DNA from: Clostridiales bacterium | Lineage (GTDB): Bacteria > Bacillota > Clostridia > Christensenellales > Borkfalkiaceae | Reading direction: 5' to 3' | Length of the DNA stretch: 42,896 bases | Assembly: GCA_015069495.1 (NCBI GenBank) | Contig: SVIN01000015.1 | Location: 1 to 42,896, forward strand | Part shown: positions 1-42,896 of the stretch, one piece after another | Position numbering within the stretch: position 1 is the stretch's first letter | Layout: each line of letters starts with the position of its first letter | Notes under the pieces: model-generated | Seen by the model: the letters and a program-made list of their open reading frames with translations, nothing else | The model's database searches: none | Told to the model about the DNA's origin: nothing | Program-made: the position numbers and the translations under genes

Positions 1-168
1 CCGCGCGGGCGCTGTCGCGCCCTTGGTCGGTATGACTGTGAGGGAAAAGTGAATAGTGAAAAGTGAAGAAGTATGGCTGAAATTAGAAAGTGACTACTCA
101 TCAGTCTTTCGGTTCACTGCGTTTCACGCTCAAGACAGCTTCTCTCACAAGAGAAGCCAAATTGCGGA
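1..168. repeat. Upstream copy of a ~168-bp direct duplication
   Basis: Bases 1-168 match 387-554 almost base for base at an offset of 386, with about four differences visible near 127, 136, 142 and 169. The unit contains the end of a GC-rich hairpin block (arms GGGCG and CGCCC around position 10), a low-complexity GTGAA-rich stretch, and the 75-bp S element. Its left edge runs off the window. Near-identity suggests recent duplication. The short reading frame across it is not a credible gene. Confidence 0.85.
92..166 (+). repeat. S element, copy 1
   Basis: This is a 75-bp dispersed repeat beginning GACTACTCATCAG and ending in a hairpin GCTTCTC-tcacaa-GAGAAGC. Other copies lie at 478-552, 5471-5545 and 28136-28209. 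Here the hairpin arms differ from the copies at 5471 and 28136 (GCTTCCC/GGGAAGC) by a paired, compensatory change, which suggests the structure matters. A CGATAT hairpin array follows directly. Confidence 0.8.
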
Positions 169-227
169 TGATATATTGCTAAGGCAATACGATATACGCC
201 TAGTGGCGTACGATATGCCCTGCGGGC
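169..227 (+). repeat. CGATAT-hairpin array A
   Basis: There are three boxes (TGATAT at 169, CGATAT at 190 and 211) on an exact 21-bp period. Each is followed by a small hairpin: ATTGC-taag-GCAAT, ACGCC-tagt-GGCGT, then GCCC-tgc-GGGC. The boxes are constant while the arms differ in sequence but remain complementary. No gene overlaps. Confidence 0.85.
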
Positions 228-250
228 GTTGTGGGTAAGAATATATACTA

Positions 251-360
251 GGCTCCCTTTTCTCAAAGGGAGCTGTCAACAGCGTTGACTGAGGGATTGG
301 TGGGGAGTAAAAAGTTTTACCCCTTCCGTCACTGCGTGACACCTTCCCCTACAATAGGGG
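251..360. repeat. Multi-hairpin intergenic element (X)
   Basis: Four hairpins lie in a row: GCTCCCTTT-tctc-AAAGGGAGC (252-273), GTCAAC-agc-GTTGAC (275-289), GTCAC-tgc-GTGAC (328-340) and CCCC-tacaata-GGGG (346-360). Elements of this look are common between genes in uncultured Clostridia as far as I recall, but I do not know a name or a function. No reading frame here is convincing. Confidence 0.7.
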
Positions 361-386
361 CAGGCTAAGGTGACATGGGATACACT

Positions 387-554
387 CCGCGCGGGCGCTG
401 TCGCGCCCTTGGTCGGTATGACTGTGAGGGAAAAGTGAATAGTGAAAAGTGAAGAAGTATGGCTGAAATTAGAAAGTGACTACTCATCAGTCTTTCGGTT
501 CACTGCGTTTCACACTCAAGACTGCTTCCCTCACAAGAGAAGCCAAATTGCGGA
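387..554. repeat. Downstream copy of the ~168-bp direct duplication
   Basis: This is the second copy of the segment at 1-168. It includes S element copy 2 (478-552), in which the hairpin arms GCTTCCC and GAGAAGC carry one C-A mismatch, an intermediate between the two fully paired versions seen elsewhere. Confidence 0.85.
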
Positions 555-560
555 AGATAT

Positions 561-588
561 GAGACTCTATCGCTACGCTCCAGAGTGA
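561..588 (+). repeat. G element (short dispersed hairpin), copy 1
   Basis: This 28-bp motif starts GAGACTCTATCGC and ends CCAGAGTGA, with ACTCT/AGAGT arms. Further copies are at 19632-19658 (reverse orientation) and 30372-30399. Two of the three copies abut CGATAT hairpin arrays. Confidence 0.75.
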
Positions 589-610
589 TAGGTGGGTGAC
601 TGACGGCATG

Positions 611-735
611 CGATATATTGCGAATGCCATGCGATATATTCGTAAACGAATACGATATACACTTTGGTGTACGATATGTTTGCCAAGAGAAACACGATAT
701 ATTGCTAATGCAATACGACATGCGCCTGACGGCGC
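611..735 (+). repeat. CGATAT-hairpin array B
   Basis: CGATAT boxes lie at 611, 632, 653, 672 and 695, and a CGACAT variant at 716. The hairpins between them are ATTGC/GCCAT (one mismatch), ATTCG/CGAAT, ACAC/GTGT, GTTT/AAAC, ATTGC/GCAAT and finally GCGCC-tgac-GGCGC (722-735). The array ends about 12 bases before the trmB ribosome site, so it would lie in the 5' leader of that gene if transcription starts upstream. Confidence 0.85.
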
Positions 736-764
736 GCAAGAGTAAAAAGGAGAAATAAAAAATT

Positions 765-1451
765 ATGTCAATGAGAATGAGAAAAAAGAGAAACTTTGAC
801 GCGCGTATGGATGCGTGCGGGGATTTGTTGCTTGCGAAGGGCGCAAACGGTATACTCAACATGAAAGAGGCGGCGGAAAATTACCGTGCGCTTATCGATT
901 TCCAAACTGCTTTTGGTAACAACCAACCCGTGGCTCTTGAAATCGGTTGCGGGAAGGGGGGCTTTGTTATTGAACTTGCAAAGCAGACTCCTACCGTCAA
1001 TTACTTGGCGTTGGAAAAAATGAGCAACGTCATTTTAACGCCCATGGAAGAAGTGAAAAAACAAGGGGTGGAAAACGTGCGTTTCCTCAATATCCGCGCA
1101 GAATGTCTGCCTTGTTATATCCCCGAACATAGTTTGGACGTAATTTATTTGAACTTTTCCACGCCATTGCCCAAGCTTGGTTATGCAAACCAACGCTTGA
1201 CGCATCGTAATTTCTTGGAAGTTTACAAGAAACTCTTGAAAGCGGGCGGGAAAATTATTCAAAAAACGGACGATAGGGATTTCTTTGATTTCTCCTTGGA
1301 AGAATATCAAGCATGCGGGTATGCATTGACGGAAGTTTCCTATAACTTGCACGAAAACGGTAACCCGGATTGGAATATCGTGACTGAGTACGAACAGAAG
1401 TGGGTAGAACGCGGGTTGCCGATTCACCGTGTCGTTGCCAAGCTGAACTGA
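765..1451 (+). CDS. trmB: TrmB-like tRNA (guanine-N7)-methyltransferase, altered active-site motif
   Basis: The 228-residue product matches the TrmB family, which uses S-adenosylmethionine to methylate G46 in the tRNA variable loop. Visible family marks are the N-terminal MRMRKK, the SAM loop EIGCGKGGF, and the C-terminal TEYEQKWVERGLPIHR, close to the family's TxYExKF...G.PI.R. The usual NF(S/C)DPWPK motif reads NFSTPLPK (residues 130-137), so the conserved acidic residue thought to be catalytic is Thr and the Trp is Leu. The RHxKRRLT stretch reads GYANQRLTH, and the usual NIDAD reads NIRAE. The start at 765 is backed by AAGGAG at 747-752. The fold is clear; activity is uncertain. It is followed by a strong terminator. 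Confidence 0.8.
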   Translation: MSMRMRKKRNFDARMDACGDLLLAKGANGILNMKEAAENYRALIDFQTAFGNNQPVALEIGCGKGGFVIELAKQTPTVNYLALEKMSNVILTPMEEVKKQGVENVRFLNIRAECLPCYIPEHSLDVIYLNFSTPLPKLGYANQRLTHRNFLEVYKKLLKAGGKIIQKTDDRDFFDFSLEEYQACGYALTEVSYNLHENGNPDWNIVTEYEQKWVERGLPIHRVVAKLN

Positions 1452-1470
1452 ATTGCATTGTGGAATTTCA

Positions 1471-1497
1471 GGCGGTCGTTCGACCGCCTCCTTTTTT
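1471..1497 (+). terminator. Rho-independent terminator after trmB
   Basis: A perfect GGCGGTCG/CGACCGCC stem with a tiny tt loop is followed by TCCTTTTTT. Confidence 0.92.
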
Positions 1498-1582
1498 ACC
1501 TTAAAAACATATGCCCGCTTGTGCAAGTGGCAAAAAACCTAAAAAAAACTGAAAAAACAGCAAACTTTTTTCCGTTTGCCTA

Positions 1583-1611
1583 TTGAAAAAATTCTTTCCT
1601 TGTGTTATAAT
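1583..1611 (+). promoter_or_regulatory. Sigma-A promoter of the hydrogenase-like gene
   Basis: TTGAAA (1583-1588), a 17-bp spacer and TATAAT (1606-1611). An in-frame ATG sits inside this promoter, which is why the gene start is placed downstream at 1667. Confidence 0.88.
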
Positions 1612-1666
1612 ATACAAAATCATTTTTACAATCACGCGCGTACGAGGCGCGCTTGGAAGGAGATTT

Positions 1667-3370
1667 ATGGATTACGTATCGATTGCGTGTGGGAATATGG
1701 CGGTGGAAAATGCGTGGAAGTTGCTTTCCGCCAGCAAAAAAAGAACCTTTGTTGCGGTGCAGGTTTCTCCTGCTGTGCGCGTTTCCATCGGCGAAGCGTT
1801 TGGCTTATACCGCGGTGAAGACGGTATCGGTAAAGTGGCGGCGGCGTTGACTGCGCTCGGCGCGGATGCCGTTGTGGATACGGCGGTTTGTACGGACGCG
1901 ATCACTTTGATGAAGTTAAACGCTCTCAACGCGGGTATCAAACCCGTGTTCTCGTCCGAGTGTACGAGATGGGTGCAAATGGCGAAAGAGGAATATCCGA
2001 CCATCGCGGAAACGTTGTTGCCGTCGGCTACTACCGTATGCGCAAAATTATTAAAAAAATATTATCAGGCGCAGATGCCCGATAAGAAAATCCGCGTAAT
2101 CGCTTTGGAAGCGGGGGCGGGCAAGAAAGCCGATCCCGGTGTGGACGTTGTGTTGACCTTGGATGAGTTGGCGCAGATGCTGACTTTGTTGGGCGTAAAC
2201 ATTCGTCTTATGAAAAAGCAGAGTTTGGAAACGCCGCTTGGCGTGGCTTCGGGCGCGGCGTATATTGCGGCGGCGAGCGGCGGTGATGCGGAAGCGTTGG
2301 CACGTTGCTTGACCAAGGAAAAAACGCAAACCAATTTCCGCAAGTTTGCTTACAGCGGTTTATACGATCACAAGGAACGCCGTGAAGTGGCTTTACAATT
2401 GGATGGCAAGACGTGGAATTTTGCCGTAGTAGATACCTTAGAGGCGGCGCAGGCGGTGGTTGCTGATATTCAATCGGGCGCGAAAACGTATGACTACGTG
2501 GAAGCGACGGCTTGTGAAGGCGGGCAAATCGGCGTTGGGTGTGACTTGTCCAGCGAACAAGGTGAAATGACCAGAAGATTGCGTAAACTTGGTTTACAAT
2601 ACCTTGACCAAGCGCGCGCGGCACGTTCGGCGGATAGTTGTTCGTCTGCGGCGGCGGTTGTAAAGGCATGGAATGCGTTGTGCCGCAGCGGAGAAGCGGC
2701 GGCTTTGGATTTCATCGATGAAATCGTGGACGATCCCGAAGAAATCATCGAAGAAATCATCGAGGAAGTCGTAGAAGACGTAGTGGAAGAAACGGTGGAA
2801 GAAATCGTCGAAGCCATCATTGAAGAAGACGTTCCCGAGGAAATCGTGGAAGAAATCGTCGAAGAAGTGGTGGAAGAGCTCGTGGAAGAGCTTGTCGAGG
2901 AAATCGTTGAAGAGATCGTGGAAGAAATCGTCGAAGAACCTGCGCTGGAAGAATTGAAATGCGTGCAAGAAGAAGTTGTCGAAGAACCTGCGGTTGAGGA
3001 AATTGTAGAAGAAGTTATCGAAGAACCTGCGGTTGAGGAAATCGTGGAAGAGGTTGTCGAAGAACCTGCGGTTGAGGAAATTGTAGAAGAAGTTGTCGAA
3101 GAACCTGCGGTTGAGGAAATCGCAGAAGAGGTTGTCGAAGAACCTGCGGTTGAGGAAACCGTGGAAGAAGTTATCGAAGAACCTAAAGAACCTGAATACA
3201 CGCAGGAAGAATTGCAAACAGCCATCGAACACGTCGAAGAATTTTTGGCGGTTGCGGAAGAAGAACTGACTCCTGTACAAAGGGCGGCGCGCCATATCTA
3301 TTACCGCCGTTTGTCGACTACGGAACGCCGTAAATTGAAGAGAGCAAGAAGAAATCAAAAGAAGAACTAA
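1667..3370 (+). CDS. [FeFe]-hydrogenase catalytic-domain homologue with degraded cluster ligands and an acidic repeat tail
   Basis: The start at 1667 has AAGGAG 5-6 bases upstream; the product is 567 residues. Residues 30-295 align by eye with the H-cluster domain of iron-only hydrogenases: SPAVRVSIGEAFG (34-46), PVFSSECTRWV (93-103, for PMFTSCCPGWV), PLGVASGAAYI (190-200, for the SSGAG stretch), and YDYVEATACEGGQIG (275-289, for YDFIEVMACPGGCIG). Of four cubane cysteine ligands only two remain (C99, C283). The MPCxAKK cysteine is Gly/Ala (near 151), the CPGGC second cysteine is Gln287, and the proton-relay cysteine is Glu98. No ferredoxin domains precede it. Residues ~347-535 are Glu/Val/Ile repeats (EEIVEEVVEE type, with five EEPAVEEIVEEVV units), then a basic tail of about 30 residues. 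Hydrogenase activity is unlikely; the role is unknown. Confidence 0.78.
   Translation: MDYVSIACGNMAVENAWKLLSASKKRTFVAVQVSPAVRVSIGEAFGLYRGEDGIGKVAAALTALGADAVVDTAVCTDAITLMKLNALNAGIKPVFSSECTRWVQMAKEEYPTIAETLLPSATTVCAKLLKKYYQAQMPDKKIRVIALEAGAGKKADPGVDVVLTLDELAQMLTLLGVNIRLMKKQSLETPLGVASGAAYIAAASGGDAEALARCLTKEKTQTNFRKFAYSGLYDHKERREVALQLDGKTWNFAVVDTLEAAQAVVADIQSGAKTYDYVEATACEGGQIGVGCDLSSEQGEMTRRLRKLGLQYLDQARAARSADSCSSAAAVVKAWNALCRSGEAAALDFIDEIVDDPEEIIEEIIEEVVEDVVEETVEEIVEAIIEEDVPEEIVEEIVEEVVEELVEELVEEIVEEIVEEIVEEPALEELKCVQEEVVEEPAVEEIVEEVIEEPAVEEIVEEVVEEPAVEEIVEEVVEEPAVEEIAEEVVEEPAVEETVEEVIEEPKEPEYTQEELQTAIEHVEEFLAVAEEELTPVQRAARHIYYRRLSTTERRKLKRARRNQKKN
2981..3175 (+). repeat. Five 39-bp in-frame tandem units
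   Basis: Each unit encodes EEPAVEEIVEEVV with small changes (I/V, A/V, T/I). Unit starts fall every 39 bases from 2981. The DNA is nearly as conserved as the protein, which suggests recent expansion by slippage or unequal exchange. A looser glutamate-rich repeat precedes it from about 2710. Confidence 0.88.
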
Positions 3371-3382
3371 TACAACACGGAC

Positions 3383-3405
3383 GGCGCGCGGTATTACTGC
3401 GCGCC
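3383..3405 (+). terminator. GC-rich hairpin, weak terminator candidate
   Basis: GGCGCGC (3383-3389) pairs with GCGCGCC (3399-3405) in the gap after the hydrogenase-like gene. There is no clean U-run (ttcggttattt follows), so it may be an RNA-stabilising or partial termination structure rather than a full stop. Confidence 0.45.
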
Positions 3406-3431
3406 TTCGGTTATTTCACAAGGAGAAGAAT

Positions 3432-4469
3432 ATGAAAAACATTTTGAAAAAGACAATGGCCATGGTTTGCGCAACGGCTTGCGCAATCGGTTGCATGACG
3501 GGGTGCGTCTTTATAAAAGACAGCGGTAAAGAAAGCGGGAATGACGCCTTGAAAGATATTACGGTGTATATGCCTGACGGCGCGCCCGCGCTTGCTTTGG
3601 CGCAGTTGATGTATGAGGATACCAAAGAGGACGGCGTGGAATATTACGTGGCGAAAGCGGATGCGATTGCATCCAAAGTATCTTACGAGGACGCAACGAA
3701 AAACGCTGATTTTTGCGTGATGCCCTTAAATTTGGCTGCGAAAAATCCCAAGGTGCAGGCAAATTACATGATGCTCGGTTCGGTGACGAACGGCAACTTG
3801 TATATGATATCCAAGACGGAAACGCAGTACACGGCGGATAATTTGTCTTCGTTGATTGGTAAAAAAGTAGGGGTGTTGCAAATCAACAACGTGCCTGGTT
3901 TGACATTTAAGACGGTGCTCAACAACAGTAACGTGGCTTGGGCGGAACTGAAAAATACCGATACTGCGGTTACGGATAAAGTGAATCTCATCGCCCTTGC
4001 AGACGCGTCTGCTGTGGCAACGATGGATGCGGATTGTTTCGTGATTGCCGAACCCGCAGTCACGGCGCAGGTAGCGAAAAACGGATTCCATATCGTAGGG
4101 AATTTACAGACTTTATACAGCGGTGAAAACGGTTATCCGCAGGCGGTGTTGGTGGCAAATAAAGATTTTGTCACCGCGAACGGTGCATGGGTGAAGACTT
4201 TTACAAGTAAAGTAGCAAGTGCGGCAAATTGGTTGAAAACGGCGACGGGGGAACAAATCGTCACGGCAATCAATAGCCACTTGGACGAAACGCTTGGGGA
4301 AACGAGTTTGAAAGCACCCTTGCTTACGGCGGCGACTTTGGCACGTTGCGGGGTGAAGTATATCCCCAGCGCGGATTGTCAATCGGCGGCGGTGAAATTG
4401 TTAGACGAATATATCGGGATTAATCCCACTGCGGCGGCGATTCCGCAGGATGGATTTTTTGCAAAATAA
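3432..4469 (+). CDS. ABC transporter substrate-binding lipoprotein (NitT/TauT-like)
   Basis: The 345-residue product has a lipoprotein signal peptide: basic MKNILKK, a hydrophobic stretch, and lipobox CMTGC with the acylated Cys at residue 25. The mature part (DITVYMPDGAPALALAQLM, then GKKVGVLQINNVPGLTF and a C-terminal CGVKYIPS region) resembles periplasmic-binding-like folds of the nitrate/sulfonate/thiamine-precursor group. It would sit on the outer face of the membrane and hand ligand to the permease encoded 12 bases downstream. AAGGAG precedes the ATG at 3432. The substrate cannot be read from the sequence. Confidence 0.82.
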   Translation: MKNILKKTMAMVCATACAIGCMTGCVFIKDSGKESGNDALKDITVYMPDGAPALALAQLMYEDTKEDGVEYYVAKADAIASKVSYEDATKNADFCVMPLNLAAKNPKVQANYMMLGSVTNGNLYMISKTETQYTADNLSSLIGKKVGVLQINNVPGLTFKTVLNNSNVAWAELKNTDTAVTDKVNLIALADASAVATMDADCFVIAEPAVTAQVAKNGFHIVGNLQTLYSGENGYPQAVLVANKDFVTANGAWVKTFTSKVASAANWLKTATGEQIVTAINSHLDETLGETSLKAPLLTAATLARCGVKYIPSADCQSAAVKLLDEYIGINPTAAAIPQDGFFAK

Positions 4470-4481
4470 TTAGGTGAACGA

Positions 4482-5237
4482 ATGAAGAAGCTGATTTGGA
4501 AAAACGTAGCGCAGACCTTGGAGGCGATTGGATTTTTGCTGATCGTCTGGTTTGTCGCGTACCGAGCGGTGGGCAATACGGAATTGATTCCGCCCCTTTC
4601 CGACAGCTTAAAAGAGATGGGCGGTTTGCTGGTCAGCGGGGATGTATGGTCGGCGATGGGAATGACTTTACTGCGCACGTTCAGTGCGTTTACAATCTCC
4701 TTTGCCTTGGCGGTAGGGTTTGCCGTTTTGGCGTACGTATATCCCGCGGCGGGGAACTTTCTCGCACCTTTGGTATCTGCGCTTCGGTCGATGCCCGTGT
4801 TGGCGGTGTTGCTGATTTTGCTCTCCTTTTTAGGGGCGGGAAAAGCCCCGATGGCGGTGGCGTTTTTATCCCTATTCCCGATGTTGTATGCGGGGATTTT
4901 GGCGGGATTGTCGAGTGTGGACAAGCATTTGATTGAAATCAGCAGAGTGTATGCCACCCCTCTTTGGCGTAAAGTAACAGCAATTTATCTGCCCTTATCC
5001 GCGCCCTATATTTTGCAAGAATCGGCGGCGGCACTGTCCTTTGCTTTGAAATTGATTGTGTCGGCTGAGGTGCTGAGTTTCACGGCAACCAGCCTTGGCG
5101 GTATGATGCAAGAGGCGAAAATTTACAGTGAAATCCCACAATTGTTTGCGTTGGTAGGGTTGAGTTTTTTGCTTGGCTTGATTTTGGAAACGGCGGTATC
5201 GTTGCTTGCGAGTGCGGTGGAAAAACGGATGAGGTAA
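4482..5237 (+). CDS. ABC transporter permease (SsuC/TauC-like)
   Basis: The 251-residue integral membrane protein has about six hydrophobic segments and the EAA-loop-like signature around EISRVYATPLWRKVTAIYLP (residues about 151-170), which docks on the ATPase in this family. It is 12 bases after the substrate-binding gene, so the two are almost certainly cotranscribed. No ATP-binding gene follows; the next stretch is a short broken frame and then repeats. The permease may borrow an ATPase encoded elsewhere, or the system may be decaying. Confidence 0.85.
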   Translation: MKKLIWKNVAQTLEAIGFLLIVWFVAYRAVGNTELIPPLSDSLKEMGGLLVSGDVWSAMGMTLLRTFSAFTISFALAVGFAVLAYVYPAAGNFLAPLVSALRSMPVLAVLLILLSFLGAGKAPMAVAFLSLFPMLYAGILAGLSSVDKHLIEISRVYATPLWRKVTAIYLPLSAPYILQESAAALSFALKLIVSAEVLSFTATSLGGMMQEAKIYSEIPQLFALVGLSFLLGLILETAVSLLASAVEKRMR

Positions 5238-5243
5238 GGAAGT

Positions 5244-5448
5244 ATGCCGTTTACTTTTACAGATGGAAAAGGCGTGTCGGTTTCTTATGCAATATCTGCA
5301 TTGGACGAGGCGGGGCTTTTTCGTGTGGACTTGTTCATCTGTCCGTCAAGAAGGGGATGAACGGCAGACCACTCAAAAATGGATACACGTAATTCTTGGG
5401 GCGGTGTTGGTTGTTGTGTTACTTGTGTTATTTTTACTGTGTAATTGA
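5244..5448 (+). pseudogene. Small broken or frameshifted membrane-anchored ORF
   Basis: ATG at 5244 has a good ribosome site (GGTAAGGAAG) six bases after the permease stop and encodes 38 residues (MPFTFTDGKGVSVSYAISAL...) ending at a TGA at 5358-5360. The frame one base over then continues DERQTTQKW and a strong hydrophobic stretch (VILGAVLVVVLLVLFLLC) to a stop at 5446-5448. Removing one G from the run of four near 5353 would join them into a protein of about 67 residues with a C-terminal membrane anchor. It is either a degraded gene, a sequencing error, or two tiny ORFs. It does not look like an ABC ATPase. Confidence 0.4.
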
Positions 5449-5470
5449 GTGGATATACGCCTACTTGAAA

Positions 5471-5545
5471 GACTACTCATCAGTCTTTCGGTTCACTACG
5501 TTTCACTCTCAAGACAGCTTCCCTCACAAGGGAAGCCAAGTTTAG
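5471..5545 (+). repeat. S element, copy 3
   Basis: This is the same 75-bp element as at 92 and 478. The hairpin arms are GCTTCCC/GGGAAGC. It runs directly into CGATAT array C. Confidence 0.8.
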
Positions 5546-5547
5546 GA

Positions 5548-5678
5548 CGATATGCGCTTGACAGCGCGCGATATATTGCTGGCGCAATACGATATACAGC
5601 TTCGCTGTACGATATACGCCTAACGGCGTGCGATATGCGCTTGACAGCGCGCGATATATTGCTGGCGCAATACGATAT
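5548..5678 (+). repeat. CGATAT-hairpin array C, upstream of rex
   Basis: Seven CGATAT boxes (5548, 5569, 5590, 5610, 5631, 5652, 5673) are separated by six hairpins: GCGCT-tgac-AGCGC, ATTGC-tggc-GCAAT, ACAGC-ttc-GCTGT, ACGCC-taac-GGCGT, then the first two again. It is the most regular array in the window and ends 25 bases before the rex start. The last box reads CGATATAAT and so contains a TATAAT hexamer, but no well-spaced -35 was found. Confidence 0.9.
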
Positions 5679-5703
5679 AATGGTGTGCGAGAGGAGATTT
5701 GAC

Positions 5704-6357
5704 ATGAAAAACAAAGAAATGGAAACAAAAGAGATTTCAAAAGCGACGATTGCGCGGATGCCGTTGTATTTACATTTTTTACAGGAAGAATATTCCAAAG
5801 GCGCGCAATACATTTCTTCAACCGTGATTGCACAAAATATTTCCGTATCCTCGGTGTTGGTGCGTAAGGACCTTGCTTTGGTTTCCTCGGAAGCGGGCAG
5901 ACCGCGGTTGGGTTTTGCCATCAGCCGTTTGATTGTCGATATTGAAAAATTCCTCGGATATGACAATCTTTCCGATGCAATCATCGTCGGTGCAGGCGGG
6001 CTTGGACGTGCGTTTCTTGGCTACGAGGGATTCAAAAATAACGGTTTGAACATCGTTGCGGCGTTTGACGTGAAAGAAAGTTTAATCGGTACGACCGTGT
6101 CGGGAAAAGTCATTTTACCTTTATCCAAGCTGTCTGAGTTCGTGCAAGAACATAACATTCGTATCGGGGTTATCACCGTGCCGAAAGCGGCGGCGCAGTC
6201 CGTCTTAAACCAAATGGTAGAGGCGGGGATTAAGGCGATTTGGAATTTTGCCCCCGCGCCCTTGCGCGCCCCGAAAGACGTTATTTTAAAAACCGAGGAT
6301 TTGGCGGCATCCTTGGCTATGTTGGCGGGTAAAATTTACCGCGCGGGAAACTCGTAA
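5704..6357 (+). CDS. rex: Redox-sensing transcriptional repressor Rex
   Basis: The 217-residue product matches Rex: an N-terminal winged helix (KATIARMPLYLHFLQ, then SSVLVRKDLALVS and GRPRLGF) and a Rossmann domain with IIVGAGGLGRAF, FDVK, and the C-terminal NFAPAPL seen in the family. Rex senses NADH/NAD+ and represses fermentation genes, classically including adhE, which follows here. The start at 5704 is chosen because GAGGAG lies just upstream; the open frame extends back through the hairpin array but has no support there. No clear Rex operator palindrome was seen in the upstream DNA. Confidence 0.92.
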   Translation: MKNKEMETKEISKATIARMPLYLHFLQEEYSKGAQYISSTVIAQNISVSSVLVRKDLALVSSEAGRPRLGFAISRLIVDIEKFLGYDNLSDAIIVGAGGLGRAFLGYEGFKNNGLNIVAAFDVKESLIGTTVSGKVILPLSKLSEFVQEHNIRIGVITVPKAAAQSVLNQMVEAGIKAIWNFAPAPLRAPKDVILKTEDLAASLAMLAGKIYRAGNS

Positions 6358-6399
6358 CCTCCTTACATAACTCTCAACGTTTGCGTTGGGGGAAGGAGG
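6358..6399 (+). promoter_or_regulatory. Hairpin sequestering the adhE ribosome-binding site
   Basis: CCTCCTT (6358-6364), directly after the rex stop, is exactly complementary to the adhE Shine-Dalgarno AAGGAGG (6393-6399). Inside it, CTCTCAACG (6371-6379) pairs with CGTTGGGGG (6384-6392) over a tttg loop with two G-U pairs. Unpaired acataa lies on the 5' side. The ATG is six bases beyond the stem. The fold would hide the ribosome site until it is opened, for example by ribosomes finishing rex or by RNA cleavage. Confidence 0.75.
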
Positions 6400-6405
6400 G
6401 GAAGT

Positions 6406-9027
6406 ATGTCGGAAAATAAAGAAAACAATACCAAAGCGTCGGGGGCGAGCGATTCGCTTACGGCGCTTTTATCACGCGTGCGAGCGGCACAGCTGGAATA
6501 CGCGCAATTTACACAACAGCAGGTGGATGAAATTTTTAAGGCGGCGGCAACGGCGGCAAACGGCGCGCGGATTCGTTTGGCGGAGCTGGCTGTGGAAGAA
6601 ACGGGCATGGGTGTGGTGGAAGACAAAGTGCTGAAAAATCACTATGCCGCCGAATATATCTACAACCGTTACAAGGACGAGCAAACCTGTGGGGTGATTG
6701 AAGATGACGAAGCGGGCGGGTATATGCGAATTGTCGAGCCGATTGGGGTTGCGGCGGCGGTGATTCCGACGACGAACCCGACTTCTACCGCGATATTCAA
6801 GGCTTTGATATGTTTAAAAACTCGTAATGGTTTAATTTTATCCCCGCATCCGCGGGCGAAAAATTGCACCATTGAGGCGGCAAAAATTGTCTTGAATGCG
6901 GCTGTGGAAGCGGGCGCGCCCAAGGATATCATCGGGTGGATTGAACAGCCATCCGTGGAGTTATCGGCTACGCTGATGAAGGAAAGCGACCTCATTTTGG
7001 CAACGGGCGGGCCTGCGATGGTACGTGCGGCGTATTCGTCGGGAAAACCCGCCATCGGGGTGGGCGCGGGCAATACGCCTGCGGTATTCGACCGCACCTG
7101 CGATATACGGCTTGCAGTGGCTTCGGTCATTCATTCGAAAACGTTTGATAACGGTGTAATCTGCGCGTCCGAACAAGCCGTGGTGGTCGCGAAAGAAATT
7201 TACGACCAAGTGAAAACGGAATTTGCTTTGCAGGGCTGTCGGTTTTTATCCAAGGCGGAAACGGACAAGGTTCGCCAAGGGTTGTTCGGCGGTGGGAAAT
7301 TAAACCCTGCCATTGTCGGACAAACAGCGGGGCGAATTGCTGAAATTTGCGGGATTTCCGTGGAAGAGGGTGTGAAAATTTTGATTGCGGAAATCACTTC
7401 CACGGGCGAGGACGAGCCGTTGGCGCAGGAGAAATTATCCCCTGTATTGGCGATGTACAGGGCGGATGATTTTTCCGATGCATTGGAAAAAGCGGATGCA
7501 TTGGTGCGGGGCGGGGGCTTTGGCCATACCGCTTCTATCTATATCGACGAGGGGGAAACGGAGCGGTTGTCTGCGTTTAACGAGAGGATGAAAACCTGCC
7601 GTATCCTTGTGAATACCCCTGCGGCGCAAGGGGGGATTGGGGATTTGTACAATTTCCGTTTGACTCCGTCCTTGACCCTTGGCTGCGGCAGTTGGGGCGG
7701 GAACAGTGTTTGCGAAAACGTGGGGATATCCGAATTGCTCAACGTTAAAACGGTGGCAAAACGACGTGAAAATATGTTGTGGTTCCGCGCACCCGAAAAG
7801 GTATATTTCAAGCGCGGGTGTCTTTCGACCGCTTTAAAGGAATTGAAAGACGTCTACGCGTGCAAGCGGGCGTTTGTGGTCACGGATGGGTTCTTGTATC
7901 AGAATGGCGTTTCTAAACGAGTGACGGACGAATTGGATAAATTGGGTATCACACATACGGAATTTTTCGAGGTTACTCCCGACCCGACCTTGGCATGCGC
8001 ACAAGAAGGGGCGAGGCGCATGCAAGCATTTTCACCTGATGCGGTGATTGCGGTAGGGGGTGGTTCGCCTATGGACGCGGCAAAAATTATGTGGGTATTA
8101 TACGAGCATCCCGACAGTCGTTTCGAAGACCTTGCAATGCGGTTTATGGACATTCGGAAACGTGTGCTTGGTTTTCCGAAAATGGGGCAAAAATCCATTT
8201 TTGTTGCCATTCCTACCACGGCGGGTACGGGCAGTGAAGTCACGCCGTTTGCTGTTATCACCGATGAGAAAACGGGGGAGAAATACCCGCTTGCCGATTA
8301 CGAATTGATGCCCACAATGGCGGTTGCGGATGTGGATTTGATGTTGGATATTCCACCTAGTTTGACCGCGAACGCAGGATTGGATGCCTTATCGCACGCG
8401 GTGGAAGCGGTGGGGAGTTTGCTTGCCAGCGATTATACCAACGGTTTGGCGATGGAATCGATTGCACTGTTGTTCGAATACCTGCCCTACGCGTATGAAA
8501 AGGGCAGGGGGGATATTTTGGCGCGGGAAAAGGTTGCCAATGCTGCAACGATGGCGGGGATGGCATTTGCCAACGCATTTTTGGGCGTGTGTCATTCGAT
8601 GGCGCATAAGTTGGGCGCGCGGTGGCATTTACCGCACGGTATGGCGAATGCGTTACTGTTGACGGAAGTGATGCGCTTTAACGCTTCGCCCTGCCCTGAA
8701 AAGATGGGGACGTTCCCGCAGTACGCCTATCCCGATTGTTTGGCGCGGTATGCAAAAATTGCGCGGTATATCGGCTGTAAGGGGAAGACGGACGAGGAAT
8801 TGTTTGACGGTTTATTGGAAAAAATCGAAGGTTTGAAGGCGACCTTGCATATGCCCAAAACCATTCGCGAGGCATTGGGCGGCGAAGTGTCTGAAAAGGC
8901 GTTTTTAGACAGTCTGGATAAGTTGAGTAAGGACGCGTTTGACGACCAATGTACGGGCGCGAACCCGCGGTATCCGTTGATTTTGGAAATCAAAGAAATG
9001 TATTTGCGGGCGTATTACGGGGGATAA
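6406..9027 (+). CDS. adhE: Bifunctional acetaldehyde-CoA/alcohol dehydrogenase
   Basis: The 873-residue product is the usual AdhE length. The N-terminal half is a CoA-acylating aldehyde dehydrogenase with the catalytic Cys253 in FDNGVICASEQ. The C-terminal half, from about residue 465, is an iron-dependent alcohol dehydrogenase with GGGSPMDAAKI, PTTAGTGSEVTPFAV, and metal-site residues in GLDALSHAVEA, GVCHSMAHKLG and WHLPHGMANA. It reduces acetyl-CoA to ethanol and regenerates NAD+. It lies 48 bases after rex, consistent with Rex control by NADH. The ribosome site AAGGAGG is tied up in a hairpin with bases right after the rex stop. Confidence 0.96.
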   Translation: MSENKENNTKASGASDSLTALLSRVRAAQLEYAQFTQQQVDEIFKAAATAANGARIRLAELAVEETGMGVVEDKVLKNHYAAEYIYNRYKDEQTCGVIEDDEAGGYMRIVEPIGVAAAVIPTTNPTSTAIFKALICLKTRNGLILSPHPRAKNCTIEAAKIVLNAAVEAGAPKDIIGWIEQPSVELSATLMKESDLILATGGPAMVRAAYSSGKPAIGVGAGNTPAVFDRTCDIRLAVASVIHSKTFDNGVICASEQAVVVAKEIYDQVKTEFALQGCRFLSKAETDKVRQGLFGGGKLNPAIVGQTAGRIAEICGISVEEGVKILIAEITSTGEDEPLAQEKLSPVLAMYRADDFSDALEKADALVRGGGFGHTASIYIDEGETERLSAFNERMKTCRILVNTPAAQGGIGDLYNFRLTPSLTLGCGSWGGNSVCENVGISELLNVKTVAKRRENMLWFRAPEKVYFKRGCLSTALKELKDVYACKRAFVVTDGFLYQNGVSKRVTDELDKLGITHTEFFEVTPDPTLACAQEGARRMQAFSPDAVIAVGGGSPMDAAKIMWVLYEHPDSRFEDLAMRFMDIRKRVLGFPKMGQKSIFVAIPTTAGTGSEVTPFAVITDEKTGEKYPLADYELMPTMAVADVDLMLDIPPSLTANAGLDALSHAVEAVGSLLASDYTNGLAMESIALLFEYLPYAYEKGRGDILAREKVANAATMAGMAFANAFLGVCHSMAHKLGARWHLPHGMANALLLTEVMRFNASPCPEKMGTFPQYAYPDCLARYAKIARYIGCKGKTDEELFDGLLEKIEGLKATLHMPKTIREALGGEVSEKAFLDSLDKLSKDAFDDQCTGANPRYPLILEIKEMYLRAYYGG

Positions 9028-9109
9028 GCAAAGCAATATTTAAGGGTTTCACGTGGAATGTTTATTGAAATAAAAAAGTGTGCAAATGCGCATATTTACA
9101 GAGAATGGG

Positions 9110-9127
9110 GCGGGAAAATATTTCCGC
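9110..9127 (+). terminator. Weak terminator-like hairpin after adhE
   Basis: GCGG(G)AAA pairs with TTTCCGC over a short loop, with one bulged G, and is followed by TCTATTTTCT. Stem and U-run are both modest. Confidence 0.35.
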
Positions 9128-9173
9128 TCTATTTTCTATCTATGAGGAAAATCTTTTTTTTCTTAAGAAATGC

Positions 9174-9202
9174 TTGATTTGAAATGGAATAAATGGTATA
9201 AT
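9174..9202 (+). promoter_or_regulatory. Sigma-A promoter of the acyltransferase-symporter pair
   Basis: TTGATT (9174-9179), 17-bp spacer, TATAAT (9197-9202). The start codon at 9239 is 36 bases beyond the -10. Confidence 0.88.
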
Positions 9203-9238
9203 ATAGGCGGTAAAATATTATTTTGTTAGGAATGAGTT

Positions 9239-10453
9239 ATGCCAAAGAAAAAGAAAAAGCAAAAATGGATTCGTTTCCGCCACCGTATTGTGTGGTCGTT
9301 GGCCTTCCTGGTGTTATGGCCTTATACGCGCATGAAATACCGTGTGAAGATCAAACGTTTTAAAGAAAAGCAAAAGCGCCAATACATAGTGCTGTTCAAC
9401 CATCAAACCGCGCTTGACCAATTTATCGTGGGTGCGGCGTTCCGCGGGCCTGTGTATTACGTGGCGAGCGAGGATCTTTTTTCCAACGGTTGGGTTTCTC
9501 GATTGTTAGAATGGGCAATCGCGCCCATCCCCATTAAGAAACAAGCTACCGATGCGCGCGCGGTGCTCAATTGTATGCGTGTCATGAAAGAAGGCGGGAC
9601 AATTGCGATTGCGCCTGAAGGCAATCGTACCTACAGCGGTAAAACCGAATACATAAAACCTGCCATCGTGGGGTTGGTTCGTACCTTGAAAATGCCCTTG
9701 GTGCTTTACCGTATTGAGGGTGGTTATGGGGTGCATCCGCGCTGGAGCGACGTGATTCGACGCGGTAAAATCCGTGCGTTTGTATCCAAGGTGGTGGAAT
9801 ACGACGAATATTCGAAGATGTCGGATGAGGAACTGTACACCTTGATTTTGGAAGGCTTATACGTGAACGAAGGGTGTGTGGATACGCCTTACAAGAAAAA
9901 ACGCCTTGCGGAATATTTAGAACGCGCGTATTACGTTTGCCCCGATTGCGATTTGAGTGAATTTGTCAGCGATAAGGATTTGGTTACTTGTAAAAAATGC
10001 GGGAAGACAGCGCGTTATTTACCCGATAAAACCATGCAAGGGGTGGATTGCGAATGGCCATTCCGTTTCACGACCGAATGGTATGATTATCAAAGCAATT
10101 TCATCAATCATTTGGACGTTACGCAATTTACCGATAAGCCTTTGTATACGGACAAAGTCATGCTCTCCAAGGTGAAGCTTTACGACAGAAAATACCCGAT
10201 TTCGAGGAGTGCGGAGATATGCTTATACGGGGATAAAATCACGGCACAGGCAGGTGACAAGCGTTACGATTTCCCCTTTGAAACGGTATCCACCGTGTCT
10301 GTTTTGGGTAGAAATAAGGTCAATATTTACTTTGACGGCAAATTGTATCAATTGAAAGGAAACAAACGTTTTAACGGCGTGAAATATGTGCAGTTGTTCT
10401 ATCGCGCAAAACATATCCAAAAAGGAGAAGACGATGAATTTTTGGGACTTTGA
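9239..10453 (+). CDS. PlsC-like acyltransferase with zinc ribbon and extra C-terminal domain
   Basis: The 404-residue product begins with a very basic MPKKKKKQK and a membrane-associated helix. The 1-acylglycerol-3-phosphate acyltransferase core shows the HX4D motif in NHQTALDQF and a PEGNRTYSG motif (family usually EGTR). After the ~200-residue core comes a four-cysteine zinc ribbon (CPDC...CKKC, near residues 235-260), then a ~120-residue beta-rich C-terminal segment reminiscent of PH/GRAM-like domains. Such enzymes acylate lysophosphatidate at the membrane for phospholipid synthesis. The extension makes it about 150 residues longer than a simple PlsC. Its last 20 bases overlap the next gene. 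Confidence 0.82.
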   Translation: MPKKKKKQKWIRFRHRIVWSLAFLVLWPYTRMKYRVKIKRFKEKQKRQYIVLFNHQTALDQFIVGAAFRGPVYYVASEDLFSNGWVSRLLEWAIAPIPIKKQATDARAVLNCMRVMKEGGTIAIAPEGNRTYSGKTEYIKPAIVGLVRTLKMPLVLYRIEGGYGVHPRWSDVIRRGKIRAFVSKVVEYDEYSKMSDEELYTLILEGLYVNEGCVDTPYKKKRLAEYLERAYYVCPDCDLSEFVSDKDLVTCKKCGKTARYLPDKTMQGVDCEWPFRFTTEWYDYQSNFINHLDVTQFTDKPLYTDKVMLSKVKLYDRKYPISRSAEICLYGDKITAQAGDKRYDFPFETVSTVSVLGRNKVNIYFDGKLYQLKGNKRFNGVKYVQLFYRAKHIQKGEDDEFLGL

Positions 10454-11831
10454 GGCATGGGGTAGCTTAAACGTTATCGGTGTGCTGTTGGTGACTTTAC
10501 TGATTGCAAACGGATTGAAACGGTCGATTGGACTCTTGAGAAAATCCTTGATTCCTACTTCCGTTCTGGGTGGTTTAATCTTGCTTGTGATTGCAAGCGT
10601 ATATAAGGCAATGACGGGGAACGTCATGTTCAACGAAAAGTTTTTCGGCGGAAACGGAATGTCCTTTATGGAAGTGTTGACGTATCACGCGTTGGCGCTT
10701 GGGTTTATTGCCAATACCTTGAAATCTTCCACAAAGAAAATGACCAAACAACGCAGTGTGGAAGTGTTCAATACGGGCGTTACGACCGTTGCAACCTACC
10801 TTTTACAAGCGGTATTGGGGCTTGGGATTACCTTGATTGCTTCACTGCTGGTAAAAGAATTTTTTGCGGCGGCGGGCGTGTTGTTGCCTTTTGGGTTTGG
10901 TCAAGGTACGGGGCAGGCGCTCAACTACGGCGGTATTTATGAAACGCAGGGCTTTGACGGCGGGCGAGCGTTCGGTTTGACCGTTGCCGCGCTTGGGTTC
11001 TTAAGCGCGAGCTTTGGCGGCGTACTTCACCTTTCCATCTTGAGAAGAAAGGGTAAAGTGCGCGTGGTAGAGGAAAAGGACGAAATCCTTTCGGGCGACG
11101 AAGTGCAGCCGCGCGGGGAAATCCCTATGAACGGCGGTTTGGATAAGTTGACGGTGCAACTTGGTTTTATCATCGGTACATACGTGTTGACTTTCCTTGC
11201 AATGTATGGACTGAGTGAATTGGTGCCTGGTATGCGGGCGACGATTTATGGGTTTAACTTCCTTATCGGCGTATTGCTTGCGACCCTTGTAAAAGCGGTG
11301 TTGAAGCTTTGCAGAAAAATAAAGATTGTAAGAAGACAGTATTTAAACAATTTCTTATTGGACCGTATCAGTAACTTTTTCTTTGATTTGATGGTCATTG
11401 CGGGTATCGCGGCGATTCAATTGGATTTGATGAAAGGGTACTGGGGCGTTATGGCAATCCTTGCCGTTGCAGGGTTGGTCAGCACCTATTTGTACAATTA
11501 TTTTATCGCGAGAAAGTTTTTTAAAGACTATGCCGAGGAACAGTTTTTGGCGATGTACGGTATGTTGACGGGGACGGCTTCTACGGGTATGATTTTGCTT
11601 CGTGAAATCGATCCCGAGTTTAAAACTCCCGTTGCGGATAACTTGGTATATCAAAACTTTCCTGCCATCGTGTTTGGGTTCCCTTTGATGTTGCTTGCTA
11701 ATATGGCGCCTGGAAAGCCTTTTATAACGTGGGGGATATTGGTTGGATTCTTTGCGGTGATGAATATTATCTTGTTCAGGGCGCAAATTTTAAAACGCTT
11801 ACAAGGCAAAAAGAAATCGACGGAAGATTGA
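10434..11831 (+). CDS. GltS-like sodium/glutamate symporter
   Basis: The start at 10434 is chosen because AAAAGGAG lies directly upstream; the open frame extends further back into the previous gene without support. The 465-residue product has about ten to twelve membrane segments and GltS-family features: SLIPTSVLGGLILL near the N terminus, a glycine-rich GFGQGTGQALNYGG re-entrant region, and a second repeat with GMLTGTASTGMILL. The family imports glutamate with sodium. The substrate is inferred from the family only. It overlaps the acyltransferase gene by 20 bases, implying translational coupling, and ends at a strong terminator. Confidence 0.82.
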   Translation: MNFWDFEAWGSLNVIGVLLVTLLIANGLKRSIGLLRKSLIPTSVLGGLILLVIASVYKAMTGNVMFNEKFFGGNGMSFMEVLTYHALALGFIANTLKSSTKKMTKQRSVEVFNTGVTTVATYLLQAVLGLGITLIASLLVKEFFAAAGVLLPFGFGQGTGQALNYGGIYETQGFDGGRAFGLTVAALGFLSASFGGVLHLSILRRKGKVRVVEEKDEILSGDEVQPRGEIPMNGGLDKLTVQLGFIIGTYVLTFLAMYGLSELVPGMRATIYGFNFLIGVLLATLVKAVLKLCRKIKIVRRQYLNNFLLDRISNFFFDLMVIAGIAAIQLDLMKGYWGVMAILAVAGLVSTYLYNYFIARKFFKDYAEEQFLAMYGMLTGTASTGMILLREIDPEFKTPVADNLVYQNFPAIVFGFPLMLLANMAPGKPFITWGILVGFFAVMNIILFRAQILKRLQGKKKSTED

Positions 11832-11846
11832 TACATTGTAAAACAG

Positions 11847-11891
11847 AAAGAGAGGAAAAATCGGTTGTGTAAGCCGAAATCTCCTCTCTTT
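11847..11891 (+). terminator. Rho-independent terminator after the symporter gene
   Basis: AAAGAGAGGA (11847-11856) pairs with TCCTCTCTTT (11882-11891), with an inner TCGG/CCGA stem, and a T-rich run continues to about 11896. Confidence 0.9.
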
Positions 11892-11920
11892 TTTTATTGA
11901 TGATATCATATCCATTTCAC

Positions 11921-12004
11921 GTTTGCGAAGCAAACATATCGCGCGAAAATCGCATATCGTATTGTAAAGCAATATATCGCAAATTCCGTAAGGGATTTAT
12001 ATCG
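11921..12004 (-). repeat. CGATAT-hairpin array E (reverse orientation)
   Basis: ATATCG boxes (CGATAT on the minus strand) lie at 11936, 11954, 11974 and 11999. Hairpins are GTTTGC-gaa-GCAAAC, GCG/CGC, ATTG/CAAT and AAATTCC-gtaa-GGGATTT (one G-T pair). It lies downstream of two convergent genes and is more degenerate than arrays A-C. Confidence 0.75.
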
Positions 12005-12006
12005 TT

Positions 12007-12033
12007 ACGCGTTCTCTTTCAAAGAGAACGCGT
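12007..12033. repeat. Perfect 13-bp inverted repeat next to the antiporter stop
   Basis: ACGCGTTCTCTTT and AAAGAGAACGCGT are separated by one base, five bases beyond the minus-strand stop codon. It could end antiporter transcripts, but no U-run follows on the minus strand (AACGAT). Confidence 0.6.
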
Positions 12034-12038
12034 ACAAC

Positions 12039-13373
12039 TTAGTTTTTCTTTTCTTTGATATGGTGGAACCAACCGCGTTCCTTTGCGTGTTCGTGACGTG
12101 CGCTGGTTGCGCCTTCGGGGTCGATTTCGCCTGCTTTCATCAAGGCAATCTTGGTGAGCAAAGGTCCAAACAATTCGTAGACAAGCACCGCAAACAAAGT
12201 GATGTTTAATACGATTTCAGCTACGGACATACCGCTTGCAAGCACTTTGAGGAAGGCAATTTCTTCTTGAACAATGTCCGCCATACCAAGCGCAACGCCT
12301 GCTTGGGGTAACAAGGTGATGCCGAGGTATTTGACGATGTTATCATCGCACTTTGCAAGTTTCGCACTGCTCAACGCACCCGTATATTTACCGATGGAAC
12401 GGGTAGCGATATAAATAACGCCAACAAGTACAATCATACCCTTGGTGAAGATAGACAAATCAAGTTCCGCACCGCTGATGACAAAGAACAACGCAAACAA
12501 AGGGGCCGTCCATCTGTCGACTCTGTCCATAAGTTCTTCCGAGAAATCGCAGATATTGCAGAAAATCGTACCCAGCATCATGCAGGAAAGTAAGGGGGAG
12601 AATGCGATATGCACGCTGCCGAAGCTATGTTCAAACATGGAAAGCCCGATGGTAAGCATAACGAAACCCACCGATACGGAAAGTCGCTTGGAGCGGGAGT
12701 GGAAGAACCGTTCGCAGAATGCGAAAAGAAGACCGACAAGTACACCGAGGAGCAACGAACCGAAAATTTCAATCAAGGGATTGACGATGATGGAAACGGG
12801 GTCAACGTTGCCTGCGCCGAAGGCTTTTGCAACGCCGAATGAAACGGCGAATAATATCAAGCCGACTGCGTCGTCCAAGGCAACAACGGGCAAAAGGGTG
12901 TCGGTAACAGGGCCTTTCGCTTTATACTGTTTTACAACCATCAAGGTTGCGGCGGGTGCGGTTGCGGATGCGATTGCACCGAGGATGATCGCCGCTTCCA
13001 AGGGTAAAACGTCGGGACGGATAAAATGGAAAGCAATCAACGCCGCGTCTACAATCAACGTAGTAACGACCGCTTGCAAAATCCCGATAATCGTTGCTTG
13101 TTTACCGATTTTTTTCAGTTGTTCCAAACGGAACTCGTTACCGATTGAAAAGGCGATAAAACCAAGTGCGAGTTTGGATAAAATGGCGAAGTCCTCGATG
13201 TGTCCTTCCACAAAGCCAAGACCCTTTACGTTAAGTTGACCGAGGCAGTAAGGACCGACCAAAATACCTGCAACCAAATATGCCGTAACTGCGGGTAATT
13301 TTGCCAACTTTGCAAGACGTGACAACAGTAACCCTGTCAATAAGGCAATGGAAAGGCTAAGTAATATTTCCAT
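12039..13373 (-). CDS. CPA2-family cation/proton antiporter (KefB/NapA-like)
   Basis: The 444-residue product has about twelve membrane segments. Family marks are LLSRLAKLAKLPAVTAYLVAGILVGP at the N terminus (quoted in part: LPAVTAYLVAGILVGP), the unwound-helix region ASATAPAATLMVV, and the ion-binding VVALDDAVGLILF with paired aspartates. It exchanges Na+ or K+ for protons across the membrane. There is no C-terminal TrkA-N domain; the tail is short and charged (HEHAKERGWFHHIKEKKN). GGAG lies before the start on the minus strand, and a good promoter sits about 45 bases upstream. Confidence 0.88.
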   Translation of the reverse strand: MEILLSLSIALLTGLLLSRLAKLAKLPAVTAYLVAGILVGPYCLGQLNVKGLGFVEGHIEDFAILSKLALGFIAFSIGNEFRLEQLKKIGKQATIIGILQAVVTTLIVDAALIAFHFIRPDVLPLEAAIILGAIASATAPAATLMVVKQYKAKGPVTDTLLPVVALDDAVGLILFAVSFGVAKAFGAGNVDPVSIIVNPLIEIFGSLLLGVLVGLLFAFCERFFHSRSKRLSVSVGFVMLTIGLSMFEHSFGSVHIAFSPLLSCMMLGTIFCNICDFSEELMDRVDRWTAPLFALFFVISGAELDLSIFTKGMIVLVGVIYIATRSIGKYTGALSSAKLAKCDDNIVKYLGITLLPQAGVALGMADIVQEEIAFLKVLASGMSVAEIVLNITLFAVLVYELFGPLLTKIALMKAGEIDPEGATSARHEHAKERGWFHHIKEKKN

Positions 13374-13416
13374 AAAAATGCTCCTTCAATATGTTTCTTT
13401 CGTTAAGCCGTCAAAC

Positions 13417-13445
13417 ATTATACTACTTACAAACGAGAAAAGCAA
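13417..13445 (-). promoter_or_regulatory. Sigma-A promoter of the antiporter gene
   Basis: On the minus strand, TTGCTT (13445-13440), 17-bp spacer, TATAAT (13422-13417). It diverges from the nfnAB promoter about 65 bases away. Confidence 0.85.
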
Positions 13446-13509
13446 TCGAAATCATGCGAAAAATGAAAGATTTGTGAAAAAATAAATCGGGTAATACCAC
13501 ATTCAAGGA

Positions 13510-13538
13510 TTGACTTTTTTCCTAATAAAATATATAAT
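13510..13538 (+). promoter_or_regulatory. Sigma-A promoter of nfnAB
   Basis: TTGACT (13510-13515), 17-bp spacer, TATAAT (13533-13538). Confidence 0.9.
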
Positions 13539-13569
13539 GTAATGGATATTGTATAGGAGAAAAAATAAA

Positions 13570-14412
13570 ATGTATCAAATTGTGACAAAACAATCGTTAA
13601 ATCCCACGGTGACGAAGATGGAAATTTACGCGCCGTTCGTGGCAAAAAAAGCGTTGCCCGGGCAGTTCATCATTTTGCGTGTGGACGAAGATGGAGAACG
13701 TATTCCTTTGACGATTGCCGATTATGACCGTGAAAAGGGTACCGTGACCATTATTTTCCAAATCGTGGGCGCGGGTACGCAAGCGTTAAATAGGAAAAAT
13801 GCAGGGGATTCTATCCCTGATTTTGTAGGACCTTTGGGCAGACCTACCCACACCGAGGGGTTGAAAAAGGTTTGCGTGGTAGGCGGGGGCGTAGGTTGCG
13901 CCATCGCATTGCCCGTTGCGAAGGCTTTGCATGCGCAGGGGGCAGAGGTTACCTCGATTATCGGTTTTAGAAACAAAGACCTTGTGATTTTGGAAGAGGA
14001 ATTTAAGGCTTGTTCTGCGAACTTTCACATGATGACGGACGATGGTTCGTACGGGCGCCAGGGCAACGTTTGCGTGCCTTTGAAAGAACTGTTGGAAGCG
14101 GGTGAAACTTTTGACGAAGTCATCACCATCGGTCCTTTGATTATGATGAAATTCGTTTGCGCGACGACCAAGGATTACGGCGTGAAGACGATTGCCAGCA
14201 TGAACCCGATTATGATTGACGGTACGGGCATGTGCGGTGGATGTCGTTTGACCGTAGGCGGTGAAATGAAATTCGCGTGCGTAGACGGACCTGAATTTGA
14301 CGGGCATTTGATTGATTTTGATGAGGCGATGAGCCGTTCTCGTGCGTACGCGGATTTTGAAGCCCGCGAAAGAGAAAGCGATTGTAATTTGTTTAAAAAG
14401 GAGGTTCAATAA
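13570..14412 (+). CDS. nfnA: NfnA: NADH-dependent ferredoxin:NADP+ oxidoreductase, small subunit
   Basis: The 280-residue product has a ferredoxin-reductase-like FAD domain (PGQFIILRVDEDGERIPLTI), an NAD-binding domain (VCVVGGGVGCAIALPVAKAL), and C-terminal cysteines GTGMCGGCRL...FACVDGPEFD for a [2Fe-2S] cluster. The length and motifs fit NfnA/SudB and related dihydroorotate-dehydrogenase electron-transfer subunits; the adjacent gene decides for NfnA. Together with NfnB it couples NADH and reduced ferredoxin oxidation to NADPH formation by electron bifurcation. The start at 13570 has AGGAG ten bases upstream, preferred over a TTG at 13549. Confidence 0.9.
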   Translation: MYQIVTKQSLNPTVTKMEIYAPFVAKKALPGQFIILRVDEDGERIPLTIADYDREKGTVTIIFQIVGAGTQALNRKNAGDSIPDFVGPLGRPTHTEGLKKVCVVGGGVGCAIALPVAKALHAQGAEVTSIIGFRNKDLVILEEEFKACSANFHMMTDDGSYGRQGNVCVPLKELLEAGETFDEVITIGPLIMMKFVCATTKDYGVKTIASMNPIMIDGTGMCGGCRLTVGGEMKFACVDGPEFDGHLIDFDEAMSRSRAYADFEARERESDCNLFKKEVQ

Positions 14413-14413
14413 G

Positions 14414-15835
14414 ATGGCAAAATTTAACATGAACCCCTTAAAATATCCTATGCCGACGCAGGATGCGCAGGTGCGTAACGGGAACTTTGACGAGGTTGCG
14501 TTGGGGTATACCGCGGAGATGGCAATTGATGAGGCAAAGCGTTGCATCGGTTGTAAAAACCGTCCTTGCGTAGAGGCTTGTCCCGTCAATATAAAAATCC
14601 CTGAATTCATCGCCAAAGTGGCGGAAGGGGATTTTGAGGGTGCGTACCAAATCATCGCGGAAGATTCGTCTTTGCCTGCGGTTTGCGGTCGAGTTTGCCC
14701 CCAGGAAACACAATGCGAAGGCAAGTGTACCCGCGGTATCAAGGCGGGTTGCGAAGCGGTCGGTATCGGGCGTTTGGAACGCTTTGTTGCGGACTGGCAC
14801 AATGCAAATTGCACCGTTCAACCCATACCTGCCCCCTCCAATGGGCATAAAGTGGCGGTGATTGGCAGCGGTCCCGCGGGGTTAACTTGCGCGGGGGATT
14901 TGGCGAAGATGGGTTATGAAGTGACCGTTTTCGAGGCGTTGCACGTAGCGGGCGGTGTGCTTGTGTACGGTATCCCCGAATTCCGTTTGCCGAAAGCCAT
15001 TGTACAGAAAGAAGTGGATAATTTGAAAGCTCTTGGCGTAAAGGTGGAAACCAACATGGTCATCGGTCGGGTTATTACCATTGAAGAATTGAAGTGCGAA
15101 TACGGCTTTGAAGCGGTGTTTATCGGTTCGGGCGCGGGCTTGCCGAAGTTTATGAATATCCCTGGCGAAAGCCTCAAAGGGGTGTATTCCGCCAACGAAT
15201 TTTTGACCCGTTCCAACCTCATGAAAGCATACAAAACGGACAGCCATACCCCCATTCAACGCGGGAAATGCGTGGCGGTTGTGGGCGGCGGCAACGTGGC
15301 GATGGACGCGGCACGTACCGCAAAGCGTTTGGGCGCGGAAGTGCATATCATTTATCGTCGAGGCGAGGAAGAATTGCCCGCACGCCGTGAAGAAATCGAG
15401 CATGCAAAAGAAGAGGGAATTATCTTCGATTTGTTGACCAATCCCACGCGGATATTGGCGACTTCTACCACCGATCCCCGCGACCCTGCCTACGGTTGGG
15501 TAGAGGGTATCGAGTGCGTGCGCATGGAACTCGGTGAACCTGACGACAGCGGCAGACGTTCGCCTAAGGTTGTGGCTGGCAGTGAATTTGTTATCCCTGT
15601 CGATTGCGTTATTATGTCGTTGGGGACTTCACCCAATCCTTTGCTGAAGGCGACGACCCCTGATTTGCAGACCTTACGCCGTGGGGAAATTGCGGTGGAC
15701 GAAGTGGGGAAAACTTCAATTGAGGGCGTATATTGCGGCGGTGATGCAGCAACGGGCGCGGCAACGGTTATCAAAGCCATGGGCGCGGGAAAAGTTGCGG
15801 CGAAAGCTATCGACGAGTATATTCAAAGTAAATAA
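14414..15835 (+). CDS. nfnB: NfnB / NADPH-dependent glutamate synthase-like large subunit
   Basis: The 473-residue product starts one base after the nfnA stop, with AAGGAGGT at 14398-14405. The N terminus carries two [4Fe-4S] cysteine groups (CIGCKNRPCVEACPVNIKIP and CGRVCPQETQCEGKCTRG). Two Rossmann motifs follow: VAVIGSGPAGLTCAGDLAKM for FAD and VAVVGGGNVAMDAARTAKRL for NADP(H), then CGGDAATGAATVIKAMGAG near the end. Without a large glutamate synthase subunit nearby, the tight pairing with nfnA favours the bifurcating transhydrogenase NfnAB over glutamate synthase. Confidence 0.92.
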   Translation: MAKFNMNPLKYPMPTQDAQVRNGNFDEVALGYTAEMAIDEAKRCIGCKNRPCVEACPVNIKIPEFIAKVAEGDFEGAYQIIAEDSSLPAVCGRVCPQETQCEGKCTRGIKAGCEAVGIGRLERFVADWHNANCTVQPIPAPSNGHKVAVIGSGPAGLTCAGDLAKMGYEVTVFEALHVAGGVLVYGIPEFRLPKAIVQKEVDNLKALGVKVETNMVIGRVITIEELKCEYGFEAVFIGSGAGLPKFMNIPGESLKGVYSANEFLTRSNLMKAYKTDSHTPIQRGKCVAVVGGGNVAMDAARTAKRLGAEVHIIYRRGEEELPARREEIEHAKEEGIIFDLLTNPTRILATSTTDPRDPAYGWVEGIECVRMELGEPDDSGRRSPKVVAGSEFVIPVDCVIMSLGTSPNPLLKATTPDLQTLRRGEIAVDEVGKTSIEGVYCGGDAATGAATVIKAMGAGKVAAKAIDEYIQSK

Positions 15836-15840
15836 AGCAC

Positions 15841-15868
15841 ACGGAGCGTGAAAAAACGCTCCGTTTTT
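15841..15868 (+). terminator. Rho-independent terminator after nfnB
   Basis: ACGGAGCGT pairs with ACGCTCCGT over a short A-rich loop and is followed by TTTTT. Confidence 0.93.
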
Positions 15869-15877
15869 CTTACAAAT

Positions 15878-15908
15878 CATTGACTTTGTCAATGAAAGGT
15901 GGTACAAT
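15878..15908 (+). promoter_or_regulatory. Promoter with a dyad over the -35, upstream of the YfhO-like gene
   Basis: TTGACT (15880-15885), 17-bp spacer, TACAAT (15903-15908). The -35 lies in a perfect inverted repeat CATTGAC-ttt-GTCAATG (15878-15894), which could be an operator. The -10 ends only six bases before the gene's ATG. Confidence 0.7.
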
Positions 15909-15914
15909 GGGGAT

Positions 15915-18677
15915 ATGGAAAATATGGAAGAATTACAAGAAAGTAAATTGGAAAGTCTAAAGCAAAAAGCGAACGCGTTTTTCGAACGGAATTTTGCGTT
16001 GATTTTCGCGCCCCTTTTGGTGGCTTGTTTGTATATTGTCGGCTTGGTGGCGTATAGCGTGGAACCGTTTGGGGATAAGTACACGGCGGCAAGTTATGAC
16101 TTGTCCGCGCAAATTTGTCCGTTCATCGAACATCTTTTTGACGTGTTGCAAGGGAAATCTTCGCTGACCTATTCCTACGCCATCGTCGGCGGAGCGGACG
16201 TTACGGGAACGTTTTTATATTTCTTTGTCAGTCCGTTCAGTTTTCTGTTTTTGGTGTTTGGCGATGGGAAAGTTGCGCATGCAAGCAGTATCGTCATGAT
16301 TTTTAAATTGGCGTCGATTGCTTTTGCAGGGACGTGGTTTGCGCAAAAACAATTTAAGCATATTCCCGAATATATCTGTATAGCGATTGGTGCGGTATAT
16401 GCCTATTGCGGGTATATGTTTGTGGCAAATACCTATATCAACTGGATGGATTTTCTCATCTATATGCCTTTCTGCGCGGCGGCGTTTGTGCATTTTGTCA
16501 AGACGGGAAAATTCCTTTGGTTCTCGATTATGGTTGCGTGTTGCATTTATACCTGCTTTTCCATTGCGTGTTTCTCGCTGTTTATCGTCTTCCCTGCATT
16601 GATTGCGTATGCGTTGATTTGCGTGGAGAAAGAGGATAGAAAACTTTTCATTACCCGTTTTTGCTTGTCGCTTGCGGTGGCGTTGTTTATTTCCTTACCG
16701 ATTTTGTTGCCTGCGCTTGGCGCGTTTATGCGAAGCGCGCGCGGGGGGAGTTTGTTTGAAAACGTTTGGTATGGCTTTAGCGTGTCTTCGGAAGGTTCGA
16801 TTGGGGATTTTAATTCTTCTACTTTTATTGAAAAATACAGCGAATCGTTATACAGAAAATGGTCGTACATTGTTGCGGATTCGGTATTCTTGGCATTGAC
16901 GGTGTTCTGGTTTATCCGTACGGGGTTAAAGGATAAGTTCGCCCGCTTTATGTTGGTGGCGGCGGTTTTGACCTTGTTGCCCTTGGTGGTGGACGAATCG
17001 ATGAATCTTCTTAATATGGGTTCATACATGTCTTATGCCTTGCGCTTTGGGTTCTTAAACGCGTTGTATTTCCTTGGCGGGGCGTGTTTGGCAATCGATG
17101 GTTGGTGCTATGACAAAGGATGCGCGTACGATGGCAAACCGTTGTATACGGATTTCCTGCAGTTGCCTGTTATATCTTCGGTAGAAGACGAGGAAGAGGC
17201 GGAAACGGAATTCTTGCCCATCGCTTCCACCATAAACCAAAAGAAGAAAAAGGTTTCCTATATTTGCATGGGTGTGTTGGTTGCCCTTGCGTTGGCCGCT
17301 ATGGCGATTATCTGTTTTGTGGCGTACAAGGGCTGTGAAAAGCTGTTCTGGAGTTGGTTTATCAAGGATGAGGAACTCTTGAAAGAGTTGGACGGCTTTT
17401 CTGCGCGTTTGGCGCATTCGCTGGGCGGTATCGAGGTAATCGTTATACCGTTCACCTTCGTGGCGATATTGGTTATTGTCGGCTGTGTATTGGTTGCGTG
17501 CCGCAAAATCAGTCCCCGATTCTTGTCGTATATTTTGATTGGCGTCGTTGCAACGCAGTTGGTATTTTACAACAGCCACCTCATCGCGGGCAACGCTTCT
17601 ACGCAACACGTCAATATCGGGCATTATCAAGATATCTGCGCGGTATTGAACGAGCAGGACGATTCCTATTTCCGTGTGAAAGATCATGATGATAAACTGA
17701 CGGCGTGCGTACCTTTTACGGGGAATTCGAACTCGTTCAGCGTATTCTCGTCCGTGATTGACAAGGATAATTACGGCACTTATCAAATTTTCGGGTATCT
17801 CGGAAACGGTAAAAACAGTTTCAAGAGCGGACATAACAAAAATAAATACAACCGCAGTGATGAGTTCGGGGATGCGTTTTTAGGGTATAAATACTTTATC
17901 AAGTACGTCAATCCCAACAACAAAGAGGATACGGTTGAGGAACAGTTGGCCTCCTTCGAACGGAGTAAAACCTACGTGAAACCCGTGATGGAAGTGGATA
18001 AAGACGGTAAAGAAGTCCACTTGCACAGAGGAAATTTCTACGTGTATGAAAATACCATCGTTTTCCCGCTTGGGTTCCGTGTACAAGGGGGCGAGGGGTA
18101 TGCATTCGAAGTGGATAATATCTCCAACAGCAGTAACCGCCGTATCAATCAAGCGGCGCTTTACAAGTATCTGCGCGGTGAAAATTTGAAAGCGTTTACA
18201 AACAGCGATTACGTGACCCCGAAATCTGCGACCGAGCTTAGCCAATATCTTTGGGATAAGGCTGCGGACGTGGAAGTAGGCGCGGGGCAGTTGAAGGCGA
18301 AGGTTACCGCAAAAGCGGGGGAAAACCTGATGCTTAGCTTTGTGGCGTCGAAAGGTTATACCGTCACCGTAAACGGGAAAGCGGTTGAACCCGTGGAAAA
18401 TGATTTGAAACTTTTGTTGATTCCCTTAGAAGAAGGGGAAAACGAAGTGGTTTGCACCTATTCTTCTCCGTACGTGAAATACGCGGCGGTTGGGTTTGGC
18501 GGCGGTGTGATTGCGTTGCTGTTGGTATGGTTGATTTTGAAGAAAACTAAGCTTGTTTACACTTTATCGGGCGTTATTTCGTGGGCAGGGATTTTGCTTG
18601 CTGTTGGCGTAGTCGCGTTCTTTATGCTGTACCCTACCTGTGTGTTTGCGGTGAAGTTGGTCACTTGGCTGGTATAG
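15915..18677 (+). CDS. YfhO-family multi-pass membrane protein
   Basis: The 920-residue product has a short charged N terminus, about twelve or more membrane segments over the first 570 residues and near the C terminus, and a large extracytoplasmic region of about 280 residues between. The N-terminal GDKYTAASYDLSAQICPF and the NTYINWMDFLIYMPF stretch fit YfhO proteins, membrane proteins of the GT-C glycosyltransferase type; in Bacillus, YfhO is linked to glycosylation of lipoteichoic acid. Donor and acceptor cannot be inferred here. AAAGGTGG at 15896-15903 could serve as ribosome site 11-12 bases upstream, but it overlaps the proposed -10. Confidence 0.85.
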   Translation: MENMEELQESKLESLKQKANAFFERNFALIFAPLLVACLYIVGLVAYSVEPFGDKYTAASYDLSAQICPFIEHLFDVLQGKSSLTYSYAIVGGADVTGTFLYFFVSPFSFLFLVFGDGKVAHASSIVMIFKLASIAFAGTWFAQKQFKHIPEYICIAIGAVYAYCGYMFVANTYINWMDFLIYMPFCAAAFVHFVKTGKFLWFSIMVACCIYTCFSIACFSLFIVFPALIAYALICVEKEDRKLFITRFCLSLAVALFISLPILLPALGAFMRSARGGSLFENVWYGFSVSSEGSIGDFNSSTFIEKYSESLYRKWSYIVADSVFLALTVFWFIRTGLKDKFARFMLVAAVLTLLPLVVDESMNLLNMGSYMSYALRFGFLNALYFLGGACLAIDGWCYDKGCAYDGKPLYTDFLQLPVISSVEDEEEAETEFLPIASTINQKKKKVSYICMGVLVALALAAMAIICFVAYKGCEKLFWSWFIKDEELLKELDGFSARLAHSLGGIEVIVIPFTFVAILVIVGCVLVACRKISPRFLSYILIGVVATQLVFYNSHLIAGNASTQHVNIGHYQDICAVLNEQDDSYFRVKDHDDKLTACVPFTGNSNSFSVFSSVIDKDNYGTYQIFGYLGNGKNSFKSGHNKNKYNRSDEFGDAFLGYKYFIKYVNPNNKEDTVEEQLASFERSKTYVKPVMEVDKDGKEVHLHRGNFYVYENTIVFPLGFRVQGGEGYAFEVDNISNSSNRRINQAALYKYLRGENLKAFTNSDYVTPKSATELSQYLWDKAADVEVGAGQLKAKVTAKAGENLMLSFVASKGYTVTVNGKAVEPVENDLKLLLIPLEEGENEVVCTYSSPYVKYAAVGFGGGVIALLLVWLILKKTKLVYTLSGVISWAGILLAVGVVAFFMLYPTCVFAVKLVTWLV

Positions 18678-18740
18678 GGCGGGGCAGATTTTACAGTTGA
18701 TAAAGATTTTGATTTTGTAACAAGTAAAAAGGAGATAGAT

Positions 18741-19514
18741 ATGAAAGACTTTTTTATTTACTTTTTTGGCGTTGGTACGGAGGTAGAATTTTCAGCTTTT
18801 ACTTTACCTCATTTCGCACCGATTATTCTCATGGGATTGGCGATTTACTTGATTTATCGTTTTCGCGAGCAGTTGCGCAGTAATGATAAATTGGACGTAG
18901 GTTTGCGTTATACCATGGCGTTTGTGATGATTGTTGCCGAAATGTCCTATTTTTGGAGATTGGTAGGAAATCCCTCTCTGAATCCAAACCCCGTCGACCA
19001 TTTGCCGATTACCGTATGCGGGTGGAGTGTTATCTTCTGCAGTTATATGATTATCGGGAAATCGCAGACATTGTTTGATATTGCGTATTTTTGGCTGTTT
19101 TCGGGTACGTTGTTTGCGTTGATTACGCCTACCGTAATTACTTATACAGGGGTTACAAGATATAGATATTACCAATTCTGGTTGGAACATACGATGGGAT
19201 ATATTGCCATTTTCTATATGATTTTTGTGCATAAGTTCCGCCCGACGGTAAAATCTATAATAAAATCCTATATCGCGCTTTTTGTCCTTGCGGTAATTGC
19301 TTACGCAGCCAATGAGATGATTGGCAACGGGGCAAATTATTTGTTTATGGCGCGTCCCGAAGATACCAAGTCCATTTTGGATATTTTACCTGCAAACTTC
19401 GCTGTGAGATTGTTGGTGATGGCAAGCGTTATTACGGTGCTGTTTGTGGGGGCTTATTTGCCTTGGTTTTTCAAAGACAGAAAAGAGAAAGCTAAAGTTG
19501 AAAATGTAAGTTAA
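18741..19514 (+). CDS. YwaF / TIGR02206-like membrane protein
   Basis: The 257-residue product has about seven hydrophobic segments, with the family-like HFAPIILMGLAIYLIYRF near the N terminus, the DHLPITVCGWSV segment, and a basic C-terminal tail. Proteins of this group are found across Firmicutes and Mollicutes; the biochemical role is not established to my knowledge. AAAAAGGAG precedes the ATG. The gene follows the YfhO-like gene by 63 bases with no terminator between, so they are probably cotranscribed. It ends at a strong terminator. Confidence 0.8.
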   Translation: MKDFFIYFFGVGTEVEFSAFTLPHFAPIILMGLAIYLIYRFREQLRSNDKLDVGLRYTMAFVMIVAEMSYFWRLVGNPSLNPNPVDHLPITVCGWSVIFCSYMIIGKSQTLFDIAYFWLFSGTLFALITPTVITYTGVTRYRYYQFWLEHTMGYIAIFYMIFVHKFRPTVKSIIKSYIALFVLAVIAYAANEMIGNGANYLFMARPEDTKSILDILPANFAVRLLVMASVITVLFVGAYLPWFFKDRKEKAKVENVS

Positions 19515-19522
19515 TATATAGT

Positions 19523-19563
19523 TCCCCGCGGTGTATGGAAGACGTACCGCGGGGGATTTTTTT
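19523..19563 (+). terminator. Rho-independent terminator after the YwaF-like gene
   Basis: TCCCCGCGGT pairs with ACCGCGGGGGA (one offset G), followed by TTTTTTT. Confidence 0.92.
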
Positions 19564-19631
19564 GATTGGCGCTTTAGCTTGACGAATCCCCCAGTTCTAC
19601 TGTGGGTAGGTAAAAATGCTTTCGTATAATG

Positions 19632-19658
19632 TCACTCTGGAGCGTAGCGATAGAGTCT
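19632..19658 (-). repeat. G element, copy 2 (reverse)
   Basis: This is the reverse complement of the motif at 561-588 and 30372-30399, with ACTCT/AGAGT arms. Unlike those it is not beside a CGATAT array. Confidence 0.7.
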
Positions 19659-19862
19659 AAAAAAGCAATTTTAATATTTCGCTATACTTCATTTAATTTG
19701 ACTTTTGATATTGTTTATGTTATGGGCGTTTCCTGGGTGGGGCGGACTTATCCTTATATCTGCTTTTGGGACAGGGGTTAAATGAAGTGTTGGATGAAGT
19801 TTGAGGCAGGGAGTAAGCGAAGTGTTGAATAGGGTATGGGTTATAATCTAAATGAAACGTTA

Positions 19863-19900
19863 AAACACTTGAACAGTTGAACAACTATTCAAGTGTTTTT
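19863..19900 (+). terminator. Terminator-like hairpin with conserved downstream tag, copy 1
   Basis: AAAACACTTGAA (19863-19874) pairs with TTCAAGTGTTTT (19889-19900). It is followed by T then GATGTAAAGCCTATGAGGG. The same tag follows the hairpin at 20415. No gene ends nearby on the plus strand. Confidence 0.6.
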
Positions 19901-20186
19901 GATGTAAAGCCTATGAGGGAATCTGTAAGGGGGTGGGAAGAGAGGGCGTTGGTGTGCATGCAGAAATATGTGCTTTGCTTAGGGGATAGAGGTTGTATAG
20001 TAAAGATATGCTGTAATATTTTTTCCACTGATGATAGGTGAACCGTTAAAATAACATGCGGGGGAGTAGGAGCGGGAAAAGATAGGGTGTTTGTGTTGCT
20101 TCGTTCATGCGCGGTAATACATTATGCAGATAAGGTGTAGCGAGTGTGTTTCCTTATGCCTATATCAGCTAATGTATACGATAGCA

Positions 20187-20402
20187 AATAATAGACAGAA
20201 TAATAGACAGAATAATTGACAAAATAATTGACAGAATAATTGACAAAATAATTGACAAAATAATTGACAAAATAATTGACAAAATAATTGACAAAATAAT
20301 TGATAAAATAATTGATAAAATAATTGATAAAATAATTGATAAAATAATTGATAAAATAATTGATAAAATAATTGATAAAATAATTGATAAAATAATTGAT
20401 AA
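20187..20402. repeat. 18-unit 12-bp tandem repeat in two blocks
   Basis: Nine units of AATAATTGACAA type (20187-20294, the first two with AGAC and some ending AG) are followed without a break by nine units of AATAATTGATAA (20295-20402). The C/T difference is the only consistent change, and the switch is sharp. A long hairpin begins 13 bases after the array. Confidence 0.95.
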
Positions 20403-20414
20403 AAAATATGAGGG

Positions 20415-20456
20415 AACACTTGAACACTTGAATAATTATTCAAGTGTTCAAGTGTT
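20415..20456. terminator. Perfect 21-bp-arm hairpin with downstream tag, copy 2
   Basis: Positions 20415-20435 and 20436-20456 are exact reverse complements. The arm itself contains ACACTTGA twice. TTTT follows on the plus strand, then GTGTAAAGCCTATGAGG, matching the tag after the 19863 hairpin. It resembles a terminator but lies far from any plus-strand gene end. Confidence 0.7.
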
Positions 20457-20498
20457 TTTTGTGTAAAGCCTATGAGGAGTGAGGGCGGAAGAAAAAGA

Positions 20499-20690
20499 AA
20501 GTAAGAAATAGAAAGTAGGAAGTAAAAAGTAAGGCGTAAGGTGTAAGAGGTGAGATGTAAGATATAAAATGTAAAGTGTAAGAAGTAAGGAGTAAGGCGT
20601 AAGAGGTGAGATGTAAGATATAAAATGTAAAGTGTAAGAAGTAAGGAGTAAGGTGTAAGAAGTAAAAGGCAAGAATTTAAAAGTAAGCAA
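20499..20690. repeat. GTAAG-type low-complexity block with 56-bp duplication
   Basis: Short 7-9 bp variants of AGTAAGG fill the block. Within it 20543-20597 and 20599-20653 are identical over about 55 bases (period 56). No coding signal. Confidence 0.85.
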
Positions 20691-20736
20691 ATTGTTTATG
20701 TGTGTAAATGTGTTATCTATCTAAAGCTATGTAAAG

Positions 20737-20769
20737 ACTCCGCGGCGCATCGAAGATGCGCCGCGGAGT
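20737..20769 (-). terminator. Hairpin at the end of the pilus operon
   Basis: ACTCCGCGGCGCATC and GATGCGCCGCGGAGT are perfect 15-bp arms with a three-base loop, just beyond the minus-strand pilB stop. On the minus strand the tail is CTTTACATAGCTTT, a broken U-run. Confidence 0.75.
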
Positions 20770-20775
20770 TGCTAT

Positions 20776-22461
20776 TTATTCCATATTAAGCGTCAACAAT
20801 TCTTGTATGCTGGTGATGCCTTTGAATACGAGGCTCTTGCAGGAATTCCACAAGGTCACCATGCCGTTTTCTTTGGCAATATCACGCAAGCGTTCGAGGT
20901 TCTTTTCCGTCACAATGGCGTTGCGCATGTTGTCGTTGATATACATCATTTCATGTACCGCAATTCGGCCTTTATAGCCCGTTCCGTTGCAATACTGACA
21001 GCCCTGCGGACGGAAGATATTGATGGGTTCGTCGAGGTCTAACAATTCCAATTCCTTTTGTGTAGGCTTAGAACGTTTTTTACAAACGGGACAAAGGCGT
21101 TTGACCAAACGCTGTGCAATTACACCCACCAAGGAGTCGGCTACCAAGTAATCTTCCACGCCCATGTCCTGCAAACGAGTGATACTGCCAGGGGCGTCGT
21201 TGGTGTGCAAGGTACTGAATACGAGGTGCCCTGTGATCGCGGCGCGGACGGCAATTTCCGCTGTTTCTTCGTCACGCATTTCCCCGACCATGATAATGTC
21301 AGGGTCTTGACGGAGAATGGAACGAAGTGCGACCGCAAAGGTCATGTTCGCCTTGACGTTTACCTGTGTTTGGTTGATGCCCGCCATGATGTATTCGACG
21401 GGGTCTTCTACCGTGACGATATTGACTTCGGGTTTGTTGATTTCCTTTAAGAAAGCGTACAAGGTGGTGGACTTACCGCAACCCGTAGGCCCCGTCAACA
21501 GAATGATACCGTGGGGGCGGGTGAGCATTTTATCCAGCACTTCGTTTTCTGCTTCGGTAAAGCCGAGGTCCTCGCGGGTAAAGCGGAAGGATGAACGGTC
21601 AAGTACACGGATAACGAACTTTTCTCCGAACATAGTAGGCAGGGAAGAAATACGGAAGTCGTATTCTTTACCGCCAATCACCAAGTTAATACGCCCGTCC
21701 TGCGGGATACGGCGTTCGGCAATATCCATGCCCGCCATAATCTTGATACGCGCGCAAATCGCCGAATAGGACGCGGTAGGGAACTCGGCACGTTCTTGCA
21801 AGTCACCGTCAATACGGTAACGCACTTTGACCGTCTTTTCAAAGGGTTCGATGTGAATATCGCTCGCGCGGTAGGGAATGGCTTCTTTAATGATGGAATC
21901 GACCAAACGAACGGACGGATTGTTGACGGCATCGCCTTCCAAGGCTTCCGTTTCCTTTTCCGCTTCTTTGGCGAACAACGCCGCGTCGCCCTCGTCATTC
22001 AAATCATCCAACGCCGCGGTGGTCGAAATGACGGCGGCGATTGAATCGATATACCGTTCAATTTGCAAAGGGGGAACCAATACGTAATCGACGGGGCAAA
22101 TCAATTGAGAAGCAATCGACGACAAAGCGGTACAATCGAGCGGGCTGCCCGTTGCAACCAACAGCGTGCCGTCTAACTTGCGCCACACGGGGATGATTTT
22201 ATGGCGTTTCATGAACTCAAACGAGAAGAGGTCGAATAAGGATTTGTCGATGTCCAACATGTCGATTTCGACGTAGGGCATGCAGTAGAAATCCCCCAAC
22301 ACCGCCAATTCTTTGGTGTCGGTAACAAGCTCTTTCGCGAGCATATAATCACGGACGGATACGTGCAAACGCGCGCAATCTTCCAAAATTTTGTCTTGTT
22401 GCTTTTTCTTGATAACTTTTTTATAAGTATAAAATTGTAGTAACTCTCTGTTAATATTCAT
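20776..22461 (-). CDS. pilB: Type IV pilus extension ATPase PilB/GspE
   Basis: The 561-residue product has an N-terminal GspE-like domain (~1-150), then the hexameric ATPase with ASDIHIEP, Walker A GPTGCGKSTT near residue 322, DPDIIMVGEMRDEETAE (Asp and Walker B boxes) and TGHLVFSTLHTND. A zinc-binding pair CPVCKK and CQYCNGTGYKGR near residue 455-485 is typical of PilB/GspE. It powers pilin addition from the cytoplasmic face. It is last in the minus-strand pilus operon, 27 bases after pilC. No PilT retraction ATPase is visible in this locus. Confidence 0.95.
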   Translation of the reverse strand: MNINRELLQFYTYKKVIKKKQQDKILEDCARLHVSVRDYMLAKELVTDTKELAVLGDFYCMPYVEIDMLDIDKSLFDLFSFEFMKRHKIIPVWRKLDGTLLVATGSPLDCTALSSIASQLICPVDYVLVPPLQIERYIDSIAAVISTTAALDDLNDEGDAALFAKEAEKETEALEGDAVNNPSVRLVDSIIKEAIPYRASDIHIEPFEKTVKVRYRIDGDLQERAEFPTASYSAICARIKIMAGMDIAERRIPQDGRINLVIGGKEYDFRISSLPTMFGEKFVIRVLDRSSFRFTREDLGFTEAENEVLDKMLTRPHGIILLTGPTGCGKSTTLYAFLKEINKPEVNIVTVEDPVEYIMAGINQTQVNVKANMTFAVALRSILRQDPDIIMVGEMRDEETAEIAVRAAITGHLVFSTLHTNDAPGSITRLQDMGVEDYLVADSLVGVIAQRLVKRLCPVCKKRSKPTQKELELLDLDEPINIFRPQGCQYCNGTGYKGRIAVHEMMYINDNMRNAIVTEKNLERLRDIAKENGMVTLWNSCKSLVFKGITSIQELLTLNME

Positions 22462-22488
22462 AGGAAAGTCCTTTTTCGCGAGGTTTTA

Positions 22489-23697
22489 TTACAGTTGGTT
22501 CATGATGGACAGCATCGGCGAATATACCGCAAGGAACAACGAACCGATGGTTACGCCCATAATCAACAACATGACAGGCTGAATTTTTGCAGTTAAAGCG
22601 TTGAGGGAAGTTTCTACTCGTTCGTCAAAGTACTTATACGTACGGGTCATGACTTCGCCAAGCGCCGCTGTTTTTTCACCAACGGATACCATCTGAATGA
22701 GGATATCGGGGAAGAAGTTGAGATTCTGCAACGCTTTGGTTAAGGATACGCCGTGTTTGACTTCATCTTTTACTGTTTTAAATCGCTTTTGCAGGCATTG
22801 GTTGCCGATGATAATCTCTAAAGTATCCAATGCTTCTGAAAGGGGCATACCGCTGGAAAGCAGGATGCTGAACGCACGCGCGTATCGGGCGGTAATTAAC
22901 TCTACCTGCACTCTGCCGATAAAGGGTGCGTAAAGCTTGAACGCGTCCGCGACGTATTGCCCTTTTTTCGTTTGCAGCAGTAAAATGAGTACACCCACAA
23001 CAAAGATAACGCCCACCAATAAAAACCGCCAATTTGCTGTTAAGAAATCGGAAATGTCGTATACGGTTTTGGTGAATCCTTCAATGGTAACGTCCAATTT
23101 ACTCATGGTATCTTTAAAGGTTGGAACAACGAAGGTCAACATCAAGATAACGATACCGATGGTCATGGCAAGAAGCATCAGAGGGTAAGACAGCGCACTT
23201 TTCGCTTTTCGTCTGATTTTTTCATCCGATTCATAGTAATCGGCAAGGGATTCGAAGACTTCATTCAATCGTCCGCTGGCTTCACCTACGTGCACCATGC
23301 TGCGGAAGAAGTGGGGGAAGACCTTTGCGTGCTTATCTACGGCGGCGGATAGCATAGAACCGCTCTTTACGTCGTCGTAAATGACCTGTAAAATGGATTT
23401 AAAGTAGTGCGAATAATTTTGTTTTTTCAGGTTATTCAAACATTCCAGGACGGTGATACCAGCGGTAATCATGATGGCGAACTGACGGCAGAAGGTCGTC
23501 AATTCTTTTAGCTGTACTTTACCCGTACCCGTTGTAAAAAAGGCGGACGGAGTCCCTCCCTTGTCAACCGAGGAAGAAACGAGGAAAAGGTTCTTTTTGG
23601 CGAGGGACGCCGCAAGTTGCTTTTCATTGTCGGCAATAAATTTGCCTTTCACCTTTTGTTTTTGCGCGTTGACCGCGACGTATTTATAAACCGGCAA
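22489..23697 (-). CDS. pilC: Type IV pilus inner-membrane platform protein PilC/GspF
   Basis: The 402-residue product has the duplicated GspF domain, with ELTTFCRQFAIMITAGITVL at the first and ELITARYARAFSILLSSGMP at the second, and hydrophobic helices near residues 170-190, 220-240 and at the C terminus. The start is read as TTG at 23697, giving (M)PVYKYVAVNAQKQKVKG, because a perfect GGAGG (23710-23706) lies eight bases upstream and the residues before it have no family resemblance. It anchors the PilB motor to the membrane assembly complex. The coding region starts 17 bases after the peptidase stop. Confidence 0.93.
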   Translation of the reverse strand: MPVYKYVAVNAQKQKVKGKFIADNEKQLAASLAKKNLFLVSSSVDKGGTPSAFFTTGTGKVQLKELTTFCRQFAIMITAGITVLECLNNLKKQNYSHYFKSILQVIYDDVKSGSMLSAAVDKHAKVFPHFFRSMVHVGEASGRLNEVFESLADYYESDEKIRRKAKSALSYPLMLLAMTIGIVILMLTFVVPTFKDTMSKLDVTIEGFTKTVYDISDFLTANWRFLLVGVIFVVGVLILLLQTKKGQYVADAFKLYAPFIGRVQVELITARYARAFSILLSSGMPLSEALDTLEIIIGNQCLQKRFKTVKDEVKHGVSLTKALQNLNFFPDILIQMVSVGEKTAALGEVMTRTYKYFDERVETSLNALTAKIQPVMLLIMGVTIGSLFLAVYSPMLSIMNQL

Positions 23698-23714
23698 TTG
23701 TATTGCCTCCTTAC

Positions 23715-24551
23715 TTAAATTCCAAATAAAGAAATGTACCAAGTGATAATTTGCGCGCCAAACATCATGGCGATCCAAAACCCGCTACACAAGAAAGGCG
23801 CAAAAGGATATTCACCTGGTAAAGATTCCCCCTCTGCGGGGTCAGCCGTTTCGATTGCGGGCTCTTGCCCGTCCGCGTTTTTACGGTTCAAAATCAAGAG
23901 GATAACGCTTGCAGAAAGGGATGCGATGACCACAGCCAAGAGCAAACGTTCCCAACCAAGTAACAACCCGACTGCGCCCGACAGCTTGATATCGCCTCCG
24001 CCAAGGGCGTCCTTTTTAAATCCGTAATAGAACAACGCATGCACACCGTAAAATACAGCAAAGCCCGCTACACCGCCGATGACGTGGGACAGCCAATTGT
24101 AATAGGGGTCGAAAAAGACCGCAAAGCCACCCAAAATCAACAACATGATAACGAATCGGTCAAAGACCAACATATGGTCTAAATCGATGAAAAATACGCA
24201 AATAAGCAGGCTGGACGCAAGCGCGGTAATCACGGTGAAAGGGATACTGGTATCCCAAAACAGCCAAACCGAGCCAAGCCACGCCAACATATTGAAAAGT
24301 TCAACCGCAGGATAGCGGAAAGAGATAGGCTGTTTGCAATTATGGCATTTCCCACCCAAAAACAGGTAGGAAAGGACGGGGATATTGTCCGACCATTTCA
24401 GCTTATATTTGCAGTTGGGACAGTGAGAATCGGGCTTCGCCAAACTCATACCAAGCGGTACGCGGTAAATAACAACGTTGAGAAAAGTGCCTACGCATAC
24501 CCCCAACAGCCCTGCCAAAATAAAGGCAACGATTTTGTAATATTCGTCCAT
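23715..24551 (-). CDS. pilD: Prepilin peptidase / N-methyltransferase
   Basis: The 278-residue membrane protein has FLNVVIYRVP near the N terminus, two CxxC pairs (CPNC and CHNC) in the cytoplasmic N-terminal domain, and the two catalytic aspartate regions: the FIDLDHM segment and GGGDIKL. It cleaves the short leader of the pilins encoded upstream in this locus after the glycine and usually methylates the new N terminus. AAGAGGA lies before the start. A polar insertion of about 25 residues (NADGQEPAIETADPAEG) sits before the last membrane helices. Confidence 0.94.
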   Translation of the reverse strand: MDEYYKIVAFILAGLLGVCVGTFLNVVIYRVPLGMSLAKPDSHCPNCKYKLKWSDNIPVLSYLFLGGKCHNCKQPISFRYPAVELFNMLAWLGSVWLFWDTSIPFTVITALASSLLICVFFIDLDHMLVFDRFVIMLLILGGFAVFFDPYYNWLSHVIGGVAGFAVFYGVHALFYYGFKKDALGGGDIKLSGAVGLLLGWERLLLAVVIASLSASVILLILNRKNADGQEPAIETADPAEGESLPGEYPFAPFLCSGFWIAMMFGAQIITWYISLFGI

Positions 24552-24559
24552 AAATCCTC

Positions 24560-26185
24560 TTAAAACTTCGCGGAAATGTGCCAGTTATTACCGTACAAAC
24601 CACCGAATAATTCCAAATTCTGCGCTAAGTCCGCGTTGTCGTCCGCGAATTCAAAACGCACGAAAGGCAAACCGTTTTCCTTTGCTTCCAAGTTCACGCC
24701 ATCGATGATGAATTGCATATCCTTGGGTAAGTTCACGCATACGAACTTAGGCGCGCCAAACGCCGTCAGTTTCGGGTTGCTTTGAATTAAGGACAGCGTC
24801 CACTTTACAAACACGCGGAAATTTTCCTTCGTGATGTCTTGTTCGGTTTCGGGGGTAGGGCGTTGCATGAATAAGGGAAGTTTTCTAGGGATTTTCTTCG
24901 CCATTACCTTCGCTTTCGCAGGCGCGGGTTCGGGTTGTTCCGTAGTTTCGTTTTCTTCCGCGGGTGTATTTTCTTCCGTAGCGGGTTCTTCCGCGGGCGT
25001 AGTTTCTTCCGTAGCGGGTTCTTCCGCGGGCGTAGTTTCTTCCGTAGCAGAAGCTTCCGCTGTCTCGGTTTCTTTAACCGCCTGTTCTTCCGTTGCTTCA
25101 CCTTCGTCCGCAGTGCTTTCTTCTGTAGAAGCTTCTTCGTCTTTGGTTTCTTCGGCAGGAGCTTCTTCCGCCTTTTCACTTTCTTCTGCAGGTTCTTCTT
25201 CCGTGGCAGGTTCTTCCGTCTTTTCTACTTCTTCCGTAGGGGCGGGTTCTTCTACGGCTTCCGTTTCTTCCGCAGGTGCGGTAATTTCCGTAACCGCGAC
25301 TTCTTCCGCAACCGTTTTTTTAACGGGTTTCATGTCTTCGTCATCGTCATCCCAATCGTTATTCATGGACATCATCGCGTCCAAATTTACACTTTCGGTC
25401 ATTTCGCCAACGTGTTCGTTGTCCAAAACGGATAGTTTTTTCGACTTAGCGCGTTCGCGTGCGTTCAATACCGTCAATTCCGCCATGCTGTGGTCGAATA
25501 ACATATCTTCCTGCACGTATTTAGGGGTAGAAAGGAATTCCATGCCAAAGGGAAGGGGGTAAGAGCCCACGCATCTGCCATCCGCCACGAAAATGAAACG
25601 GGAATATACGTCCTTGATATCCAAGAAGAGATAACTTTCGTTTTTCCACTTGGGGTTCAAGGTAGCAACCGCGGTGACAGTAGAAGCCGACGCATAAGTC
25701 AAAACGTCCGCATACAGTTTATTTTCCGAGCATACGGTGTAGAGGGAGTTTAATACTTTTTCCTGAATCGCCGTTACGCTGTAGGTGCAGTATTGTCTGT
25801 TCTTTTCCACCTGAAAAGTACGGATCTCGAGATCGTCGCGGTTGAGGTAAATTTCCGACAGCTTGGTGTCGAGCAAATTTTTGATGAGTTTATGCGAGCG
25901 AAGAGTCGGCAAGCGCACGTTATCAAGCGCAGCGACTTCGTCAGGCACAACAAATGCGATTTGACGAACGGTTTCCGAGGGATTGTTTTCGACGAACTTT
26001 TCGACGACGTTGGCGAATTTCTTGTAGAAGTCTTCGGTAAAGGATGCGCCCGTATAATTTTGTACAGTATGCACGACGGACTTCACGTCATCGCCCAAAA
26101 CGTTGTATTGGTGGAATGCGCCGCGGCGCATATCAATACCTAAAACAGTCATATAGGGAAAGGGAGTGCTTTGTTTTCTAGCCAT
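24560..26185 (-). CDS. PilM-like pilus assembly protein with a large acidic insertion
   Basis: The 541-residue product begins VLGIDMRRGAFHQYNVLG, resembling the actin-like ATPase fold of PilM. Residues 1-270 contain a second phosphate-like loop region (SYLFLDIKDVYSRFIFV). Residues about 279-425 are an acidic Glu/Thr/Pro/Ala stretch with EEPATEETTPA repeats, certainly disordered. Residues 430-541 return to an ordered fold (KWTLSLIQSNPKLTAFGAPK to the end). PilM normally links cytoplasmic and membrane parts of the machine through PilN, which is not recognisable here. The gene overlaps the pilin-like gene upstream by eight bases. PilM identity is inferred from fold-like segments and position. 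Confidence 0.6.
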   Translation of the reverse strand: MARKQSTPFPYMTVLGIDMRRGAFHQYNVLGDDVKSVVHTVQNYTGASFTEDFYKKFANVVEKFVENNPSETVRQIAFVVPDEVAALDNVRLPTLRSHKLIKNLLDTKLSEIYLNRDDLEIRTFQVEKNRQYCTYSVTAIQEKVLNSLYTVCSENKLYADVLTYASASTVTAVATLNPKWKNESYLFLDIKDVYSRFIFVADGRCVGSYPLPFGMEFLSTPKYVQEDMLFDHSMAELTVLNARERAKSKKLSVLDNEHVGEMTESVNLDAMMSMNNDWDDDDEDMKPVKKTVAEEVAVTEITAPAEETEAVEEPAPTEEVEKTEEPATEEEPAEESEKAEEAPAEETKDEEASTEESTADEGEATEEQAVKETETAEASATEETTPAEEPATEETTPAEEPATEENTPAEENETTEQPEPAPAKAKVMAKKIPRKLPLFMQRPTPETEQDITKENFRVFVKWTLSLIQSNPKLTAFGAPKFVCVNLPKDMQFIIDGVNLEAKENGLPFVRFEFADDNADLAQNLELFGGLYGNNWHISAKF

Positions 26186-26543
26186 TTTTATTATCCTCGT
26201 TGTTAGAATATTTCCAACTGGTTATTTTTCCATTTTCTACTTTAACGAATAAAACAGTATTGTTGTTTCTTTTCAATGTAAGAGTTTTATTGTTTTCATT
26301 GTAAGAAGTGATTGCTTCATACTTATCATAAACGGTGAAGTTATCTTTATCCATATGGACGAAGTCTTCACCGATTTGTTCAATTTCCAATTCGCGGTCA
26401 AGTAAAGTATCATTGACTTTTACCCGCAAATGAGTCGTCATGACAATGCCCGACAATAAAAGACCGAACATAAAAACGATGAACATAAACATAATGGCGC
26501 TTTCGATAGCCATTCCGCGTTTATTTTTAAGGAGTTTCTTCAT
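26178..26543 (-). CDS. Pilin-like or TadE-like small membrane protein
   Basis: The 121-residue product has a basic leader KKLLKNKRG followed by MAIESAIMFMFIVFMFGLLL, a single hydrophobic helix, then a hydrophilic domain. If cleaved after the glycine, the glutamate is at position +4 rather than the +5 usual for type IV pilins; RG(x)AxES also resembles TadE-type proteins. The short C-terminal domain (KVNDTLLDRELEIEQIGEDF...) is probably extracellular. It overlaps the next upstream pilin gene by 17 bases and pilM by eight, so the three are coupled. Confidence 0.7.
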   Translation of the reverse strand: MKKLLKNKRGMAIESAIMFMFIVFMFGLLLSGIVMTTHLRVKVNDTLLDRELEIEQIGEDFVHMDKDNFTVYDKYEAITSYNENNKTLTLKRNNNTVLFVKVENGKITSWKYSNNEDNKNG

Positions 26544-26907
26544 TTGTTAAAGGCACCCCCTTGGTAAATTCAGCTTCCGCTAATGTTTTTCCGTCTTTTA
26601 CGATGGTGACGGTAAGAGTTTTTTTATCTTCCAAGAATTCAAGATTTGCTTCGTAATCGCCATCCAGTGCCCAAGCCATATTTTGTTGAAAGGTTTCGGT
26701 AGAATTACTCACGCGATAGCAATTGATAATATCCATCGCATAGAGTTGAGCCTGTTGTTTTTGAGCGGCGTTGATAGTAGCGCGTTGGGCAGAAAGAACA
26801 AGGGAAAGAATGCCGACAGAAGAAATAGAAATGACGGCAAGAGCCAAGACAGATTCCATAAGGGAAAACCCGCGTTTATTTAGTTTTTGGTTTCTTCGTA
26901 TAAACAT
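26527..26907 (-). CDS. Minor type IV pilin (PilV/GspI-like)
   Basis: The start at 26907 gives MFIRRNQKLNKRG then the cleavage site and FSLMESVLALAVISISSVGI, a classic class III signal with glutamate at +5. The 126-residue product has a small globular C-terminal part ending KTLAEAEFTKGVPLTNEETP. AAGGA lies upstream of the start. The longer open frame to 27003 runs into dispersed repeats and is rejected. Minor pilins of this size usually prime pilus assembly or sit at the tip. Confidence 0.88.
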   Translation of the reverse strand: MFIRRNQKLNKRGFSLMESVLALAVISISSVGILSLVLSAQRATINAAQKQQAQLYAMDIINCYRVSNSTETFQQNMAWALDGDYEANLEFLEDKKTLTVTIVKDGKTLAEAEFTKGVPLTNEETP

Positions 26908-26937
26908 AGGGGTTCCTTTGTGGTGTTTTTTGTGACG

Positions 26938-27190
26938 GGGGATACACTCGACTATGGCTACGCCTTCGCTCGGTATGACAGAGGGAAGTGACATGGGATA
27001 CAATACTCGCTATTGCTCGTGGCGTCGCAAAGCAGGCTTTGCTCGCGCGACTACGCAACAGAGTTGCTCCGCTCGGTATGACAGTAAGAGACAGGGGATA
27101 CGCTCCACGCGGGCACTGTCGCGCCCTTGGGACGCTCGCAGACTTGCTATTCCGTCGCGCATTGCGCTCCTTACGGTATGACAGAAGGAA
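26938..27190. repeat. T-type repeat block 1 (GGTATGACA units)
   Basis: This block holds several units of the form GGATACACTCGACTA...GCTCGGTATGACA and hairpins such as GGCGC-tgtc-GCGCC type. It separates two pilin genes of the same orientation. Related blocks lie at 27504-27693 and 30691-31027. Reading frames across it are artefacts. Confidence 0.8.
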
Positions 27191-27193
27191 CGC

Positions 27194-27475
27194 TCAAAAG
27201 GATACACTTAAGTCATCCCAAGTAGGATTTTGCATTTCAATCAAATTGCATTTTTTTATACGCGCCCACTTTTTTAATGTCTTTTCGCGTTCAATTGCAA
27301 TATTTACATCGTTTGTTGATTCAAAGTATACCAATTTATTGAGGTTATACTTTGAGGAAAAGCCGTCTAGTAATTTATTTTTATGCTCGTAAATACGGCG
27401 TTGTATGTTGTTGGTCATACCTATATACAATACACGATTTGATTTGTTTGTAAGGATATATACATAGTATGGCAA
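27194..27475 (-). CDS. GIY-YIG domain protein (YhbQ/UPF0213-like)
   Basis: The 93-residue single-domain protein starts (M)PYYVYILTNKSNRVLYIGMT, with YVYIL and YIGMT forming the two GIY-YIG strands, then RRIYEHKN with the family arginine and EREKTLKKWARIKK near the end. The start is TTG at 27475, with AAGGAG (27490-27485) upstream. GIY-YIG domains cut DNA or help mobilise elements; small standalone members mostly lack known function. It sits inside a repeat block between two pilin genes and has GGTATGACA units on both sides, so it looks like a passenger rather than a pilus gene. Confidence 0.88.
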   Translation of the reverse strand: MPYYVYILTNKSNRVLYIGMTNNIQRRIYEHKNKLLDGFSSKYNLNKLVYFESTNDVNIAIEREKTLKKWARIKKCNLIEMQNPTWDDLSVSF

Positions 27476-27503
27476 GGTCGCTGACTCCTTTGAGAATGTT
27501 TAT

Positions 27504-27693
27504 GGTATGACATACGCTTGACATGGGATATGCGTTTTATGTCATTCCGACTGAGCGTAGCGAATGGAGAGAATCCCAAGGAATAATGAGGGGATACACT
27601 CGACTAGGCAACATAGTTGCTCCGCTCGGTATGACAGTAAGAGACAGAGGATACACTCCACGCGGGCACTGTCGCGCCCTTGGTCGGTATGAC
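27504..27693. repeat. T-type repeat block 2
   Basis: A segment of about 190 bp nearly identical to 30836-31026, including GTCATTCCGACTGAGCG, GAGAGAATCCCAAGG and the GC hairpin with GCGCC. It fills the gap between the GIY-YIG gene and the next pilin gene. Confidence 0.85.
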
Positions 27694-27702
27694 AAAAGTC
27701 GT

Positions 27703-28116
27703 TCATTCCACCTTGGATATTAAGGTGAAACTTTGCGATTCGGATAACTTCTTGTTGGTTAACGTTACTTTGATAATTTTGCCGTTAATGTCAAATTCAT
27801 GCTCGTCTATATATTCATACTCTTCCCAAGGAAAGGAAAAGTCAGAGTTGCCAATTTTAAGAGTTTTGTTATCAGCGGAAATAGAAATGGAACTGCCGTT
27901 GTCATCTTCTGCAAATTGTTTTTGCAGGTCGGTGCGGAGTGTTATTACTGATTCTAAAAAGTCCGCGCGGAGATTGTTTTTGCGCGTCTGCGCAGAGATA
28001 AGCGTGGAAAAACTGACAATCATTACCGATATGATTGCCGTGATCGCCATAACCATGGTTAATTCCACTAAAGTGAAACCTCGTTTATTTAGTTTTTTAT
28101 GCGGTGTAATAAACAT
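27703..28116 (-). CDS. Type IV pilin-like protein (PilW/GspJ-type)
   Basis: The 137-residue product has the leader MFITPHKKLNKRG and mature start FTLVELTMVMAITAIISVMI, an ideal prepilin signal. The C-terminal domain is polar with beta-strand character (SSISISADNKTLKIGNSDFS). The stop codon lies about ten bases from the repeat block at 27504-27693. It follows a terminator-like hairpin at 28259-28286, so it may be expressed less than the pilins upstream; no clear promoter of its own was found. Confidence 0.87.
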   Translation of the reverse strand: MFITPHKKLNKRGFTLVELTMVMAITAIISVMIVSFSTLISAQTRKNNLRADFLESVITLRTDLQKQFAEDDNGSSISISADNKTLKIGNSDFSFPWEEYEYIDEHEFDINGKIIKVTLTNKKLSESQSFTLISKVE

Positions 28117-28135
28117 AGGCTGTGTTTTTGTATGT

Positions 28136-28209
28136 GACTACTCATCAGTCATTCGGCTCGCGTTGCTTCGCACTCATGACAGCTTCCCTCACAAGGGAAG
28201 CCAAGGTTG
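28136..28209 (+). repeat. S element, copy 4
   Basis: This matches the S elements at 92, 478 and 5471 with arms GCTTCCC/GGGAAGC. The following sequence is a CCCCCC-ATA-GGGGG hairpin rather than a CGATAT array. Confidence 0.75.
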
Positions 28210-28258
28210 CGGTGTTCCCCCCATAGGGGGATAGGTGTGTGGGGGAGAAAAGCGAAAA

Positions 28259-28286
28259 CACTCTGCACTCGAACGAGTGCAGAGTG
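28259..28286 (-). terminator. Terminator after the short pilin gene
   Basis: CACTCTGCACTCG pairs perfectly with CGAGTGCAGAGTG. On the minus strand TTTTCGCTTTT follows. It lies about 80 bases beyond the pilin stop and would give a short transcript covering the first three genes of the locus. Confidence 0.8.
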
Positions 28287-28367
28287 CCTGCATTTTTGTT
28301 TTTTATCCTTAGTTAAGGCTAAGTCGCGGGCAATTATGCCTGCATTTTTTTTCTTGTTTTTTATGGA

Positions 28368-28751
28368 TTAGTCAACGGCTTTAACGCTGTACAAATTGTC
28401 GCCAACTTCCGTAAGGTTGCCCGCTGTATCCAATTTCGTAGCATCATAATCTGCATCAATTGCTTGAGCTGCAGCCAATTTGGTGCTGTAAACGCCTTTA
28501 ACGGAGTTACCTTGGATTACAACAAATCTGCCGTTGTCTTCATAGATAAGGTTGTCAGCGATTTCTTCTTCGCCTGCTTCAAGGATGTATTCTTGATAAG
28601 CAATTTTTGCGTTTTCTTTCGCAGCGGTATCCTTGGATTGCCCAATTAAGCCAGAGAAAGAGGGGACTAAAATAGCTGCAAGGATTGCGATTACTGCGAT
28701 AACGATAGACAATTCAACAATCGTAAAGCCTTTTTTGTTCATTTTTTTCAT
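28368..28751 (-). CDS. Type IV pilin, candidate major subunit
   Basis: The 127-residue product has a short leader MKKMNKKG and mature start FTIVELSIVIAVIAILAAIL, a textbook pilin N terminus. The C-terminal domain is compact and acidic (LEAGEEEIADNLIYEDNGRF). GGAG lies ten bases before the start. A strong hairpin sits immediately upstream of the ribosome site and a terminator follows. This position, between two RNA structures, is what would be expected of the abundant subunit; that it is the major pilin is inference. Confidence 0.9.
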   Translation of the reverse strand: MKKMNKKGFTIVELSIVIAVIAILAAILVPSFSGLIGQSKDTAAKENAKIAYQEYILEAGEEEIADNLIYEDNGRFVVIQGNSVKGVYSTKLAAAQAIDADYDATKLDTAGNLTEVGDNLYSVKAVD

Positions 28752-28776
28752 GATTCATTTTCTCCTTTATTTTTTT

Positions 28777-28810
28777 AATAAGCCGATGCCGAACACGGCA
28801 TCGGCTTATT
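28777..28810 (-). promoter_or_regulatory. Hairpin just upstream of the pilin ribosome site
   Basis: AATAAGCCGATGCCG and CGGCATCGGCTTATT are perfect 15-bp arms with a four-base loop. On the minus strand it is followed by AAAAAAATAAAGGAG, not a U-run, so it is more likely a processing or stability element than a terminator. Confidence 0.7.
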
Positions 28811-28831
28811 TTGTTTCATTGTAATCAAGAA

Positions 28832-29935
28832 TTACTTCGTGATGTCATAGATGTTAGCGGATTCGTCGATGTAACCAACAACTTTACCTGCGAACAAGTT
28901 AGCAACACCACTATTGGAAATAGCCCAATTGAGATCGAAGTCCGTCGAAGCAACGTCAAGAGTACCACCGTACATATTGAATGTACCACCGTAAGTCCAT
29001 ACCAAAGATGCACCATAGGCAATATCCGCTGCAGAACGGTCTTCAGCGAGCGTAATCGTACCGCTATACATATTTACCGTTGCGCCTGCATCGATTTGGA
29101 ATGCCGTGTTGCCAACTTTAATAGCACCAGTCTTAGCGGTGGAGCTATCAATGATGGTCAACGTAACACCGCTACGAACGGCAAAGAATGCAAGGCTTTG
29201 ACCCGTACCAGCGTTTGCTTGCGTAATGCTAAAACCATTAAGATCAATCGTCGTATCTCCTGTAATGTTGTAAGCCATAGAACGACCAGCATTACCTTTT
29301 TTACCCAAAACCAAATCTTCGGTCAACTTAATGTTACCAGAGAATGCAACACCCTCTTTCTTTGCGCCGCTAGGAAGCGTGGTTTCAACTTTACCATTCG
29401 AGCCATTGGACCATTCAACCAATTCTTCAAACGTATCAATATCAGCGGGCATATTTGCCGTCGTACCAGCGGGTTTAGCAGTCGTGTCAGCGGGAGCTGC
29501 GGGAGCTACGGCTGCTGCTGCACTAATCTTGGTGCCAAGAGCTTGACAAGTATTTTCGCTGAAATCTTTAACGTTCTTAGGGAATACAAGGTCAAATGCG
29601 CCATCTTTCGTCTTAACGTATACGATGGTGTTGCTGGGTTTATGCCAGTAGAAAGCGTGATCCTTAAGGGTAGGGAATAAACCGTTTTCTGCTGCAAAAC
29701 CGTTTTCGGAAAGTGCGGTAGAGACGTCAAAGATGTCAGGGTTTTCTACTTCAATTTTTTGAGCCAATGCAGTGTTCATGTTGCGAACAGCAGCTTCGTC
29801 AGCAGTTTGTCTTGCTTTTTTGGTTACACCAGCGAAGGTGGGGATCAAAACCGCGGAAAGGATTGCGATTACGGATACAACGATCGTCAATTCAACAATC
29901 GTAAAGCCTTTTTTGTTGTTTTTTCTCTTAAACAT
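28832..29935 (-). CDS. Long prepilin with beta-helix-like C-terminal domain
   Basis: The 367-residue product starts MFKRKNNKKG then FTIVELTIVVSVIAILSAVL, a standard class III signal and pilin helix. After an Ala/Pro/Thr linker (AAAVAPAAPADTTAKPAG, residues ~140-157) comes a ~200-residue domain rich in repeating strands with NMYSGTITL, FNMYGGTLDV and TTIDLNGFSI, the pattern of right-handed parallel beta-helices. It is nearly three times the length of an ordinary pilin, so it may be a tip or adhesive subunit displaying a beta-helix. It follows the small membrane-protein gene by 24 bases. Confidence 0.85.
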   Translation of the reverse strand: MFKRKNNKKGFTIVELTIVVSVIAILSAVLIPTFAGVTKKARQTADEAAVRNMNTALAQKIEVENPDIFDVSTALSENGFAAENGLFPTLKDHAFYWHKPSNTIVYVKTKDGAFDLVFPKNVKDFSENTCQALGTKISAAAAVAPAAPADTTAKPAGTTANMPADIDTFEELVEWSNGSNGKVETTLPSGAKKEGVAFSGNIKLTEDLVLGKKGNAGRSMAYNITGDTTIDLNGFSITQANAGTGQSLAFFAVRSGVTLTIIDSSTAKTGAIKVGNTAFQIDAGATVNMYSGTITLAEDRSAADIAYGASLVWTYGGTFNMYGGTLDVASTDFDLNWAISNSGVANLFAGKVVGYIDESANIYDITK

Positions 29936-29959
29936 AATTTTATATTCTCCTTTATCAAA

Positions 29960-30181
29960 TTACAACCAGAAGATGAGCGCGAGAGCAACGGAAACAAGCA
30001 ATACGCCACCGATTACACTCCAAGCCACAACGGGTTTCACAGGCGCATTCCAAGGAATTGCCTTTACTTTTGCCCAAGCGTTTTTGAAGAAGTTGGAAAC
30101 AGCGTTCCATGCTTTTTTAAAGAAGTTGTCGCCAGTGTTCTTCTTTGCGCCTTTTGTTACTGCCTTTTTCTTATCAGCCAT
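29960..30181 (-). CDS. Small basic protein with C-terminal membrane helix, first gene of the pilus locus
   Basis: The start at 30181 is supported by GGAGG (30195-30191) eight bases upstream; the longer frame to 30403 runs through hairpin repeats and is rejected. The 73-residue product has a Lys-rich N terminus (MADKKKAVTKGAKKN), an amphipathic middle with two similar segments (FFKKAWNAV, FFKNAWAKV), and a single C-terminal hydrophobic helix (VVAWSVIGGVLLVSVALALI). I do not recognise a family. Its place before the pilin genes suggests a role in pilus assembly, but this is inference. Confidence 0.72.
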   Translation of the reverse strand: MADKKKAVTKGAKKNTGDNFFKKAWNAVSNFFKNAWAKVKAIPWNAPVKPVVAWSVIGGVLLVSVALALIFWL

Positions 30182-30268
30182 AACAGATACCTCCAAATTT
30201 TTTTTTATTTTTTCTTTATTTTTTATACAGGCAGGGCGGTGAAGCCCTGGGAGTATCGGGGGGGGGGA

Positions 30269-30371
30269 TGTTTGCTTACGCAAACGCGATATGTTTACAG
30301 TTGTAAACACGATATACGCCTTTGGCGTTCGATATGTTTGCTTATGCAAACTCGATATATGCCTGACGGCA
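30269..30371 (+). repeat. CGATAT-hairpin array D, within the pilus leader
   Basis: CGATAT boxes lie at 30286, 30309, 30329 and 30352. Hairpins are GTTTGC-ttac-GCAAAC, GTTTACA-gt-TGTAAAC, ACGCC-ttt-GGCGT, GTTTGC-ttat-GCAAAC and ATGCC-tgac-GGCAT. The array lies between the pilus promoter (30507-30535) and the first gene (30181), so its complement is transcribed in the 5' leader. G element copy 3 adjoins at 30372-30399. Confidence 0.85.
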
Positions 30372-30399
30372 TGAGACTCTATCGCTTCGCTCCAGAGTG
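30372..30399 (+). repeat. G element, copy 3
   Basis: Same motif as 561-588, with a single a/t difference in the loop. It abuts array D. Confidence 0.75.
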
Positions 30400-30506
30400 A
30401 CAATTGCGTATATTATATATATTGTAAGCGACGATGGGGAATATGTAAACACATTATTCTATGCGCGCTTTCGCGTAAATAGTCACCTCATCATGAAATC
30501 CCTATT

Positions 30507-30535
30507 ATCATAGCACTATAAATTTTGTTTGTCAA
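30507..30535 (-). promoter_or_regulatory. Sigma-A promoter of the pilus locus
   Basis: On the minus strand, TTGACA (30535-30530), 17-bp spacer, TATGAT (30512-30507). It implies a leader of about 320 nt before the first gene at 30181, containing array D. Confidence 0.85.
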
Positions 30536-30690
30536 GAGGATATTCGATTTTTTTTGACAAAAAATTGTATTTTTCGTTTTTTTTGTGCATTTTGTCATAA
30601 TATTGGGTGATTTTTTGGGTAATGTAAATGGGGGAAGAGGGACTTTTTTTTGTAAAAGGTCGAGTGAAACGAGCAATATGATATTAAGTT

Positions 30691-31027
30691 GTCATTCCGA
30701 CCGAGTGAAACGAGTGGAGAGAATCCTAAGGGATAATGGGGGGATACACTCGACTACGCAACAGAGTTGCTCCGCTCGGTATGACAGTAAGAGACAGGGG
30801 ATACGCTCCACGCGGGCGCTGTCGCGCCCTTGGGTCGGTATGACATACGCTTGACATGGGATATGCGTTTTATGTCATTCCGACTGAGCGTAGCGAATGG
30901 AGAGAATCCCAAGGAATAATGGGGGATACACTCGACTACGCAACAGAGTTGCTCCGCTCGGTATGACAGTAAGAGACAGGGGATACGCTCCACGCGGGCG
31001 CTGTCGCGCCCTTGGGTCGGTATGACA
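30691..31027. repeat. T-type repeat block 3, two tandem copies
   Basis: Copies at 30691-30844 and 30874-31026 share GTCATTCCGAC, GGAGAGAATCC, GGATACACTCGACTACG and the GCGGGCGCTGTCGCGCCC hairpin, each ending GGTATGACA. The stretch 30836-31026 is nearly identical to 27504-27693. No gene is present between 30182 and 31083. Confidence 0.85.
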
Positions 31028-31083
31028 GTAAGAGGGGGATGAGTGGGGTAATTTTTTTCAAATTTAACGCGCATACTGCTGTT

Positions 31084-32304
31084 ATGTGGAATGAGAAAAG
31101 TTTGCAACCAGAGTTGGTCAAAATCCGCCGTTATTTACACAAGCATGCCGAAGTCGGTTTCCATTTGGAAAAAACGAATGATTTTATCTGTAAAAAATTG
31201 ACCGAGTACGGTTACCGCCCACAGCCTTGCGGGCGCGCGGGGATTGTTGCGACTGTCGGAAAATCAGGGAAAACGTTTTTACTCCGCGCGGATACGGACG
31301 GCTTGCCTATCCCCGAGCAAACGGGGCTTTCTTACGCTTGTACAACTGGTCAAATGCACGCTTGCGGACATGATATGCATACTGCCATGTTGTTGGGGGC
31401 GGCGAAACTCTTGAAAATTCATGAAAAAGAGTTGCGCGGTAGAGTGAAACTCTTATTCCAACCCGCTGAGGAATTGTTGGAAGGTGCAAAAGAGATGATA
31501 GAAAACGGCGTTTTGGACAATCCGAAACCGAATGCGGCAATGATGATTCACGTATTGGCAGGGACGCCTTTGCCTGCGGGGACAGCGGTGGTTGCAAAAG
31601 GCGTCAGTGCGCCTGCCGCCGATTACTTTACCATCACGGTACAAGGCAAGGGGTGTCATGGTGCGGCGCCTTGGAACGGCGTGGATGCTTTGACGGTTGC
31701 GGCACGGATTTTGCTTGGGTTAGAGGAGTTGTCAGCGCGGGAAATTTCCGTGGCGAATACTGCCGTTTTGACGGTGGGAAAAATCGAGTGCGAGGGCGCG
31801 GATAATGCGATTTCTGACCGCGTTGCGTTGAAAGGGACTCTGCGTTCCTTTGACGAGGATACGAGGAAAACTATCAAAAAACGCATGGAAGCAATTGCGC
31901 GTTACACCGCGAAAGGGTTTCGTGCAACGGCAGAGGTTGCTTATGGGGGCGGGTGTCCAACCTTGGTCAACGATGAGGGGTTGGCTCTGCACACCGAGCG
32001 GGTTTTTGGGGAATATTTCGGCACGGAGACGGTGTATAATTCGACCGCGCTTGGCGGTGACGTGCGCGCGGGACAGGGCGGTTCGGAAGACTTTGCGTAC
32101 TTTACCCATAAAATTCCGTCCGTTATGGTGGCAATTTCCGCGGGCGGTGACAAGGCGGGGAGCGGGTATCCGTTGCACCATCCAAAGGTGGTTTTTGAGG
32201 AAGGGATTTTGGCGAAAGGGGCTACCATGTACGCGTTGAATGCGTATAAGTGGTTGCAAAATGCCGAGAAAATCGGGCAAAAAGGGGAAAATACGGAAGC
32301 TTGA
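31084..32304 (+). CDS. M20-family amidohydrolase (N-acyl amino acid / hippurate hydrolase type)
   Basis: The product of about 406 residues carries M20D metallopeptidase motifs: LLRADTDGLPIPEQTG, MHACGHDMHTAMLLGAAKLL, FQPAEELLEGAKEM, a lid domain (ITVQGKGCHGAAPWNGVDAL), and the late GYPLHHPKVVFEE histidine. These bind two metal ions and hydrolyse N-acyl or N-benzoyl amino acids in the cytoplasm; the exact substrate is open. The start is uncertain. ATG at 31084 begins closest to the family pattern (MWNEKSLQPELVKIRR) but lacks a clear ribosome site. ATG at 31039 follows AGAGGGGG and would add 15 residues next to the repeat block. Confidence 0.87.
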   Translation: MWNEKSLQPELVKIRRYLHKHAEVGFHLEKTNDFICKKLTEYGYRPQPCGRAGIVATVGKSGKTFLLRADTDGLPIPEQTGLSYACTTGQMHACGHDMHTAMLLGAAKLLKIHEKELRGRVKLLFQPAEELLEGAKEMIENGVLDNPKPNAAMMIHVLAGTPLPAGTAVVAKGVSAPAADYFTITVQGKGCHGAAPWNGVDALTVAARILLGLEELSAREISVANTAVLTVGKIECEGADNAISDRVALKGTLRSFDEDTRKTIKKRMEAIARYTAKGFRATAEVAYGGGCPTLVNDEGLALHTERVFGEYFGTETVYNSTALGGDVRAGQGGSEDFAYFTHKIPSVMVAISAGGDKAGSGYPLHHPKVVFEEGILAKGATMYALNAYKWLQNAEKIGQKGENTEA

Positions 32305-32380
32305 AAAATAACATTTTTTATCATTCTTTTGTGAAAAAATAACAAAGCGAAAAAAAACTGAAAAAAATTACCTTGAACGA

Positions 32381-32409
32381 TTGCTTTTTTGGATTCTTTC
32401 TGTTATAAT
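32381..32409 (+). promoter_or_regulatory. Sigma-A promoter of the purine operon / leader RNA
   Basis: TTGCTT (32381-32386), 17-bp spacer, TATAAT (32404-32409). Transcription should start near 32416, about 205 bases before purE. Confidence 0.88.
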
Positions 32410-32437
32410 AATGTAAGTAGGTCGGTGGGAAAACAAG

Positions 32438-32563
32438 ATGAGTATTTACGAACAGTACGTGAGGTTTGCCATGAAACGTTTGCAAGGACTGAAAAATGCA
32501 ATGATGACGGGCTGTTTTTCGCACGCAAAACTGTGGGCAATTTCCACCATAAAATCAGTATAA
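32438..32563 (+). CDS. Possible 41-codon leader peptide ORF
   Basis: ATG at 32438 opens a frame (MSIYEQYVRFAMKRLQGLKN...) that ends at TAA 32561-32563, three bases before the terminator stem at 32567. The ribosome site is poor (GGTGGGAAAACAAG). If translated, ribosome position could govern the terminator; if the region is a 6S-like RNA, the frame is accidental. Confidence 0.3.
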   Translation: MSIYEQYVRFAMKRLQGLKNAMMTGCFSHAKLWAISTIKSV

Positions 32564-32566
32564 TAT

Positions 32567-32603
32567 TGGAGCGCATGGAGAATTTGCGCTCCATTTTTAA
32601 TTT
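32567..32603 (+). terminator. Terminator / attenuator directly upstream of purE
   Basis: TGGAGCGCA (32567-32575) pairs with TGCGCTCCA (32585-32593), followed by TTTTTAATTT. It stands 17 bases before the purE start, so operon transcription must read through it or start downstream, and no second promoter with a good -35 was found. Confidence 0.85.
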
Positions 32604-32620
32604 CGAAAAGGAGAAACACA

Positions 32621-33109
32621 ATGAGCAAAGTCGGTATTTTAATGGGCAGTAAGTCGGATTTTGACGTGGTAAAACCTGCGGTAAACGTGTTGAAGAAATT
32701 TGGGGTAGAAACGGAAGTTCGCGTAATTTCCGCACACCGTACTCCTGATGAAGCGCACGAGTTTGCTTCCACAGCAAAACAGCGCGGGATTGAGGTGTTG
32801 ATTTGCGCGGCGGGCAAAGCGGCTCACCTTGGCGGTGTCATCGCGGCGATGACTACGTTGCCAGTGATTGGTTTACCCGTGAAAACGGATATGATGGGCG
32901 GGTTGGACAGTTTGCTTTCCATTGTGCAAATGCCTGCGGGGATTCCCGTGGCAACCGTCGGCGTAAACGGCGGTGAAAATGCGGGCTTGCTCGCGTTGCA
33001 GATTTTGGGCATCAAGTACCCCGAAATTGAAAAGCAGTTGGCGGATTATAAAATCGCGATGAGAGAGAAAATTAACGCGGACGACGAAGCTTTACAAACA
33101 CTGCTTTGA
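32621..33109 (+). CDS. purE: N5-carboxyaminoimidazole ribonucleotide mutase PurE
   Basis: The 162-residue product shows ILMGSKSDFDVV, VRVISAHRTPDEAHEF with the catalytic histidine, and AGKAAHLGGVIAAMTTLPVIG. It interconverts carboxylated aminoimidazole ribonucleotides in de novo IMP synthesis. AAAAGGAG lies before the ATG. No purK is seen in the window, so whether this enzyme acts on N5-CAIR (class I) or directly on AIR plus CO2 (class II) is not settled by context. It opens the operon after an attenuator-like hairpin. Confidence 0.96.
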   Translation: MSKVGILMGSKSDFDVVKPAVNVLKKFGVETEVRVISAHRTPDEAHEFASTAKQRGIEVLICAAGKAAHLGGVIAAMTTLPVIGLPVKTDMMGGLDSLLSIVQMPAGIPVATVGVNGGENAGLLALQILGIKYPEIEKQLADYKIAMREKINADDEALQTLL

Positions 33110-33220
33110 AAAGCGTCGCAATACGGCGTCATGTTTGCGTTTCCCCTTAGTTACGTACGTCCTTGTACGCGCCTGTCGGGGAATCCGCACATTCCTTGTC
33201 TTGCTCGCTTTTGAAAGCAG
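33101..33220 (+). repeat. Imperfect long inverted repeat between purE and purC
   Basis: CTGCTTTGAAAAGCG (33101-33115), spanning the purE stop codon, is complementary to CGCTTTTGAAAGCAG (33206-33220) at 14 of 15 positions. Nested TTCCCC (33141-33146) pairs with GGGGAA (33178-33183), with GTACG repeats in the centre. The ~120-nt RNA hairpin would sit between the first two genes of the operon. No target-site duplication is visible. Confidence 0.75.
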
Positions 33221-33297
33221 TAAACTTTATGCGTGAAATTTTACAACTTTTACATTTTACAATCAAGAAAAAAATAAATTTTTAATGGAGATATATC

Positions 33298-34008
33298 ATG
33301 GAAAAAAGAGCACAACTTTATGAAGGAAAAGCAAAAAAAGTATATGCAACGGATGACAGCGCGTTGGTTATCGTATCCTACAAGGATGACGCAACGGCTT
33401 TCAACGGTTTGAAAAAAGGTACGATTGAAGGTAAGGGCGTTATCAACAACAAAATGAGCAACTTCCTTATGCAGATTTTGGAAAAGGAAGGGGTTAAGAC
33501 GCACTTTGTCGAAGAACTTTCCGAACGCGATACCCTTGTTAAAAAGGTAAGCATTTTACCTTTGGAAGTGATTATCCGTAACATTTCCGCTGGTTCGTTC
33601 GCGAAACATTACGGCGTAAAAGAAGGTATCGTTTTCGCTGAACCCACCATCGAGTTCTCCTACAAAAACGATGATTTGGGCGATCCTTTGCTCAACGAAT
33701 ATCACGCGCTTGCGCTTGGTCTTGCAACGAAAGACGAAATTGCATTGGTAAAATCCATGGCGTTCAAAATCAACGAAGTTTTGAAAGAATACTTCAAGAA
33801 ACTCAACGTTACCTTGGTTGACTTCAAAATCGAATTTGGTAAAACGGTGGACGGTGAAATCGTTCTCGCTGATGAAATTTCCCCCGATACCTGCCGTTTC
33901 TGGGATTCGACGACGGGCGAAAAATTGGATAAAGACCGTTTCCGTCGCGACCTTGGCGGTGTAGAAGGCGCTTACCAAGAAATGATGAGAAGATTGATGG
34001 GAGAATAA
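33298..34008 (+). CDS. purC: SAICAR synthetase PurC
   Basis: The 236-residue product has [14 protein letters not shown], then [40 protein letters not shown] and [19 protein letters not shown], all standard for PurC. It ligates aspartate to CAIR using ATP. It follows purE after a structured 188-base gap that includes the inverted repeat, and AATGGAG precedes its ATG. It is one base from purF. Confidence 0.97.
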
Positions 34009-34009
34009 T

Positions 34010-35419
34010 ATGGCTGTATTCGGGATTTTCGGCACGGAAACGGCAAACGTTGCGTCCAGTGTTTATTACGGGTTGTATGCTTTACAGCACCGCGGGCAAG
34101 CTTCCTGCGGTATCGTGGTAAACGATGACGGCGTGTTCCACGTTTATAAGGATTCCGGGTTGGTAAACGAAGTATTTACACCCAACGTATTAAACGCTCT
34201 TGGTTTAGGGCAAATTGCAATCGGCAACGTACGTTATGGTACGGTGGACACAAAAGACCGTATCAATGCCGAACCCATCGTGGTTAATCACAACAAGGGC
34301 CGTATGGCGATTTCCTTGGACGGTAAGCTGGTCAACGGTGCCGAACTCAAACGTGAAATGGAATTGCAGGGTTCGATTTTCCACACGGGTAACGACGCAG
34401 AAATTATTTCTGCCGTTATCATCAAAGAACGTATCCAATCTTCTTCCATCGAAGAAGCGGTATGTAAAGCGGTGTCGCGTTTGAAAGGTGCGTATTCCTT
34501 GTTAATTATGTCCCCGCAGAAATTGATTGCGGTGCGCGATATCCAAGGCATGCACCCGCTGTGTTTCGGAAAACGCAACGACGGCGAATACGTTATCGCA
34601 AGCGAATCTTGCGCGTTGAACTCTGTCAGCGCAAACCTTATCCGCGACGTGAAACCTGGTGAAATCATGGTATTCACCAAAGACGGTATACGTTCCATTG
34701 AAGACCATTGCGGTAAAGTAGGCGAACGCCTTTGCGTGTTTGAATATTTATACACGGCGCGTCCCGACTCGGTAATCGCGGATTGTTCGGTACACTTGGC
34801 ACGAAAACGCGCGGGGGCAATGCTTGCCAAGGCGCACCCTGTAGAAGCGGACGTTGTTATCGGCGCGCCCGATTCTGGGATTGACGCAGCAATCGGTTAC
34901 GCGGAAGAATCGGGGATTCCTTACGGGTTAGGGCTGATTAAAAATAAATATATCGGCAGAACCTTCATCGACCCTGGTCAAAACGTGCGCGAGGATAAAG
35001 TGCGTATCAAGTTAAACCCCGTTCGCGAAACCATCGAAGGCAAGCGCGTTATTTTGGTGGACGACTCGATTGTGCGCGGTACGACTTGTACTCGCGTGGT
35101 GAAACTTTTGCGCGACGCAGGTGCGAAAGAAATTCACATTCGCTCCTCTGCACCTGAATTTTTGAATATCTGTTACTATGGTACGGATATTGGTTCGAAA
35201 GCGGAATTGATTGCATGCAAGTACACAACGGAAGAAATGGCGAAAATCTTCGGTGCGGATTCGGTAGGATTCTTACCGATACAAGACGTTTTCAAGTTGG
35301 CGGAATCGGGCAAGTGCAAAGGTTACTGCGCGGCGTGCTTCAATGGGGATTATCCGACGGAAATTCCACAGGATACGGACAATAAATACGATTATAAAAT
35401 TTCCGAAAATAAAAATTAA
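34010..35419 (+). CDS. purF: Amidophosphoribosyltransferase PurF lacking the glutaminase nucleophile
   Basis: The 469-residue product is PurF over its length: YYGLYALQHRGQASCGIVV, IAVRDIQGMHPLCFG, the PRPP loop VILVDDSIVRGTTC, and C-terminal cysteines CKGYCAACFNGDYP like the iron-sulfur ligands of Bacillus-type PurF. The N terminus reads MAVFGIFG where the family has (M)CGVFGI, so the N-terminal catalytic cysteine is missing. No alternative upstream start can supply it, because an in-frame TGA lies at 33995-33997. The oxyanion-hole stretch, usually LAHNGNLVN, reads ISLDGKLVN. The synthase half looks intact. It may use free ammonia or a separate glutaminase. It begins one base after purC. Confidence 0.92.
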   Translation: MAVFGIFGTETANVASSVYYGLYALQHRGQASCGIVVNDDGVFHVYKDSGLVNEVFTPNVLNALGLGQIAIGNVRYGTVDTKDRINAEPIVVNHNKGRMAISLDGKLVNGAELKREMELQGSIFHTGNDAEIISAVIIKERIQSSSIEEAVCKAVSRLKGAYSLLIMSPQKLIAVRDIQGMHPLCFGKRNDGEYVIASESCALNSVSANLIRDVKPGEIMVFTKDGIRSIEDHCGKVGERLCVFEYLYTARPDSVIADCSVHLARKRAGAMLAKAHPVEADVVIGAPDSGIDAAIGYAEESGIPYGLGLIKNKYIGRTFIDPGQNVREDKVRIKLNPVRETIEGKRVILVDDSIVRGTTCTRVVKLLRDAGAKEIHIRSSAPEFLNICYYGTDIGSKAELIACKYTTEEMAKIFGADSVGFLPIQDVFKLAESGKCKGYCAACFNGDYPTEIPQDTDNKYDYKISENKN

Positions 35420-35437
35420 CAAAGGGAGAAACAGACA

Positions 35438-36463
35438 ATGGCGATTTCCTATAAAGATAGCGGCGTAGACGTAACCAGAGGTTATAAAGCCGTAGAATTG
35501 ATGAAAAAACACGTAAAATCCACCTACGATAACAACGTTATCGGCGACCTTGGTTCGTTTGGCGGATTCTACTCGATTGCGGGCGAAAAAATGGAAGAAC
35601 CCGTTTTGGTTGCTGGTACGGACGGTGTTGGTACGAAATTGAAATACGCGTTCTTGCTTGAAAAACACGACACCATCGGTATCGATGCGGTGGCAATGTG
35701 CGTAAACGATATCGTGTGCCAAGGCGCAAAACCCTTGTTTTTCTTGGATTATTATGCATGCGGCAGACTTTACCCCGAATCGGAAGCGGACGTGGTCAAA
35801 GGGATTGCGGACGGCTGCCGTCAAGCGGGTTGCGCGTTGATTGGCGGTGAAACGGCGGAAATGCCCGGTTTCTACCCCGATGGCGAATACGACCTCGCAG
35901 GGTTTGCGGTTGGTATCGTGGATAAGAAAAAGGTTATCAACGGTAAAAATATTCAGGAAGGGGACGTTATCATCGGTTTGAAATCGACGGGCGTACATTC
36001 CAATGGGTATTCCCTTGTTCGTAAACTCTTTGGCGACAGCGACAAAGCGGCGTTGGAAGCGTACGATGAAGAGTTGGGCGCATCCGCGGCAGAAGTATTG
36101 CTCAAGCCCACCCGCATTTACGTAAAGAGCATTCTTGCCTTGATTGAAAAGGTAGAAGTAAAAGGCATCGCGCACATTACGGGCGGCGGTTTCATTGAAA
36201 ACGTGCCTCGTATTTTACCCGAAGGCGTTGCGGCTGAAATTGATAAAAACTCCTACGAAGTTCCCCCTGTATTCAAAGTAATGCAAAAGCGCGCAGGGAT
36301 CACCGACGAACAGATTTACAACACCTTTAATATGGGTATCGGTATGATGGTTGTGGTATCTCCTGAAAACGTGGAAACGGCAATCGAATCCTTGAAATCC
36401 ACGGGTGAAGACGTGGCGGTTATCGGTAAGATTGTAAAGGGCAGCGGAGTTATTTTGAAATGA
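35438..36463 (+). CDS. purM: AIR synthetase PurM
   Basis: The 341-residue product has SYKDSGVDVTRGYKAVE, LVAGTDGVGTKLKYAF, AMCVNDIVCQGAKPLFFLDY, IGGETAEMPGFY and STGVHSNGYSLVRKL, the usual PurM motifs. It closes the imidazole ring of FGAM to AIR with ATP. AAAGGGAG precedes the ATG. Its last four bases overlap the purN start (ATGA), indicating coupled translation. Confidence 0.97.
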   Translation: MAISYKDSGVDVTRGYKAVELMKKHVKSTYDNNVIGDLGSFGGFYSIAGEKMEEPVLVAGTDGVGTKLKYAFLLEKHDTIGIDAVAMCVNDIVCQGAKPLFFLDYYACGRLYPESEADVVKGIADGCRQAGCALIGGETAEMPGFYPDGEYDLAGFAVGIVDKKKVINGKNIQEGDVIIGLKSTGVHSNGYSLVRKLFGDSDKAALEAYDEELGASAAEVLLKPTRIYVKSILALIEKVEVKGIAHITGGGFIENVPRILPEGVAAEIDKNSYEVPPVFKVMQKRAGITDEQIYNTFNMGIGMMVVVSPENVETAIESLKSTGEDVAVIGKIVKGSGVILK

Positions 36464-37071
36464 AAAAAATAGCAGTTTTCGCATCTGGCGGCGGTACGGA
36501 TTTTCAGTCGGTTATCGACGCCAACGAACGCGAACAATTTTGCGTCATCGAATACCTGGTAGCCTCAAAACCCGAAATCGGTGCGATTGAGCGCGCTCAA
36601 AAACACGGTATCAAACCCTTGGTATTCGACAAGCAAACGGAAACGAAAGATCAGTTTTACACCCGCGTTGCGCAGACGTTAAAAGCGGCGGGGGTAGAAT
36701 ATATTGTGCTTGCAGGTTGGTTGTTGGTTGTACCCGCAAGTTTTATCAATGAATTTGAAAATGCGATTATCAACATTCACCCTTCGCTGATTCCTTCCTT
36801 CTGCGGTATGGGCTATTACGGTATTCACGTGCATGAAAAGGCGATTGAATACGGTGTAAAACTCAGCGGTGCGACGGTGCATTTTGTGGAAGCGGACGTG
36901 GACGGCGGGGCCATTTTGATGCAACGCGCGGTCGAGGTTTTACCTGATGATACGCCGCAGGATTTGCAGGCACGTATTTTGAAGGAAGAACATAAAATGT
37001 TGCCCGAATGTGTGAAATTGCTTTGCCAAGGCAAAGTAAAAAAAGAGGGCAGAGTTGTACGCTTTCTATAA
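36460..37071 (+). CDS. purN: GAR transformylase PurN
   Basis: The 203-residue product has VFASGGGTDFQSVID at the N terminus, INIHPSLIPSFCGMGYYG with the catalytic His and Asn neighbourhood, and SGATVHFVEADVDGGAILMQ with the conserved Asp. It uses 10-formyltetrahydrofolate to formylate GAR. The gene overlaps purM by four bases. The purH gene that commonly follows purN is absent here. Confidence 0.95.
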   Translation: MKKIAVFASGGGTDFQSVIDANEREQFCVIEYLVASKPEIGAIERAQKHGIKPLVFDKQTETKDQFYTRVAQTLKAAGVEYIVLAGWLLVVPASFINEFENAIINIHPSLIPSFCGMGYYGIHVHEKAIEYGVKLSGATVHFVEADVDGGAILMQRAVEVLPDDTPQDLQARILKEEHKMLPECVKLLCQGKVKKEGRVVRFL

Positions 37072-37103
37072 AGGCGTGAGAAAAAATAAACGGAGAACGA
37101 TAA

Positions 37104-38378
37104 ATGAACGTTTTGGTGATTGGTAACGGCGGCCGCGAACACGCCGTCATTCAGGCGCTTGCAAAATCGCCCAAGGTAGACAAAATTTACGCCATGAAAG
37201 GCAATGCAGGGATTGCGGAACTTGCCGAACTTGTCAACGTCGATTATTGCGATGTAAAAGCGGTGGGCGATTGGGTGGACGCGCATAAGGAAATCGACTT
37301 TACAGTGGTAACCCCCGACGATCCTTTGGCTCTTGGTTTGGTAGACGAATTGGAAAGCCGCGGACATCGCGCGTTTGGCCCTCGTAAAAATGCGGCAATC
37401 ATCGAAGCGAGTAAAGCGTTTTCCAAGGAACTCATGAAAAAATACAACATTCCCACAGCGCAATACGCAACGTTTAGCGATTATGCGGAAGCGAAGTCGT
37501 ACGTGGAAACCTGCGATATCCCCGTGGTTTTGAAGGCGGACGGACTTGCGCTTGGCAAAGGGGTTTTGATTTGCAAAACCCGCGAAGAAGCGTTGCAGGG
37601 TTTGGAAGAAATGATGCTCGAATCCAAGTTTGGTTCGGCGGGCAGTAAAGTGGTTGTGGAAGAATTCTTGGAAGGCCCCGAGGTTTCCTGCCTTGCGTTC
37701 ACGGACGGCAAAACGATAAAACCGATGATTACCAGCTGTGATCACAAGCGTGCTTTGGACAACGACGAAGGCTTAAACACGGGTGGTATGGGTACGTTTT
37801 CTCCTGCTCCTTTCTTCGGTGAACAGTCCGCAAAAGAGATCATGGAAAAGATCATGGTGCCTACCATGTACGCGATGAATGCGGAAAACCGCACTTTTAA
37901 AGGTGTTTTGTATTTCGGTTTGATGAAGACGAAAGACGGATATAAAGTCATCGAATACAACGCTCGTTTCGGTGATCCTGAAACGCAGGTTATTCTGCCC
38001 ATGCTCAAAACCGACCTCATGGAAATTTTCGAAGCGATCGTGGACGAACGTTTGGACGAGGTAAATATCGAATGGCAAGACGGTGCGTGCGCGTGCTTGG
38101 TCTTGGCGAGCGGCGGTTATCCTGAAGCGTATGCAAAGGGGAAAGAAATCACGATTGGCGATTTGGATGAAGACGTGATTTTGTGTCACGCAGGTACGGC
38201 GATGAAAGACGGTAAGTTGGTTACCAGCGGCGGCAGAGTGCTCGGTGTGTGCGCGCGCGGTAAAGATATTGAGGACGCTCGCAGAAAAGTTTACGCCAAC
38301 GCAGAAAAAATTCACTTTGACGGCATGTACTACCGCAAGGACATCGGTATCAAATATAGAGATATAATAAAGGAATGA
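37104..38378 (+). CDS. purD: GAR synthetase PurD
   Basis: The 424-residue ATP-grasp enzyme has MNVLVIGNGGREHAVIQAL, GPRKNAAIIEASKAFSKELM, VVLKADGLALGKGV, VVVEEFLEGPEVSCLAF, GGMGTFSPAPF and EYNARFGDPETQVILP. It joins glycine to phosphoribosylamine. ACGGAG lies before the ATG. The stop codon overlaps the start of the lipoprotein gene (ATGA at 38375-38378). Confidence 0.97.
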   Translation: MNVLVIGNGGREHAVIQALAKSPKVDKIYAMKGNAGIAELAELVNVDYCDVKAVGDWVDAHKEIDFTVVTPDDPLALGLVDELESRGHRAFGPRKNAAIIEASKAFSKELMKKYNIPTAQYATFSDYAEAKSYVETCDIPVVLKADGLALGKGVLICKTREEALQGLEEMMLESKFGSAGSKVVVEEFLEGPEVSCLAFTDGKTIKPMITSCDHKRALDNDEGLNTGGMGTFSPAPFFGEQSAKEIMEKIMVPTMYAMNAENRTFKGVLYFGLMKTKDGYKVIEYNARFGDPETQVILPMLKTDLMEIFEAIVDERLDEVNIEWQDGACACLVLASGGYPEAYAKGKEITIGDLDEDVILCHAGTAMKDGKLVTSGGRVLGVCARGKDIEDARRKVYANAEKIHFDGMYYRKDIGIKYRDIIKE

Positions 38379-39520
38379 TAGGGCGGATTAAAAAGAAGGT
38401 TTGCGTGCTAACGGCAGCCTTACTTGCATTGACAACCTTTTCTTCCTGCGGTATTGGCGGTAAGGGAAACGATGTTGCTAGTAGTATTCGGGAGGAAACG
38501 GTGATGTTGACCATAACGGAATCGCGCAATGTTGCAGTGCCCTATATTCCCGCAGTGAAAAACTATTTAGAGGCGGGGGCGTCGGCGAACGTCAGCGATT
38601 ACGGCGGGGCGAACAACCAATACAGAGGGGTAAAAATCTCGTGGCAGTGCGACTTGGATAAGGTCGCGTATTATACAGTAGAGTATGCCACAAAGGCGGA
38701 TTATACGGACGCGCTCTGCGAAAGAGTGACGGAAAACACCTCTTTAGAGCTTTTCAATTTGTACAAGGCGACAATATATTACGTGCGCGTTACGGCATAC
38801 GGCACCAACGATGAAGTGTTTGCGCAGGCGGAAAGTACGTTGGAGACAACGGACGTAGGGCCTCGATTTATGAAGGTGGATGGTATTTATAACGTGCGCG
38901 ATCTTGGCGGTTATATAACGCAGGATGGTAAACGGACGGTTCAAGGCATATTGTATCGCGGCGGATCGTTGACGCCTGCGGACATCTTTCCGCATAACTT
39001 AACCGACGTCGGGAAAGTATATATGCGCGACGTGATGGGGATTAAGACGGAGATTGATTTCCGCTCAATCGCAGAAGCGGGCGGTCACGTGGTTAGTCCG
39101 ATTCCCGGCGCAAATCTCGTTTACATTACAATCGGCGGTTACGCGGATGCATTTGGTGGGTATGCGCAAGCTTATAAGGAATTCTTTTCCATGCTTGCTG
39201 TGAAAGAAAATTATCCCATTTACATGCATTGTACAGGCGGTGCGGATCGTACGGGGACGGCTTCCTTCCTTTTAAATGCGTTGCTTGGCGTGTCGGAGTT
39301 AGAGTGCGTGCAAGATTATGAATTGACGACTTTTTCTATCTATAACGCGCGCAATACAAAACGAGGACCGTATGCAAAATATTACCAAGACTTCCGCGAA
39401 AAATTGGATACTTATGCAGGGGATACCTTGCAGGAAAAAGTAGAATCCTACCTCGCGGAGATTGGATTAACTGAAACAGAAATTGACAATATCAAGGCAA
39501 TTATGCGTGGAGAAAAATAA
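38375..39520 (+). CDS. Tyrosine-phosphatase-like lipoprotein embedded in the purine operon
   Basis: The 381-residue product has a lipoprotein signal (MIGRIKKK, hydrophobic stretch, FSSC with Cys25). A beta-rich domain (~60-150, fibronectin-like) follows, then a Y_phosphatase3-type domain: VDGIYNVRDLGGY, ILYRGGSLT, IKTEIDFRS and the P-loop HCTGGADRTG with Cys286 and Arg292 in the CX5R arrangement. It would act outside the membrane as a phosphatase; the substrate is unknown. It overlaps the purD stop by four bases and lies 22 bases before purL, so it is cotranscribed with purine genes, where no such protein is normally needed. Confidence 0.88.
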   Translation: MIGRIKKKVCVLTAALLALTTFSSCGIGGKGNDVASSIREETVMLTITESRNVAVPYIPAVKNYLEAGASANVSDYGGANNQYRGVKISWQCDLDKVAYYTVEYATKADYTDALCERVTENTSLELFNLYKATIYYVRVTAYGTNDEVFAQAESTLETTDVGPRFMKVDGIYNVRDLGGYITQDGKRTVQGILYRGGSLTPADIFPHNLTDVGKVYMRDVMGIKTEIDFRSIAEAGGHVVSPIPGANLVYITIGGYADAFGGYAQAYKEFFSMLAVKENYPIYMHCTGGADRTGTASFLLNALLGVSELECVQDYELTTFSIYNARNTKRGPYAKYYQDFREKLDTYAGDTLQEKVESYLAEIGLTETEIDNIKAIMRGEK

Positions 39521-39542
39521 CAACGGAGAAAAAACAGACGAT

Positions 39543-42500
39543 ATGATTTACCGTATTTTTGTGGAAAAGAAAGACAACGTGCAGGCAAGAAAAGAGGCGG
39601 CGGATATTAAAACGCTGCTTGGTATTCAAACGCAGGATTTGCGTTTGGCGCTTCGTTATGACGTGGAAGGTCTCAGCGAAGAGGAATTGAACGCTTCCTT
39701 GGGGACTGTGTTTTCTGAACCGCCCGTTGATAACGTGTATTTGGAAACCCTGGAAATCCCTGCGGATTACAAGGCGTTTGCGGTCAGCTATTTAACTGGG
39801 CAGTATGACCAACGCGCAGACAGCGCGGCGCAATGCGTACAGCTTTTGACCCGTAAATCCCGTCCTTTGATTAAGTGCGCAAGGGTATATCTTGTAAAAG
39901 GCGTTACAGACGAACAGTTGACAGCCATTAAAAAGCATATCATCAACCCTGTGGAAAGTGAAGAAGTCGGTTTTGAAAAACCCGACACGCTTGCACGCGC
40001 AACGATGGAAGGCGCACCCGTGGAAGACGTGCAGGGCTTTATCGATATGTCGGATGAAGAAATCGCAAATTATCACAAGAACGTAGGGTTCGCAATGAGC
40101 GTGTTGGACTTGGTGTTCGTGCGTGATTATTTCCGTACGGAAAAGCGCAACCCCACGGAAACGGAACTCAAAGTGATAGATACGTATTGGTCGGATCACT
40201 GCCGTCATACAACGTTCGCAACTGAACTTAAAAACGTGAAAATTACCTCGAAGAACCCTTCGATTGCCAAGGCATATCATTTGTACGAGGATTTGTATCA
40301 AGAATTGAACGGCGCTCGTCCTGATAAATATCCTTGCCTTATGGATTTGGCAACGATTGCCGCAAAGAAGTTGAAGAAGGACGGCAAGTTGGATAACTTG
40401 GATATTTCCGACGAAATCAACGCTTGCTCCATTCAAATCGAAGCAGAAATCGATGGTAAAACCGAACAATATCTCGTTATGTTCAAAAACGAAACGCACA
40501 ATCACCCGACGGAAATCGAACCGTTCGGCGGTGCGGCGACCTGCCTTGGCGGTGCAATCCGCGATCCTTTGAGCGGTAGAACGTACGTATATCAGGCAAT
40601 GCGTATTACGGGTGCGGCTGACCCTCGCGAAAGCTTGGAAGACACGATGAAAGGGAAACTCCCTCAGCGTGTTATCACCCAACGCGCGGCGGCGGGCTTC
40701 TCCTCGTATGGTAACCAAATCGGTTTGGCAACGGGTATCGTTGACGAAGTATACCACGAAGGCTACAAAGCAAAACGTTTGGAAACGGGCTTCGTTGTCG
40801 GCGGGGCAAGAAAGGAAATGGTTTACCGTGAAACACCTAAGGCGGGCGACGTAATCGTCTTGTTGGGCGGTGAAACGGGCCGTGACGGTTGCGGCGGCGC
40901 AACGGGTTCGTCCAAGGCACACGACACGCATTCGGTGGAAACCTGCGGTGCGGAAGTGCAAAAAGGCAACGCTTTGACGGAAAGAAAGCTGCAACGTTTG
41001 TTCCTCAATAAGGAAGCAACGAGAAAAATTAAAAAATGTAACGACTTTGGCGCGGGCGGGGTTTCGGTTGCCATCGGTGAGCTTGCCGACGGCTTGAATA
41101 TCGACCTTGACAAAGTGCCTAAGAAATATGAAGGCTTGAACGGTACGGAACTTGCTATTTCCGAATCGCAGGAGCGTATGGCGGTTGTCATCGATGCGAA
41201 GGACGTGGAAGCCTTCAGCGCATTGGCGGCGGAAGAAAACTTGACCGCGACTCCCGTGGCTGTGGTAACGGATACGGGCAGAATGAAGATGTTCTTAAAG
41301 GGCAAAGCCATCGTGGATATTTCCCGTGACTTCCTCAACACCAACGGGGTGAAGCAGGAAACCGAGGTGGAAATTGCGGATGAAGTGACCAACTGGTTTG
41401 ATAAAAAATCAGGTGTATCGTTCAAGGATGAAACCAAGAAAGTGCTTTCCGATCTCAACGTTTGCGCGAAGAAGGGTTTGTCGGAAAACTTCGACTCGAC
41501 CATCGGTGCAAGAACGGTCTATATGCCTTGGGGCGGTAAAACGCAACGCACGCCAGCAATTGCAATGGCGGCAAAAATCTGCGGCGGAGAAACGGACGTT
41601 TGTACCGTGTCCGCGTATGGTTATTCCCCTTATTTGATGGAAACCAGCCCCTTCATCGGCGCAATTTACTCCATCGTTGCATCGGTGTCGAAAGTAGCGG
41701 CGACGGGTGCAAAATACAGCGATATCCGTTTGACTTTGCAAGAATTTTTCCAACGTATGACCAAGGATGCGAAGGTATGGGGTGTACCTGCTTCGGCATT
41801 GCTTGGCGCGGTATACGCGCAAATTGGTTTGGGGTTGGGCGCCATCGGCGGTAAGGACTCGATGAGCGGTACGTTTGAAAACATTCACGTACCCCCCACG
41901 CTGATTTCGTTTGCACTTGCTCCTGCAAAGGCAAGTAAGTTGATTACCAACGTTTTGAAGGGCGGGGAAACGCTTTACCATATCCCCGTACCCAAAGATG
42001 AACAATCTGTACCTAAGTTCGATGAACTCACAAAGGTATACGAAGAAGTTTACAAAAATATCGAAAGCGGTAACATTACGTTTGCGACGGTTGTGGAAAA
42101 CGGCGGTGTCGGCGCGGCGGTTATCAAGTCCGCGTTGGGTAATTCGTTGGGTGTAAAATTCGACATGAGCGCGGAAGATTTGTACTGTGAAGGGTATGGC
42201 GATTTGGTCGTTTCCTTGAAGGATGAAGGCGCGATTGCGGACGGCATTTTGATGAAACGAGTGGGGCAGGTATGCGGTGAAGCATATATTTGCGGTGATG
42301 AAAGCGTTGCAGTAGAGTGCGCGGCGAACGCATATATGCAACCTTTGGAAAGCGTTTTCGCAACGACCGCGCCCGCAACGGGCAATGCAGAAGCTTGCGA
42401 TTATACCGCAGGCGCGAAGTATACCAATATCGCAACGAAGATTGCTAGACCTCGCGTGTTTATACCTGCGTTCCCTGGTACGAACTGTGAATTGGATACT

Positions 42501-42896
42501 GCGAGAAAATTCCGTTTAGCAGGTGCAGACGTGCAGACGGTGGTTGTACGTAACCGTAACGCGCAAGATATTGAAGAAAGCGTTGCGGAAATTGTGAAAG
42601 CAATTAAGAATGCAAACATTATTGCCTTCCCCGGCGGTTTCTCTGGCGGTGACGAACCGGATGGCAGCGGTAAATTCATCGCAACGACTTTCCGTAATCC
42701 GTATATCGCGGAACAGATTGAAGAATTGCTGAATAACCGCGACGGTTTGGCACTTGGTATTTGTAATGGTTTCCAAGCTCTTATCAAGCTTGGTTTGGTG
42801 CCTTATGGTCACGTAAAGGAAATGACGGAAGATTCGCCTACTTTGACCTTTAACAATATTTCCCGCCACGTTTCGACTGTGGTGGACGTACGTGTG
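39543..42896 (+). CDS. purL: FGAM synthase PurL, single-chain form (C terminus beyond window)
   Basis: ATG at 39543, with AACGGAG upstream, opens a frame of 1118 codons that runs off the window without a stop. The N terminus (MIYRIFVEKKDNVQARKEAA) is a PurS-like domain. Central synthase motifs include TYWSDHCRHTTF, FKNETHNHPTEIEPFGGAAT, GCGGATGSSKAHD and GAGGVSVAIGELADG. The C-terminal glutaminase starts at about residue 970 (FIPAFPGTNCELD) and has the nucleophile Cys1074 in GICNGFQ. It converts FGAR and glutamine to FGAM. About 100-150 residues are missing at the C terminus. The large fused form is typical of many Clostridia. Confidence 0.96.
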   Translation, partial: MIYRIFVEKKDNVQARKEAADIKTLLGIQTQDLRLALRYDVEGLSEEELNASLGTVFSEPPVDNVYLETLEIPADYKAFAVSYLTGQYDQRADSAAQCVQLLTRKSRPLIKCARVYLVKGVTDEQLTAIKKHIINPVESEEVGFEKPDTLARATMEGAPVEDVQGFIDMSDEEIANYHKNVGFAMSVLDLVFVRDYFRTEKRNPTETELKVIDTYWSDHCRHTTFATELKNVKITSKNPSIAKAYHLYEDLYQELNGARPDKYPCLMDLATIAAKKLKKDGKLDNLDISDEINACSIQIEAEIDGKTEQYLVMFKNETHNHPTEIEPFGGAATCLGGAIRDPLSGRTYVYQAMRITGAADPRESLEDTMKGKLPQRVITQRAAAGFSSYGNQIGLATGIVDEVYHEGYKAKRLETGFVVGGARKEMVYRETPKAGDVIVLLGGETGRDGCGGATGSSKAHDTHSVETCGAEVQKGNALTERKLQRLFLNKEATRKIKKCNDFGAGGVSVAIGELADGLNIDLDKVPKKYEGLNGTELAISESQERMAVVIDAKDVEAFSALAAEENLTATPVAVVTDTGRMKMFLKGKAIVDISRDFLNTNGVKQETEVEIADEVTNWFDKKSGVSFKDETKKVLSDLNVCAKKGLSENFDSTIGARTVYMPWGGKTQRTPAIAMAAKICGGETDVCTVSAYGYSPYLMETSPFIGAIYSIVASVSKVAATGAKYSDIRLTLQEFFQRMTKDAKVWGVPASALLGAVYAQIGLGLGAIGGKDSMSGTFENIHVPPTLISFALAPAKASKLITNVLKGGETLYHIPVPKDEQSVPKFDELTKVYEEVYKNIESGNITFATVVENGGVGAAVIKSALGNSLGVKFDMSAEDLYCEGYGDLVVSLKDEGAIADGILMKRVGQVCGEAYICGDESVAVECAANAYMQPLESVFATTAPATGNAEACDYTAGAKYTNIATKIARPRVFIPAFPGTNCELDTARKFRLAGADVQTVVVRNRNAQDIEESVAEIVKAIKNANIIAFPGGFSGGDEPDGSGKFIATTFRNPYIAEQIEELLNNRDGLALGICNGFQALIKLGLVPYGHVKEMTEDSPTLTFNNISRHVSTVVDVRV

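Follow-up and report, generated by a model that had tools for sequence, protein, structure and literature searches.

A proposed lineage-specific pseudohydrogenase derived from [FeFe]-hydrogenases, with a charged tail and a possible role as scaffold or tether

The window, the whole 42,896-nucleotide stretch of DNA analyzed here, carries a gene whose product is well supported as a pseudoenzyme. Its derivation from a hydrogenase, proposed in the original prediction, is borne out by fold listings and by losses of active-site residues that are shared with relatives under purifying selection. The explanation we consider best, at slightly under an even chance, is a lineage-specific pseudohydrogenase that has been reused as a scaffold or tether. 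A search of the full-text literature, covering few subscription journals, found no report of this pseudohydrogenase family, and the accessible portion of PMC12578642 contains nothing on it.

Results

A hydrogenase fold without a complete ligand set

Residues 29 to 288 of the window protein (Table 1) matched the Pfam model Fe_hyd_lg_C at 3.7e-39, and the closest PDB entry by sequence was HydA1 of the bifurcating HydABC complex (8.3e-31). The predicted structure of the hydrogenase domain was confident; the underlying alignment used 42 of 80 related loci and contained 41 hydrogenases, which biases the model toward the hydrogenase fold. When this model was searched with Foldseek, and the Foldseek rows alone were re-examined with VIA-align, hydrogenase catalytic subunits filled the 50 rows listed by either method. 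A better non-hydrogenase fold was rejected, none being present among those 50 rows, and the predicted [FeFe]-hydrogenase catalytic fold was thus upheld by the Pfam match, the confident model, and the fold comparison that the original prediction had suggested. The best NCBIfam model, FeFe_hydrog_A6, scored 154 bits, far below its cut-off of 765, and TIGR02512 scored 138.5 bits without reaching its cut-off of 406. The remaining Pfam matches (DUF445, GerD, and DUF7018) were under their own cut-offs and lay on the repetitive tail, and Pfam matched no PAS or other signaling domain in the 567 aa. Because just 28 residues precede the Pfam match, the protein has no ferredoxin domains, again as predicted. 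A chance match is excluded by the E-values together with nine more orthologues of the same layout.

CpI numbering was set by phmmer alignment to CpI (6glz_A). Judged as a group A [FeFe]-hydrogenase, the window protein has the Fe_hyd_lg_C catalytic fold, reads C, G, C, and Q at cubane positions C300, C355, C499, and C503 in place of four cysteines, and carries a glutamate (Glu98) in place of the proton-relay cysteine C299; F417 is replaced by Ala201 in the same alignment. The claimed loss of two cubane cysteines and the relay cysteine therefore held, with Gly as the residue at 355. With two of its four cubane ligands gone, the window copy cannot hold a normal H-cluster. The group A enzymes HydA1 of HydABC (8a6t) and CpI share with it the catalytic fold, at 22 to 28% identity in structural alignments, and 14 structural residues kept throughout the family. 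Unlike them, it lacks M353, F417, and M497 besides the relay cysteine, half of the cubane ligands, and the ferredoxin domains, and has gained an acidic tail and a basic end.

Table 1. Features of the pseudohydrogenase locus, in window coordinates
Feature	Position	Strand	Remarks
trmB, upstream neighbor	765..1451	+	Presumably tRNA guanine-N7 methyltransferase; Pfam Methyltransf_4
Terminator-like hairpin between trmB and pseudohydrogenase gene	1470..1489	+	
Promoter-like site, TTGAAA-17-TATAAT	1583..1611	+	TG before -10; 11/12 matches
RBS, AAGGAG	1657..1662	+	4 bases 5' of ATG; read from the letters
Pseudohydrogenase gene	1667..3370	+	ATG 1667, stop 3370, 567 aa; nine orthologues in genus
Hydrogenase catalytic-domain fold, residues 11-345	1697..2701	+	
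L1 loop, SSECTRW (CpI TSCCPxW)	1952..1972	+	C299 to Glu98; C300 kept as Cys99
L2 loop, LEAGAGKK (CpI MPCxxK)	2105..2128	+	M353 to Glu148; C355 to Gly150; K358 kept
L3 loop, EATACEGGQIGVGC (CpI ExMACxxGC)	2501..2542	+	M497 to Thr281; C499 kept as Cys283; C503 to Gln287; new Cys292
Acidic Glu/Val(Ile/Pro) tail, residues 352-540	2720..3286	+	Net charge -80
Basic end, YYRRLSTTERRKLKRARRNQKKN, residues 545-567	3299..3367	+	Last 23 residues, charge +10; motif common to 7/7 complete tails
Putative ABC substrate-binding lipoprotein, downstream neighbor	3432..4469	+	No Pfam match; by eye and context
ABC permease, BPD_transp_1	4482..5237	+	

Repeated ligand loss within a single clade

A family profile built from six members was run against the 398 genomes available for the bacterial family, and the best loci were inspected. 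Members were recovered from ten genomes of uncultured gut bacteria, all in the window's genus (57 genomes; Table 2). This number is a minimum, as very divergent members could be missed among low-scoring matches, and most genomes searched were incomplete MAGs, the window's own (G000) being 76% complete. At E <= 1e-3, 368 of the 398 genomes matched the pseudohydrogenase-domain profile, mostly through ordinary hydrogenase-like proteins where these were inspected, and ten weakly matching genomes of the genus carried a group-B-like hydrogenase rather than a family member. A scan beyond the genus gave one family member (L069) among the best 80 of 529 confirmed stretches, the other 79 keeping all five positions; L069 is the same contig as G345, a Clostridia MAG from sheep colon. 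No family members were found in IMG/VR, and three matches to phage records had 27 to 32% identity. In G026, a close genome without the gene, no gene remnant was seen by eye in the 459-bp gap.

With ligand columns masked, the ten members formed one clade (support 100/100, and 100% of 200 bootstrap trees), which was not sister to the genus's own HydA. Of 134 rows, 80 entered the quick tree and 34 the careful one; L043, on the same contig as L069, was left out of trees and counts, and L051, with two in-frame stops, was left out of the ligand table.

Table 2. Residues at hydrogenase ligand and relay positions in the ten family members (CpI numbering)
Member	299	300	355	499	503
G000 (window), G345, G011	E	C	G	C	Q
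G004	E	C	G	C	C
G035	E	C	G	K	C
G344	R	C	C	C	C
G347	A	C	C	C	C
G333	Q	K	C	N	C
G007	P	H	A	C	C
G010	P	R	S	C	C

C299, M353, F417, and M497 were absent in all ten members. At least one cubane cysteine was lost in eight of them. As we read the tree, this took seven losses or more, of which positions 300, 355, and 499 account for two apiece and position 503 for one or more; the count of four changes at position 300 includes Ser types outside the family. Loss of C299 required one change at the family base. Outside the family, 123/123 aligned rows keep positions 299, 355, 499, and 503, the cysteines of non-family loci L049 to L068 (L051 excluded) among them, and position 300 is Cys in 99 rows and Ser in 24. 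From the tree, we infer that loss of the pocket residues preceded that of the cubane ligands, which disappeared in parallel. Retention was also uneven across the domain. A set of 78 sites is conserved in 90% or more of hydrogenases. Of these, the 17 assigned, following work on CpI, to the active site or proton path were kept on average in 3.4 of ten members, compared with 6.0 for the remaining 61 (p 0.0025); six of these 61 were also lost in all ten members, three of the six at the domain's end. Fourteen hydrogenase-conserved residues (R38, G50, G65, D71, D77, E167, G205, G206, E209, R213, G271, E279, G286, and R306) were kept in 10/10.

The window copy has its losses at 299 and 355 in common with its four closest relatives and is therefore not a recent wreck. 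The original prediction had tied that reading to orthologues with all four cysteines; such orthologues do exist (G344 and G347), but both also lack C299, M353, F417, and M497. Since these two keep the four cubane cysteines and the other members two or three, some members may hold an iron-sulfur cluster. The main rival to our reading is a retained or rebuilt iron-sulfur site, in which a cubane or [2Fe-2S] cluster is still bound via reduced or altered ligands, making the protein a redox or oxygen sensor or a cluster carrier, as proposed for Nar1. Beyond the two complete ligand sets, it draws on a five-member subclade that keeps C300 in 5/5 and C499 in 4/5 members and has cysteines without hydrogenase counterpart at residues 125 (5/5), 214 (5/5, also G344), and 292 (4/5), and on excerpts of PMC12621388 in which Nar1 holds clusters without a 2Fe site. 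However, not one cysteine is shared by the whole family, and G333, G007, G010, and the window protein keep only two of the four ligands, so that we consider the rival possible, at a little over one chance in four.

Purifying selection and a charged C terminus

The survey of orthologues suggested in the original prediction thus recovered overlapping losses, and these occur in proteins under purifying selection. Five members compared pairwise gave dN/dS (NG86) values for the domain of 0.11 to 0.28 in nine of the ten pairs, dS being saturated in the last, and the value for G007 and G010 was 0.19; dS was high and these values are rough, yet far from 1. The adjoining trmB gave 0.03 to 0.13 in 6/11 pairs with finite dS, the domain evolving several times faster. 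Conservation and dN/dS together indicate that the fold is maintained.

A site resembling a promoter lies 3' of the terminator-like hairpin that splits the gene from trmB (Table 1), in agreement with the claim that the gene has its own promoter, which we regard as predicted; promoter-like sites of any quality numbered three in the region against 1.5 expected from shuffles. Directly 5' of the RBS is a GC-rich inverted repeat (GCGCG..CGCGC, window positions 1635-1655). GC-rich stretches also occur in the leaders of three orthologues, and a conserved 5'-leader hairpin was not found, as the window leader alone beat shuffles (z -2.5; z -0.9 to 0.35 in the three orthologues).

If the gene were a hydrogenase out of use and on its way to being lost, then the parallel ligand losses, the presence of the gene in just 10 of 57 genus genomes, and its faster evolution relative to trmB would be expected. 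Such decay is nonetheless highly improbable: frames are open in 10/10 members (three tails running off contig ends), including the window copy, dN/dS is well under 1, a promoter-like site and an RBS precede the window gene, the 14 hydrogenase-conserved residues persist, and a conserved end motif lies far downstream.

This motif, S-x-x-[ED]-R-[RK]-K-x-K-[RK] after [YN][YH], closes 7/7 complete tails, the remaining three tails running off contig ends, and it stays at the end while the length of the spacer varies. The Glu/Val acidic tail and basic end of the original prediction were both recovered (Table 1), and by a sliding-window rule the acidic part of the window protein spans 205 residues with a charge of -81. 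Across the family, including tails cut at contig ends, acidic parts run from 156 to 434 residues and charges from -68 to -189; the end of G333 was missed by the search pattern, and its acidic figures include the basic end. The full-length model places helices at residues 357-387 and 391-421 of the tail, and pLDDT is below 50 at 420-510. In G344 (L149) the motif occurs twice, an internal copy being followed by another acidic stretch, and this duplication suggests that the basic end is a working module. It may, alternatively, simply pair with the acidic spacer. No second copy of the basic end was detected in the window's own genome at E <= 10, and no solved structure matching it was found. Elsewhere in the window, a 541-aa protein without Pfam match (24560-26185, minus strand) has its own acidic Glu/Pro/Thr repeat insert and adjoins a gene row resembling type IV pilus/type II secretion systems (T2SSE, T2SSF, and a prepilin peptidase); such repeats may be widespread in the genome.

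The charged tail could itself be the functional part, as a charge brush, a cation or iron buffer, or a surface-charge device, with the fold as a mere stable carrier. A long, strongly charged tail in all ten members fits this idea, but the domain too is under purifying selection, and we rate it improbable.

Origin of the layout and gene context

The N terminus of G347 retains traces of a longer ancestor. Its protein starts at a GTG after AGGAGG, begins MSYIVIDGEERE, and continues with AVCPTGAMTI, while L009, a full-length relative, begins with MAYMIIDG and carries AVCPTGAICI immediately N-terminal to the catalytic domain. The G347 N terminus (MSYIVIDG..AVCPTGA) thus matches both ends of the L009 ferredoxin region with the middle gone, nearly 190 residues, including the ferredoxin-type cysteines, being absent relative to L009.

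Upstream of the family gene, trmB was present in 10/10 genomes, with an iron-alcohol-dehydrogenase-like gene between the two in G007, G010, and G347 (L036, L037, and L151; the G347 copy matches Pfam Fe-ADH). Downstream, in the window and in the six others with a long enough contig, came the substrate-binding protein and permease. Among 30 substrate-binding-protein loci examined, 23 came from genomes without the family gene, and 21 of these 23 had trmB adjoining. The family gene is inserted into, or was lost from, a stable gene row. Because the row is the same with or without the pseudohydrogenase gene, the neighbors are uninformative on function, and a function read from them was rejected. Following the permease in the window (5237-5686) is Rex, no ATPase gene being noticed between, and the permease-Rex gap among relatives ranges from about 15 bases (L154) to about 1000 (L149). 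In G005 and G014 (L184 and L185), a group-B-like hydrogenase shares this neighborhood, where rex (in G005 also adhE) separates it from trmB and the substrate-binding protein.

Maturases and other hydrogenases

HydG was found in none of the ten family genomes and in none of the 37 genus genomes among 61 relatives. Across the 398 genomes of the bacterial family, 27 matched HydG, none of them from the window's genus (57 genomes), and one exceeded the cut-off. No HydE match exceeded the cut-off in the 37 genus genomes, G000 (2.3e-4) and G004 giving partial sub-threshold matches, and among the 61 relatives four order-level genomes, identical for HydG and HydE, were alone in exceeding the cut-offs. 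HydF was over cut-off in 0/10 family genomes, where listed matches reached only profile position 185 of 392. Each maturase search was over cut-off in one of 14 control genomes, with T. maritima among the matching controls. Incomplete genomes alone would hardly explain so even an absence, and the window's own genome, incomplete as it is, likewise gave no HydG and neither HydE nor HydF over cut-off.

All ten other genus genomes checked encode a group-B-like hydrogenase whose L1 and L3 cysteines are intact and, where tested, no HydG; TIGR04105 was the best model in the two such hydrogenases scanned. Either these HydG-less relatives use another route to the H-cluster, or their proteins work without the two-iron site. 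Because they keep intact cluster motifs, an unrecognized maturation route is possible, and maturase absence is weaker evidence than ligand loss, which is the stronger argument for the status of the window protein. The maturase check put forward in the original prediction therefore stands as to HydG, in 0/57 genus genomes, and says less about the pseudohydrogenase than it appears to. In excerpts of PMC9431212, HydE and HydF alone give about 1% activation. Separately, the window's own genome has a HydC-HydB-HydA-like row recognized by eye (L038:5830-9980, G000:C50), whose HydA reads TSCSPGW with Ser at C300, a motif mentioned in the accessible part of PMC3787301.

These data bear on whether the protein is a slow or sensory [FeFe]-hydrogenase that, in the manner of HydS from group C/D, has an altered pocket but still senses or turns over H2. 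As described in portions of PMC8163306 and PMC10055695, where C299, M353, M497, and F417 figure as pocket residues, HydS has C299, M353, and M497 altered too, a feature common to HydS and the window protein. The four ligands kept by G344 and G347, the intact hydrogenase motifs of HydG-less genus genomes, which make maturase absence indecisive, and a hydrogenase activity of Nar1 homologues made in E. coli, cited in the part of PMC12621388 available, point the same way. By contrast, HydS keeps its H-cluster-ligating cysteines according to the same portion of PMC10055695, whereas 8/10 members here do not; the window protein lacks cubane cysteines 355 and 503 and a PAS domain, nor does it have a ferredoxin domain, and HydG was found in 0/57 genus genomes, HydE over cut-off in 0/37, and HydF in 0/10. 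A sensory or slow enzyme is quite improbable. We favor a putative scaffold over a sensor.

Discussion

Within the ancestry, losses, selection, and layout that we observed, a single history may be outlined. The family would have arisen a single time in the genus, its ancestor being a complete [FeFe]-hydrogenase with ferredoxin domains. Most of the N-terminal iron-sulfur domain would have been deleted, the residues around the two-iron site replaced, and an acidic spacer and basic end added, after which the cubane cysteines would have decayed in parallel, species by species. In the resulting protein, the HydA fold, for which we infer the absence of any cluster in the cell, could act as a docking module; a long, strongly negative spacer would join it to a short positive helix, which might grip a polyanion such as nucleic acid, the ribosome, or an anionic membrane. 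The whole protein would then be a non-catalytic tether or scaffold with a putative partner at either end. No binding partner was found.

A close parallel is Nar1/CIAO3, a eukaryotic hydrogenase homologue without the 2Fe site whose organisms are said to lack maturases, and which, in the accessible text of PMC12621388, keeps two conserved Cys cluster sites, one of them ferredoxin-like and N-terminal. The present protein, by contrast with that description, has a broken cubane site and has had its ferredoxin part deleted. Recycled hydrogenases might even constitute a new class of non-catalytic tethering proteins, with a cluster-free HydA fold and an extended polyanionic spacer leading to a tip that grips polyanions, and the ten species would then represent stages from four cubane cysteines to two; we offer this broader view as doubtful, at less than one chance in three.

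Whereas eukaryotic hydrogenase homologues without hydrogenase function (Nar1, as portrayed in excerpts of the literature) keep their iron-sulfur sites, a bacterial lineage here loses the ligands repeatedly with the fold under selection. Since the intermediate states persist in living species, the order of loss, pocket first and ligands later, is directly testable. A Pfam hydrogenase match in gut metagenomic data does not by itself imply hydrogen metabolism, especially in a bacterial family almost without HydG.
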